DNA of 43,334 nt, taken from assembly GCA_010692635.1 (NCBI GenBank), contig JAAHGL010000047.1, forward strand, positions 1-43,334. The letters run 5' to 3'. Every line of letters starts with the position of its first letter. Within the stretch, counting starts at the first letter, position 1. The notes under the pieces were generated by a model that was not told where the DNA came from, did no database searches, and was given only the letters and a program-made list of their open reading frames with translations. Shown here piece by piece: positions 1 through 43,334 of the stretch. Made by a program: the position numbers and the translations under genes. The DNA comes from Symploca sp. SIO2C1 (lineage in GTDB: Bacteria > Cyanobacteriota > Cyanobacteriia > Cyanobacteriales > Coleofasciculaceae).

Positions 1-57
1 CTTAGTAAGGGGGAGGACAAGATTTCCCCCCTTACTAAGGGGGGAATAAGGGGGGTA
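1..57. repeat. G-rich inverted and direct repeat cluster
   Basis: The first 13 bases (CTTAGTAAGGGGG) are exactly inverted at 27-39, and the AAGGGGGG word recurs downstream. The segment can fold into a 13-bp hairpin. It resembles dispersed intergenic repeats of cyanobacteria. No gene is visible, and the element may continue beyond the left edge of the window. Confidence 0.6.
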
Positions 58-77
58 GCAAGATCTTGACCTATTAG

Positions 78-97
78 CCGGTCGTTTAAACGACCGG
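78..97. repeat. Perfect 20-nt palindrome
   Basis: CCGGTCGTTTAAACGACCGG reads identically on both strands. It could be a dimeric-regulator operator, a hairpin of a transcript ending here, or part of a repeat. No T-run follows it, so a simple intrinsic terminator is unlikely. Confidence 0.65.
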
Positions 98-557
98 TGG
101 GGCAAGGGTTTCACTTTAAGTTGACACGAATGGTTTTGGTTACTATGAAGACAGAGCAGATGGGTCATCCTTGGAGATTTTTCGTGGCTAATTTTAGTCA
201 AAAAAGGATAGGACTCCGATACTCGTGAAGCACTTTCGCCCTCAGGACGACCAGTTCCTCCTTGAGCACGGTTTGGTAATGGTTACACGCAGGCTTTAGG
301 ATTAGCGAGCAGCTACCCTGGTGCTGTAAGCGATCGCACACTTTGGAATTAGTGAGCACCTATGGTTGTGCCCTAGGTAATCGCACTCTTGGGAAATCCC
401 AGGAGTGTCTAAACTCCATTTTAAAAGAGATCGTCTCTATTTCACTCCTTGATTTTCTCTGATGTCGTGTACTTTGTCTTGGCCGCAAACCCTAAGTATT
501 TTTGCTTAGCCTTCTTTCGACACATGATATACTACATTTTGTCGTGCGGAATGTGGG
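98..557. other. Gene-free stretch with one hairpin
   Basis: I see no supported coding region in this stretch. One HIP1 octamer lies at 330-337. A strong stem-loop lies at 384-407: 11 paired positions including one G-U, closing on a very small loop. It could terminate transcription arriving from either side. The caspase gene on the minus strand ends at 558, so this may be its 3' untranslated region. Confidence 0.5.
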
Positions 558-3500
558 CTACAGAGATTCTGGTAATGTGATCTCAAACAGATGAGCAAAA
601 CGACGCATCCTTTCCAGGGTGACGGGAACAGGCTCATCTAACTCACAGGCAGCAACCACTACTCTTGCTAGGTGAATTTCTCCTTTGAGTAAAGGGTATC
701 TTCCTGTTAATCTTTCTGATAGAGCAATCAGATTTTTGTTATCGGCAATAAATTCAGTTAAGGCTGTCAGATCCTCATCTATCTCTGGTATTTCTAAGCC
801 GAGAAATTCAAATCGCTGCAAACGCTGGATTACTTGCTCTATGGTTTCTTTTAGTTGTGCAGCAGCTGTAATTATATGTACAACAGCTATACGCTTGCTG
901 GGATAAACTGCTCGTCCATCTAGCTCTTCCGATAGTAAAATAGCATCTTCTGGAGTTATTGTGATTTTTTCTAATAAAGCTAGATCTACTTCTGGTACAA
1001 TCGGTTCTAGCTCCTTAAAATTCTGGAATCGGCTAAAAGTTTGAGCTAGAGTTTCATTTAACCTAGTAGCAGCAAAGACTAGAGCAGCAGCCAAGTTCCA
1101 ATCAGGTTTTGGATGACCAATGGTATCGATAAAAGGTTCATAAGCATCTAGTTCTTCAGAAGATATGTTCAAGTTTTCCCAGGACTCGATATCGATTTTT
1201 GGTAAATCTATGCCTAAAGGGACAAATCTCTCTACTTGCTTCCAGGTTGCAGAAATTGGTTCGTTCAGTTTTCTAGCAGCCTCCACGAGATGAGAAAGAG
1301 AGAGTCTATTATGTTTGCGAGAAGGATAAGGGTATTTTCCATCTAATCTTGAAGAGAAAATAACTACATCTTCTGGAGTTGCCATCAAGTCAACTAAAGA
1401 TTGTGGTTCTACCTCTGGTATTTCTAAACCCAGGAAGGCAAACTTCTGATATCTGGCAAGAGTTTGAGCAATAGGTTCATTAATTCTTGCTGAAGCTAAA
1501 ACAAGTTGACCAATAGGTATATACTTATCATTCCAAGGATCTTTATCTTTTCTGTTTATTATTGTGGAAAAAGCAATTACATCTTTCTCTGTAATCACAA
1601 GCTCATCCGGGATATTTTGGTCAATTGATGCAAGTTCTAGTCCTAAAGCTGCAAATCGTTGTAGTCGCTGTAAAATTTCCCTAATAGGCTGGTTTAAATA
1701 CCAAGCAGCAAAAATTATTTGGGCAGGAGGAATGTTAACATCAAAATTTATATAAGATAAATATCTGCTTACATGTCCTATATTGCTATTAAAAATAGCA
1801 GCATCAATAGGATCTAATACTGGACAATATTCAGATCGCATTGATGGTGGTATGCTCTCTAAACAGGCATTTGATAGTCTTACTAACCCATAACGCTTCC
1901 ACAAAAGTATACGATAAGGGATAATCCACCATGGCATACAGCTTATAATATCTCTGTATGAGAAGTTTCCTTTTAATAAATTACTATCCATTTCAAAACA
2001 GCCAACCTGAAGGATAGAAATCTCTAAATTATTGAAGTTTCTTGTTCCTAGTCTGAGCTGTGGTCGTTTTTGCAGGATAGAGTGAACTATATGACAACCT
2101 ACATTAGGGTATTCTTCTGAAAATTCCCACAACCAAGAGAGAGATAAAAATTCCCACTCCTGTAAAACTTCAGCACCTTGAATCAACAAGTCTTGAACAT
2201 ATTTTTTGTCATATTCCACAATCTTCTTGCGGTCTACAGTTAACCTAGGGTAGTAATCTTGATGTAGATTGACTACCACTCCAGATTGTCTTTCTTCAGT
2301 ACGTAAACCATCCGAGAGAATACATCCACGATATTCATGGGCTACCCACCAAAGATTATCCCCTGCACGGAGACAGTGATGCTGAGGAAGATAAGGATGC
2401 TTTAACTGATTTACTTCCCAAATTTCCCTTCTTGCTCCTTGTCGCACTTCTGTTGGAAATTCTGCAATCCACAACAGTTGTCGCAGGATTTCAATACAAG
2501 AAATGCGCTGACCCTCATGATGGGTGCGGTTGAGATAGAGACGTACTCTAGTTCCTGAATCGGAGCCGATACCTAAAGGCTGCACTCGAAATAAACCACT
2601 ACTGCCAGGAATCCGCACCAGTAGTTTCTCCCCTGGCTTACCCTGATGATCGAGGCGACAAGTTTCTACCTCAATTTCGTCTGCTAGCATAAAATAACTG
2701 AGCACCCCTACACCAAACTGACTATTGGGATAGAGTTTGATGGGAGGGTCACATTTAAGCCATGCCGCTTGTTCTTCAATAAATTCTGGTAAATCAGCAA
2801 AACGACGTCCCGCACTAGCAAAGCATTTGGATAAATGCTCCATATCCATGCCAATGCCATTGTCTTGACATTCAATATATTCTCGCCCATTCTCGTCTTT
2901 CTCCTGGCGAAAGATAATTTGCCCCTGCCATGCTGCTGAATCCTGATAACGAAATCTTGGTTGGGACTCCCATTCTCTCCGTGTCTCCCCATCCACCCGC
3001 GTGAGATACTCAAGCCTTGCGGCTCGATAACGACAGGCATCTAAAGCATTTTGATAGAGCTCTCGAATAGCTAATCCCGGATCCCCATAGAGTTGCTCTC
3101 CCATGAGCAATTCCCGAATCTCATCATGAGCGAGCTGGAAATTGATGTGGGGTTTTTGATAAACAGGGCCACTGTTATCCCTAGCTGCGATAATACCATC
3201 GGACATCAAATGTTTAGGAAAACCAGCTAAGGCTTCCATTTCTCCTCGTCGCTCGCCAATTCGTCTTAAAATTTGACCAAGGAATTCATCGGCTTGTTGC
3301 AGATGCTCTTTTAAAGCCACATCAATGGCAGGGTGATGACAAGTGGCTGTCAAATTTCGCCCCACACCAACAGGATTCCAACGAGTCTGAGTAGAATTAA
3401 CGAGGCGATGCAGATCCTGTAAATCCAAAGGATCAGCCATACCTATATGATCGACTAAAACTGTAGAAAGATGGCGAGTATCGATCGCTAATAACCATGC

Positions 3501-5060
3501 CATTTTCAGCAAGTAAGCCAGCATCTTCTCTCTAATCGGTTGTTCTTCTCGATATGATCCGACAATGAGACGAGACTGGAGTGCATTAGGACGATCCTCT
3601 CGATCGATGCGCTCAGGATCAACTAAAGTACAACGAGCCAATTCTAGCGATCGCTTCCAGTTTAGAGCATCTCGAACCAACCGGGTGCTACATTTACCGA
3701 ACTTTTGCAGCGCCTTGACAAAATCATCCGCAAGATAACCACCTTCTGATTCAGGAATCCATACTTCTAAACTCTTGCGCAAACAGCGATGCACTAGCCA
3801 AGACATGACAGCATCTTTTTCCGCTATTTGTCCCTGCTCTTCTAAACGCTTAGCTTTGCGAAAAAATCGAGGTTCACTTTGATGGAGTTTTTGCAGTGAG
3901 TCGCGAAAACTCCCGGTAGTATCCGTAGCTTCGCAAGCTAAAGGATTAGTTTTAGCTGCTTGCACCAGAGCACTTGCCAAAACTGCTTCTCGCACAAAAG
4001 GGACTGCGATAACCAAGGCAACTTCTGCTGCGGACAATTGCACCGGGGGATTAGAGCGCAGCACCAACAACTCTAAAGACTCCAGTACCCGAATTGGTAA
4101 GTTCTCATCCCGCCAAGGATCATTAGGCATTGCCTGGATTGAAGCTTGCCATTGCTGCCAACAAGCAGTCAGAATTCTGATAAATTGCTGTTTGAGACGA
4201 GAACTAGTGGAGTTGGAGTTTTCCTCTGTTTCCTCATCCTGCCAGAGGGATGATTCTAGCGCAGCCTCAGCCCAAGAATAGCTGTTTTCTCCTCTTAATG
4301 CCTTTGCCGTTAAACTCTCACAAATAACTTGAGATAGGGGAGTAGTATCAACTAAACTCTCAAAACAGTAATGAATTTGCTGTGCTTGCTTCCCATGTTC
4401 AGTAACTAGAGCATCTAACCTACTCTTAGTTGCTTCTAGCACTTCTCCCAGAGTACAAGCCGGATGTTGGGGATCTAGAACTTCTGCCAAAGCTTTAGAA
4501 AACAGACTGAACCCAGCTTCACCTCTGACATATTGACTCACTTGACCTGAGCCACAAGCAAACACTACTACAAAATTGCGTTTAGATGCCTTATTCCGCT
4601 CACCCCTACTCCAGGAAGCCAAATAGGTTTGCTTAACTCCGAGCTTCACTCCTTCTCGGCAGGCATCAATGACAAAAATAATCGTTTTGGCGTCTGCCTG
4701 ATCAATAATATTACTCAGGTCAGTTGAGACCAGATATTCTTCAATAGATTCTGGATCATCTAAAAAAGCGTCGGCAGGAACCAGATAATCTCTGCCATTA
4801 TAGTGCAGCCCATGACCAGAGAAATAAAGCAGTAGGATTTCGATTCCCTTAGCCTCTCGACATTCTCGTCTGAGAGAGTATCTGATTTTATTGCGAGTCA
4901 GTTGAGAGGCATTATCCGTTCCTAGGGAACTAACACGGTAGCCAGATTGTTCTAGAGAAAAATTTAGTGCTTCTAGATCTTGACAGACAACAGGCAGATT
5001 TTTAATTGCATCGCTTTCATACTCAGGAACTCCGATTAGTAATGCTCGACGCTTTTTCAT
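558..5060 (-). CDS. Caspase-like protease fused to GHKL/Hsp90-type ATPase with C-terminal repeats
   Basis: This 1500-residue protein is built in four parts. Residues 1-250 form a C14 caspase-like domain with the dyad His83 (SGHG) and Cys134 (IDACREG). Residues about 250-640 are a helical region of unknown fold, rich in Leu and Arg. Residues about 640-850 form a GHKL (Hsp90-type) ATPase: Glu667xxxAsn671 in the N box, Asp733-Asn-Gly-Ile-Gly737, and a Phe782-Gly-Val-Gly lid motif. The catalytic Glu and nucleotide-binding Asp are present, so it looks active. From about 1105 to the end there are five and a half copies of a repeat of about 72 residues (hydrophobic, AA.LNEP, then R...F..LGLE.PE, then ED). 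Similar caspase-Hsp90 fusions with winged-helix-like repeats are known from bacterial conflict systems; the repeat assignment is inferred. The gene starts 3 nt after the small partner gene, so the two are probably co-translated. A role as an ATP-gated suicide or defence protease is inference. Confidence 0.88.
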   Translation of the reverse strand: MKKRRALLIGVPEYESDAIKNLPVVCQDLEALNFSLEQSGYRVSSLGTDNASQLTRNKIRYSLRRECREAKGIEILLLYFSGHGLHYNGRDYLVPADAFLDDPESIEEYLVSTDLSNIIDQADAKTIIFVIDACREGVKLGVKQTYLASWSRGERNKASKRNFVVVFACGSGQVSQYVRGEAGFSLFSKALAEVLDPQHPACTLGEVLEATKSRLDALVTEHGKQAQQIHYCFESLVDTTPLSQVICESLTAKALRGENSYSWAEAALESSLWQDEETEENSNSTSSRLKQQFIRILTACWQQWQASIQAMPNDPWRDENLPIRVLESLELLVLRSNPPVQLSAAEVALVIAVPFVREAVLASALVQAAKTNPLACEATDTTGSFRDSLQKLHQSEPRFFRKAKRLEEQGQIAEKDAVMSWLVHRCLRKSLEVWIPESEGGYLADDFVKALQKFGKCSTRLVRDALNWKRSLELARCTLVDPERIDREDRPNALQSRLIVGSYREEQPIREKMLAYLLKMAWLLAIDTRHLSTVLVDHIGMADPLDLQDLHRLVNSTQTRWNPVGVGRNLTATCHHPAIDVALKEHLQQADEFLGQILRRIGERRGEMEALAGFPKHLMSDGIIAARDNSGPVYQKPHINFQLAHDEIRELLMGEQLYGDPGLAIRELYQNALDACRYRAARLEYLTRVDGETRREWESQPRFRYQDSAAWQGQIIFRQEKDENGREYIECQDNGIGMDMEHLSKCFASAGRRFADLPEFIEEQAAWLKCDPPIKLYPNSQFGVGVLSYFMLADEIEVETCRLDHQGKPGEKLLVRIPGSSGLFRVQPLGIGSDSGTRVRLYLNRTHHEGQRISCIEILRQLLWIAEFPTEVRQGARREIWEVNQLKHPYLPQHHCLRAGDNLWWVAHEYRGCILSDGLRTEERQSGVVVNLHQDYYPRLTVDRKKIVEYDKKYVQDLLIQGAEVLQEWEFLSLSWLWEFSEEYPNVGCHIVHSILQKRPQLRLGTRNFNNLEISILQVGCFEMDSNLLKGNFSYRDIISCMPWWIIPYRILLWKRYGLVRLSNACLESIPPSMRSEYCPVLDPIDAAIFNSNIGHVSRYLSYINFDVNIPPAQIIFAAWYLNQPIREILQRLQRFAALGLELASIDQNIPDELVITEKDVIAFSTIINRKDKDPWNDKYIPIGQLVLASARINEPIAQTLARYQKFAFLGLEIPEVEPQSLVDLMATPEDVVIFSSRLDGKYPYPSRKHNRLSLSHLVEAARKLNEPISATWKQVERFVPLGIDLPKIDIESWENLNISSEELDAYEPFIDTIGHPKPDWNLAAALVFAATRLNETLAQTFSRFQNFKELEPIVPEVDLALLEKITITPEDAILLSEELDGRAVYPSKRIAVVHIITAAAQLKETIEQVIQRLQRFEFLGLEIPEIDEDLTALTEFIADNKNLIALSERLTGRYPLLKGEIHLARVVVAACELDEPVPVTLERMRRFAHLFEITLPESL

Positions 5061-5063
5061 CCG

Positions 5064-5360
5064 TTATTCGGCAAATGTGAGGGTAATGGCTCCTTTCCCA
5101 CCCATTTTAGCCGTGCCGATTAACTCAACACCACCTTCAGCGGTAACCTCAACCTGAATGGTAACTTCCTTTAACTTGAAGTCCCCAACCCGTTTGACTT
5201 CACTGAGGGTTTCGGCAACACCCTGACAAACCTTGCTCAGATTCTCCTTCAGTTGCTGAGTGGGAATTTCCCGAAAGGCAATATCTCCATCCGGTGAAAA
5301 GATACCTTTCACATCCTCATCTTCCTGAGGAAGACTCACCAAAATCGGCATATATTCCAT
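5064..5360 (-). CDS. Trypco-like small partner of the caspase
   Basis: This 98-residue protein has a helical middle and a beta-rich C-terminus, residues 62-96, ending in IGTAKMGGKGAITLTF. That Gly-rich ending followed by ITL.F is typical of the trypsin-co-occurring (Trypco1, CU044_2847-like) family, which is found beside peptidase and STAND effectors; the assignment comes from pattern memory. The gene lies immediately 5' of the caspase-GHKL gene with a 3-nt gap, and a GGAG ribosome site sits 7 nt before its ATG. The C-terminal core matches the small gene at 38758-39120. It probably regulates or recruits the protease. No catalytic residues are visible. Confidence 0.75.
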   Translation of the reverse strand: MEYMPILVSLPQEDEDVKGIFSPDGDIAFREIPTQQLKENLSKVCQGVAETLSEVKRVGDFKLKEVTIQVEVTAEGGVELIGTAKMGGKGAITLTFAE

Positions 5361-5398
5361 GTAAAACTCCGGAATCTTGCTTAGTTTTGTCTGGAAAG

Positions 5399-5404
5399 AT
5401 TATA
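5399..5404 (-). promoter_or_regulatory. Candidate -10 box for the Trypco-caspase pair
   Basis: Read on the minus strand this is a consensus TATAAT, 39 nt before the partner gene start. No good -35 box lies 16-18 nt upstream. The 111-nt gap after cobQ would allow a separate promoter, but read-through from cobQ is also possible. Confidence 0.35.
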
Positions 5405-5471
5405 ACTTGGATGAGATTTTACTTTGTGCCCTTTGTGCCTTTGTGGTGGGTGAGGTAAAATTTCCTCCAAC

Positions 5472-6980
5472 TCAAAGAGATTGCTTCCCCATAACTTGTT
5501 CTAAAATCGGGTCTAAGTGCAAATTAGCTTCTAGGATATCAGCAAGAGTGTTAAAAATTGCTTCCCGTTGTTCGCGGTAGTTAGCAACACCAGTGGGAAG
5601 AAATGGTAATCCTCGCCGCTGTCGCAGATGATTCAACCAAGCACGTCGCCAAGGACCATTGTCAAACAAACCGTGGAGATAACTACCCCAAATTAATTGA
5701 GTAGAGTCCACTATCCCTAAGCCAGAGTCATTAAATAGAGGTTGATAAGCAGAACCTTCTTCCTCCGTCAACTCTAGCAATTGGGAACGTCCCTGATGGA
5801 TTTCGTAACCAGTCACCGGTAAACCAGCCTGGGGATAGTTAGAAGTTACACTCCTCTGACGAGAGATTTTTTGACCAGTAATTGAAGTTGCTAACGGTAA
5901 TAATTCTAATCCTGGATAGCGTCCCCGATGACCCTCCAACCCATCTCTATCTTCGAGAGTTGTACCCAGCATTTGGAACCCACCACAAATCCCCATAACT
6001 GTGCCACCTGCCGCTGCGTAGTTTTTAATTTCCTGAGCCATTCCACTTTCGTGAAGAATCCTCAAGTCAGAAATCGTCGTCTTCGTACCTGGGATAATTA
6101 CCGCATCTGGATATCCCAAGGTTTGGTTAGGCATCAAATAGTTAACGCTAACAGTGGGTTCTGATTCAAGAGGATCAAAATCAGTAAAATTAGCAATGCG
6201 GGGTAGCCGAATCACAGCAATGGAGAGTTCAGTATCTTGCTTTTTTTTGAAGTTTCTCTCCAGCAAATCAAGGGAATCTTCTGCTGGAAAAAGCTCATCT
6301 ATCCACGGAATAACTCCAACAACTGGAATGCCAGTGCGTTCTTCTAGCCAAGTGATTCCTGAATCCAAAAGCGATCGCTGTCCTCTAAACTTGTTAATGA
6401 TTACCCCTTTAATCAAAGCTCTCTCCTCTGGCTCCAGTAGCTCCAGAGTGCCAACAACATGGGCAAAAGCACCACCCCGATCAATATCCACAACTAGCAG
6501 AGTCAAAGCATTTAAATGCAGAGCCACTCGCATATTGGTTAAATCACGGTGCTTAAGGTTAATCTCGGCTGGGCTGCCAGCTCCTTCACAAACAACTACA
6601 TCAAACTGTTGGCTCAGATACTTTAGTGATTTCTCAATTGCGTGCCAACCTCGATTAAAATACTGCTTGTAGTAATCATGGGCTCCGATTCTATCCACTG
6701 CTCTACCCATGAGCACTACTTGGGAAGTCATGTCTCCTTGGGGCTTGAGTAAAATTGGATTCATTTCAACACAGGGTCTGCTTCCAGCTGCCCAAGCTTG
6801 TACTGCCTGAGCATAACCAATTTCTTTCCCTTCCTGAGTCACGTAAGCATTCAGGGCCATATTTTGACCTTTGAAAGGTGAGACTCCCCACCCGTGCCGC
6901 AAGAGCACACGACACAAAGCAGTGGTAATCAGAGATTTTCCTGCGTGGGAGGTTGTGCCCACAACCATTATGGCTTTCAT
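5472..6980 (-). CDS. cobQ: Cobyric acid synthase
   Basis: The 502-residue protein matches full-length CobQ, the glutamine-dependent amidase that converts adenosylcobyrinic acid a,c-diamide to adenosylcobyric acid in cobalamin synthesis. The N-terminal DTB-synthetase-like ATPase domain shows GTTSHAGKS (8-16) and CEGAGSPAEINL (131-142). The C-terminal class I glutamine amidotransferase domain carries the nucleophile Cys332 in MGICGGFQML, and the late YLHGLFD segment supplies the catalytic His. The start is an ATG with no competing upstream start. The neighbours are not cobalamin genes, and I see no cobalamin riboswitch in the 230 nt upstream. Cytoplasmic. Confidence 0.96.
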   Translation of the reverse strand: MKAIMVVGTTSHAGKSLITTALCRVLLRHGWGVSPFKGQNMALNAYVTQEGKEIGYAQAVQAWAAGSRPCVEMNPILLKPQGDMTSQVVLMGRAVDRIGAHDYYKQYFNRGWHAIEKSLKYLSQQFDVVVCEGAGSPAEINLKHRDLTNMRVALHLNALTLLVVDIDRGGAFAHVVGTLELLEPEERALIKGVIINKFRGQRSLLDSGITWLEERTGIPVVGVIPWIDELFPAEDSLDLLERNFKKKQDTELSIAVIRLPRIANFTDFDPLESEPTVSVNYLMPNQTLGYPDAVIIPGTKTTISDLRILHESGMAQEIKNYAAAGGTVMGICGGFQMLGTTLEDRDGLEGHRGRYPGLELLPLATSITGQKISRQRSVTSNYPQAGLPVTGYEIHQGRSQLLELTEEEGSAYQPLFNDSGLGIVDSTQLIWGSYLHGLFDNGPWRRAWLNHLRQRRGLPFLPTGVANYREQREAIFNTLADILEANLHLDPILEQVMGKQSL

Positions 6981-7208
6981 AACAAATTCTGTTAAGTGTA
7001 AAAACCCACGCGCCTACAGGCAGCGGGGGAAAAACGAGGTGGTATTTAAAGATGCTATAAGAAACTCGAACAAGCTGTAGCTTCCTACAAAATCCCCGAC
7101 ATGAGAACACTCCCTAGCAATTCTAAGCCTAAAACCTAAAACCTCTTACTCTGATAATTTGGTAATTTTGTAATCTACTGAATCTGAGTTTTCAGGGAAG
7201 ACACCTAT

Positions 7209-7619
7209 TCAAACAGGTAGCCTGAACCATCGACCTAAGAAATTGTAGAGCCGATCTAACAATGAAGGAGGAGGCAATGTCCCCCCTTGTTGTTCCCATT
7301 TTGCCACTAGCTGACGTCCTAAAGGTGTCAAGCGAAAACTATCAGTAATCCCTTGTCCATCAACTTCTCGGCGCAGGATGCCGACTTGAATCAGCCACAT
7401 GATGCAGCTTTCTACTGCCAATTCAGACATGGAGCGTTCTAGGTAATGTTGTTCCACACCTTCATCAGAGGCAATTGCTTGCAGAGGAACACTCTTAAGC
7501 CTCATCGCTACAAATAAAGGTAGTAGAAACGGTGAACAACGCATGGCTCGCTCTGCACGTTTGACAGTGCGAGGAGGATATGGAATTGACTTAGTCTTTT
7601 GAGACTCAATTGAAGTCAT
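7209..7619 (-). CDS. Conserved cyanobacterial protein, Npun_F0494-like
   Basis: A soluble protein of 136 residues with a basic N-terminal segment (PPRTVKRAERAMRCSPF), a helical middle and a section that looks like a winged helix ending in RREVDGQGITDSFRLTPLGRQL. I recall a cyanobacteria-restricted family of this size (Npun_F0494), whose function is unknown. An ATG at 7619 is used here. A TTG at 7628, 5 nt from an AAGGAG ribosome site, is an alternative that adds three residues. It is divergent from the peroxiredoxin gene. A DNA-binding role is only a guess from the C-terminal pattern. Confidence 0.75.
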   Translation of the reverse strand: MTSIESQKTKSIPYPPRTVKRAERAMRCSPFLLPLFVAMRLKSVPLQAIASDEGVEQHYLERSMSELAVESCIMWLIQVGILRREVDGQGITDSFRLTPLGRQLVAKWEQQGGTLPPPSLLDRLYNFLGRWFRLPV

Positions 7620-7705
7620 TGCTAGCAAAAAGTCTCCTTGTCTCTCTTGTCCATTGTAATATTTAGACTGGTCAGTTCATTTGAAACAAACAGGAAACAA
7701 AATCT

Positions 7706-8140
7706 ATGGCACTCCAAGTTGGTATAGATGCACCAGCATTTACCGCCAAAGACAGCGATGGCAATACCGTTTCCCTCTCAGACTTTGCTGGTAAAACTGT
7801 TGTTTTGTATTTTTATCCCAAAGACGACACTCCTGGCTGCACAAAAGAAGCTCAAAGTTTTCGGGATAACTATACCGAATATCAAGGCAAAGACATGGTG
7901 GTACTCGGTGTCAGTATGGATGATGAGGCATCTCATAAAGCTTTTCAAGAGAAGTATGGTTTGCCTTTCCAACTGCTAGCAGATCCAGATGGAACCCTTA
8001 CCAAGGCTTATGATGTTGAAGGTGGTGGCTACTCCAAGCGCGTTACCTACATCATTAATGGTGAGGGTAAAATCACTCATGTTGATGAAAAGGTACAAAC
8101 TGCTACCCACGCCCAAGATATCTTAGGGGTGATGGGTTAA
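7706..8140 (+). CDS. bcp: PrxQ/Bcp-type peroxiredoxin, single-cysteine form
   Basis: This 144-residue thioredoxin-fold peroxidase reduces hydrogen peroxide and organic hydroperoxides. The peroxidatic cysteine is Cys45 in DDTPGCTKEA, with the family Pro and Thr in place and the conserved FYPKDDTPGC context. In most PrxQ proteins a resolving cysteine lies five residues later; here position 50 is Gln, and Cys45 is the only cysteine in the protein. It must therefore act as a 1-Cys enzyme reduced directly by an external thiol. The gene is complete and has its own divergent upstream region of about 80 nt. A foldback element begins 6 nt after its stop codon. Confidence 0.93.
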   Translation: MALQVGIDAPAFTAKDSDGNTVSLSDFAGKTVVLYFYPKDDTPGCTKEAQSFRDNYTEYQGKDMVVLGVSMDDEASHKAFQEKYGLPFQLLADPDGTLTKAYDVEGGGYSKRVTYIINGEGKITHVDEKVQTATHAQDILGVMG

Positions 8141-8146
8141 TATTAG

Positions 8147-8328
8147 TGGGACTTAGACAAAAAATGGGGCTAAAAAGGGCTGAAAGTGTTATATATCAGT
8201 ATTATTAGCTCGAAAACACCTAAACCCAGTCGTAGTCAGGGTTTGGGCCGATTTTACCTCTAAGAGGTAAAATCGGCACGTGGTAAGGCTTTCAGCCCTT
8301 TTGCCAGGGAAAAATTGTCTAAGTCCCA
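8147..8328. mobile_element. 182-bp foldback element (MITE-like)
   Basis: The ends are a perfect 14-bp terminal inverted repeat, TGGGACTTAGACAA (8147-8160) against its reverse complement (8315-8328), flanked by TTAG on both sides (8143-8146 and 8329-8332), which looks like a 4-bp target duplication. Inside are a second 14-bp inverted pair (8173-8186 and 8289-8302), a 9-bp CCTAAACCC/GGGTTTGGG stem with one G-U, and a 14-bp hairpin (8247-8277). It has no coding capacity. It lies between the convergent bcp and vapC genes, and the vapC stop codon falls in the right-hand TTAG. Confidence 0.82.
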
Positions 8329-8766
8329 TTAGTTGGTTTCCAGTTTCCGGACATAGGCTGGACATGGTGTAAGCGTATTGAGCAAAGATTGATCTGCTGT
8401 CCAAAATTCAGCAGATTCTAGCTCAGCAACTGCCAGAAAAGCTGCATCATACAGAGTTGCCAAGGAGAACTGTTGGGCAATCTCCCAGGTTTTTGCACGG
8501 ATAGCATTGCTATCAAGATAATCAACAGGCATCTGACAAAAATCATCATAAAACTCTGCGGCTTGAGAAGTGGTAATTGCCCCCAATCTCACTTTTTTTC
8601 GCAACACTGAGCCAACTTCAGCCCAGGCAAATGCTGGAGCAACCAAACGCACATTCGATGTCAGCAACGGAAAGATCAAGTTTCTGGCTTGTCGTTGCAG
8701 TATCTCAGGTACCAAATAAGGAATCCAGATACTAGTGTCGATACACTTAGTCACGCCGTTCCTCAC
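8329..8766 (-). CDS. vapC: PIN-domain ribonuclease toxin, VapC type
   Basis: This 145-residue PIN domain carries the four expected acidic residues: Asp10 (CIDTSIW), Glu50 (WAEVGSVL), Asp107 (LYDAAFLAVAE) and Asp125 (FWTADQSLL). PIN toxins cleave tRNA or rRNA when released from their antitoxin. The listed start is a GTG at 8766; a second GTG at 8754 (VTKCIDTS) is equally plausible. The frame overlaps the antitoxin gene by about 20 nt, typical of coupled toxin-antitoxin pairs. The TAA stop lies in the flank of the foldback element, so the insertion may have set the present 3' end. Confidence 0.9.
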   Translation of the reverse strand: MRNGVTKCIDTSIWIPYLVPEILQRQARNLIFPLLTSNVRLVAPAFAWAEVGSVLRKKVRLGAITTSQAAEFYDDFCQMPVDYLDSNAIRAKTWEIAQQFSLATLYDAAFLAVAELESAEFWTADQSLLNTLTPCPAYVRKLETN

Positions 8767-9001
8767 CAGATCTAAGCTGACGAATTAATTCCACAGAGCT
8801 TGATTGAATCCCTTTGTTAGCTTCTAATTCAGCACTACGAGCCACAATACGCTCATGTGCTGTAAGTATTCGCCTTCGTTGTACCTCGCTGGCAATCGCC
8901 TCGACAACCATCTCGTTAAAAGACTCACTGCCTTCTCGAAACTGCCTTGCTTGCTCAAGCAAATCGGTAGGAATCCTGATAGTTACAGCTTCTAGCTTCA
9001 T
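8747..9001 (-). CDS. vapB: VapB-like antitoxin, ribbon-helix-helix type
   Basis: The 84-residue protein starts KLEAVTIRIPTDLLEQARQF, a typical ribbon-helix-helix DNA-binding opening. A helical, Arg/Glu-rich C-terminus probably wraps the toxin. It lies directly upstream of and overlaps the PIN-domain gene, so antitoxin is made first. By analogy with the family the complex should repress its own promoter, which would lie in the short gap before 9056 or within the transporter gene end. The subfamily cannot be decided by eye. Confidence 0.82.
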   Translation of the reverse strand: MKLEAVTIRIPTDLLEQARQFREGSESFNEMVVEAIASEVQRRRILTAHERIVARSAELEANKGIQSSSVELIRQLRSGEERRD

Positions 9002-9055
9002 AGTTGCAGTCTATGCGATCGGAATTCAAGAACTTTTGGAGCAGAGTCAGTTCAA

Positions 9056-10765
9056 TTATAGACAATCTTGATCATTAACAGCTTGAGCTGACTTACGCTC
9101 TAGAAGCTTCAAGCGAATTTCGGCATGAAATTCACGAGTAATGGGATAGAAATAGGCCAAAACTAAACCAATAATTAAGGCAACCGTTGGCAGAGGACCA
9201 ACAGCAATGCGGATTGCCAGCAGTGCTGAATCTGGTTGGGTAGGCACCGGTTGTCCTTGAACAGACTTGATAAATCCTGCCAACTCCAAAGCTTGACCGA
9301 CTAGAAACAGTGCTAGTGCCAGACCAACTTTTTGCAAAAGTACCATGAAACCATAAAAAATGCCCTCACGACGCTGGCCTGTTCTTAGTTCATCAAGTTC
9401 AATCACATCTGGTACCATCGACCAAGGAATGAGATAGGCAACGGATACACCAAAGCCAGCAAGAATAGCCAAACAATACATCAAGGTTACTTGACCGGGC
9501 TGAACGAAAAACAGACCTGCTTGAGCAATAATCCACAGGCTCATCCCCATAAAGTAAACAGCTTTTTTCCCTAATCGCTCGCTAACAAACCTCCAAAAAA
9601 ACAGCATAACTAGAGCTGTGCCTTGAACAGCAATAGCAACTGTAGGAAATATGTCTTCTGGCAAACCCATCCAACTTACTACAAAGTAAATGAGGATACT
9701 TGCAGTTAACTGAACAGCTAGCCAAGAACAGAGGTAAATACTAATAACAAAGAGGAAAGGTTTGTTAGCGAAAACAACCTTGAGTTGCTCAACAAATGAA
9801 AGAGAAGGTGTGGTGTTTTCCTGAGATTCTTCTGAAGCAACGCTGCGAGTCATGAGGTGAGGTTCAGGGTTGGAAAATAACAGCGTTAGACCGAAGATAG
9901 TAATCAACACACCAAAAAGAATCGCGACGATACTAGTAAGGTCAACTTTCCCTATTGTACCCACCCATTCAGCAGTAACGGGGATAATTCGGATTATGCC
10001 ATAGCCAATACATAAAACACCAATGATGTTCAAGAGAGTACCGAAGCCCTTTTTTAGCTGATTATTTAATATGGGCTGGGCTCCCCGTTCTCGGATTACC
10101 AAAACACACCAAAAAATTGGTAAGACTGATAGTAAAGAACAAAGAAAGCCCAAAACCAGATATCGCTTAATTAGGTCATCAGGATAGGTGGCAAAAATTA
10201 CCTGAGCTAGTATCAAAGACAGGATGCTACCACCAATAGAAAAGCTAAAACGAAAGCTGTTGAGGCTGGTGCGCTCGTTGTAATCTTGAGTCAGTTCTGG
10301 TGTCAGGGCTGTGTAGGGTAGATTAACGGCAGTGTAGGCAAGGTTAAAGAGAATGGCAATCAGCAGGTAGTAGATAAATAGCCACCAGGTATTAGCAGCT
10401 TCGTTGCTACTGAAGCGAGGGACAATCCACTGCAAGAAAAACAAAATGCCAAAGGGAATTGCGCCACAAAAGATCCACGGAAGGCGACGCCCCCAACGAG
10501 AACGAGTGCGATCGCTTAAGATACCAGTAATAGGATCGTTGATTGCATCAGAAATCTTACCAATTGCGAGAATAGAGCCTGCTAAACCAGCGGGTAAACC
10601 GGCAACGTTGGTGAAGAAATACAACAGGAAAAATACCAAAACGTTGGCAGTTATAGCTGGTCCCATATCCCCAGCTCCGTAAGCCAACTTAGTAGTAAAG
10701 TTGAGTTTTTCCTGTTCCGGGGTTGTTGGGGAACTAGCAGCGTCAGGAGGTGAAACGTCACTCAT
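9056..10765 (-). CDS. GPH-family (MelB-like) sugar:cation symporter
   Basis: An integral membrane protein of 569 residues with about 12 hydrophobic segments and a hydrophilic tail at each end. Residues about 72-98 hold the GPH signature DAINDPITG followed by SDRTRSRWGRRLPW, which includes the acidic residues used for cation coupling. These carriers take up glycosides, pentosides or hexuronides with H+ or Na+; the substrate here is not identifiable. A central loop of about 90 residues with one extra hydrophobic pair is somewhat long. The ATG at 10765 is preferred over a TTG at 10774. It is divergent from the phosphoribosyltransferase. Confidence 0.88.
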   Translation of the reverse strand: MSDVSPPDAASSPTTPEQEKLNFTTKLAYGAGDMGPAITANVLVFFLLYFFTNVAGLPAGLAGSILAIGKISDAINDPITGILSDRTRSRWGRRLPWIFCGAIPFGILFFLQWIVPRFSSNEAANTWWLFIYYLLIAILFNLAYTAVNLPYTALTPELTQDYNERTSLNSFRFSFSIGGSILSLILAQVIFATYPDDLIKRYLVLGFLCSLLSVLPIFWCVLVIRERGAQPILNNQLKKGFGTLLNIIGVLCIGYGIIRIIPVTAEWVGTIGKVDLTSIVAILFGVLITIFGLTLLFSNPEPHLMTRSVASEESQENTTPSLSFVEQLKVVFANKPFLFVISIYLCSWLAVQLTASILIYFVVSWMGLPEDIFPTVAIAVQGTALVMLFFWRFVSERLGKKAVYFMGMSLWIIAQAGLFFVQPGQVTLMYCLAILAGFGVSVAYLIPWSMVPDVIELDELRTGQRREGIFYGFMVLLQKVGLALALFLVGQALELAGFIKSVQGQPVPTQPDSALLAIRIAVGPLPTVALIIGLVLAYFYPITREFHAEIRLKLLERKSAQAVNDQDCL

Positions 10766-10871
10766 GGCAATCAAGTAAAATTGGGCATCGATCGGCTGAC
10801 ACTACAGTACAGCACCAACCCGCTCTCGACATCAAGGTAACATTTTGTTGACCCATCTAATAAAGCTTGCT

Positions 10872-11393
10872 ATGCCAGACCTTTACGTGTCCTGGTCAGA
10901 GTACCATCAAAAAATTGAAACCTTAGCTGCCAAAATATATCAAACCCACTGGGATTTTAACCAAATTGTCTGCATAGCTAAAGGTGGCCTGCGGGTTGGC
11001 GATATCCTTTGCCGAATATACCAACAACCTCTAGCAATTCTCAGTGCTTCTTCTTATAGAGGATCGGAGAATCGAGCTCGATGCTCAATCAAGTTTGCCA
11101 GTCACCTGACAATGACCACAGACCAATTAGGCTCTCGTGTACTATTAGTAGATGATTTGGTAGATTCTGGTATCAGCCTCCAAGAGTCCATTAACTGGCT
11201 CACGCAGCATTACGGTGAGGTGATTGAGGAAATTCGTACTGGAGTACTTTGGTACAAAAGCAACTCTGTCTTTATTCCTGATTACTATGTGGATTACTTA
11301 CCAGATAATTCCTGGATTCATCAGCCTTTTGAAGGCTATGAACAAATGAATCCTGCTGAACTCATCCAAGACCCTTTTTTCGCAATGGGATAG
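10872..11393 (+). CDS. Phosphoribosyltransferase family protein
   Basis: This 173-residue type I PRTase fold shows the PRPP-binding motif VLLVDDLVDSGIS (90-102) with Asp94 and Asp95, and an upstream AKGGLRVGD loop. Such proteins transfer phosphoribosyl groups to purine bases, or act as regulators. The hood region is short and closest in style to xanthine/hypoxanthine-type enzymes, so the acceptor base is uncertain. The ATG at 10872 begins the recognisable MPDLYVSW start; a TTG at 10845 would add nine residues. A perfect palindrome follows the stop. Confidence 0.85.
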   Translation: MPDLYVSWSEYHQKIETLAAKIYQTHWDFNQIVCIAKGGLRVGDILCRIYQQPLAILSASSYRGSENRARCSIKFASHLTMTTDQLGSRVLLVDDLVDSGISLQESINWLTQHYGEVIEEIRTGVLWYKSNSVFIPDYYVDYLPDNSWIHQPFEGYEQMNPAELIQDPFFAMG

Positions 11394-11411
11394 GTATTTC
11401 TGTTAACAGAA

Positions 11412-11433
11412 GAGCCATCATGCATGATGGCTC
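11412..11433. terminator. Bidirectional hairpin between convergent genes
   Basis: A perfect 22-nt palindrome, GAGCCATCATG and its inverse, lies 19 nt after the PRTase stop and 50 nt beyond the convergent vWA gene. No long T-run follows, so termination may be imperfect, or the hairpin may mainly stabilise the 3' ends. Confidence 0.6.
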
Positions 11434-11483
11434 ACAATCAAAGATCGATTTCTTTCTCTCCTACTATCTTCTGACTGCCTTCT

Positions 11484-12104
11484 TCAATCGATGATAGCGT
11501 TGAGCAATACTTCAGCTAGAGTCATGTTTTCCATATCATCCAGAGTCACTGTATCAACAATGTCAAACTTAGCTCCAGCACCTTGAAGGTCATCATCTAG
11601 TGCTTTGAGAAACCGAGTAGCCATTGCATCTTTACCCACTTGAATGAGGGAAATTGCCAGTTCTTCATCCCGATCTATCTGACGAGATGCCTCAATAATC
11701 ACCTTCATAACGTCTTTGCGGTTATCTGGCTCACCATCGGTAATCACTAAAATGGTTTCTCCGTTTAGCTTCGCCTGCCCAGCTACTTTACGTTTAAAGT
11801 AGTCATCCGTAGCATCCTTAAGTACACCAGCAAGGTCTGTGCGACCCATTGGGTCATTTTCTTGAAAGACTTGTGCAACTTTGTCTGAGGTGACATTGTC
11901 GTAACGCCTGAAGCGACTAGAAAATAGGTAAACAGTAATCCCATCTGGATCAAACTCTTCACATTTCCTTGCCACCGCTAGGGTTGACTCCTGTACAGTC
12001 TCCCATCGGCTGATCCCCCCCGGTTGATCTTGGGTGGACATACTGCCGCTTTTGTCAATAATTAACGTGTAGTCTCGTTCTTCCACGATAGAACCTGCAA
12101 CCAA
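11484..12104 (-). CDS. vWA-domain protein
   Basis: A single von Willebrand factor A domain of 206 residues. The metal site (MIDAS) is complete: Asp17-Lys-Ser19-Gly-Ser21, a Thr in GRTDLAGVL and Asp in VITDGEPDN. These are cytoplasmic metal-dependent interaction modules, often paired with MoxR ATPases or Ter proteins, but no such partner is near. A TTG start at 12104 has GGAGG 6-7 nt upstream; a GTG start (VEERDYTL) follows closely. The ribosome site lies just outside the right end of the tnpB element, so that insertion sits between this gene and whatever was originally upstream. Confidence 0.87.
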   Translation of the reverse strand: MVAGSIVEERDYTLIIDKSGSMSTQDQPGGISRWETVQESTLAVARKCEEFDPDGITVYLFSSRFRRYDNVTSDKVAQVFQENDPMGRTDLAGVLKDATDDYFKRKVAGQAKLNGETILVITDGEPDNRKDVMKVIIEASRQIDRDEELAISLIQVGKDAMATRFLKALDDDLQGAGAKFDIVDTVTLDDMENMTLAEVLLNAIID

Positions 12105-12119
12105 AAAACAACCTCCAGC

Positions 12120-12132
12120 AACTCTCAGAGTT
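12120..12132. repeat. Short palindrome beside the IS right end
   Basis: AACTCT-C-AGAGTT is a perfect inverted repeat. It lies between the vWA ribosome site and the right end of the tnpB element. It could be an operator of the vWA gene or part of the insertion target hairpin. Confidence 0.4.
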
Positions 12133-12136
12133 TAGT

Positions 12137-12300
12137 GACATACTCCCGACGCTAATCCTGCGGATATAGCGCGGGCTTCTCAGCGACTCCCGGTATACCG
12201 TCGGACATTAACTGAGCTTTAAGAACGGGATGCCCCACCGCTCTATTTTTGATGTTGATGGTGAACTACCTACAGTGACGCAACGCGAGTACACAGTAAG
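12137..12300 (-). ncRNA. Candidate omega/re-RNA scaffold at the tnpB 3' end
   Basis: TnpB proteins use a guide RNA whose scaffold overlaps the 3' end of tnpB and runs to the right end of the element, with the guide taken from flanking DNA. The region here has the expected position and the structured hairpin at 12145-12175. If this holds, the guide would read into 12136-12117 upstream of the vWA gene. Extent and expression are inferred. Confidence 0.35.
12145..12175 (-). repeat. Bulged right-end hairpin of the IS element
   Basis: CCCG pairs with CGGG and CGCTA with TAGCG, leaving a single unpaired A at 12149 and a 12-nt loop. Hairpins with one bulged base are the sites recognised by Y1 transposases of the IS200/IS605 family. 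Confidence 0.65.
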
Positions 12301-13498
12301 CTTCCTGTCCAACAGAAAGCGCAGTCGTAGATTTCTTGCGTCCTCTATTACTGCGGCTTACATCTGGACAACAGGCTTTATCCCCCGTTCCAGAGGTCAA
12401 TATCCGTAGTCCCTCATTTCTGAGGTTGAGCGCTGCATTAACATCTCTATCATGTTTGGTTTGGCAATGTGTACAAGTCCAGTTTCTTACAGCCAATGAT
12501 AAACTTCCGACTTGATTCAGGCATACATGACAGGTTTTGGAGCTCGGGAAAAATCGATCAACCTCTTGATAAATTTTCCCTTCTGCTTCTGCCTTATATT
12601 TTAGCATGGTGCAAAACATCCCCCAGCCCACCTGATGAATGGATTTAGCTAGACAATGGTTTTGCATCATGCCTTTAATATTCAGATTTTCCACCACAAT
12701 AACTTGGTTTTCGTTGACTATCCTACGTGATAGCTTGTGTAGAAAATCTGTACGAGAGTTGTTAATTTTAAGATGCACTCTAGCGACTTTTTTTCTGGCT
12801 TTATTGCGGTTACTAGAACCTTTGTGCTTGCGAGATAGTTGCTGTTGTTTGATTTTGAGATTGTGTTGATGCTTGTTTAGTAGGCGAGGGTTATCAAATT
12901 TAGAGCCATCACTGGTTACAGCGAAATGGTTTAACCCTAAATCAATACCTACTGCTTTCCCATCCTTACTCGGCTGTGGCTGCTGTTTACCATCATCCAA
13001 CAAAATAGCCGCATAGTATTGATTAGAGCAGTTTTTGGAAATGGTTACCGTCTTGAGTTTCCCCTCAATGGTTCTGTGAATCGTTGCACAGACATTGCCG
13101 ATCTTGGGGATAGTTAAATGATGGGGTGCAACTTTAACATTTTGAGGGTACTGTATTGACTGCTTACCATGCTTAGATTTGAATCTAGGGTATTTTGCTC
13201 TTTTCTCAAAAAAGTTGTTAAAAGCTACTCCTAAGTTTAAACAAACTTGCTGTAAGCACTGGGAATAAGTCAGGGTTAACCAGTGATACTCTTTCTTGAG
13301 CTGGGGAATGAGTTTCTTAACGTCATAACCAGACAATCCCTTGCCTGTCTGTTTGTAGGTCTGATTAATCAAATTCAGACAATAATTCCACAGCCAACGG
13401 CAGTTACCAAAAGATTGTTCTAATAACAGCTGTTGTGGTGGATTGGGATAGAGTCTGACCTTGACAACCTTGAGCATTTTAGAAGAAAAAGTATGCAC
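12266..13498 (-). CDS. tnpB: TnpB RNA-guided nuclease (IS605 OrfB family)
   Basis: The 410-residue protein begins with the OrfB helix-turn-helix region (VRLYPNPPQQLLLEQSFGNCRWLWN). Its RuvC-like nuclease has Asp186 (GIDLGLNHFAV), Glu270 (VVENLNIKGM) and a final Asp in HDRDVNAALN (349-357). A zinc ribbon is formed by Cys323-x2-Cys326 and Cys342-x2-Cys345. All catalytic residues are intact, so it could be active. In this family TnpB cuts the donor site after excision, favouring element retention. A second ATG at residue 8 is an alternative start. It is only distantly similar to the tnpB remnant at 31598. Confidence 0.95.
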   Translation of the reverse strand: MHTFSSKMLKVVKVRLYPNPPQQLLLEQSFGNCRWLWNYCLNLINQTYKQTGKGLSGYDVKKLIPQLKKEYHWLTLTYSQCLQQVCLNLGVAFNNFFEKRAKYPRFKSKHGKQSIQYPQNVKVAPHHLTIPKIGNVCATIHRTIEGKLKTVTISKNCSNQYYAAILLDDGKQQPQPSKDGKAVGIDLGLNHFAVTSDGSKFDNPRLLNKHQHNLKIKQQQLSRKHKGSSNRNKARKKVARVHLKINNSRTDFLHKLSRRIVNENQVIVVENLNIKGMMQNHCLAKSIHQVGWGMFCTMLKYKAEAEGKIYQEVDRFFPSSKTCHVCLNQVGSLSLAVRNWTCTHCQTKHDRDVNAALNLRNEGLRILTSGTGDKACCPDVSRSNRGRKKSTTALSVGQEAYCVLALRHCR

Positions 13499-13656
13499 TC
13501 TAATTGTAGCAGGGATAGTCGTCGCAAGTGTTTAGAGCCTGAGTGGGATTCATCCCAGGCCTCCCCGACAGGGCAGGACGTGGGGCTTCTCCCGGAAGAC
13601 AGCTAAATCTAGCTTATACGACTTCCCAAAAATACTACCGATTTTGAGCAGACAAT

Positions 13657-14130
13657 TTAGCTAGGTAACGTATCTTTAAGTGGCTGCCAACGGAAAGAGC
13701 GATCGCCCCCCATTTCCACCACCACTTTCACTCGTGATTCCTGTTTGGGCAAAGTAGTTAAATACTCAACTTCCTGACTTGACAGAATGTTACCTTCAAT
13801 AATCCACAATGCTAATCCTTTTGATTTGGGGGGTAGATTTTCTAATCGGTAGCTCATGATCGGTGGTATGTAGTAAACTTCGCCAACGGCAGAAGCCTTA
13901 CCCATATTTTTCTTGCCAAGATGGGGAGGACGCACACCATGAACACCAGTGAGGTAAGCAGCAGGGTCACCTAACCCTCGAGCAGTAATGCACAAGCTGT
14001 CATAGCCTGCTGCTCGCAAACGCCGCCGATAACGTCCTTCAAATCCCCCCTCCAATGGCATATATATAGCCAATGCCTCAGACTTTTCCAGGTCGCGGAT
14101 GAAAGATTTGCCAGTCGTGAGCAGAGCCAT
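13657..14130 (-). CDS. ndhN: NAD(P)H-quinone oxidoreductase subunit N
   Basis: The 157-residue protein matches cyanobacterial NdhN along its full length. Recognisable segments are MALLTTGKSFIRDLE, PLEGGFEGRYRRRLRAAGY, LTGVHGVRPPHLGKK and VKVVVEMGGDRSFRW. NdhN is a stromal/cytoplasmic-side subunit specific to the photosynthetic NDH-1 complex, which carries out cyclic electron flow and respiration at the thylakoid. It has no membrane segments. It is divergent from the ribosomal-protein cluster, with about 650 nt between them. The tnpB element lies downstream of its 3' end. Confidence 0.96.
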   Translation of the reverse strand: MALLTTGKSFIRDLEKSEALAIYMPLEGGFEGRYRRRLRAAGYDSLCITARGLGDPAAYLTGVHGVRPPHLGKKNMGKASAVGEVYYIPPIMSYRLENLPPKSKGLALWIIEGNILSSQEVEYLTTLPKQESRVKVVVEMGGDRSFRWQPLKDTLPS

Positions 14131-14376
14131 CTCTATTTCCTCTTTCGCCTTAAGTTTTGTGAATTAGCCTTAGCTGTCTATTATAGGCGGCAAGGAGTGA
14201 AGTTAAGTTATAGCTCTTTCTCGCATAAGGAGAAGCGACTATCGAAACGTAGCATGCTAGGTCTCTACATAATCCCCAAAAATAATAACTAGACAAAAAT
14301 AAACAAATTATTATATGATTAAAAACTGTGGGTAAATCCAGGTTGCTGCTAGCAACTTCACTAGAGGTACACAAAT

Positions 14377-14403
14377 ATACTTTGAACCATCGGTTTAAAG
14401 TAT
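14377..14403. repeat. 12-bp inverted repeat upstream of the r-protein promoter
   Basis: ATACTTTGAACC (14377-14388) is mirrored by GGTTTAAAGTAT (14392-14403) with one mismatch (G-U in RNA) and a 3-nt centre. It lies about 90 nt upstream of the candidate -35 box, so it could be a regulator site or part of an ndhN transcript. Confidence 0.5.
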
Positions 14404-14491
14404 GTACTTAACTTAAAGCGGTTGATTTATTCTGCTTCAGAGATGAAGCAATTACGCAAGAAAGCAAAGGTTTAAGAATCTGTTTGATTCA

Positions 14492-14521
14492 TTGGACAAT
14501 TGCGTTCAATCTAGGTATACT
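14492..14521 (+). promoter_or_regulatory. Candidate sigma70-type promoter of the ribosomal operon
   Basis: TTGGAC (14492-14497) and TATACT (14516-14521) are separated by 18 nt, close to the housekeeping consensus. Transcription would start near 14528, leaving a structured leader of about 250 nt before rplC. No better pair was seen in the region. Confidence 0.5.
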
Positions 14522-14660
14522 TGCATTTTCGCCTCGAAGGGATACTGAGAGTTTACTACTTAAGTCCCGACGTATTAAGGCGTTATCTTAGCCAGTATTT
14601 AATAGATAAGTTCCCACAAGCTGGCTCATAAAATCTTAAAAGGCTAGCCAAAGGTAACTT

Positions 14661-14678
14661 TCTCCTCTTTTGAGGAGA
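14661..14678 (+). promoter_or_regulatory. Leader hairpin upstream of rplC
   Basis: TCTCCTC and GAGGAGA form a perfect 7-bp stem around TTTT, about 100 nt before the rplC start. Its position in the leader makes it a candidate element for attenuation or autogenous control, but no ribosomal-protein site can be recognised. The GAGGAG strand resembles an anti-Shine-Dalgarno target, so the stem might also hide a ribosome site. Confidence 0.4.
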
Positions 14679-14779
14679 TTGTCTCGTGTTAACGACAACA
14701 ACTTATTTGTAGGGTAAAGCGGATTGTAACAAACTACTCTCAAACTTACCCTGCCTTAATATCTAAAAAGGAGAAACCA

Positions 14780-15415
14780 GTGTCTGTTGGTATCCTCGGC
14801 ACTAAACTTGGCATGACTCAAGTGTTTGACGAGGCAGGAAGAGCCCTTCCTGTGACTGTTGTTCAAGCCGGTCCATGCACCGTGACACAAATTAAAACCA
14901 AGCAGACAGACGGCTACAACTCTGTTCAGCTTGGTTATGACCAAGTAAAGCCCAAAATCATTAACAAGCCTGAGCTAGGACACTTAGCTAAGTCCAATGC
15001 TCCTCCGTTACGTCACCTACGGGAATATCCCTTGAGTGAAACCAGTGAATTTGAGCTGGGTCAATCAATCAATGCGGATATTTTCACACCAGGCCAACTA
15101 GTAGATGTAACGGGAAAAAGTATTGGTCGTGGCTTTGCTGGTTATCAAAAGCGTCATAACTTTAAACGAGGACCGATGGCTCATGGTTCCAAAAATCACC
15201 GTTTGCCCGGTTCCACAGGAGCAGGAACAACCCCTGGTCGTACCTATCCTGGTAAGAAAATGGCAGGTCGTTATGGAGGGAAACGGACTACAATTCGCAA
15301 GCTAGAGGTAGTAAAGGTAGACTCAGACCGTAACTTACTACTGATTAAAGGCGCAATTCCTGGCAAGCCAGGAGCTCTTTTGAGCATTGGTCCGACCAAA
15401 AAGGTAGGAAGCTAG
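14780..15415 (+). CDS. rplC: 50S ribosomal protein L3
   Basis: First gene of the operon, 211 residues. The start [19 protein letters not shown] and the central loop [25 protein letters not shown], which reaches toward the peptidyl-transferase centre, are characteristic of bacterial L3. L3 nucleates 50S assembly on 23S rRNA. The start is a GTG with AAGGAG six nt upstream. As in other cyanobacteria, rpsJ is not in front of it. Confidence 0.98.
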
Positions 15416-15501
15416 TTATTAGCTGTTGGTTGTTGCTTATTGCATTGTTGTCACAAAACTTTCCAATAAGTAACACGTAACCAATAACAAAGGAGAGAAA
15501 A
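15416..15501. repeat. Heptamer-type inverted spacer rplC-rplD
   Basis: The left half carries TTGGTTGTTGCTTATTG and the right half CCAATAAGTAAC and CCAATAAC, giving complementary halves able to pair. The rplD ribosome site (AAAGGAG) lies just beyond the right half. Confidence 0.55.
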
Positions 15502-16134
15502 ATGGTTGATTGTACTGTACGAAACTGGGAAGGAGAACAGACAGGAGAAGCGAAGCTGGATTTGCGAGTTGCTAAAGAAGAAAGCGCAGCTCACATTGTT
15601 CACCGAGCTATGGTCAAGCAAATGACTAATGCCCGCCAGGGTAATGCTTCTACGAAAACTCGTGCCGAAGTTAGAGGCGGTGGACGAAAACCATGGCGGC
15701 AAAAAGGAACAGGTCGTGCTCGTGCTGGCTCAAACCGTTCCCCACTATGGCGTGGTGGTGGAGTGATTTTTGGTCCTAAACCCAGGGACTTTAAAGTCAA
15801 GATGAATCGCAAAGAGCGTCGGTTGGCGCTGCGAACCGCTTTACAGAGTAGAGCTGATGACTTGATTGTTGTGGAAGATTTTGCTGAGCAACTGCCACAA
15901 CCTAAGACTAAAGAACTATTAGGAGCAATTGCACGGTGGGGCATTAATCCTGAGTCGAAAGTTCTCCTCATCCTACCTCAGCGAGAAGAAATGGTTTACT
16001 TGTCAGCCCGTAACCTGTCAACTGTGAAGTTGATTTTGGCTACTCATTTGAATGTCTATGACATCCTTGCCGCTGACAAAATTGTGACTACCTCATCTGC
16101 TCTTGTCAAAATTCAGGAGGTTTACAGTGACTGA
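15502..16134 (+). CDS. rplD: 50S ribosomal protein L4
   Basis: A 210-residue L4. The basic loop [25 protein letters not shown], which lines the peptide exit tunnel, and [16 protein letters not shown] are diagnostic. In some bacteria L4 represses its own operon by binding the leader; whether it does so here is unknown, but the leader before rplC is structured. The ATG is preceded by AAAGGAG. The gene overlaps the rplW start by 8 nt. Confidence 0.98.
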
Positions 16135-16429
16135 GTATAACCCCCGCGATCTTGCGGATTTGGTGCTGCGACCAATTGTGACAGAGAAGGCAACCATACT
16201 CTTAGAGCAGAACAAGTATGTTTTTGAAGTCATACCCAAAGCCACAAAGCCAGAAATTAAGGCGGCAATTGAAAGTCTGTTTGAGGTAAAAGTTGTCGGG
16301 GTAAACACCCTGCGTCTACCACGTAAAAAGCGTCGAGTTGGCAGGTTTGTCGGTTATAAACCGCAGTACAAAAGAGCTGTTATAACCCTAGCAGATGGAG
16401 ACTCCATTACCCTGTTCCCAGACGTCTAG
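16127..16429 (+). CDS. rplW: 50S ribosomal protein L23
   Basis: L23 sits at the tunnel exit and docks trigger factor and SRP. The protein reads (V)[32 protein letters not shown] and ends in a typical L23 beta hairpin; 100 residues. I place the start at a GTG (16127), 7 nt after CAGGAGG and overlapping the rplD stop, because family members begin here. An upstream frame to 16103 exists but is unlikely. Confidence 0.96.
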
Positions 16430-16489
16430 GTTATAGATTATTGGTCATTAGCAATTCATACAACTGACAACTGACAACGGATATTTGTT

Positions 16490-17353
16490 ATGGGAATTCG
16501 CGCTTATCGACCATACACTCCCGGTACTCGACAGAGTACAGTCTCAGATTTTGCCGAGATCACTCGTAGTGAACCGGAAAAATCACTAACTAAGTATAAA
16601 CATCGTAAAAAGGGTCGTAACAATCGCGGCGTAATTACCAGTAGACGTCGTGGTGGTGGACATAAACGTCTGTATCGTGTTATCGACTTTCGCCGCGATA
16701 AGCACAATATCCCGGCAAAAGTAGCGGAAATTGAGTACGACCCCCACCGAAATGCCCGGATTGCACTTCTTTACTATCAAGATGGGGAAAAGCGCTATAT
16801 TATTCATCCGAATGGTTTGCCAGTAGGTAGCTCAGTCATGTCTGGTCCCAATGCTCCTATTGAAATTGGTAATGCTTTACCACTCAAGAACATTCCCTTG
16901 GGGACCAGCGTACACAATGTGGAATTAGTGCCAGGAAAGGGTGCACAGATGGCTCGCTCTGCAGGTGCATCTGCTCAGGTTGTAGCAAAAGAAGGTAGCT
17001 ATGTCACTCTCAAACTACCTTCTGGAGAAGTCCGAATGATCAGGCGCGATTGCTACGCCACCATTGGGCAAGTAGGCAACATTGAGGCTAGGAACCTTAG
17101 TTTAGGTAAAGCCGGTCGTAATCGCCATAGAGGTCGTCGTCCTCAGGTGAGAGGAAGCGTGATGAACCCAGTGGATCATCCTCATGGAGGAGGTGAAGGA
17201 AGAGCTCCTGTAGGTAGATCCGGACCAGTCACTCCTTGGGGTAAGCCCGCTTTAGGAGCAAAAACTCGCAAGCGAAATAAGCAAAGTGATTCTTTAATTG
17301 TCCGACGTCGCCGAAAATCATCAAAACGAGGACGTGGGGGTCGAGAAAGCTAA
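16490..17353 (+). CDS. rplB: 50S ribosomal protein L2
   Basis: A full-length, 287-residue L2, needed for subunit association and peptidyl-transferase activity. Diagnostic segments are [17 protein letters not shown], the [15 protein letters not shown] motif and the C-terminal [14 protein letters not shown] with its catalytically important His. A strongly basic tail ends the protein. A short heptamer-like spacer separates it from rplW. Confidence 0.98.
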
Positions 17354-17430
17354 ATCACTGGTTAGTTTGGTTTTTTGCTGATTCTACAGCCATTTTTCTA
17401 AAATCAAAAACAACTTGCCAATAGGAAAAT

Positions 17431-17706
17431 ATGGGTCGTTCATTAAAAAAAGGTCCTTTTATCGCTGACAGTCTTCTCAAAAAGATAGAGAAACTGAATG
17501 CTAAGGGAGAAAAACAAGTAATCAAAACCTGGTCACGAGCATCAACTATTTTGCCAATGATGATTGGTCACACAATAGCTGTTCATAATGGTCGAACACA
17601 TGTGCCAATTTTTATCAGTGAGCAAATGGTCGGTCACAAACTTGGCGAATTTGCACCAACTCGTACCTTTCGGGGACATAGTAAGAGTGATCGTCGGGGT
17701 CGCTAG
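17431..17706 (+). CDS. rpsS: 30S ribosomal protein S19
   Basis: A 91-residue S19, which contacts the A-site tRNA side of the 30S head with S13. [10 protein letters not shown] at the start, [22 protein letters not shown] in the middle and [12 protein letters not shown] near the end are signatures. The ATG start is unambiguous. Confidence 0.98.
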
Positions 17707-17796
17707 CCAGGTAAAGGGTTTGTTAATTGAGAATCGAAAATTATTAAAAACAACTTTCAATTCTCAATCTTCATACTGACAGAAAAAAAGAAAACT

Positions 17797-18156
17797 ATGG
17801 CGATAGATACTACAGCAGAAACTCAAGCGATCGCACGCTACATTCGCATGTCTCCGTTTAAGGTGAGGCGAGTACTCGATCAAATTAGGGGTCGTTCCTA
17901 TCGGGATGCCTTGATTATTCTAGAATTTATGCCTTATCGTGCCTGTGAACCAGTGCTAAAAGTATTGCGTTCTGCAGTAGCAAATGCGGAGCATAATGTT
18001 GGTCTTAATCCCGCTTCCTTGGTCATTACCAAAGCCTATGCTGACATGGGACCTAGTTTGAGGCGCTATCGACCAAGAGCTCAAGGTCGTGCGTATCAAA
18101 TTCGTAAACCGACGTGTCATATTACCGTGGCAGTTTCTCCGGAAGTCGATGAATAA
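17797..18156 (+). CDS. rplV: 50S ribosomal protein L22
   Basis: A 119-residue L22 whose extended hairpin ([19 protein letters not shown]) lines the exit tunnel. It follows rpsS after a 90-nt spacer that contains a TGAGAATCGAAAATT/TTTCAATTCTCA inverted pair. The start ATGGCGATAGATACT matches family length. A HIP1 octamer lies inside the coding region at 17827. Confidence 0.98.
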
Positions 18157-18239
18157 TTATGAGTTGTTGGCTATTAGTTATTGGTAATAAAAACTAATAA
18201 TTTTCTAACCAACAAAAAACAACAAACAAGGAAAGATTC
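18157..18239. repeat. Heptamer-type inverted spacer rplV-rpsC
   Basis: GTTGTTGG and ATTAGT in the left half are complemented by ACTAAT (18193-18198) and CCAAC further right, followed by an AACAAAC run before the rpsC ribosome site. Confidence 0.5.
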
Positions 18240-18965
18240 GTGGGACAGAAAATTCATCCAACTGGTTTCCGACTGGGTATCACCAAAGAACATCGCTCTC
18301 GCTGGTTTGCAGATAGTAAGCGCTACCCAGAATTACTACAAGAAGACCATAAAATACGACAATACGTCGATAAAAACCTTAATAACGCCGGCATTTCCGA
18401 TGTTCGTATCGAACGAAAAGCTGACCAAATCGATCTAGAAGTCCACACCGCTAGACCTGGTGTAGTCGTTGGTCGTGGAGGAAGCGGCATTGAAAAATTA
18501 CGTACCGAGCTTCAAGAATTACTAGGCAATAATCGTCAAATTCGCATCAACGTAGTTGAAGTAGCTCGAGTAGATGCAGACGCTGAGTTGATTGCTGAGT
18601 ATATTGTACAACAGCTAGAGCGACGAGTTTCTTTTAGACGAGTTGTTCGTCAGGCAATTCAACGGGCTCAACGTGCTGAAGTTCAAGGTATCAAAATTCA
18701 GGTTAGTGGTAGGTTAAATGGGGCAGAAATTGCTCGTACCGAATGGACTCGTGAAGGAAGAGTACCTTTACATACCCTTCGGGCGAATATTGACTACTCC
18801 TACCGTACGGCCAAAACTATCTACGGGATTCTCGGTGTCAAAGTCTGGATCTTCAAAGGAGAAATCATTCCTGGTCAAGAAGAACAACCGACTTCTAATC
18901 CCCCTCAACTTCGTCGCCGCCAACAAAGACGTCGCCAGCAATTTGAAGACCGCTCAAACGAATAG
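18240..18965 (+). CDS. rpsC: 30S ribosomal protein S3
   Basis: A 241-residue S3, part of the mRNA entry site. The KH domain carries [17 protein letters not shown], and the C-terminal half has [13 protein letters not shown] and [24 protein letters not shown]. The start is GTG ([12 protein letters not shown]). The tail after GEIIPGQ is longer than in many bacteria and is rich in Gln, Arg and Glu, so probably disordered. Confidence 0.98.
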
Positions 18966-19032
18966 TTATTAGTTGTTGGTTGTTAGTTATTATTCCCTAA
19001 ACAACAAACAACTTTCCAACAAACAACAAATC
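18966..19032. repeat. Heptamer-type inverted spacer rpsC-rplP
   Basis: TTAGTTGTTGGTTGTTAG on the left faces AACAACAAACAAC and CCAACAAACAAC on the right; the halves can pair into an imperfect hairpin that ends at the rplP start codon. Confidence 0.55.
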
Positions 19033-19446
19033 ATGTTAAGTCCTAAAAGAACAAAATTCCGCAAACAGCATCGCGGACGCATGAGAGGTACAGCTAGTCG
19101 TGGTAACGCCATAAACTTCGGTGAATTTGCCCTGCAAGCTACAGAACCCTCCTGGATTACTGCTCGCCAAATTGAAGCAGGTCGTCGTGCGATGACACGT
19201 TATGTCAAGCGGGGAGGGAAAATCTGGATTCGGGTTTTTCCTGATAAACCAGTTACCATGCGCCCAGCAGAAACCCGCATGGGTTCTGGAAAAGGCAACC
19301 CAGAATACTGGGTTGCAGTTGTCAAGCCCGGTCGCATTCTTTTTGAAATGGCTGGTGTTCCTGAAGCAACTGCCCGTGAGGCTATGCGTCTAGCTAGTAG
19401 CAAATTACCAATTAAAACGAAGTTCATTACCCGTGAAGGGGAATAG
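19033..19446 (+). CDS. rplP: 50S ribosomal protein L16
   Basis: A 137-residue L16, which helps position A-site t[22 protein letters not shown] opens the protein, and [23 protein letters not shown] with [19 protein letters not shown] are diagnostic. The ATG at 19033 is chosen because family members start there; an upstream start at 18973 would translate the repeat spacer. Confidence 0.98.
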
Positions 19447-19455
19447 GTTTACATT

Positions 19456-19737
19456 ATGCCTCTACCCAAGATAGAAGAGGTCAGAAAATTAAATGATCAA
19501 GAACTGGCCGATGAAATTTTAACTGCTAAGCGTGAGCTCTTTGAGCTGCGTTTGCAACAGGCAACCCGACGGCTAGAAAAACCACATCAGTTTAAACACC
19601 TTCGGCATCGCATTGCTCAAATGTTGACTGTGGAACGGGAACGCCAACTCGCTACGGCTGAAACTTCAACTAACATGACAACAACGAATGAAACCCCACC
19701 AACACCAACTGAGGAAACAGAAAAGGAACAGGAGTAA
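19456..19737 (+). CDS. rpmC: 50S ribosomal protein L29, with long acidic tail
   Basis: Residues 1-65 form the usual two-helix L29 (LNDQELADEILTAKRELFELR, then RRLEKPHQFKHLRHRIAQ), located by the tunnel exit next to L23. The protein runs to 93 residues because of a Thr/Glu/Pro-rich tail of about 27 residues that is probably disordered. The frame is intact and the tail is not a frameshift artefact that I can see; rpsQ begins 6 nt later. Confidence 0.96.
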   Translation: MPLPKIEEVRKLNDQELADEILTAKRELFELRLQQATRRLEKPHQFKHLRHRIAQMLTVERERQLATAETSTNMTTTNETPPTPTEETEKEQE

Positions 19738-19743
19738 ACTTCA

Positions 19744-19995
19744 ATGGCAGTCAAAGAAAGAGTCGGTCTAGTCGTCAGCGACAAAATGGACAAAACCGTA
19801 GTAGTAGCAGTAGAAAATCGCTCTCCTCACCCTAAGTACGGCAAAATTGTCGTACGTACGAAGCGATATAAAGCTCACGATGAAGAAAATCAGTGCAACG
19901 AGGGTGATCGAGTCCGAATTAGAGAAAGCCGACCTCTTAGTCGTACTAAGCGCTGGACAGTTACCCAAATCATCGGCAAGGCTTCTGAGTCCTGA
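19744..19995 (+). CDS. rpsQ: 30S ribosomal protein S17
   Basis: An 83-residue S17, an early-binding OB-fold protein of the 30S body. [22 protein letters not shown] and [19 protein letters not shown] are signatures, and [21 protein letters not shown] closes the fold. It is tightly coupled to rpmC. Confidence 0.98.
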
Positions 19996-20156
19996 GCCGT
20001 AGTCAGTGGTCAGTAGGTAGATGCTCCCTTAGCTCAGCAACAGACAAATTATCTTACGTGCAAAACTAAACCAAACCTTACCTAAACAGCGACTACCAAA
20101 CAAACAACTGACAATAGACAACTGACTACTGACACCTAAAAAGGAGATCTACAAGC
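19996..20156. repeat. 161-nt spacer with inverted GTCAGTGGTCA / TGACTACTGAC arms
   Basis: The arms at 20002-20012 and 20123-20133 match with one mismatch. Between them lie CTACC/AAACAAAC words. It is the longest gap in the spc section and ends just before AAGGAGATCT, the rplN ribosome site. No gene is seen. Confidence 0.5.
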
Positions 20157-20525
20157 ATGATTCAACAGCAGAGTTACCTAAATGTCGCTGATAACAGCGG
20201 AGCCCGTAAATTAATGTGTATTCGAGTCGTGGGTGCTGGTAACAGGCGCTACGGCGCAATTGGTGATGTCATCATTGGCGTAGTTAAAGATGCCATTCCG
20301 AATATGGCAGTAAAAAAGTCAGATGTGGTTAGAGCTGTAATTGTCCGTACCCGCAAGGGACTACGCCGGGAAAGCGGTATGAGTATTCGCTTCGATGACA
20401 ACGCTGCTGTGCTCATCAACCCAGATGGTAACCCTAGAGGAACTCGTGTTTTCGGACCAGTAGCGCGGGAACTACGAGAAAAAAACTTTACCAAAATTGT
20501 TTCCTTGGCTCCAGAGGTACTATGA
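20157..20525 (+). CDS. rplN: 50S ribosomal protein L14
   Basis: A 122-residue L14 at the subunit interface. [24 protein letters not shown] and [15 protein letters not shown] are typical, as is [14 protein letters not shown] near the end. The stop overlaps the rplX start (ATGA), implying translational coupling. Confidence 0.98.
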
Positions 20526-20884
20526 TTACACCGAAAACTAATAAGGCGAATAAACCTACTAAGCGCCACAAAATGCATGTCAAAAAAGGTGATACTGTTC
20601 AGGTAATTAGTGGCAGAGACAAAGGTAAAGTTGGAGAAATATTGCGGACTTTACCAACTCTTAGCAAGGTAGTTATCAAAGGGGTAAACGTCAAAACTAA
20701 ACACGTTAAACCTCAGCAAGAAGGGGAATCTGGTCAAATTATCACCTTTGAGGGACCAGTACATAGTTCCAACGTCATGCTTTACTCTAATAAACAAAAA
20801 GTTGCCAGCCGAATCTCTTACACTTTTAACGAAGATGGGCGTAAAGTACGAATGCTCAAAAAAACTGGTGAAATTATTGATTAG
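20522..20884 (+). CDS. rplX: 50S ribosomal protein L24
   Basis: This L24 initiates 50S assembly. The KOW motif [21 protein letters not shown] starts near residue 20. The N-terminal 18 residues (Thr/Asn/Lys-rich) are longer than in many L24 proteins; an internal ATG at residue 18 (MHVKKGD) is a possible alternative, but the ATGA overlap with rplN favours the longer form of 120 residues. Confidence 0.95.
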
Positions 20885-20985
20885 TGAGTAATAGATAATT
20901 ATTAATGGTTAGCTTAGTTAGTCATTTTAGCTACTAGCCACTAGCAATTCCCTGACCAAGCCCAGGGAGTAACAGGACAACAACC

Positions 20986-21531
20986 ATGACAGAACAACTA
21001 AAAAGTCTCTACCAAGAAAAGATCGTACCAAAACTCAAAGAACAGTTTGGTTATCAAAATATTCATCAAGTTCCTCGGTTAGTAAAAATTACCGTCAATC
21101 GAGGATTAGGAGAGGCGTCTCAAAATGCCAAGGCGTTAGAATCGTCTTTGAGTGAGATTGCAATCATTACTGGTCAAAAACCAGTGGTAACGCGAGCGAA
21201 AAAGGCAATTGCCGGTTTTAAAATCCGCCAAGGGATGCCAGTTGGTGTCATGGTTACCTTACGCTCTGAGCGTATGTACTCGTTTCTCAACAGATTAATT
21301 CACTTATCACTACCGAGAATTAGAGACTTCCGTGGCATTAGTCCCCGGAGCTTCGATGGTCGCGGTAACTATAATCTTGGCATTCGCGAACAACTAATTT
21401 TTCCTGAAGTAGATTACGACAGTATTGATCAAATTCGTGGCATGGATATTGCAATCATCACAACTGCAAACACTGACGAAGAGGGTCGCGCCTTGCTCAA
21501 AGAAATGGGAATGCCTTTCCGCGAAAACTAA
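20986..21531 (+). CDS. rplE: 50S ribosomal protein L5
   Basis: A 181-residue 5S rRNA-binding L5. Signatures include [40 protein letters not shown] and [20 protein letters not shown]. It follows rplX after a 101-nt spacer with further heptamer-like words. The start is ATG ([12 protein letters not shown]). Confidence 0.98.
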
Positions 21532-21555
21532 ACCTGTAAGTAGAGGAAGGAACTA

Positions 21556-21957
21556 ATGGCGGCAAACGATACAATTTCAGATATGCTGACTCGCATTCGG
21601 AATGCGGGCTTGGTCCGGCACCAAACTACAAATGTACCGGCAACAAAAATGACCCGCTCTATTGCTAGAGTTCTCCAAGAAGAAGGCTTTATTGCCGATT
21701 TTGAAGAATCCGGCGAAGGAGTCAAAAAATTCTTGGTTATTTCTTTAAAATACAAAGGCAAAAACCGACAGCCAATTATTAAAGTAATGAAGCGGGTTAG
21801 TAAACCTGGGTTGCGAGTTTATTCCAACCGTAAGGAATTACCAAGAGTACTCGGTGGCATCGGTATTGCGATTATCTCCACTTCCAAGGGGATTATGACT
21901 GACCGGGAAGCACGGCGTCAGGGAGTTGGAGGCGAAGTCCTATGCTACGTCTGGTAA
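21556..21957 (+). CDS. rpsH: 30S ribosomal protein S8
   Basis: A 133-residue S8, which binds the central domain of 16S r[19 protein letters not shown] starts the fold, and [31 protein letters not shown] is the usual C-terminus. As in many cyanobacteria, no rpsN lies between rplE and rpsH. AGAGGAAGGAAC supplies the ribosome site. Confidence 0.98.
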
Positions 21958-22042
21958 AGAACTTGAAGATTATTAGCTTTAAGGGCAGCTATACCCTGTT
22001 TTTAACCTTTCCAACTTTCCAACAAATAACGAGGATGAAGTC

Positions 22043-22582
22043 ATGTCGCGTATTGGCAAACGCCCTATAGAGGTTCCTAATAAAGTAACGGTGAAGATTG
22101 ATGGTCAACATGTTACCGTTAAGGGTCCCAAAGGAGAACTTGACTGGGTTGTGCCAGAGCAGGTAACAGTTGAGCAAGAAGGTGAGATGATTAAGGTGCT
22201 ACGTCGGGATGAATCTAGAAAATCTCGTGAGCGTCATGGTCTATCTCGAACTTTAGTCGCCAATATGATTGAGGGGGTATCTAAGGGATTTCAAAAGCGC
22301 CTGGAAATTCAGGGTGTTGGTTATAGAGCTCAGGTTCAAGGTAAAAACCTAATTTTAAATGTTGGTTATAGCCAGCCGGTTGAAATTATTCCTCCGGAGG
22401 GTATACAAATAGCAGTCGAAAGCCAAACCAACGTCATTGTTAGTGGAACCAATAAAGAAGTAGTGGGCAATACAGCAGCCAAAATTCGTGCTGTTCGTCC
22501 ACCAGAACCCTATAAGGGGAAAGGCATTCGTTATGCCGGTGAAATGGTCAGACGTAAAGCAGGTAAAGCAGGTAAGAAGTAA
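22043..22582 (+). CDS. rplF: 50S ribosomal protein L6
   Basis: A 179-residue L6 with two related domains, near the sarcin-ricin loop. [22 protein letters not shown] and the ending [14 protein letters not shown] with a basic tail are diagnostic. The downstream rplR starts 2 nt after its stop. Confidence 0.98.
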
Positions 22583-22584
22583 AA

Positions 22585-22947
22585 ATGAAGCTTACTCGTA
22601 AACAATCAGTTCGACGCAGGCATCGACGGGTACGCCGGAAAGTAAATGGTACGGCTGAACGCCCCAGGCTGTCTGTCTTTCGTTCCAATCAGCACATTTA
22701 TGCTCAGGTGATTGATGATAATCTGCAACATACGTTAGCAGCTGCTTCCACCTTAGAACCAACCCTGAACTCAGAATTGAAATCAGGGGCAACTTGTGAA
22801 GCTTCAGCTGAAGTGGGCAAATTGATTGCCAAGCGGGCACAAGAAAAAGGTATTTCCAAAGTGGTATTTGATCGAGGGGGAAACCTCTATCATGGTCGTG
22901 TTCAAGCATTGGCCGAAGCCGTCCGTGAAGCGGGGATAGACTTCTGA
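22585..22947 (+). CDS. rplR: 50S ribosomal protein L18
   Basis: A 120-residue L18 that binds 5S rRNA together with L5. [20 protein letters not shown] and [27 protein letters not shown] are typical. The first 25 residues are highly basic. Close spacing to rplF suggests translational coupling. Confidence 0.98.
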
Positions 22948-22976
22948 TTTTTAGATAATGAGAAACTTACAAAACC

Positions 22977-23504
22977 ATGGCAAAGTCAAATCGTAGAAAA
23001 AGTAACCGTGCTAAGGAAAAAGAAACTACTTGGCAAGAACGAGTTGTGCAAATCCGTCGCGTCAGCAAAGTAGTTAAAGGAGGAAAAAAATTAAGCTTCC
23101 GCGCGATCGTTATTGTTGGTAATGAGCGCGGTCAAGTTGGCGTTGGTGTTGGTAAAGCTAGTGATGTGATTGGTGCTGTTCGTAAGGGAGTAGCCGACGG
23201 TAAAAAGCAACTGATTGATGTGCCTTTAACTAAATCAAATTCCATTCCTCATCCAGCTAAAGGAGCTGCTGTTGGTGCCAAGGTCATGATACGACCTGCT
23301 GCTCCAGGAACTGGTGTTATTGCCGGTGGTGCTGTGCGCACAGTTCTCGAATTAGCAGGAGTTCGCAATATTTTAGCTAAGCAGCTAGGTTCTAATAACC
23401 CCCTCAATAATGCTAGAGCTGCAGTAAATGCCCTTGACTCTCTGCGCACATTTTCGGAAGTTGCTAAAGAAAGAGGTGTGCCTATTGAGAACCTCTATGC
23501 ATAA
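22977..23504 (+). CDS. rpsE: 30S ribosomal protein S5
   Basis: A 175-residue S5, important for decoding accuracy. [19 protein letters not shown] and the double-stranded-RNA-binding domain [24 protein letters not shown] are characteristic, as is [19 protein letters not shown]. As usual in cyanobacteria, rpmD does not follow. Confidence 0.98.
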
Positions 23505-23595
23505 ACTATTCATTTGTTATTTGTCCGGTTGTATTTATTTTTTTCCTTTACCAGCAACTAACAACTAACAACTAACAACCAACAAATATAAGATT
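23505..23595. repeat. Spacer rpsE-rplO with AACTAAC heptamer run
   Basis: The right half is a run of CAACTAA/CAACCAA words (about 23557-23585) just before the rplO start; GTTATTTG and GGTTGTA words lie at the left, in the opposite sense. Confidence 0.55.
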
Positions 23596-24045
23596 ATGAG
23601 AATCAATGATGTAGTACCCCAAAAAGGCTCTAGGAAGCGCAGGCGTCGCGTCGGTCGTGGTATCTCTGCTGGTCAAGGTGCCAGCTGTGGTTTTGGGATG
23701 CGGGGTCAGAAATCACGCTCAGGTCGGGGTACTAGACCGGGTTTTGAAGGTGGTCAGATGCCATTGTATAGGCGTGTTCCCAAATTAAAGCATTTTACCG
23801 TTATCAATCCGAAACATTACACTACGATCAATGTAGGTAAGTTAGCATCACTCCCGGATAATACAGAAGTAACTTTGGCATCATTAATGAATGCTGGTTT
23901 GTTAACTACTAATGATGGACCTTTAAAAATTCTTGGTGACGGGGAGCTAACTGTGCCACTAACAGTCAAAGCCGCTGCCTTCACGGCTGGTGCGCGCAAC
24001 AAAATTGAGGCTGCTGGTGGTAGTTGTGAAATTATAGAGGCATAA
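23596..24045 (+). CDS. rplO: 50S ribosomal protein L15
   Basis: A 149-residue L15, a late 50S assembly protein. The Gly/Arg-rich start ([32 protein letters not shown]) and [15 protein letters not shown] are diagnostic. secY follows after 65 nt with GAGGGAG as its ribosome site. Confidence 0.98.
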
Positions 24046-24110
24046 ATCTATAGCCTGGTATTTTTTGATGAAGCTCACATTACCACCTTATCCTTTAGAG
24101 GGAGCCTTTT

Positions 24111-25454
24111 ATGGTTGTCAATAGAGATAAAAACCCAACTGCTCAAGAAACATTTATGCAGATGGCACAAGCTGCTGGCCTAAGGGGTCGGCTACTTGTG
24201 ACTATTGGTCTGTTGATTTTAGCTCGTCTTGGGGTCTTTATACCTGTACCAGGAATCGACCGGGATTCATTTGCCCAAGCTATCCAAAATAGTCCAGTTA
24301 TTGGATTTTTGGATATTTTCACGGGTGGTGGGCTTTCTGCAGTAGGTATTTTTGCCCTAGGCATTATTCCTTACATTAATGCTTCCATTATTATGCAACT
24401 GCTCACTGCGGCAATCCCTGCTTTGGAAAACTTGCAGAAAAATGAAGGAGAAGCCGGACGCAGAAAAATATCTCAAATTACTCGATATGTAGCAGCAGGC
24501 TGGTCAGTGGTTCAAAGTTTGGGGATTACCATTGGGTTGCTCCGACCTTATGCCATCAATTATGGTCTAATATTTGTTGCTGAAACAACCCTAGCCCTGA
24601 CTGCTGGTTCTCTGTTTGTCATGTGGCTTTCTGAGCTAATCACTGAGCGAGGAATTGGTAACGGTGCGTCCCTCTTGATTTTCATTAATATTGTGGCAAT
24701 TCTGCCCAAAACTTTGGGTGATACCATCGAATTTGCTCAGGCAGGTGGTCAAGAAAACGTAGGTAAGGTAATTATCCTACTCCTAGTTTTCCTGGTTATG
24801 ATCGTCGGGATTGTATTTGTGCAGGAAGGAACCCGCCGAATTCCGATTATTTCTGCAAGACGCCAAGTGGGTAAGCGCCTCTATCGGGAGCGAACCAATT
24901 ACTTACCACTACGGCTAAATCAAGGAGGTGTGATGCCAATTATCTTTGCCTCAGCTGTCTTGATTCTGCCCGGTTCTTTGGCTGGAGTAGCTAGTAATGC
25001 AGGCACCGAGGGATTTTTAGGCACCGTTAGCCAAGTTCTTACTCAAGTGGCCACTTATTTGCGTCCAAATGGACCAACTCCGTGGCTATATGTGTTGGTA
25101 TATTTAGTTTTGATTGTGTTTTTCAGTTACTTCTACGCTTCGTTGATAGTTAATCCAGTAGATATGTCGCAAAACCTGAAAAAAATGGGAGCGAGCATTC
25201 CTGGGATTCGTCCAGGACGAGCAACCAGTGAATATGTAGAAAAGGTATTAAATAGATTGACATTTTTGGGCGCAATTTTCCTGGGATTGGTAGCAGTGGT
25301 ACCAACCGCGGTAGAAAGTGCTACCGGCGTCACAACATTTCAGGGATTGGGAGCTACCTCTTTGTTGATTTTGGTTGGTGTGGCAATTGACACAGCTAAG
25401 CAAATTCAAACCTATGTAATTTCCCAACGCTATGAAGGCATGGTCAAGCAGTAG
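24111..25454 (+). CDS. secY: Sec translocon subunit SecY
   Basis: This 447-residue protein has ten hydrophobic segments and forms the protein-conducting channel in plasma and thylakoid membranes. Landmarks are LARLGVFIPVPGID, the plug region FTGGGLSAVGIFALGIIPYINASII, ITERGIGNGASLLIF and QEGTRRIPI. The cytosolic C-terminal loops (RPGRATSEYVEKVLNRLTFLG) that contact SecA and the ribosome are intact. Its place after rplO is conserved across bacteria. Confidence 0.98.
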   Translation: MVVNRDKNPTAQETFMQMAQAAGLRGRLLVTIGLLILARLGVFIPVPGIDRDSFAQAIQNSPVIGFLDIFTGGGLSAVGIFALGIIPYINASIIMQLLTAAIPALENLQKNEGEAGRRKISQITRYVAAGWSVVQSLGITIGLLRPYAINYGLIFVAETTLALTAGSLFVMWLSELITERGIGNGASLLIFINIVAILPKTLGDTIEFAQAGGQENVGKVIILLLVFLVMIVGIVFVQEGTRRIPIISARRQVGKRLYRERTNYLPLRLNQGGVMPIIFASAVLILPGSLAGVASNAGTEGFLGTVSQVLTQVATYLRPNGPTPWLYVLVYLVLIVFFSYFYASLIVNPVDMSQNLKKMGASIPGIRPGRATSEYVEKVLNRLTFLGAIFLGLVAVVPTAVESATGVTTFQGLGATSLLILVGVAIDTAKQIQTYVISQRYEGMVKQ

Positions 25455-25545
25455 AGAGAGTTATTAGGTTGTTGGTTGTTAGTCCTTTGTTAAAAATGCT
25501 CAACAAGCAATAACCAATAACCAATAACCAATAACCAATATTATT
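25455..25545. repeat. Spacer secY-adk with AATAACC heptamer array
   Basis: The right half (about 25509-25540) contains four to five head-to-tail copies of the heptamer AATAACC; GTTGTTGGTTGTTAG at the left is approximately complementary. The adk start codon lies immediately after the array, which has no clear ribosome site. Confidence 0.6.
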
Positions 25546-26112
25546 ATGGCAAGGTTAATTTTTTTAGGTCCTCCGGGTGCTGGTAAAGGTACTCAAGCGA
25601 AACTTTTAGCAGAGTTATTGCAAGTTCCTCATATTTCTACAGGTGACATCCTCCGAAGTGCGATCACTGCTAAGACACCACTCGGTGAAAAAGCGAAGTC
25701 ATACATGGATGCTGGAGATTTGGTTCCTGATAGTTTAATTCTAGACATGATCCGCGATCGCTTAAACCAGTCGGATGCTCACAAAGGTTGGATTTTAGAT
25801 GGTTTTCCCCGTAATGTTAGCCAAGCATCTTTCTTAGATGAGCTCCTGCAAGAACTGAATCAAACTTGTGATTACGCCATCAATCTGGAAGTTCCAGATG
25901 AAGTGTTAATGAGTAGACTATTGGAACGAGCCCAGAAAGAAGGAAGAGCAGATGATAATGAAGATACTATTCGGAGGCGTCTGGAAGTGTATCGCAGTGA
26001 AACAGCACCAGTAATTGGTTTTTATCGCGATCATTCGGTTTTAACTGTCATCAATGGTGATCAACCAGTCCAATCGGTTACAGAGTACCTCAAACAGCTT
26101 GTGTGTTCCTAA
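25546..26112 (+). CDS. adk: Adenylate kinase
   Basis: A 188-residue enzyme for ATP + AMP = 2 ADP. The P-loop [10 protein letters not shown] (8-17), the AMP site STGDILR, DGFPRN and the short LID ([19 protein letters not shown]) are intact. It is the short-LID form without a zinc site, as expected for cyanobacteria. The position between secY and infA is conserved. The start codon lies directly behind the repeat array. Confidence 0.98.
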
Positions 26113-26306
26113 AATATCTCTAGGAATAGAATAATACTTAATTCATGTAAATAAATTGCTTTGAAGCCAATCTACTAAAGAGACCATCTCAACTGTTTTG
26201 AGGTAGCAATTTGATAAAATATATTAAGGATCCCTGGATAAACACTCATTAAGTTTGGAGTCAATGGGGGTGATTAACAACATTAGATTATTGAGGATTG
26301 AACACA

Positions 26307-26531
26307 TTGGCTAAACAAGACTTAATTGAAATAGAAGGTACGGTGACTGAATCTCTACCTAATGCCATGTTTCGCGTTGATTTGGACAATGAGCTCAATG
26401 TTCTGGCTCATATATCGGGAAAAATTCGCCGGAATTACATCAAAATCCTGCCTGGTGATCGCGTCAAGGTAGAAGTAAGCCCCTACGATCTATCGAGAGG
26501 AAGAATTACTTACCGACTTCGGAAGAAATAA
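26307..26531 (+). CDS. infA: Translation initiation factor IF-1, TTG start
   Basis: IF-1 occupies the 30S A site during initiation. The 74-residue protein reads (L)[25 protein letters not shown], with the OB fold and [10 protein letters not shown] at the end. The family start MAKQD corresponds to a TTG at 26307, with TGAGG about 10 nt upstream; there is no in-frame ATG nearby, and a second TTG at 26298 is less likely. Using TTG for an initiation factor could keep its level sensitive to initiation fidelity, but that is inference. A 194-nt gap after adk suggests a possible separate promoter. Confidence 0.95.
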
Positions 26532-26632
26532 AACTTAGAAAAAGCTGGTCTTCATTCAATGATTTAATAACTGATTGACAAAAAGCCTAGTAAATGATAT
26601 GATTGTAAGCTTGCAGTGTGTCAAAATCAAGC

Positions 26633-26746
26633 ATGAAAGTTAGAGCATCTGTACGTAAAATGTGCGAAAAATGTCGCATTATTCGACGTCATGGTCGAGT
26701 TATGGTGATTTGTTCCAATCCCAAGCATAAGCAGCGTCAAGGGTAG
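26633..26746 (+). CDS. rpmJ: 50S ribosomal protein L36
   Basis: A complete 37-residue L36: [19 protein letters not shown] through [11 protein letters not shown]. The zinc-binding set is Cys11, Cys14, Cys27 and His32, so this is the zinc-containing (C+) form. It is typically located between infA and rpsM. A TTGCAG...TGATAT-like pair lies upstream but is weak. Confidence 0.97.
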
Positions 26747-26805
26747 TCTAAAGACTATCAATAAATTTAGTTGTAGCACAAAACCAAACAAGAGGGGAAA
26801 AAAAA

Positions 26806-27192
26806 GTGGCACGGATTGCTGGTGTAGACCTTCCTCGTGACAAACGAGTAGAAATAGGTCTTACCTACATCTACGGAATCGGTCTGTCGCGGTCTCAAAA
26901 CATTTTGACCCAGACAGGAGTCAATCCAGATACTAGGGTGAAGGATTTGAGTGATTCCGAGGTAGCAGCTCTCAGAGCTGCTGTAGAGAAAAGCGACTAT
27001 CAAGTTGAAGGAGACCTCAGGCGCTGGGAGTCAATGAACATAAAGCGCCTTGTTGATATAGGAACTTATCGTGGGCGTCGTCATAGGCAAGGATTGCCAG
27101 TGCGGGGACAGAGAACTCGCACCAATGGACGTACCCGTCGAGGGCGTCGTATTACTATTGCAGGCAAGAAAAAGCCAGCTGCTAAAAAGTAA
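26806..27192 (+). CDS. rpsM: 30S ribosomal protein S13
   Basis: A 128-residue S13 in the 30S head, contacting tRNA and the 50[26 protein letters not shown] and [25 protein letters not shown] are diagnostic, followed by the usual Lys-rich end. The start is GTG, preceded by AGAGGGGA. Confidence 0.98.
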
Positions 27193-27240
27193 ATAGTCTA
27201 TTGAGTTAAGCAATTACCAACACAATAAAGCTAGAGCAAC

Positions 27241-27633
27241 ATGGCGCGACCAACTAAAAAAACTGGTACAAAAAAGCAGAAACGCAACGTACCCAATGGA
27301 GTAGCTTACATCCAATCCACTTTTAACAATACTATCGTCACCATTACAGATCCTAGAGGTGATGTGGTTTCCTGGGCTTCAGCAGGCTCAAGTGGCTTTA
27401 AGGGAGCCAAAAAAGGTACTCCCTTTGCGGCTCAAACAGCGGCTGACGGTGCAGCACGTAGAGCGATGGATCAGGGAATGCGCCAGATTGAAGTGATGGT
27501 TAGTGGCCCTGGTGCTGGTAGAGAAACTGCGATTCGTGCTATTCAAGCAGCAGGGCTAGAAATCACCATGATTCGAGATGTTACGCCAATTCCCCATAAC
27601 GGCTGTCGTCCACCCAAGCGGCGTCGGGTTTAA
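27241..27633 (+). CDS. rpsK: 30S ribosomal protein S11
   Basis: A 130-residue S11 lining the platform and E site. HipO-like matches are absent; the S11 pattern [37 protein letters not shown] and [17 protein letters not shown] is clear. It is followed closely by rpoA, as in other alpha operons, with no rpsD between them. Confidence 0.97.
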
Positions 27634-27764
27634 TCAAGTATTTGTTCGTAGAGGCAGGTTATATCAGGCCCAAAGCCAACCTAACACAAACAAATGAGCA
27701 GAAACGACTGCAGCAAACAACCTGTAACCCATCTTTGGGGATTATGAGTAAGGGAGGTCACTCA

Positions 27765-28712
27765 GTGGCACAGTTTCAGATCGAGTGTGTAGAATCTAAA
27801 ACACTAAACAATAACAGTCAATATAGCAGATTTGTCCTGGAGCCTCTCGAACGTGGTCAAGGTACAACGGTTGGTAATGCTCTGAGACGAATTTTACTAG
27901 CTAACCTTGAAGGTGCAGCTGTGACAGCAGTAAGAATTGCTGGGGTAAGTCACGAGTTTGCCACAATTGAAGGAGTCAGAGAAGATGTCCTAGAAATTAT
28001 GCTGAACCTGAAGGAGGTTATCCTCAAAAGCTATACTTCTCAGCCCCAGATTGGTCGAGTTATGATTACTGGACCAGGTACTGTAAGAGCTGCTCAGTTC
28101 GATTTGCCCTCAGAAGTGGAAATTGTTGACCAAGGTCAGTATATTGCCACTCTCGCAGAGGGAGCAAAGCTGGAAATGGAGTTTCGGATTGAAAAAGGAC
28201 AGGGATATCGAGCTGTAGAGCGGGGTCGCGATGATGGGGTTGCAGTTGACTTCCTACAGATCGACGCTGTGTTTATGCCAGTGAAAAAGGTAAATTACAC
28301 CGTAGAAAATGTTCGCGTTGACGGCTCGGTAGAAAAAGATCGGTTGCTTTTAGATATCTGGACAAACGGCAGCCTAAGCGCTCAAGAAGCTTTGAGTCAA
28401 GCTGCCAGTATGTTAGTAGATTTGTTCAATCCCCTCAAAGATATCAATGTCAAACCTCCTGAGCCAGATAATGAGTATCCAGAGGATCCAACTAGCCAAA
28501 TCCCCATTGAAGAATTGCAACTGTCAGTGCGAGCTTACAACTGTCTGAAGCGGGCACAAATCAACTCTGTAGCCGACCTACTGGATTATAGCCAGGAAGA
28601 CCTACTGGAAATCAAAAACTTTGGACAAAAGTCAGCCGAAGAAGTGATTGAAGCCTTGCAACGGCGTTTGGGTATCACACTACCCCAAGAAAAATCGGCA
28701 AAAACTAGCTAA
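27765..28712 (+). CDS. rpoA: RNA polymerase alpha subunit
   Basis: A 315-residue alpha subunit that nucleates RNA polymerase assembly. The N-terminal dimerisation domain has FVLEPLERGQGTTVGNALRRILL; the C-terminal domain has the helix-hairpin-helix LSVRAYNCLKRAQI and LLEIKNFGQKSAEEVIEAL for UP-element and activator contacts. I place the start at a GTG (27765), 7 nt after GGGAGG, because AQFQIECVES is the usual beginning. The open frame extends 41 codons upstream to 27642, but that part has no family similarity. Confidence 0.97.
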   Translation: MAQFQIECVESKTLNNNSQYSRFVLEPLERGQGTTVGNALRRILLANLEGAAVTAVRIAGVSHEFATIEGVREDVLEIMLNLKEVILKSYTSQPQIGRVMITGPGTVRAAQFDLPSEVEIVDQGQYIATLAEGAKLEMEFRIEKGQGYRAVERGRDDGVAVDFLQIDAVFMPVKKVNYTVENVRVDGSVEKDRLLLDIWTNGSLSAQEALSQAASMLVDLFNPLKDINVKPPEPDNEYPEDPTSQIPIEELQLSVRAYNCLKRAQINSVADLLDYSQEDLLEIKNFGQKSAEEVIEALQRRLGITLPQEKSAKTS

Positions 28713-28798
28713 GGGAATAGGGAACAGGGAATCGGTGAAAATCTAACCAATTCTCTGTTTACAGTCATTTTTTGTGAGATTGTAGAGGAAGAAAAAAA

Positions 28799-29149
28799 AT
28801 GCGTCACCGTTGTCGTGTACCACAACTTGGAAAGCCTGCTGATCAACGTCGTGCTTTGTTGAGAAGTCTAGCAACTGAAGTGATTCGTCATGGTCGAATC
28901 ACCACCACGAAAGTACGAGCTAAAGCAGTTCAATCTGAAGTCGAAAGAATGATTACCTTAGCCAAAAACGGCTCCCTTGCCTCAAGGCGTAGAGCTATCG
29001 GTTATCTGTATGATAAGCAATTAGTTCACTCTTTATTTGAGGGAGTTAAAGAACGGTATGGCGATCGCAATGGTGGATATACCCGTATTCTAAGAACTGT
29101 GAGACGTCGTGGTGATAATGCTGAAATGGCAATAATTGAGCTGGTTTGA
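28799..29149 (+). CDS. rplQ: 50S ribosomal protein L17
   Basis: A 116-residue L17 near the tunnel exit. [34 protein letters not shown] and [24 protein letters not shown] are characteristic. It ends the alpha-operon section and is preceded by AGAGGAAG. Confidence 0.98.
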
Positions 29150-29150
29150 G

Positions 29151-29178
29151 AGAAGGCAGAAGGCAGAAGGCAGAAGGT
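29151..29178. repeat. AGAAGGC heptamer tandem repeat
   Basis: Four head-to-tail copies (the last ends in T) begin 2 nt after the rplQ stop. ACTCCCTACTTCTGAC words before truA run in the opposite sense and could pair with it. This is the typical short tandem heptamer repeat type of filamentous cyanobacteria. Confidence 0.75.
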
Positions 29179-29256
29179 AGTCCCGATGAAAAATTTTCAC
29201 CACCAGGTGATGAAAGTAGGTTCTTCCCTACTCCCTACTTCTGACTCCTATTTTCA

Positions 29257-30099
29257 ATGACCAATCATAAACAGCCAATAAACAACAATCAATCACGAGT
29301 TGCCTTGGTTATTCAATACCTAGGCACTCATTTTTATGGTTGGCAGCGGCAACCTCACCATCGCAGTGTACAAGAGGAAATTGAAAAAGTGCTTTCTGAG
29401 GTGCACCAAAAACCTGTGACTCTATACGGTGCTGGTAGAACAGATTCTGGTGTTCATGCGGCTGCCCAAGTTGCCCACTTTAATACTACCCTTCCTATCC
29501 CAGCCCATCGTTGGGCAGCTCTGCTCAATAGCAGACTACCAAAGGATATACTAATAAGGGCAACCGCTGCAGTGCCATCAGATTGGCATGCTCGTTTTTC
29601 CGCTATTTGGCGTCGTTATCGATATACCATCTATACCGATGCCCTACCTAACTTGTTTGTGCGACCCTTTAGTTGGCATTATTATCAAGCACCACTAAGT
29701 GAATCCCTAATTCAGGAAGCTTTAGAGCCCCTGATTGGTAAGCACCACCTAGCAGCATTTCATCGAGCAAATTCGGGGAGATCCCACTCTTGGGTAGATG
29801 TCATGGTGGCGGAATGTTACCGCGAAGAACCGTTCATTCATATAGAAATTCAAGCAAATGGATTTTTGTACGGTATGGTGCGGCTTCTGGTAGGGATGCT
29901 GGTACAAGTAGGAAGAGGAAAGCTACATCCCCAAGACTTTACCGAAATCTGGGTTAACCAGCGACGGGAACAAGTCAAGTATGCAGCACCGGCAAGGGGT
30001 CTGTGCTTGTTACGGGTGGGCTATCCAAACTCCCCATTTCCTCCAGAAATCTGGTTTGATACCCAACCAAAGTTTCTCTTACCCACTATAACTGCATAG
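29257..30099 (+). CDS. truA: tRNA pseudouridine(38-40) synthase
   Basis: TruA makes pseudouridine at tRNA positions 38-40. The 280-residue protein has the catalytic Asp63 in GAGRTDSGVHAAAQVAHF, the YLGTHFYGWQRQ start of the fold and FLYGMVRLLVGMLVQVG late in the protein. The first 13 codons (MTNHKQPINNNQS) are made of the same CCAAT/AAACAA heptamer words as neighbouring spacers, so the N-terminus seems to have grown out of a repeat. Its place between rplQ and rplM is conserved in cyanobacteria. Confidence 0.97.
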   Translation: MTNHKQPINNNQSRVALVIQYLGTHFYGWQRQPHHRSVQEEIEKVLSEVHQKPVTLYGAGRTDSGVHAAAQVAHFNTTLPIPAHRWAALLNSRLPKDILIRATAAVPSDWHARFSAIWRRYRYTIYTDALPNLFVRPFSWHYYQAPLSESLIQEALEPLIGKHHLAAFHRANSGRSHSWVDVMVAECYREEPFIHIEIQANGFLYGMVRLLVGMLVQVGRGKLHPQDFTEIWVNQRREQVKYAAPARGLCLLRVGYPNSPFPPEIWFDTQPKFLLPTITA

Positions 30100-30151
30100 A
30101 AAGGTGAAGAATCGAGCCCCTAAATTAAGACCCTAATTAACAAGTAAAAAC

Positions 30152-30610
30152 ATGATGGAAAAAACCTACTTACCCCCTGAGAAATCACTAGAAAAAAAAT
30201 GGTATCTCGTAGACGCAGCTGACATGCGTTTAGGACGTCTAGCCAGTGAGATTGCGATGGTTCTTAGGGGTAAAAATAAACCAACCTACACCCCTCACAT
30301 TGATACTGGCGACTTCGTGATTGTCATCAATGCGGAAAAAGTCGCTGTTACTGGCAAAAAACGCGCTCAGAAACTTTACCGCCGTCATTCAGGTCGCCCT
30401 GGTGGGATGAAAACAGAAACTTTTGCCAAATTGCAAGCCCGTATACCAGAAAGAATTATTGAACAAGCAGTTAAGGGAATGCTACCCAAAAATTCTCTGG
30501 GTCGCAAACTGTTCACTAAGCTAAAAGTTTATGCTGGGGATACTCATCCTCATCAAGCCCAAAAACCCGAAGTGTTAACAATTGAGACTATTCCTGGAGG
30601 AGCAAACTAA
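30152..30610 (+). CDS. rplM: 50S ribosomal protein L13
   Basis: A 152-residue early-assembly L13. [39 protein letters not shown] and HSGRPGGMK are diagnostic. Two adjacent ATG codons (30152 and 30155) can serve as start. The stop overlaps the rpsI start by one base (TAATG). Confidence 0.98.
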
Positions 30611-31023
30611 TGCAAGCAGAAGAATTAGCTGGTCGTGCTGTATACTGGGGCACTGGTCGTCGTAAGTCTTCCGTGGCAAGAGTACGTTTAGTTCCCGGTA
30701 CTGGTGAACTCATTGTCAATGGACGACCAGGAGAATCTTACTTTAACTACAACCCTAGTTACTTAACATCCGCCAAAGCCCCATTGGAAACCCTGGGTTT
30801 AGAAAATGATTACGACATTTTGGTAAAGGCTCACGGTGGTGGGTTAACCGGACAATCTGACTCAATTCGTTTAGGAATTGCTAGAGCTTTGTGTGATCTA
30901 GACCCAGAAAACCGCTCACCGCTTAAAATAGAGGGCTACTTGACTCGTGACCCTCGGGCTAAAGAACGCAAGAAATACGGCTTGAAAAAAGCCCGTAAAG
31001 CTCCACAATACTCGAAGCGGTAA
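30610..31023 (+). CDS. rpsI: 30S ribosomal protein S9
   Basis: A 137-residue S9. [17 protein letters not shown] and [19 protein letters not shown] are typical, and the C-terminal basic tail ending YSKR reaches the P-site tRNA. Translationally coupled to rplM. Confidence 0.98.
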
Positions 31024-31041
31024 GTCATTAATTGTTGGTCA

Positions 31042-31084
31042 TTGGTCACTACTAATTAATAGAATAGTAAGTACTAGTGACCAA
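31042..31084 (+). repeat. 10-bp inverted repeat after rpsI
   Basis: TTGGTCACTA (31042-31051) and its exact inverse TAGTGACCAA (31075-31084) enclose a 23-nt loop. The structure is built of TTGGTCA heptamer words, lies in the 188-nt rpsI-rpmE spacer, and could attenuate read-through into rpmE. Confidence 0.6.
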
Positions 31085-31211
31085 ACCATAAACTTTATAG
31101 GAAAAAATTAGCCAACTGCCTTTTCCAGAGACAGAAGCAATTTTCACCTGTGGAGATCTCAAGAAGACTCCAGTTGTCTAACTCAAAGAAATCTCAAACA
31201 TAGGAGTAACT

Positions 31212-31451
31212 ATGCCAAAGCCCGATATTCATCCAAAATGGTATCCAGAAGCCAAAGTCTATTGCAACGGGGAAGTAGTGATGACTATTGGTTCGACAAA
31301 ACCAGAAATCAACGTAGATGTTTGGTCTGGCAACCATCCCTTCTATACAGGGACACAAAAGCTGATTGACACTGAAGGTCGAGTGGAACGCTTTATGCGG
31401 AAATATGGAATGTTTGATGCTGAAAGTAGCTCTGATTCCCAAGGGAAATAG
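31212..31451 (+). CDS. rpmE: 50S ribosomal protein L31, zinc-free form
   Basis: A 79-residue L31 that bridges the subunits. PKPDIHPKWYPEAKVYCNGEV and VDVWSGNHPFYTGTQKLIDTEGRVERF fit bacterial L31. Only Cys18 of the four zinc cysteines remains; the second pair is replaced (DVWSGNHP). It is therefore a C-minus form that does not need zinc. Followed by a terminator-like hairpin. Confidence 0.96.
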   Translation: MPKPDIHPKWYPEAKVYCNGEVVMTIGSTKPEINVDVWSGNHPFYTGTQKLIDTEGRVERFMRKYGMFDAESSSDSQGK

Positions 31452-31536
31452 CTCGCAAATTTGACACTTAATACTTGATCATCAAAGCTTTCTTTTGACA
31501 CTGAAATACTTCACCAAAATAATTGGGTCTGAAGCC

Positions 31537-31559
31537 CCGTCCTTTTAGGACGGCTTTTT
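31537..31559 (+). terminator. Hairpin plus T-run after rpmE (also IS left-end motif)
   Basis: CCGTCCT/AGGACGG form a 7-bp stem with a TTT loop, followed by CTTTTT. This has the form of an intrinsic terminator for the rpmE transcript. The GAAGCCCCGTCC context also resembles the left end of the tnpB element at 13560-13590, so the terminator may have come with the insertion. Confidence 0.65.
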
Positions 31560-31597
31560 CATAGTGATTGAACGTATTTATTGTGTACAATAGCATA

Positions 31598-31936
31598 ATG
31601 AAAGTACGTTACCGCTACAGAATTTATCCAACACCCGGACAACAAATAGCACTAGCTAAATTGTTTGGCTGTGTTCGTGTGGTGTGGAACGATGCCTTAG
31701 CCTTTTGCATTAATCAGTACCAAGCAGGAGACAAGAAGCCTAAAATAGAAAACGTAAGGCTAAATTTCTATCCAATTTAAAAGACACCCGTACTGATTTC
31801 CTGCACAAACTTTCAACTCAGATAATTCGTGAGAACCAAACGATTGTTCTAGAGGATTTAAATATTGCAGGAATGGTCAGAAACAGAAAACTGTCTAGAG
31901 CGATCAGTGATTTAGGATGGCGACAATTCCGTAAGA
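31598..31936 (+). pseudogene. tnpB: tnpB remnant (deleted and truncated)
   Basis: The first part (31598-31780) encodes a normal TnpB start, KVRYRYRIYPTPGQQIALAKLFGCVRVVWNDAL, then a stop. From 31777 in another frame comes a later TnpB segment, TRTDFLHKLSTQIIRENQTIVLEDLNIAGM with the RuvC Glu, continuing to about GWRQFR at 31931. Roughly 190 codons between the parts are missing, and everything after the second part, including the zinc ribbon and last Asp, is gone. It belongs to a different subgroup from the intact tnpB. Non-functional. Confidence 0.9.
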
Positions 31937-31999
31937 GTGCGGGGAGGATGTCAAACTTCAGACTTTTTGAGCTGTTTCGATGGAGCGATCGCACAAATC

Positions 32000-33103
32000 A
32001 TGGCTGAAACTTACCTGCTGGAGAAACTACAATCTGTTGAGCAAACTTTCAACGAATTAACTCGGCGTCTGGCTGATCCAGATATTGCCACCAATCCGAA
32101 TGAGCTACAACGGGTGGCAAAAGCACGTTCCTCCTTGGAAGAAGTTGTCAACACCTATGACACCTGGAAGACAACTCAAGAAGAACTAGAAGGAGCACGA
32201 ATCGTTCTCAAAGAATCCGGTAGTGATCCAGAAATGCAGGAAATGGCAGCACTGGAAGTTGAAGAGCTTCAGACGGAGATTGAGCAACTCGAAAGACGCC
32301 TCAAGATCTTACTATTACCCCGCGACCCGAATGATGAGAAGAACATTATGTTGGAAATTCGCGCAGGTACTGGTGGTGATGAGGCAAGTATCTGGGCTGG
32401 TGATTTAGTGCGGATGTACTCCCGCTATGCCGAAGGTCAAAATTGGCAGGTTAAATTATTGAGTGAGTCCCTGGCAGATATGGGGGGCTTTAAAGAGGCG
32501 ATTCTGGAAATTCAGGGAGAGCAAGTTTACAGTAAGCTGAAGTTTGAAGCCGGAGTTCATCGAGTGCAGCGAGTACCTGTAACTGAAGCAGGAGGAAGAG
32601 TTCATACCTCAACAGCAACGGTAGCAGTGATGCCGGAAGTTGATGATGTGGAAGTAGAGATTGAGTCTAAGGATTTGGAAATTTCTACAGCCCGTTCTGG
32701 TGGTGCTGGTGGACAGAACGTCAATAAGGTAGAAACAGCAGTTGACTTATTTCACAAACCTACAGGTATTCGGATTTTCTGTACAGAAGAGCGTTCTCAA
32801 CTACAAAACCGAGAACGAGCAATGCAAATTCTCCGTGCTAAACTTTATGAGATGAAGCTCCAAGAACAGCAGGATGCTGTAACTTCCATGCGGCGATCGC
32901 AAGTCGGTACTGGTTCCCGCTCAGAGAAAATCCGCACCTACAACTACAAAGACAATCGGGTCACCGATCACCGTCTCAGTCAGAATTATTCCCTCAATCC
33001 AGTACTTGAAGGTGATTTGGAGTACATAATTCAAGCCTGTATCAGTCAAGATCAGCAAGAACGCTTAGAAGATTTGGCAGCTTCTACTGTTGGCGTAAAT
33101 TAA
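32000..33103 (+). CDS. prfA: Peptide chain release factor 1
   Basis: A 367-residue RF1 that reads UAA and UAG. The anticodon-like tripeptide is PVT in [18 protein letters not shown] (near residue 193), and the catalytic GGQ lies in [13 protein letters not shown] (near 238). The ATG at 32000 gives the standard start [10 protein letters not shown]; an upstream frame to 31937 would translate IS-derived DNA. The tnpB remnant sits about 60 nt upstream, so native promoter sequence may have been replaced. A HIP1 octamer lies 8 nt before the start. Confidence 0.97.
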
Positions 33104-33112
33104 TGTTAATTC

Positions 33113-34486
33113 ATGGATTTCAGTCAAACTGATGCAGTAGGGATTGCTCATGCTGTTCGAGCTGGTGAAGTGAGTGCCAAAGCTGTAGTCACTCAGTGTC
33201 TTGAACAAATTAATGCTCATAATCAAACGCTCAACTGTTTTACTACGGTTACTGCTGAAACAGCACTACTAGAGGCTCAAAGGATTGATCAATTAGTGGC
33301 CCAAGGGGAAAATCCTGGTGCTTTGGCAGGAGTTCCCTTTGCAGTAAAGAATTTATATGATATCGCTGGTTTGACGACCTTCGCAGGGTCAAAAATCAAC
33401 GCTGAAAATCCCCCAGCTACAGAAGATGCTACTGCTGTTGCCAAGCTTAAACAAGCAGGTGCAGTACTGGTGGGAGCACTGAATATGGATGAGTACGCCT
33501 ATGGTTTTGTGACGGAAAATAGTCATTACGGCGTTACCCCCAACCCCCACGATTCTAGCCGCATTGCTGGTGGCTCCTCTGGCGGTTCAGCAGCAGCAGT
33601 GGCAGCGGGATTAGTGCCTTTAACTCTTGGTTCTGATACCAATGGTTCTATCCGAGTTCCCGCCTCCCTATGTGGAGTTTTGGGTTTTAAACCTACTTAT
33701 GGACGTTTGTCAAGATCAGGAACAGTTTTATTTTCCAGTAGCCTCGATCATATTGGTCCTTTTGCCCGTTCTGTAAAGGATATTGCCACAGCTTTTGATG
33801 TCCTTCAGGGAGCAGATGAGCGTGACCCGATTTGCACTAATCGTCCTCCAGAGTTATGCTTGCCCCAACTAAATCAGGGAATTGAGGGTTTGCGCATTGC
33901 CGTTGCCGATGGTTATTTTGCCGAAGGAGCAGAACCAGAAGCCTTGGAAGCTGTAGCTCAGGTAGCTGATGCTCTCAATGTTACCGCTTCTATTACCATT
34001 CCAGAAGCCAAGCGAGCTAGGGCAGCAGCCTATATTATTACCGCTGCCGAGGGAGCAAATCTACATCTAGCCAATTTGCGATCGCGTCCCAAAGATTTTG
34101 ACCCCGCCACCCGCGATCGCTTTTTAGCAGGTACTCTAATTCCTGCTACTTGGTACATTCAATCGCAAAAATTCAGGCAATGGTATCGCGATCGCGTCCG
34201 AGAAATATTCCAGAAGGTAGATGTAATTATGGCTCCAACTACTCCCTGTGTAGCTCCAGGAATTGGACAGAAAACGATGGTAATTGCAGGAAAAGAGCTG
34301 CTAGTCCGTCCTCATCTAGGATTATTTACCCAACCTCTATCGTTCATCGGCTTACCAGTAATCTCGGTGCCAATTCAGCATCCTGGCTCCTTACCCCTAG
34401 GAGTGCAAATTATTGCTGCTCCTTACAACGAAGCACTGATTCTTCGGATAGCAGCAGCGTTGGAGACGAAACTGTTAATCAGTTAA
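33113..34486 (+). CDS. Amidase-signature hydrolase, AtzE/GatA-like
   Basis: A 457-residue amidase-signature enzyme with the complete Ser-cisSer-Lys triad: Lys79 (PFAVKNLYD), Ser155 (GGSSGGS) and Ser179 (DTNGSIRVP). It resembles the AtzE branch (carboxybiuret-type hydrolases) and GatA. The GatA hallmarks of the tRNA amidotransferase are not clear, and no gatB or gatC is near. I call it a cytoplasmic amidohydrolase of unknown substrate. It starts 9 nt after prfA and is probably co-transcribed. Three HIP1-like sites fall in the 3' half. Confidence 0.87.
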   Translation: MDFSQTDAVGIAHAVRAGEVSAKAVVTQCLEQINAHNQTLNCFTTVTAETALLEAQRIDQLVAQGENPGALAGVPFAVKNLYDIAGLTTFAGSKINAENPPATEDATAVAKLKQAGAVLVGALNMDEYAYGFVTENSHYGVTPNPHDSSRIAGGSSGGSAAAVAAGLVPLTLGSDTNGSIRVPASLCGVLGFKPTYGRLSRSGTVLFSSSLDHIGPFARSVKDIATAFDVLQGADERDPICTNRPPELCLPQLNQGIEGLRIAVADGYFAEGAEPEALEAVAQVADALNVTASITIPEAKRARAAAYIITAAEGANLHLANLRSRPKDFDPATRDRFLAGTLIPATWYIQSQKFRQWYRDRVREIFQKVDVIMAPTTPCVAPGIGQKTMVIAGKELLVRPHLGLFTQPLSFIGLPVISVPIQHPGSLPLGVQIIAAPYNEALILRIAAALETKLLIS

Positions 34487-34526
34487 TTGCTATTAGTGAC
34501 AGCTGTTTTGCGATCGCGAATACTCC

Positions 34527-34559
34527 AGATGTCCGACTTTTTCAAGAAGTCGGACATCT
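34527..34559. terminator. Strong bidirectional hairpin
   Basis: AGATGTCCGACTT and its exact inverse form a 13-bp stem with a 7-nt loop, placed between the convergent amidase and glycosyltransferase genes (8 nt from the latter's stop). T-rich bases in the loop and flanks support termination of both transcripts. Confidence 0.75.
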
Positions 34560-34566
34560 ACCGCTT

Positions 34567-35550
34567 TTAGTCATTATTAATTGTTGAACAACGCTGCTTT
34601 CGATGATTATTGTTGAAGCCATAACAATCTCGTACTAAATAAAGTGGACGTCCTTTGACTTCTTCATAGACACGTCCCAAATATTCACCAATAATACCCA
34701 GAGTAATTAGCTGAATACCTCCCAAAAAGAGAACCGTCACCATTAAGGAAGCATAACCCGGTAAATCTACGCCAAAGATTAAAGTCCGAATCACTAAAAA
34801 GGTAGCGTAAAGAAAGGAAAGTAAGGAGATAACTAAACCAACATAGCTCCACACTTTCAAAGGCAGAAAGCTAAAGGAAGTAATGCCATCAATTGCAAAG
34901 TTCCACAAACGCCAATAATTCCAAGTCGTAGTACCATTGAGACGGGGTTCCCGGTCAAAGAGGATAGAGGTTTGCTTAAAACCTGCCCAACCAAACAAAC
35001 CTTTCATAAACCTCGTCCTTTCTGGCATTTGCTTGAGAGCTTCTACCACCCGCCTATCCAATAAGCGAAAGTCACCAGTATCGCGGGGGATAGGAACAGG
35101 ACTCATCCAACCAATTGTTCGGTAAAAAGACCTAGCCGTAAAGCGTTTGACCCAACTTTCTCCCTCACGCGATCGCCTAGTTGCATAGACCACATCATAA
35201 CCTTCGCGCCATGTAGCTACTAGTTCCTTAATTAATTCTGGAGGGTCTTGCAGGTCAGCATCAATGGGAATAACTGCAGCACCACCAGCATAATCAATCC
35301 CTGCCGTGATGGCAACTTCTTTGCCAAAATTACGGGATAAATTGACTACCTTAATCCCTGGATGACGATGGTGATATTCAACCAGGCACTTCAGCGTATC
35401 GTCTTGGGAGCCATCGTTAACACAAACAATCTCGTAGCTGATGTTCATGGCATCCAGTACTAACAGCAGGCGCTCAAACAGGTAGTCAATATTAGGTTCT
35501 TCGTTGTAAAGAGGAACTACTACAGAGATTTCTACTTGGTCATTGGTCAT
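34567..35550 (-). CDS. GT2 glycosyltransferase, GtrB/DPM1-like
   Basis: The 327-residue protein has an N-terminal GT-A domain (VVVPLYNEEPNI, CVNDGSQDDT, the metal-binding DADLQDPPE near residue 97) and two C-terminal membrane helices followed by GEYLGRVYEEVKGRPLYLV. This layout is typical of enzymes that transfer a sugar onto polyprenyl phosphate at the plasma membrane, for surface polysaccharide or glycoprotein work. Donor and acceptor cannot be told. Its first codons (MTNDQ) are encoded inside a TTGGTCA heptamer array, so the start region derives from a repeat. Confidence 0.92.
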   Translation of the reverse strand: MTNDQVEISVVVPLYNEEPNIDYLFERLLLVLDAMNISYEIVCVNDGSQDDTLKCLVEYHHRHPGIKVVNLSRNFGKEVAITAGIDYAGGAAVIPIDADLQDPPELIKELVATWREGYDVVYATRRSREGESWVKRFTARSFYRTIGWMSPVPIPRDTGDFRLLDRRVVEALKQMPERTRFMKGLFGWAGFKQTSILFDREPRLNGTTTWNYWRLWNFAIDGITSFSFLPLKVWSYVGLVISLLSFLYATFLVIRTLIFGVDLPGYASLMVTVLFLGGIQLITLGIIGEYLGRVYEEVKGRPLYLVRDCYGFNNNHRKQRCSTINND

Positions 35551-35616
35551 TGGTTATTGGTTATTGGTACAAAGAACAAGGGACAAACAACAAACAACAA
35601 ACAACAAACAACAAAC
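35536..35616. repeat. Two heptamer arrays upstream of the glycosyltransferase
   Basis: Five units of TTGGTCA/TTGGTTA type (35536-35570) are followed, after 12 nt, by nearly five units of ACAAACA (35583-35616). The first array overlaps the start of the glycosyltransferase gene. Confidence 0.8.
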
Positions 35617-35651
35617 GTGGGATGAGTTTAACTTATTATTGCTTCTTACTT

Positions 35652-36452
35652 CTATCCTGCCTCAACAAACCAACTCCGCAATTGCTCGAGACTAGGATGA
35701 GAGGATTCGTAGGTTAGGGATTGGTGTGGGGTGAGGATGGTGTGGATAGGTATTACTTCTACAACACTATTGGTGTAAGCGATCGCTTCTAATGTTAATA
35801 GCCGTTCTTTGTCCCAAGCCGTCTCCCGCACTACTAATCCTTGTTTCTGTAGCCAGTTAATGAGTTGCGATCGCACAGTTCCTGGTAAGATTCCTGCTAT
35901 TAAAGGTGGTATCCACCAGCAACCGTCTTGCCAGCCCCACAGATTGCCAGTACTAGTTTCCACCCAATTACCAGTAACATCGACTAAAATCGCTTCTTGT
36001 GCTCCCTGCTGTTGTGCTTGCTGGAGAGCCAGCCATGCTGTTAGGTAGTTACCAGTTTTATGAGCCGGTAAGGAACGAATTAGTTCCGGAGTGTCAGCCA
36101 GCCACGCGGTAATCCCTTGTTGTTGACGTTGAGTTAAATCTACTGGTAAGTAACGTCCCGTAATCCACTCTCGTCCATCAGGAAAGATTGTTATTCGCAG
36201 TACAGGAAACAAAGATAACAATGCCTCTGCTCCTTGTTGCAACTGCTTTTGATCCGGTAGCTGCCAACCAAAAGCTTGTAAACTACCCAAAATGCGATCG
36301 CAATGCCCTTTCCAATTGGTTAATGGATGTTCCAAAGACTGGTGATAAACTCTTAGGGTTGTAAACACTGTGGCTCCGTAAATTAAGCCTGGGTCATCAA
36401 TCACCAGTTCCAAGCTATTACCCTGAATTAGTTGACCGTTATACCAAAACAA
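35652..36452 (-). CDS. Aminotransferase class IV, PabC-like
   Basis: A fold-type IV PLP enzyme of 266 residues. The PLP lysine lies in PAHKTGNYL, and VETSTGNLW carries the cofactor-binding Glu. The closest named functions are 4-amino-4-deoxychorismate lyase (folate pathway) or branched-chain aminotransferase; length and active-site wording favour a lyase, but without certainty. I prefer a TTG start at 36452 (FWYNGQLI), 8 nt from CCGGAG. A TTG at 36482 would add ten residues. Confidence 0.87.
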   Translation of the reverse strand: MFWYNGQLIQGNSLELVIDDPGLIYGATVFTTLRVYHQSLEHPLTNWKGHCDRILGSLQAFGWQLPDQKQLQQGAEALLSLFPVLRITIFPDGREWITGRYLPVDLTQRQQQGITAWLADTPELIRSLPAHKTGNYLTAWLALQQAQQQGAQEAILVDVTGNWVETSTGNLWGWQDGCWWIPPLIAGILPGTVRSQLINWLQKQGLVVRETAWDKERLLTLEAIAYTNSVVEVIPIHTILTPHQSLTYESSHPSLEQLRSWFVEAG

Positions 36453-36569
36453 CCTATATGCTCCGGAGTGACAATTTAACAATCTTCAATTTTCAGTTTA
36501 ACAACTTAACATAGCGATATATTGTCTATAATAAATTTGCCGATTGTGCTCGTTGCTGGGGAGATGACC

Positions 36570-36830
36570 ATGAATACTTTAGTAAAAACTCAGAAAATAT
36601 ACGAGGAATTTATTGATTTTATAGCTCAAGGTACTAGCCCAGAAAGTGTGACTAAGTTTCAATTCTCTGAAGCAACAAAAGAACAGATAGAAGATTTAGT
36701 GGAACGTGCCAAAATAGCAGATTTATCCTCCGCTGAAAAAAACGAACTAGAACAGTTTTTAGTAGTAGAACATCTGATTAGATTGGCCAAAGCTAAAGCT
36801 CATCAATACCTTAAATCTGTTTCTCAGTAG
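36570..36830 (+). CDS. Small helical protein paired with HNH nuclease
   Basis: An 86-residue, charged, mostly helical protein (KIYEEFIDFIAQGTSPE, then TKEQIEDLVERAKIADLSSAEKNELEQF). I recognise it only as a common companion of small cyanobacterial HNH proteins, with no known function. The ATG at 36570 follows GGGGAG by 6-7 nt; the open frame extends upstream to 36522. The HNH gene begins 15 nt after its stop. It could be an inhibitor or adaptor. Confidence 0.8.
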   Translation: MNTLVKTQKIYEEFIDFIAQGTSPESVTKFQFSEATKEQIEDLVERAKIADLSSAEKNELEQFLVVEHLIRLAKAKAHQYLKSVSQ

Positions 36831-36845
36831 AGAGAGAAATTAATT

Positions 36846-37283
36846 ATGCCTCGACTCTACATTACTAAAGAACTGAAACGATTAGTCAGTAAACGGGCTG
36901 AAGGTTTGTGTGAATATTGTCTGATTTCTGAAGAAGATAGCGGTGGGTGTCAATTTGACCACATTATCAGTGTCAAGCATGGGGGTGAAACGACTGCGGA
37001 CAATTTAGCCTATGCTTGTTTATATTGTAACCTAAATAAAGGGACAGATTTAGGGTCAATTATTTGGCGCACAGGTGAGCTGGTGAGATTTTTTAATCCT
37101 AGACTAGACTCATGGTATGAGCATTTTCGTCTTGACGGTGCGATGATAAATTCTTTAACAGATATTGGGGAAGTCACAGCCAGAATTTTACAGTTTAATA
37201 GTAGCGATCGCCTCTTAGAAAGACAATTGTTGATTGAGGTAAATAGATACCCTTCACCTGATGCATTAAAACGAATCAAATGA
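36846..37283 (+). CDS. HNH endonuclease
   Basis: A 145-residue HNH protein. Cys22-x2-Cys25 and Cys58-x2-Cys61 form the zinc knuckle pair around the catalytic FDHIISVKHGG (Asp38-His39), with Asn53 and the following N-x2-K. Such small McrA-like nucleases cut DNA non-specifically or in mobile and defence settings. The C-terminal half (residues 75-145) is helical and may bind DNA or the partner. It lies beside the caspase module but on the opposite strand, so a functional link is not shown. Confidence 0.88.
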   Translation: MPRLYITKELKRLVSKRAEGLCEYCLISEEDSGGCQFDHIISVKHGGETTADNLAYACLYCNLNKGTDLGSIIWRTGELVRFFNPRLDSWYEHFRLDGAMINSLTDIGEVTARILQFNSSDRLLERQLLIEVNRYPSPDALKRIK

Positions 37284-37341
37284 GTGATTGCATGGGATGC
37301 TCCCGGGCACAATGAATATTTTTAACCATTGAACTAATCAA

Positions 37342-38757
37342 TTACCCATTTTTGCCCACTAATACAGATAATACCATTTCAAATAATTCGCTTGGCCAAT
37401 TTGTACAACCAATTGCACCATGACGAAGTGACTCAGCAATGTGTTTAGGATGTCTTGAACTAGCATAGATGATAAATGGGGTTTCATCTCGACAAGAGCG
37501 AAGCTGATCAAGTAAGGTGTAACCTGCTCGTGGATCAGGTGGGCGTCCCATGTCGGAAATAATCAAATCAAAATCTTGTCTGTTGAGTTTATAAAATGCC
37601 TCCTCAGTGGATTGAGCCAAGACAAAATTGATACCTAAGGCTTCAAGTGATTGTCGTTCATAGATGTTGTTATTAGGACGATCATCTACCCAAAGTACTG
37701 TTGATTTTCTCAAAGGTTTTATGGTGCGAGAATTAACATATTCAGCAACAGCATCTTTGTCAAACTTTACATCTTTTTGAGCCTTTTGATCAGCAACAGC
37801 ATGTTTGTCAGACTTTACATCTTTTTGAGCCTTTTCATGAGTTATTTCCGACAGTCCTTTGAGCCAAACCCGCTTGAGTGCCTTTAACGCTTTGGGGTCA
37901 GCAGGAGATAACCCTAAGATTCGTGTCCATAACTGCTCTGCTAACTCCAAATCACCCTCCAATTCAGCCTCAAGAGCATCTTCTCTAAGGATGGCAATAT
38001 CGATTAGAGTTGCCTGTTGAGGTAATAAAATCAGATGGTACTTGGAGGCAGGTTCTACGATCGCATAGGGAGTCTGGACTGGTTTATTGTAGTAGTTATT
38101 GATTTCAGGTACCCGATAGCGCAAACGTTGATACAACCTTTCAACTGTGGCACAGTTGCTTTCCCCTTGAATCCGCAGCGACTCTAACAATGCATAAGTA
38201 AAAGAACCTTGCCCAATCTCTTCAAGTTCATAGGCTTTTTCTCTGGGACTACAAGAAGAAATGGTAATTACACCCTGATGTTTCTGTAAGCCAATACCAA
38301 CACCAGCTTTATCTCCTTGATTGCGACAAGCATCAAGGAATAGCACCACATTATCAGCACCACAACGGCGCAAGCGTTCTGTTACATAACTAATAGAGAT
38401 AGCTGTGGCTTCTACAGCTTTATGATTGGCATCACAGGGCATCAAATAATCTCGCTCTTGATATCGAATCCCATGCCCACTAAAGAAAAACCAAAAGTTG
38501 TCACCAGCTTCTAGATAAGGTTTTTCAAAAAACTCTAACAGAAACGACAACAGATTGGCATAAGTAGGTTGTGTGGATTGAGGTGAGCCGTCAGGAGCAA
38601 TCTCATTGGGAGAATTATCCGAGAAATAGAAAACCCGCTCAAATCCAGCTTCATCCCTTAAGAAGTCACTTACTGCTTCAGCATCCGGCACAGCAAACTC
38701 TAACGAGCGCAATCTTTGATATTCGTTGATGCCAATAACAAATGCCCAGTTTGTCAT
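37342..38757 (-). CDS. Caspase-like protease fused to TPR-like segment and receiver domain
   Basis: This 471-residue protein has three parts. Residues 1-245 form a C14 caspase-like domain with His95 (FFSGHG) and Cys144 (LDACRNQ). Residues about 253-300 form a TPR-like helical pair (ALEAELEGDLELAEQLWTRI). Residues 308-340 form a linker holding two copies of a 16-residue unit. Residues 352-471 are a response-regulator receiver fold: acidic pocket Asp358-Asp359, phosphoacceptor position Asp402 (IISDMGR), Ser433/434, but no Lys at the usual C-terminal position (TNWPSE). The gene starts directly at the stop of the small partner gene. A signal-controlled protease is likely; phosphorylation or ligand control through the receiver is inference. 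No histidine kinase is nearby. Confidence 0.9.
   Translation of the reverse strand: MTNWAFVIGINEYQRLRSLEFAVPDAEAVSDFLRDEAGFERVFYFSDNSPNEIAPDGSPQSTQPTYANLLSFLLEFFEKPYLEAGDNFWFFFSGHGIRYQERDYLMPCDANHKAVEATAISISYVTERLRRCGADNVVLFLDACRNQGDKAGVGIGLQKHQGVITISSCSPREKAYELEEIGQGSFTYALLESLRIQGESNCATVERLYQRLRYRVPEINNYYNKPVQTPYAIVEPASKYHLILLPQQATLIDIAILREDALEAELEGDLELAEQLWTRILGLSPADPKALKALKRVWLKGLSEITHEKAQKDVKSDKHAVADQKAQKDVKFDKDAVAEYVNSRTIKPLRKSTVLWVDDRPNNNIYERQSLEALGINFVLAQSTEEAFYKLNRQDFDLIISDMGRPPDPRAGYTLLDQLRSCRDETPFIIYASSRHPKHIAESLRHGAIGCTNWPSELFEMVLSVLVGKNG
37742..37837 (-). repeat. Two tandem 48-bp units inside the caspase-receiver gene
   Basis: Units 37742-37789 and 37790-37837 differ at only a few positions and encode the 16-residue unit KAQKDVK.DK.AVA.. 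twice. The unit is a whole number of codons, so the frame is kept; it lengthens the linker between the TPR-like and receiver parts. Confidence 0.85.
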
Positions 38758-39120
38758 CTAAGAACTAGCCCGTTTAAACTTAAGTGTAATACCCCCCTTC
38801 GTTCCCACTTTGCCACCAGTTCCCAAAAACTTCACCTCTCCTTGACCATTGACTTCTACTGATAGCTCAATTTCATCAAGCCTGAGTCCAGAATCAGGGG
38901 GAACTTGCTTCTGAGCGCAGCTCAACAACCCACTGACGACTTGCAGAAACTTTGACAGCTCAGCTTCAACTTTCTGAGCACTGACTTTATTGGCTTTAGT
39001 TACAGGAGTTATGGCAGAAGGTTTACGCCAAGAACCGCCACTTTTGGAGCCGTTATCCTCTTCTGCTTGAGGAGTTTCAGTGGTAATAATCCAAATTGTT
39101 TCGTTGTCTGCTTCTAACAT
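38758..39120 (-). CDS. Pepco/Trypco-like small partner of the second caspase
   Basis: The 120-residue protein has a variable Thr/Glu-rich N-terminus (1-45), a helical middle (48-70) and a beta-rich C-terminal core (80-116) ending GTGGKVGTKGGITLKFKR. This ending matches the peptidase-co-occurring (Pepco) or Trypco families by memory. It also aligns by eye with the core of the gene at 5064-5360: LDEIELSVEV against LKEVTIQVEV, and GGITLKF against GAITLTF. The stop abuts the caspase ATG (TAG-ATG). Likely the regulatory or recruiting subunit; no enzymatic motif is seen. Confidence 0.78.
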   Translation of the reverse strand: MLEADNETIWIITTETPQAEEDNGSKSGGSWRKPSAITPVTKANKVSAQKVEAELSKFLQVVSGLLSCAQKQVPPDSGLRLDEIELSVEVNGQGEVKFLGTGGKVGTKGGITLKFKRASS

Positions 39121-39127
39121 AGCTCTG

Positions 39128-39183
39128 ATAGCGTTTTTGCAGCCTATTGCTTAGTGTCGCATAGATTTTTAGCTCAACGCTAT
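39128..39183. promoter_or_regulatory. Inverted repeat in divergent promoter region
   Basis: ATAGCGTT (39128-39135) and AACGCTAT (39176-39183) are exact inverses within the 83-nt gap between the second caspase module and the phosphatase-like gene. Such placement suits an operator controlling one or both genes. Promoter boxes themselves are not clear. Confidence 0.4.
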
Positions 39184-39203
39184 TAATGTGCCATCCTTAA
39201 ATT

Positions 39204-39533
39204 ATGAAGAAATTACTATTTGTTTGCAGCCAGAACCGATTGCGTAGCCCTACCGCTGAAACAGTATTCTCCAACTATGAGGGACTAGAGGTAGACTCCG
39301 CTGGACTGAACTCAGAAGCTGAGATAACTTTATGCAGTGAGGCAATTGAGTGGGCTGACATTATTTTTGTCATGGAAAAGTACCACCGAAACAAACTTTC
39401 CAAGAAGTTTAGACCTTGGTTGAAAAACAAGCGAGTAGTTTGTCTGGATATTCCCGATAATTATGAATATATGGAGCCAGCTTTAGTAGAGTTACTAAAG
39501 AAAAAAGTCCTGCCACTTCTAGGAACCTTTTAA
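39204..39533 (+). CDS. Low-molecular-weight protein tyrosine phosphatase-like protein
   Basis: A 109-residue, single-domain protein. The P-loop is Cys8-Ser-Gln-Asn-Arg-Leu-Arg14-Ser (C-x5-R-S), followed by PTAETVFSN, and a late LDIPDNYEYM may carry the general acid. It is shorter than canonical LMW-PTPs (about 150 residues) and belongs to the predicted protein tyrosine phosphatase group (COG4551-like). Divergent from the caspase module, with which it shares an 83-nt upstream region. Substrate unknown. Confidence 0.85.
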   Translation: MKKLLFVCSQNRLRSPTAETVFSNYEGLEVDSAGLNSEAEITLCSEAIEWADIIFVMEKYHRNKLSKKFRPWLKNKRVVCLDIPDNYEYMEPALVELLKKKVLPLLGTF

Positions 39534-39553
39534 ACTCAGATATCTACTGGCTT

Positions 39554-40465
39554 TTATTTTATTTTACCAATTTTACGCCCAATTTTCTCAATTTGAGCAT
39601 AGTTAGAATTTTGGGTAGCAATAAAACTTCCAGCACTGAATAGGTCGAGAATTTCCTTTTGTTCTGGTACAGTTGGGTCAAGTTGCAGAAAGGCATCCTG
39701 CACTTTTTGGACAAATTCTTCGCCGTATTGTTCCTTGACTTGTGGATGAATGACCCAATGGTAATCATAATAGGCAGGAGTGCGCCAGATTACATCAACT
39801 TTGCTTAAATCTACTTCCTTGTCTTCTACTCGTTGTTGCCACACTTTTTCATTGAGAGCTCCTACTTCGTAAGTACCAGCTTCTACTAATTTGATCGTCT
39901 TATCATGATCGCCAGAAAATCCTGATTCACCTTTAAAATCCTCTAATTTGATATTGGCTTGCTGCAAGAAATATTGCGGCATCAAACGCCCTGAGGTAGA
40001 GGACTCACTACCAAAGGTGAAGGTTCGTCCTTTAAGCTTATCTAGTTCGCTGATTTCCTTAACTGGAGTCAGTCCTGTTTGTTTGTTGGCAATGAAGACA
40101 CTGTGAAACTGCTCGTCTACATCCCGTTGAGCGATCGCTTCAGCTCCTGGTACCTGTAATCTTGCCTGAACTCCTGTCAATCCGCCAAACCAAACTAATT
40201 CCAACTCACCTACTTTAAAAGCCGTAACAGCAGCGGCATAGTCTACCACAGGTTTGTATTCTATTGGTACGCCCAACTCCTGTCCTAGATAGGCTGCTAG
40301 CTTTTCATACTGACGCTGTAATTTTTGGGGGTCTTGGTCAGGGATTGCACCTACAACCAGCGGGTCTTGACTTTTCCCGACTGAGGTTCCAGATGAGTCA
40401 GGAGAACAAGCTGCCAAGGGCAGCATCAATAGCAATAGAGCCGATAGTAAAACTTTTTTGCCCAT
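39554..40465 (-). CDS. PhnD-like substrate-binding lipoprotein, putative selenate/oxyanion ABC transporter
   Basis: A 303-residue periplasmic binding protein with a lipoprotein signal (KKVLLSALLLLMLPLAAC, lipid Cys20) and the PhnD/TauA-like two-lobe fold (VGAIPDQDPQ, VWFGGLTGVQAR, FGSESSTSGRLMPQYFL). The closest named family in memory is the putative selenate ABC transporter binding protein; phosphonate or other oxyanions are possible. The ATG at 40465 gives the clean signal peptide; a TTG at 40483 would add six residues. No permease or ATPase gene is adjacent, so it is an orphan here. Confidence 0.87.
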   Translation of the reverse strand: MGKKVLLSALLLLMLPLAACSPDSSGTSVGKSQDPLVVGAIPDQDPQKLQRQYEKLAAYLGQELGVPIEYKPVVDYAAAVTAFKVGELELVWFGGLTGVQARLQVPGAEAIAQRDVDEQFHSVFIANKQTGLTPVKEISELDKLKGRTFTFGSESSTSGRLMPQYFLQQANIKLEDFKGESGFSGDHDKTIKLVEAGTYEVGALNEKVWQQRVEDKEVDLSKVDVIWRTPAYYDYHWVIHPQVKEQYGEEFVQKVQDAFLQLDPTVPEQKEILDLFSAGSFIATQNSNYAQIEKIGRKIGKIK

Positions 40466-40495
40466 AGGTAAAGCTTCCGTCAAAACTTACTAATC

Positions 40496-41074
40496 TTAAC
40501 TAGCAAGCAAAACTTCTGCCACAGTTAACTTCAGTTCAGGAAAAGTCCGAGACACAATTTGCTGATTTCCTGTGAACTCAGTGACTTGATAAGTACCATC
40601 TATCAGTAACAAGACAGTTACTTTCTGCTGTTGGGGGTCAATAATCCAATATTCAGGGATGCCAAGCTCTTGATACTGTCGTCGCTTATCAATGTAGTCA
40701 CGCTGGTAATTCTCATCCTGGTGCTTTCTGTAAGGACTAACTACCTCAGCAATCAACTGTGGAGGAGGCATATCAAGAGTAATAGTTTGCCGCTTCCGGG
40801 TTAGCTTAAGGTGTTCATGCCTCAGTACTACTAAGTCAGGATAACGGTTTTGAGGATTTCCTGGAACTTGTAACTCACAATCGTGTGTCTTGACTAACCT
40901 ACGATTTACCAACTCGACTAACTCATCTCTTAGCCACGTTGCTATCCAACTATTTGGCTCACTCTCAGGAGGCATTGGTACTAGCTCCCCATTAAGCAAT
41001 TCATAGTAGTTGTCTGTACCATCATCATATTCAAGATATTCTTTGAAGCTGAGGAAAGTCGGTGTTTTAACCAT
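40496..41074 (-). CDS. Uma2-family (DUF820) endonuclease-fold protein
   Basis: A 192-residue Uma2/DUF820 protein with the PD-(D/E)xK-like pattern: [22 protein letters not shown], the core LIAEVVSP and a Tyr/Lys-rich region before [10 protein letters not shown]. The family is heavily expanded in cyanobacteria and its biological role is unknown. All putative catalytic residues (Asp in PDLVV, Glu in AEVVSP) are kept. The 293-nt region upstream holds no other gene. Confidence 0.92.
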
Positions 41075-41250
41075 TGTTCCACTGGTATAGGCCTCTGTTC
41101 TACTAGCTTAATCACTAAAGTTGTCTTAGGAATGATCGACACACTCACACTCGTCTTTGGCAAAATGATTTTATCAATTATCGAAACTATTCATTTTACT
41201 AATATATAGATGCATGAATTTATTTTAAAATAAAGTAGTAGTTACAAATA

Positions 41251-41256
41251 TTGACA
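41251..41256 (+). promoter_or_regulatory. Candidate -35 box before the flavodiiron gene
   Basis: A consensus TTGACA lies 112 nt upstream of the ATG. The best -10 candidates downstream (around 41274-41281) are poor, so this may be an activator-dependent promoter or a chance match. Confidence 0.25.
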
Positions 41257-41367
41257 TTAACCAGTAACTAGTGAACAGTACTCAAATTTCAATTCTCAAT
41301 TAAGCAAATCGCAAGCGATAGCTTGGATGTAATTAGTGTTCAAAAAAACTACGAGATAGTGAGAACA

Positions 41368-43092
41368 ATGCCAGAAACTAAGCAACGAGATGTCCAAGTT
41401 TTCCCGATTAATACAGAGACTACTTTACTGCGATCGCGCACTTGGGACCGCCTCAAGTTTGAAATTGAGTACGCCCTACAACGAGGCACTACAGCGAATT
41501 CCTATGTGATTAGAGCAGATAAAATTGCTCTGTTTGATCCGCCGGGTGAATCGTTTACTGAAGTTTTTCTGGCATCCTTAAAAGAACGCTTTGATCCTAA
41601 GAGTATTGATTATGTGATTCTCGGTCACATTAATCCTAACCGAGGGGTTACTCTCAAAGCATTGCTAGAGTTAGCACCTCAGATTACTTTCGTTTGTTCC
41701 AACCCAGGAGCGATCGCACTGCGGAGCACCTTACCAGAGCAAGAGCTTAATATTAAGGTAGTGCGAGGTGAAGAAACCTTGGATTTAGGTCAAGGTCATT
41801 GCTTGGAATTTGCCCTGACTCCCAGTCCTCGCTGGCCTGCTGCCATGTGTACCTACGATCCAAAAACAGCAATTCTGTTTACAGATAAGTTCTTTGGAGC
41901 CCATGTTTGCGGTGATCAAGTAATGGATGAGGGTTGGACGGTATTTAATGAAGACCGACGCTATTACTTTGATTGCTTGATGGCTCCTCATGCACGGCAA
42001 GTGGAAAAGGCATTGGATAAACTGGATGCTTTTCCCGCAAAGCTTTACGCTACTGGTCATGGTCCTTTGGTACGCTATGCTCTATGGCATCTGACTAACT
42101 CCTATCAGCAGTGGAGTAAACGGCAAAAAGCTCAGGAGATGACGGTTGCCCTACTTTATGCTTCAGCTTATGGGAATACCGGTACTGTAGCCCAAGCAAT
42201 TGCGCGAGGTATTACTAAAGCTGGTGTGGCAGTTGAATGCATTAACTGCGAAGTGGCTGAACCTGAGGAAGTCCGGGCAGTGGTGGAAAAAGCTGATGGA
42301 TTTATTATGGGTTCTCCTACCTTGGGAGGTCATGCACCGACACAGATACAAACTGCCCTTGGCATGGTACTAGCTACTGCTACTAAAACTAAATTGGCTG
42401 GGGTTTTTGGTTCCTTTGGTTGGAGTGGGGAAGCGATTGACTTAATTGAAAGCAAGTTCAAGGATGCTGGTTACCAGTTTGGTTTTGAGACTATTCGGGT
42501 AAAATTCAAACCCACTGAAGTGACTCTTCAACATTGTGAAGAAGCTGGCACTGACTTTGCCCAAGCTCTCAAGAAAGCCAAAAAAGCTCGGACAAGCCGG
42601 AAAACTGTAGATGAGTCTCAAGCGGATCGGACTGAGCAAGCAGTAGGACGTTTGATTGGTTCTCTGTGTATTGTTACTACTAAACAAGGGGAACTCAGTG
42701 GTGCGATGCTGGCTGACTGGATTGCTCAAGCCACCTTTGCACCTCCAGGTTTAACAATTGCAGTAGCTAAGGACCGAGCAATTGAATCTTTAATGCACAT
42801 TGGAGATAAATTGGTCTTGAATGTCTTAGAACAAGGTAAACATCTGGGCTTGATGAAGCATTTCCTTAAACCTTTTAGTCCTGGTGAAGACCGATTTGCT
42901 GGGGTGGCAACGGCAGAAGCAGAAAACGGCTGTCCGATTCTTACCGATGCTCTAGCTTATTTAGAATGCACGGTAGATAATCGTATGGAATGTGGTGACC
43001 ACTGGTTGGTTTATGTAGTGGTCAAAAATGGTAAGGTGCTATCCGAAGGTATGACAGCTGTGCATCATCGCAAGTCAGGAATGCACTATTAA
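41368..43092 (+). CDS. Class C flavodiiron protein, Flv1/Flv2 type
   Basis: The 574-residue protein has a metallo-beta-lactamase-like domain (about 25-250), a flavodoxin domain (258-400, VALLYASAYGNTGTVA) and a C-terminal flavin-reductase domain (about 430-574). Class C enzymes pass electrons from photosystem I or II acceptors to oxygen as hetero-oligomers. The diiron ligand string reads His87-Ile-Asn89-Pro-Asn91-Arg92 instead of H-x-E-x-D-H, and the fourth ligand is Arg155; Asp173 and His231 remain. This degenerate pattern is typical of Flv1 and Flv2, whose partners Flv3 and Flv4 keep the ligands. Which of the two it is cannot be decided, and no flv partner is in the window. The ATG at 41368 is preferred to a TTG at 41323. 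Confidence 0.93.
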   Translation: MPETKQRDVQVFPINTETTLLRSRTWDRLKFEIEYALQRGTTANSYVIRADKIALFDPPGESFTEVFLASLKERFDPKSIDYVILGHINPNRGVTLKALLELAPQITFVCSNPGAIALRSTLPEQELNIKVVRGEETLDLGQGHCLEFALTPSPRWPAAMCTYDPKTAILFTDKFFGAHVCGDQVMDEGWTVFNEDRRYYFDCLMAPHARQVEKALDKLDAFPAKLYATGHGPLVRYALWHLTNSYQQWSKRQKAQEMTVALLYASAYGNTGTVAQAIARGITKAGVAVECINCEVAEPEEVRAVVEKADGFIMGSPTLGGHAPTQIQTALGMVLATATKTKLAGVFGSFGWSGEAIDLIESKFKDAGYQFGFETIRVKFKPTEVTLQHCEEAGTDFAQALKKAKKARTSRKTVDESQADRTEQAVGRLIGSLCIVTTKQGELSGAMLADWIAQATFAPPGLTIAVAKDRAIESLMHIGDKLVLNVLEQGKHLGLMKHFLKPFSPGEDRFAGVATAEAENGCPILTDALAYLECTVDNRMECGDHWLVYVVVKNGKVLSEGMTAVHHRKSGMHY

Positions 43093-43179
43093 CGCCCGAA
43101 TTGAGGCAGGGGAAACAGGAGGGAGAGAGAAAAAAGAGTTGAAAACCAGCCGAAGAGCATGTAGACTTTCTCTTCCCAC

Positions 43180-43207
43180 CTAAAACCTAATACCTAATAC
43201 CTAATAC
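43180..43207. repeat. CTAATAC heptamer array
   Basis: Four head-to-tail copies; the first is CTAAAAC. Same class as the heptamer arrays elsewhere in this window. Confidence 0.8.
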
Positions 43208-43250
43208 CCATTGGTAACAAGTTAAGGTAAAAATGCCGTTGTCAAGAGAG

Positions 43251-43282
43251 ACGCGGGGACGCGGGGACGCGGGGACGCGGAG
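43251..43282. repeat. ACGCGGGG octamer array
   Basis: Four head-to-tail copies; the last ends AG instead of GG. GC-rich and unlike the AT-rich heptamers nearby. Confidence 0.85.
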
Positions 43283-43334
43283 ATGAAGAAGAGGAAACAC
43301 AATTTTTCTGACCCCTTGGGTATTTCCATATATA

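Follow-up and report, generated by a model that had tools for sequence, protein, structure and literature searches.

Symploca sp. SIO2C1 encodes a protein in which a two-component-type receiver domain is tied directly to a death-type protease, a caspase, and the gene for this protein directly follows a Pepco gene on the minus strand of contig JAAHGL010000047.1 (gap 0 nt). With moderate confidence, we read the pair as a conflict or programmed-death protease switch in which a ligand or partner on the pseudo-receiver would turn the caspase on, with Pepco as its partner or brake. The observed basis of this proposal comprises the gene pair and its domains, the swapping of modules in one C-terminal slot, the loss of the conserved lysine and the near-universal loss of the switch residue in the receiver subfamily, the retention of Asp402 and the acidic pocket, and the lack of a nearby kinase. 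One protease chassis appears to accept different sensors. The modular caspase conflict protein is a known kind of system; within the reach of these searches, its receiver variant and the receiver subfamily as outlined here are new.

The window, the whole analysed stretch of 43,334 nucleotides, carries the Pepco gene at 38758..39120 (-) (120 amino acids; PF24393, 109.4 bits, cut-off 27) as the first of the pair and the caspase-receiver gene at 37342..38757 (-) (471 amino acids), the ATG of which stands right after the Pepco stop codon. The original prediction of a caspase-receiver fusion abutting a Pepco-like gene, with the stop codon of the partner touching the start codon of the caspase, is confirmed by these exact coordinates and by Pfam, all three domains scoring over their cut-offs. 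The caspase domain (38014..38757, (-); residues 1-248) is defined by Pfam, by the AlphaFold model and by fold matches. Peptidase_C14 covers residues 3-221 (E = 9.8e-24), and the catalytic dyad of His95 (codon 38473-38475, (-)) and Cys144 (codon 38326-38328, (-)) is intact; among 36 aligned caspase rows, Cys is invariant and His is present in at least 90%. This part of the model is confident, with block means of pLDDT between 80 and 97, but 63-66 at residues 141-160. A fold search, which in effect covered residues 1-248 only, placed metacaspase-4 (Z = 22.9, rmsd 2.4, 212 residues) and MALT1 (Z = 22.6, rmsd 2.4, 202 residues) among the closest solved folds.

The caspase is followed by TPR-like helical hairpins (37858..38013, (-); residues 249-300), with the alignment of most relatives ending near residue 297. 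The model predicts helices at 251-266, 270-283 and 288-317; of the TPR segment postulated earlier, the TPR-like helices over residues 251-317 stood, but Pfam matched no TPR in the protein at E ≤ 1. A Lys-rich linker (37702..37857, (-); residues 301-352) leads to the pseudo-receiver domain (37342..37701, (-); residues 353-471) and is lengthened by a 48-bp tandem duplication at 37742-37835 (2.0 copies, 95% match by TRF). The Pepco protein was modelled with a mean pLDDT of 74; the model has no PDB match at E ≤ 0.001, and a profile search gave two chance-level matches.

Two sets of homologues place this protein in a wider family. A pattern-based search of 84,980 collected genomes, biased to close kin, gave the first (80 of 98 relatives kept); 37 related genomes, the genome of SIO2C1 included, gave the second. 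In 62 of the 80 loci of the first set, a Pepco gene precedes the caspase at a distance of -58 to +96 nt, mostly 3-9 nt, these gaps being approximate as caspase starts were read from the alignment. The adjacency is not due to chance. Pepco was detected in the relatives by a profile grown from the window protein, not by Pfam. The 18 loci without Pepco just upstream count against the proposed switch, with L107 among them cut short by the start of its contig and L072 carrying Pepco ~960 nt upstream; at L038, L039 and L044 Pepco is found downstream of the caspase instead. In both sets, the homology of the caspase stops near residue 297 in most relatives. The nearest relative (L035; Symploca sp. SIO1C2) is 77% identical over residues 1-297, and over this part purifying selection is evident (dN/dS 0.17), whereas past residue 297 it continues with a hydrophobic segment and another domain, with no receiver; no Pepco was found beside its caspase.

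A survey of 81 tails, with 25 of 72 families listed and those of at least two members placed first, assigned 42 to FGE-sulfatase/lectin domains, 28 to GUN4, one to a WD40 propeller and one, that of the window protein, to Response_reg; other tails have hydrophobic stretches or domains without assignment. Excluded from the survey were duplicates or cut copies (L001, L002, L003 and L035), loci below 37% identity, tails shorter than 40 amino acids (L012, L080, L093, L103, L106 and L112) and, by choice, L010 (45 amino acids) and L070 (40 amino acids), and several of the 81 tails are shortened by contig ends or masked (for example L040, L065, L079 and L091). The window pair has an upstream Pepco on the same strand, a His/Cys caspase and a C-terminus that differs between close relatives. 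Pepco and the caspase are a cyanobacterial chassis, in which the C-terminus is a plug-in slot and the receiver one of many modules.

The slot most likely holds an input sensor, a reading drawn by analogy with the other tails. The clearest case is L180 on plasmid pOSC7112.01 of Oscillatoria nigro-viridis, where the gene order is Pepco (104 bits), a caspase-SAVED protein and a DncV-like nucleotidyltransferase carrying an AGS_C domain, an operon of CBASS-like type that includes Pepco (L180:2610-6189). It shares Pepco and the same caspase core with the window pair (53.7% identity to the window caspase over residues 3-297), but SAVED and a cyclase gene replace the receiver. In CBASS, SAVED reads the nucleotide made by the cyclase, and the tail of L180 should therefore be an input. 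GUN4 is described as binding tetrapyrroles (PMC7159879), and FGE/lectin domains have been linked to diversity-generating retroelements (PMC7517822; PMC8195603). From these three kinds of tail it can be argued that the receiver, too, would be an input, and the earlier suggestion that it serves as a ligand or protein sensor is probably right; in relatives its slot is occupied by domains of sensor type. The SAVED case is a single locus, and this weakens the argument. No CD-NTase or SAVED/CARF-type sensor was found among seven window proteins scanned, flanking genes included.

The opposite polarity, in which Pepco would be the sensor and the receiver a payload, an effector or signal set free when the caspase cuts its own linker, seems rather improbable. 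Deployment of effectors by auto-proteolysis has been proposed for the EACC1-caspase system (Kaur et al., 2020; PMC7159879), the linker is basic and duplicated, and arginine P1 specificity has been reported for a cyanobacterial orthocaspase (PMC8283722). The duplicated linker is, however, rich in Lys and not in Arg, the receiver has no evident effector activity, and the SAVED-cyclase locus and GUN4 fit an input role better.

The receiver is of an unusual kind. Its fold, predicted earlier for residues 350-471, rests on profile evidence because the receiver part of the AlphaFold model, for which the input included no receiver relative, has a mean pLDDT below 50. Response_reg matches residues 354-452 over its cut-off (E = 7.7e-10, 39.4 bits, cut-off 30.2), and a subfamily profile matched 140 distinct PDB sequences at E ≤ 0.001, nearly all of the best 60 of the 140 being receivers; the best match was RcsC (1.6e-12). 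The profile evidence agrees with the predicted receiver fold. The cREC family (PF20274) was rejected, as the window protein gave no match at E ≤ 1 and two relatives gave E values of 0.0046 and 0.012, below the cut-off.

The acidic residues Asp358 and Asp359 and the phosphoacceptor Asp402 (codon 37552-37554, (-)) are intact, while Trp454 (codon 37396-37398, (-)) stands at the conserved-Lys position, so that the retention of Asp402 and the absence of Lys were read correctly in the original prediction; the loss of the switch Thr/Ser to Ala432 (codon 37462-37464, (-)) had been missed. Residues were counted in 30 distinct domains, including that of the window, each covering at least 110 profile positions; shorter pieces (for example L163, L168, L169, L176 and L129), duplicates and L184 (the same as L175) were left aside. 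The phosphoacceptor Asp is kept in 30/30, the second acidic Asp in 29/30 and the first acidic position as Asp/Glu in 28/30. Lys occurs at its conserved position in none of the 30 domains (N 12, Q 8, D 6, R 2, H 1, W 1). At the switch position stands A in 15, D in 7, G in 5, S in 2, V in 1 and Thr in none; an ordinary receiver aligned with the same domains has T and K at these two positions. The loss of Lys is therefore a trait of the subfamily and no private defect of the window receiver, although the Trp is private. The window domain matches PF00072 and lacks key active-site residues, which, by the definition given in PMC12632262, makes it a pseudo-receiver. Some pseudo-receivers are described there as working by ligand binding, and the second acidic residue (DD2) is stated to be non-acidic in about 80% of them.

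Kinases were sought with a profile built from 13 of the kinases of the same genome, which recovered an Azospirillum control kinase. It detected no histidine kinase in the window and none adjacent to the receiver in 27 subfamily neighbourhoods of 6 to 31 kb (L128 and L144 being the same Escherichia coli gene); two lie further off (L188 and L193). A Pfam scan of neighbours covered 47 chosen proteins and listed 25 of 66 families, and the statement on kinases rests on the kinase profile. No homologue was found that carries a normal Lys beside a dedicated histidine kinase. Of the features of a canonical receiver, the window domain has the acidic pair and the phosphoacceptor and lacks the Lys, the switch Thr/Ser and a nearby histidine kinase.

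Classical two-component control, with Asp402 phosphorylated by a histidine kinase from another locus and the caspase switched by the resulting conformational change, is unlikely. Asp402 and Asp358/359 are intact, 97 HisKA matches in the genome offer candidates for action in trans, and loss of or substitution at DD, T or K need not stop phosphotransfer or abolish phosphorylation, according to PMC12632262. Against this stand the absence of Lys (0/30), a switch Thr/Ser in only 2/30 subfamily members and the lack of a kinase in the window or adjoining the related receivers examined. In addition, the position three residues before the Lys, at which an aromatic side chain mediates Tyr-Thr coupling (PMC12632262), is Cys451, and in the alignment RcsC has a loop two residues shorter after its phosphoacceptor. 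Phosphorelay, one of the two suggestions of the original prediction, was therefore rejected as the main reading on the losses of Lys and the switch Thr/Ser (Ser 2/30, Thr 0/30) and the absence of a nearby kinase. Asp402 and the acidic pair are nonetheless kept, unlike in most pseudo-receivers, so that some phosphorylation may still occur, a point against the ligand- or partner-driven switch that we favour.

The receiver belongs to a subfamily that searches with residues 345-471 detected in 3 of 292 genomes of the phylum (E ≤ 1e-12) and, in overlapping sets, in 12 of 388 genomes of the order and 20 of 388 of the class (E ≤ 1e-15), the genome of SIO2C1 being included each time. The window protein is the only member with a caspase in these searches. 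Most others are orphan frames of about 207-283 amino acids, some of them broken or short (for example L163, L169, L176 and L134), and a hydrophobic helix (average hydropathy at least 1.8) precedes the receiver in 28 of the 29 non-fusion members with enough N-terminal sequence to be judged, L165 being the exception. This membrane-anchored orphan family appears to work without a dedicated histidine kinase. Other architectures occur: at L184 an FGE domain is joined to the receiver, with TIR, VMAP-C and AAA (MoxR-like) genes in the same locus, and on a Rhizobium phaseoli plasmid it lies inside a protein of 1509 amino acids with neighbours annotated as MoxR and trypsin-like. A membrane-anchored receiver of E. 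coli (WP_000433086.1), 51% identical to the window receiver, is present at ≥99% identity in 26 of 5426 complete E. coli genomes, where it is annotated only as 'response regulator'; it lies between yfgI and guaA, near a gene for an AAA-family ATPase and an incomplete integrase-core fragment (L144:13027-15771). No relative was found in viral contigs, and two Listeria phage records match the receiver at 32% identity. In four loci of one genus (L147, L148, L199 and L200) membrane-anchored receivers adjoin a magnesium-chelatase-type gene, called as CobN-Mg_chel by Pfam in L200 and by equal length and place in the other three. Membrane-anchored receivers at L185 and L187 lie near an Oxidored_nitro (chlB-like) gene, assigned by Pfam in L187 and by a similar start in L185. 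GUN4 tails are common on the caspases, while some receivers lie beside or near these magnesium-chelatase-type or chlB-like genes.

The linker bears on the origin of the fusion. Its last ~22 residues match the linker of the membrane-anchored receiver at L134 in 10 of 22 positions, with none of 20,000 shuffles scoring as well; the similarity is equally strong for L126 (0/20,000), weaker for L127 (6/20,000), weak for the more distant L135 (307/20,000) and absent for L136 (2685/20,000). The likeness to L134, L126 and L127 suggests that some of the linker was probably carried over in the fusion event. The receiver itself is up to 79% identical to its relatives, and in a tree with a long outgroup branch it groups with L127 (support 87/51), a placement that is not firm. 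Given the identity, the shared linker and the rarity of the fusion, the membrane-anchored family is the probable source of the receiver and of part of the linker. No caspase-receiver fusion was found elsewhere in the overlapping searches of 292, 388 and 388 genomes, in which at most 11-14 receiver candidates per genome were scored and a fusion could be missed; that it is known from a single draft genome tells against the proposed switch.

The same kinship could mean that the receiver is a docking adaptor, pairing with a receiver of its own subfamily, for example a membrane-anchored one, and so bringing the caspase to the membrane. Its closest relatives are membrane-anchored and the linker matches theirs, and receivers commonly dimerise. 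We nevertheless think this quite unlikely, since the only receiver match in its own genome at E ≤ 1e-12, among the 14 of 63 candidates scored, is the protein itself; the assembly is about 96% complete, so that a partner could be missed.

A dispersed repeat of ~60 bp at 37305-37370, with matches at many sites in the same genome and in two sister genomes, overlaps the last codons of the receiver, the stop codon and the following gap. The dN/dS values of the receiver against three relatives are 0.05, 0.21 and 0.31, the lowest having near-saturated dS. An assembly chimera or a decaying, functionless gene is very improbable: the single draft genome of 470 contigs, a Trp at the Lys position that no other member of the 30-domain set has and the repeat over the 3' end could point that way, but the gene is one open frame with a relative-like linker, purifying selection on both halves and an intact catalytic dyad and acidic pocket.

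Several described systems resemble the pair in part. The EACC1-caspase system (System 4 of Kaur et al., 2020; PMC7159879) likewise has a small 5' partner gene, a constant N-terminal caspase and a highly variable C-terminus, but its partner is the transmembrane EACC1, where the window pair has Pepco by Pfam, and it occurs mostly in actinobacteria, whereas the window-type pair was found mainly in cyanobacteria. An EACC1-type caspase was rejected on score (NF047832, 65.3 bits, cut-off 140); the window partner matched only Pepco in Pfam and nothing in NCBIfam. Cyanobacterial orthocaspases with FGE-sulfatase or GUN4 tails (PMC8283722; PMC7517822) have the same order of caspase and accessory domain, and close homologues with these tails share the caspase with the window protein up to residue ~297. 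Table 1 of a survey of 473 cyanobacterial orthocaspases (PMC8283722) holds 35 accessory Pfam domains, Response_reg being absent from it. The Canu caspase-nuclease defence (PMC12799240) combines a MALT1-like caspase with a partner protein in a small operon, and that caspase was purified in complex with its partner; the window pair differs in having no nuclease or Ig-like domain and in carrying a receiver. The receiver resembles the bacterial pseudo-receivers of Bourret et al. (2025; PMC12632262) in its PF00072 match and the loss of the conserved T and K; unlike most of them, nearly all of the 30 domains keep D and DD2, and that of the window is fused to a caspase. Receivers without kinases have been described in conflict systems (PMC8195603), as have cREC receivers outside kinase systems in conflict loci (PMC7824862). 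A word search of PMC3501461 returned no receiver or response regulator. In the openly available main texts we found neither a fusion of a caspase to a receiver nor a study of the Pepco domain; we also found no experiment on a Pepco-caspase pair, and this last point counts against the favoured reading.

The protease switch that we favour could operate as follows. A ligand or protein partner would bind the receiver, possibly through a phosphate or nucleotide that it bears and that the retained acidic/metal pocket would hold; the helical hairpins would then bring protomers together, and the caspase would become active, with Pepco as regulator or partner. Cleavage of cell proteins might then lead to growth stop or to death of the infected or stressed cell, as abortive defence or programmed death. 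With SAVED, GUN4, FGE/lectin and a pseudo-receiver arrayed on one caspase core, the question of what activates bacterial orthocaspases becomes directly testable. For the SAVED form the expected signal is a cyclic nucleotide of a known class, and this form could calibrate the inputs of the other tails.

A broader reading is considerably more speculative, though possible. The receiver subfamily, outlined by the motif LWVDD...ISDM...G(C/S)TNx(P/A)xELF and reaching E. coli, might be a general kinase-independent immune sensor whose retained metal/acid pocket binds a ligand derived from an invader or from stress, with Pepco-caspase as a plug-and-play executioner. The pseudo-receiver sensor would then exist in membrane-anchored form (in cyanobacteria and enterobacteria), in MoxR-conflict form and in a caspase-wired form, and the executioner could be fitted with lectin, tetrapyrrole, cyclic-nucleotide or pseudo-receiver sensors.

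The neighbouring window genes, their translations inspected by eye, are mostly housekeeping and form no defence island, a setting that counts against a conflict function. Beyond the Pepco gene, a reading frame of 109 amino acids at 39204-39533 resembles a low-molecular-weight phosphatase; it matches only the N-terminal part of PF01451 and looks shortened. On the other side, a small reading frame and an HNH endonuclease gene (36522-37283) are convergent with the caspase-receiver gene, and at L132 a membrane-anchored receiver adjoins a small-frame and HNH pair plus an Mrr-type restriction gene. The window holds a further caspase protein at 558-5060, 1500 amino acids long with caspase, iHD-CE, HSP90-like and wHTH parts, and a Pepco reading frame of its own (about 5064-5360) lies ~3 nt upstream of it.
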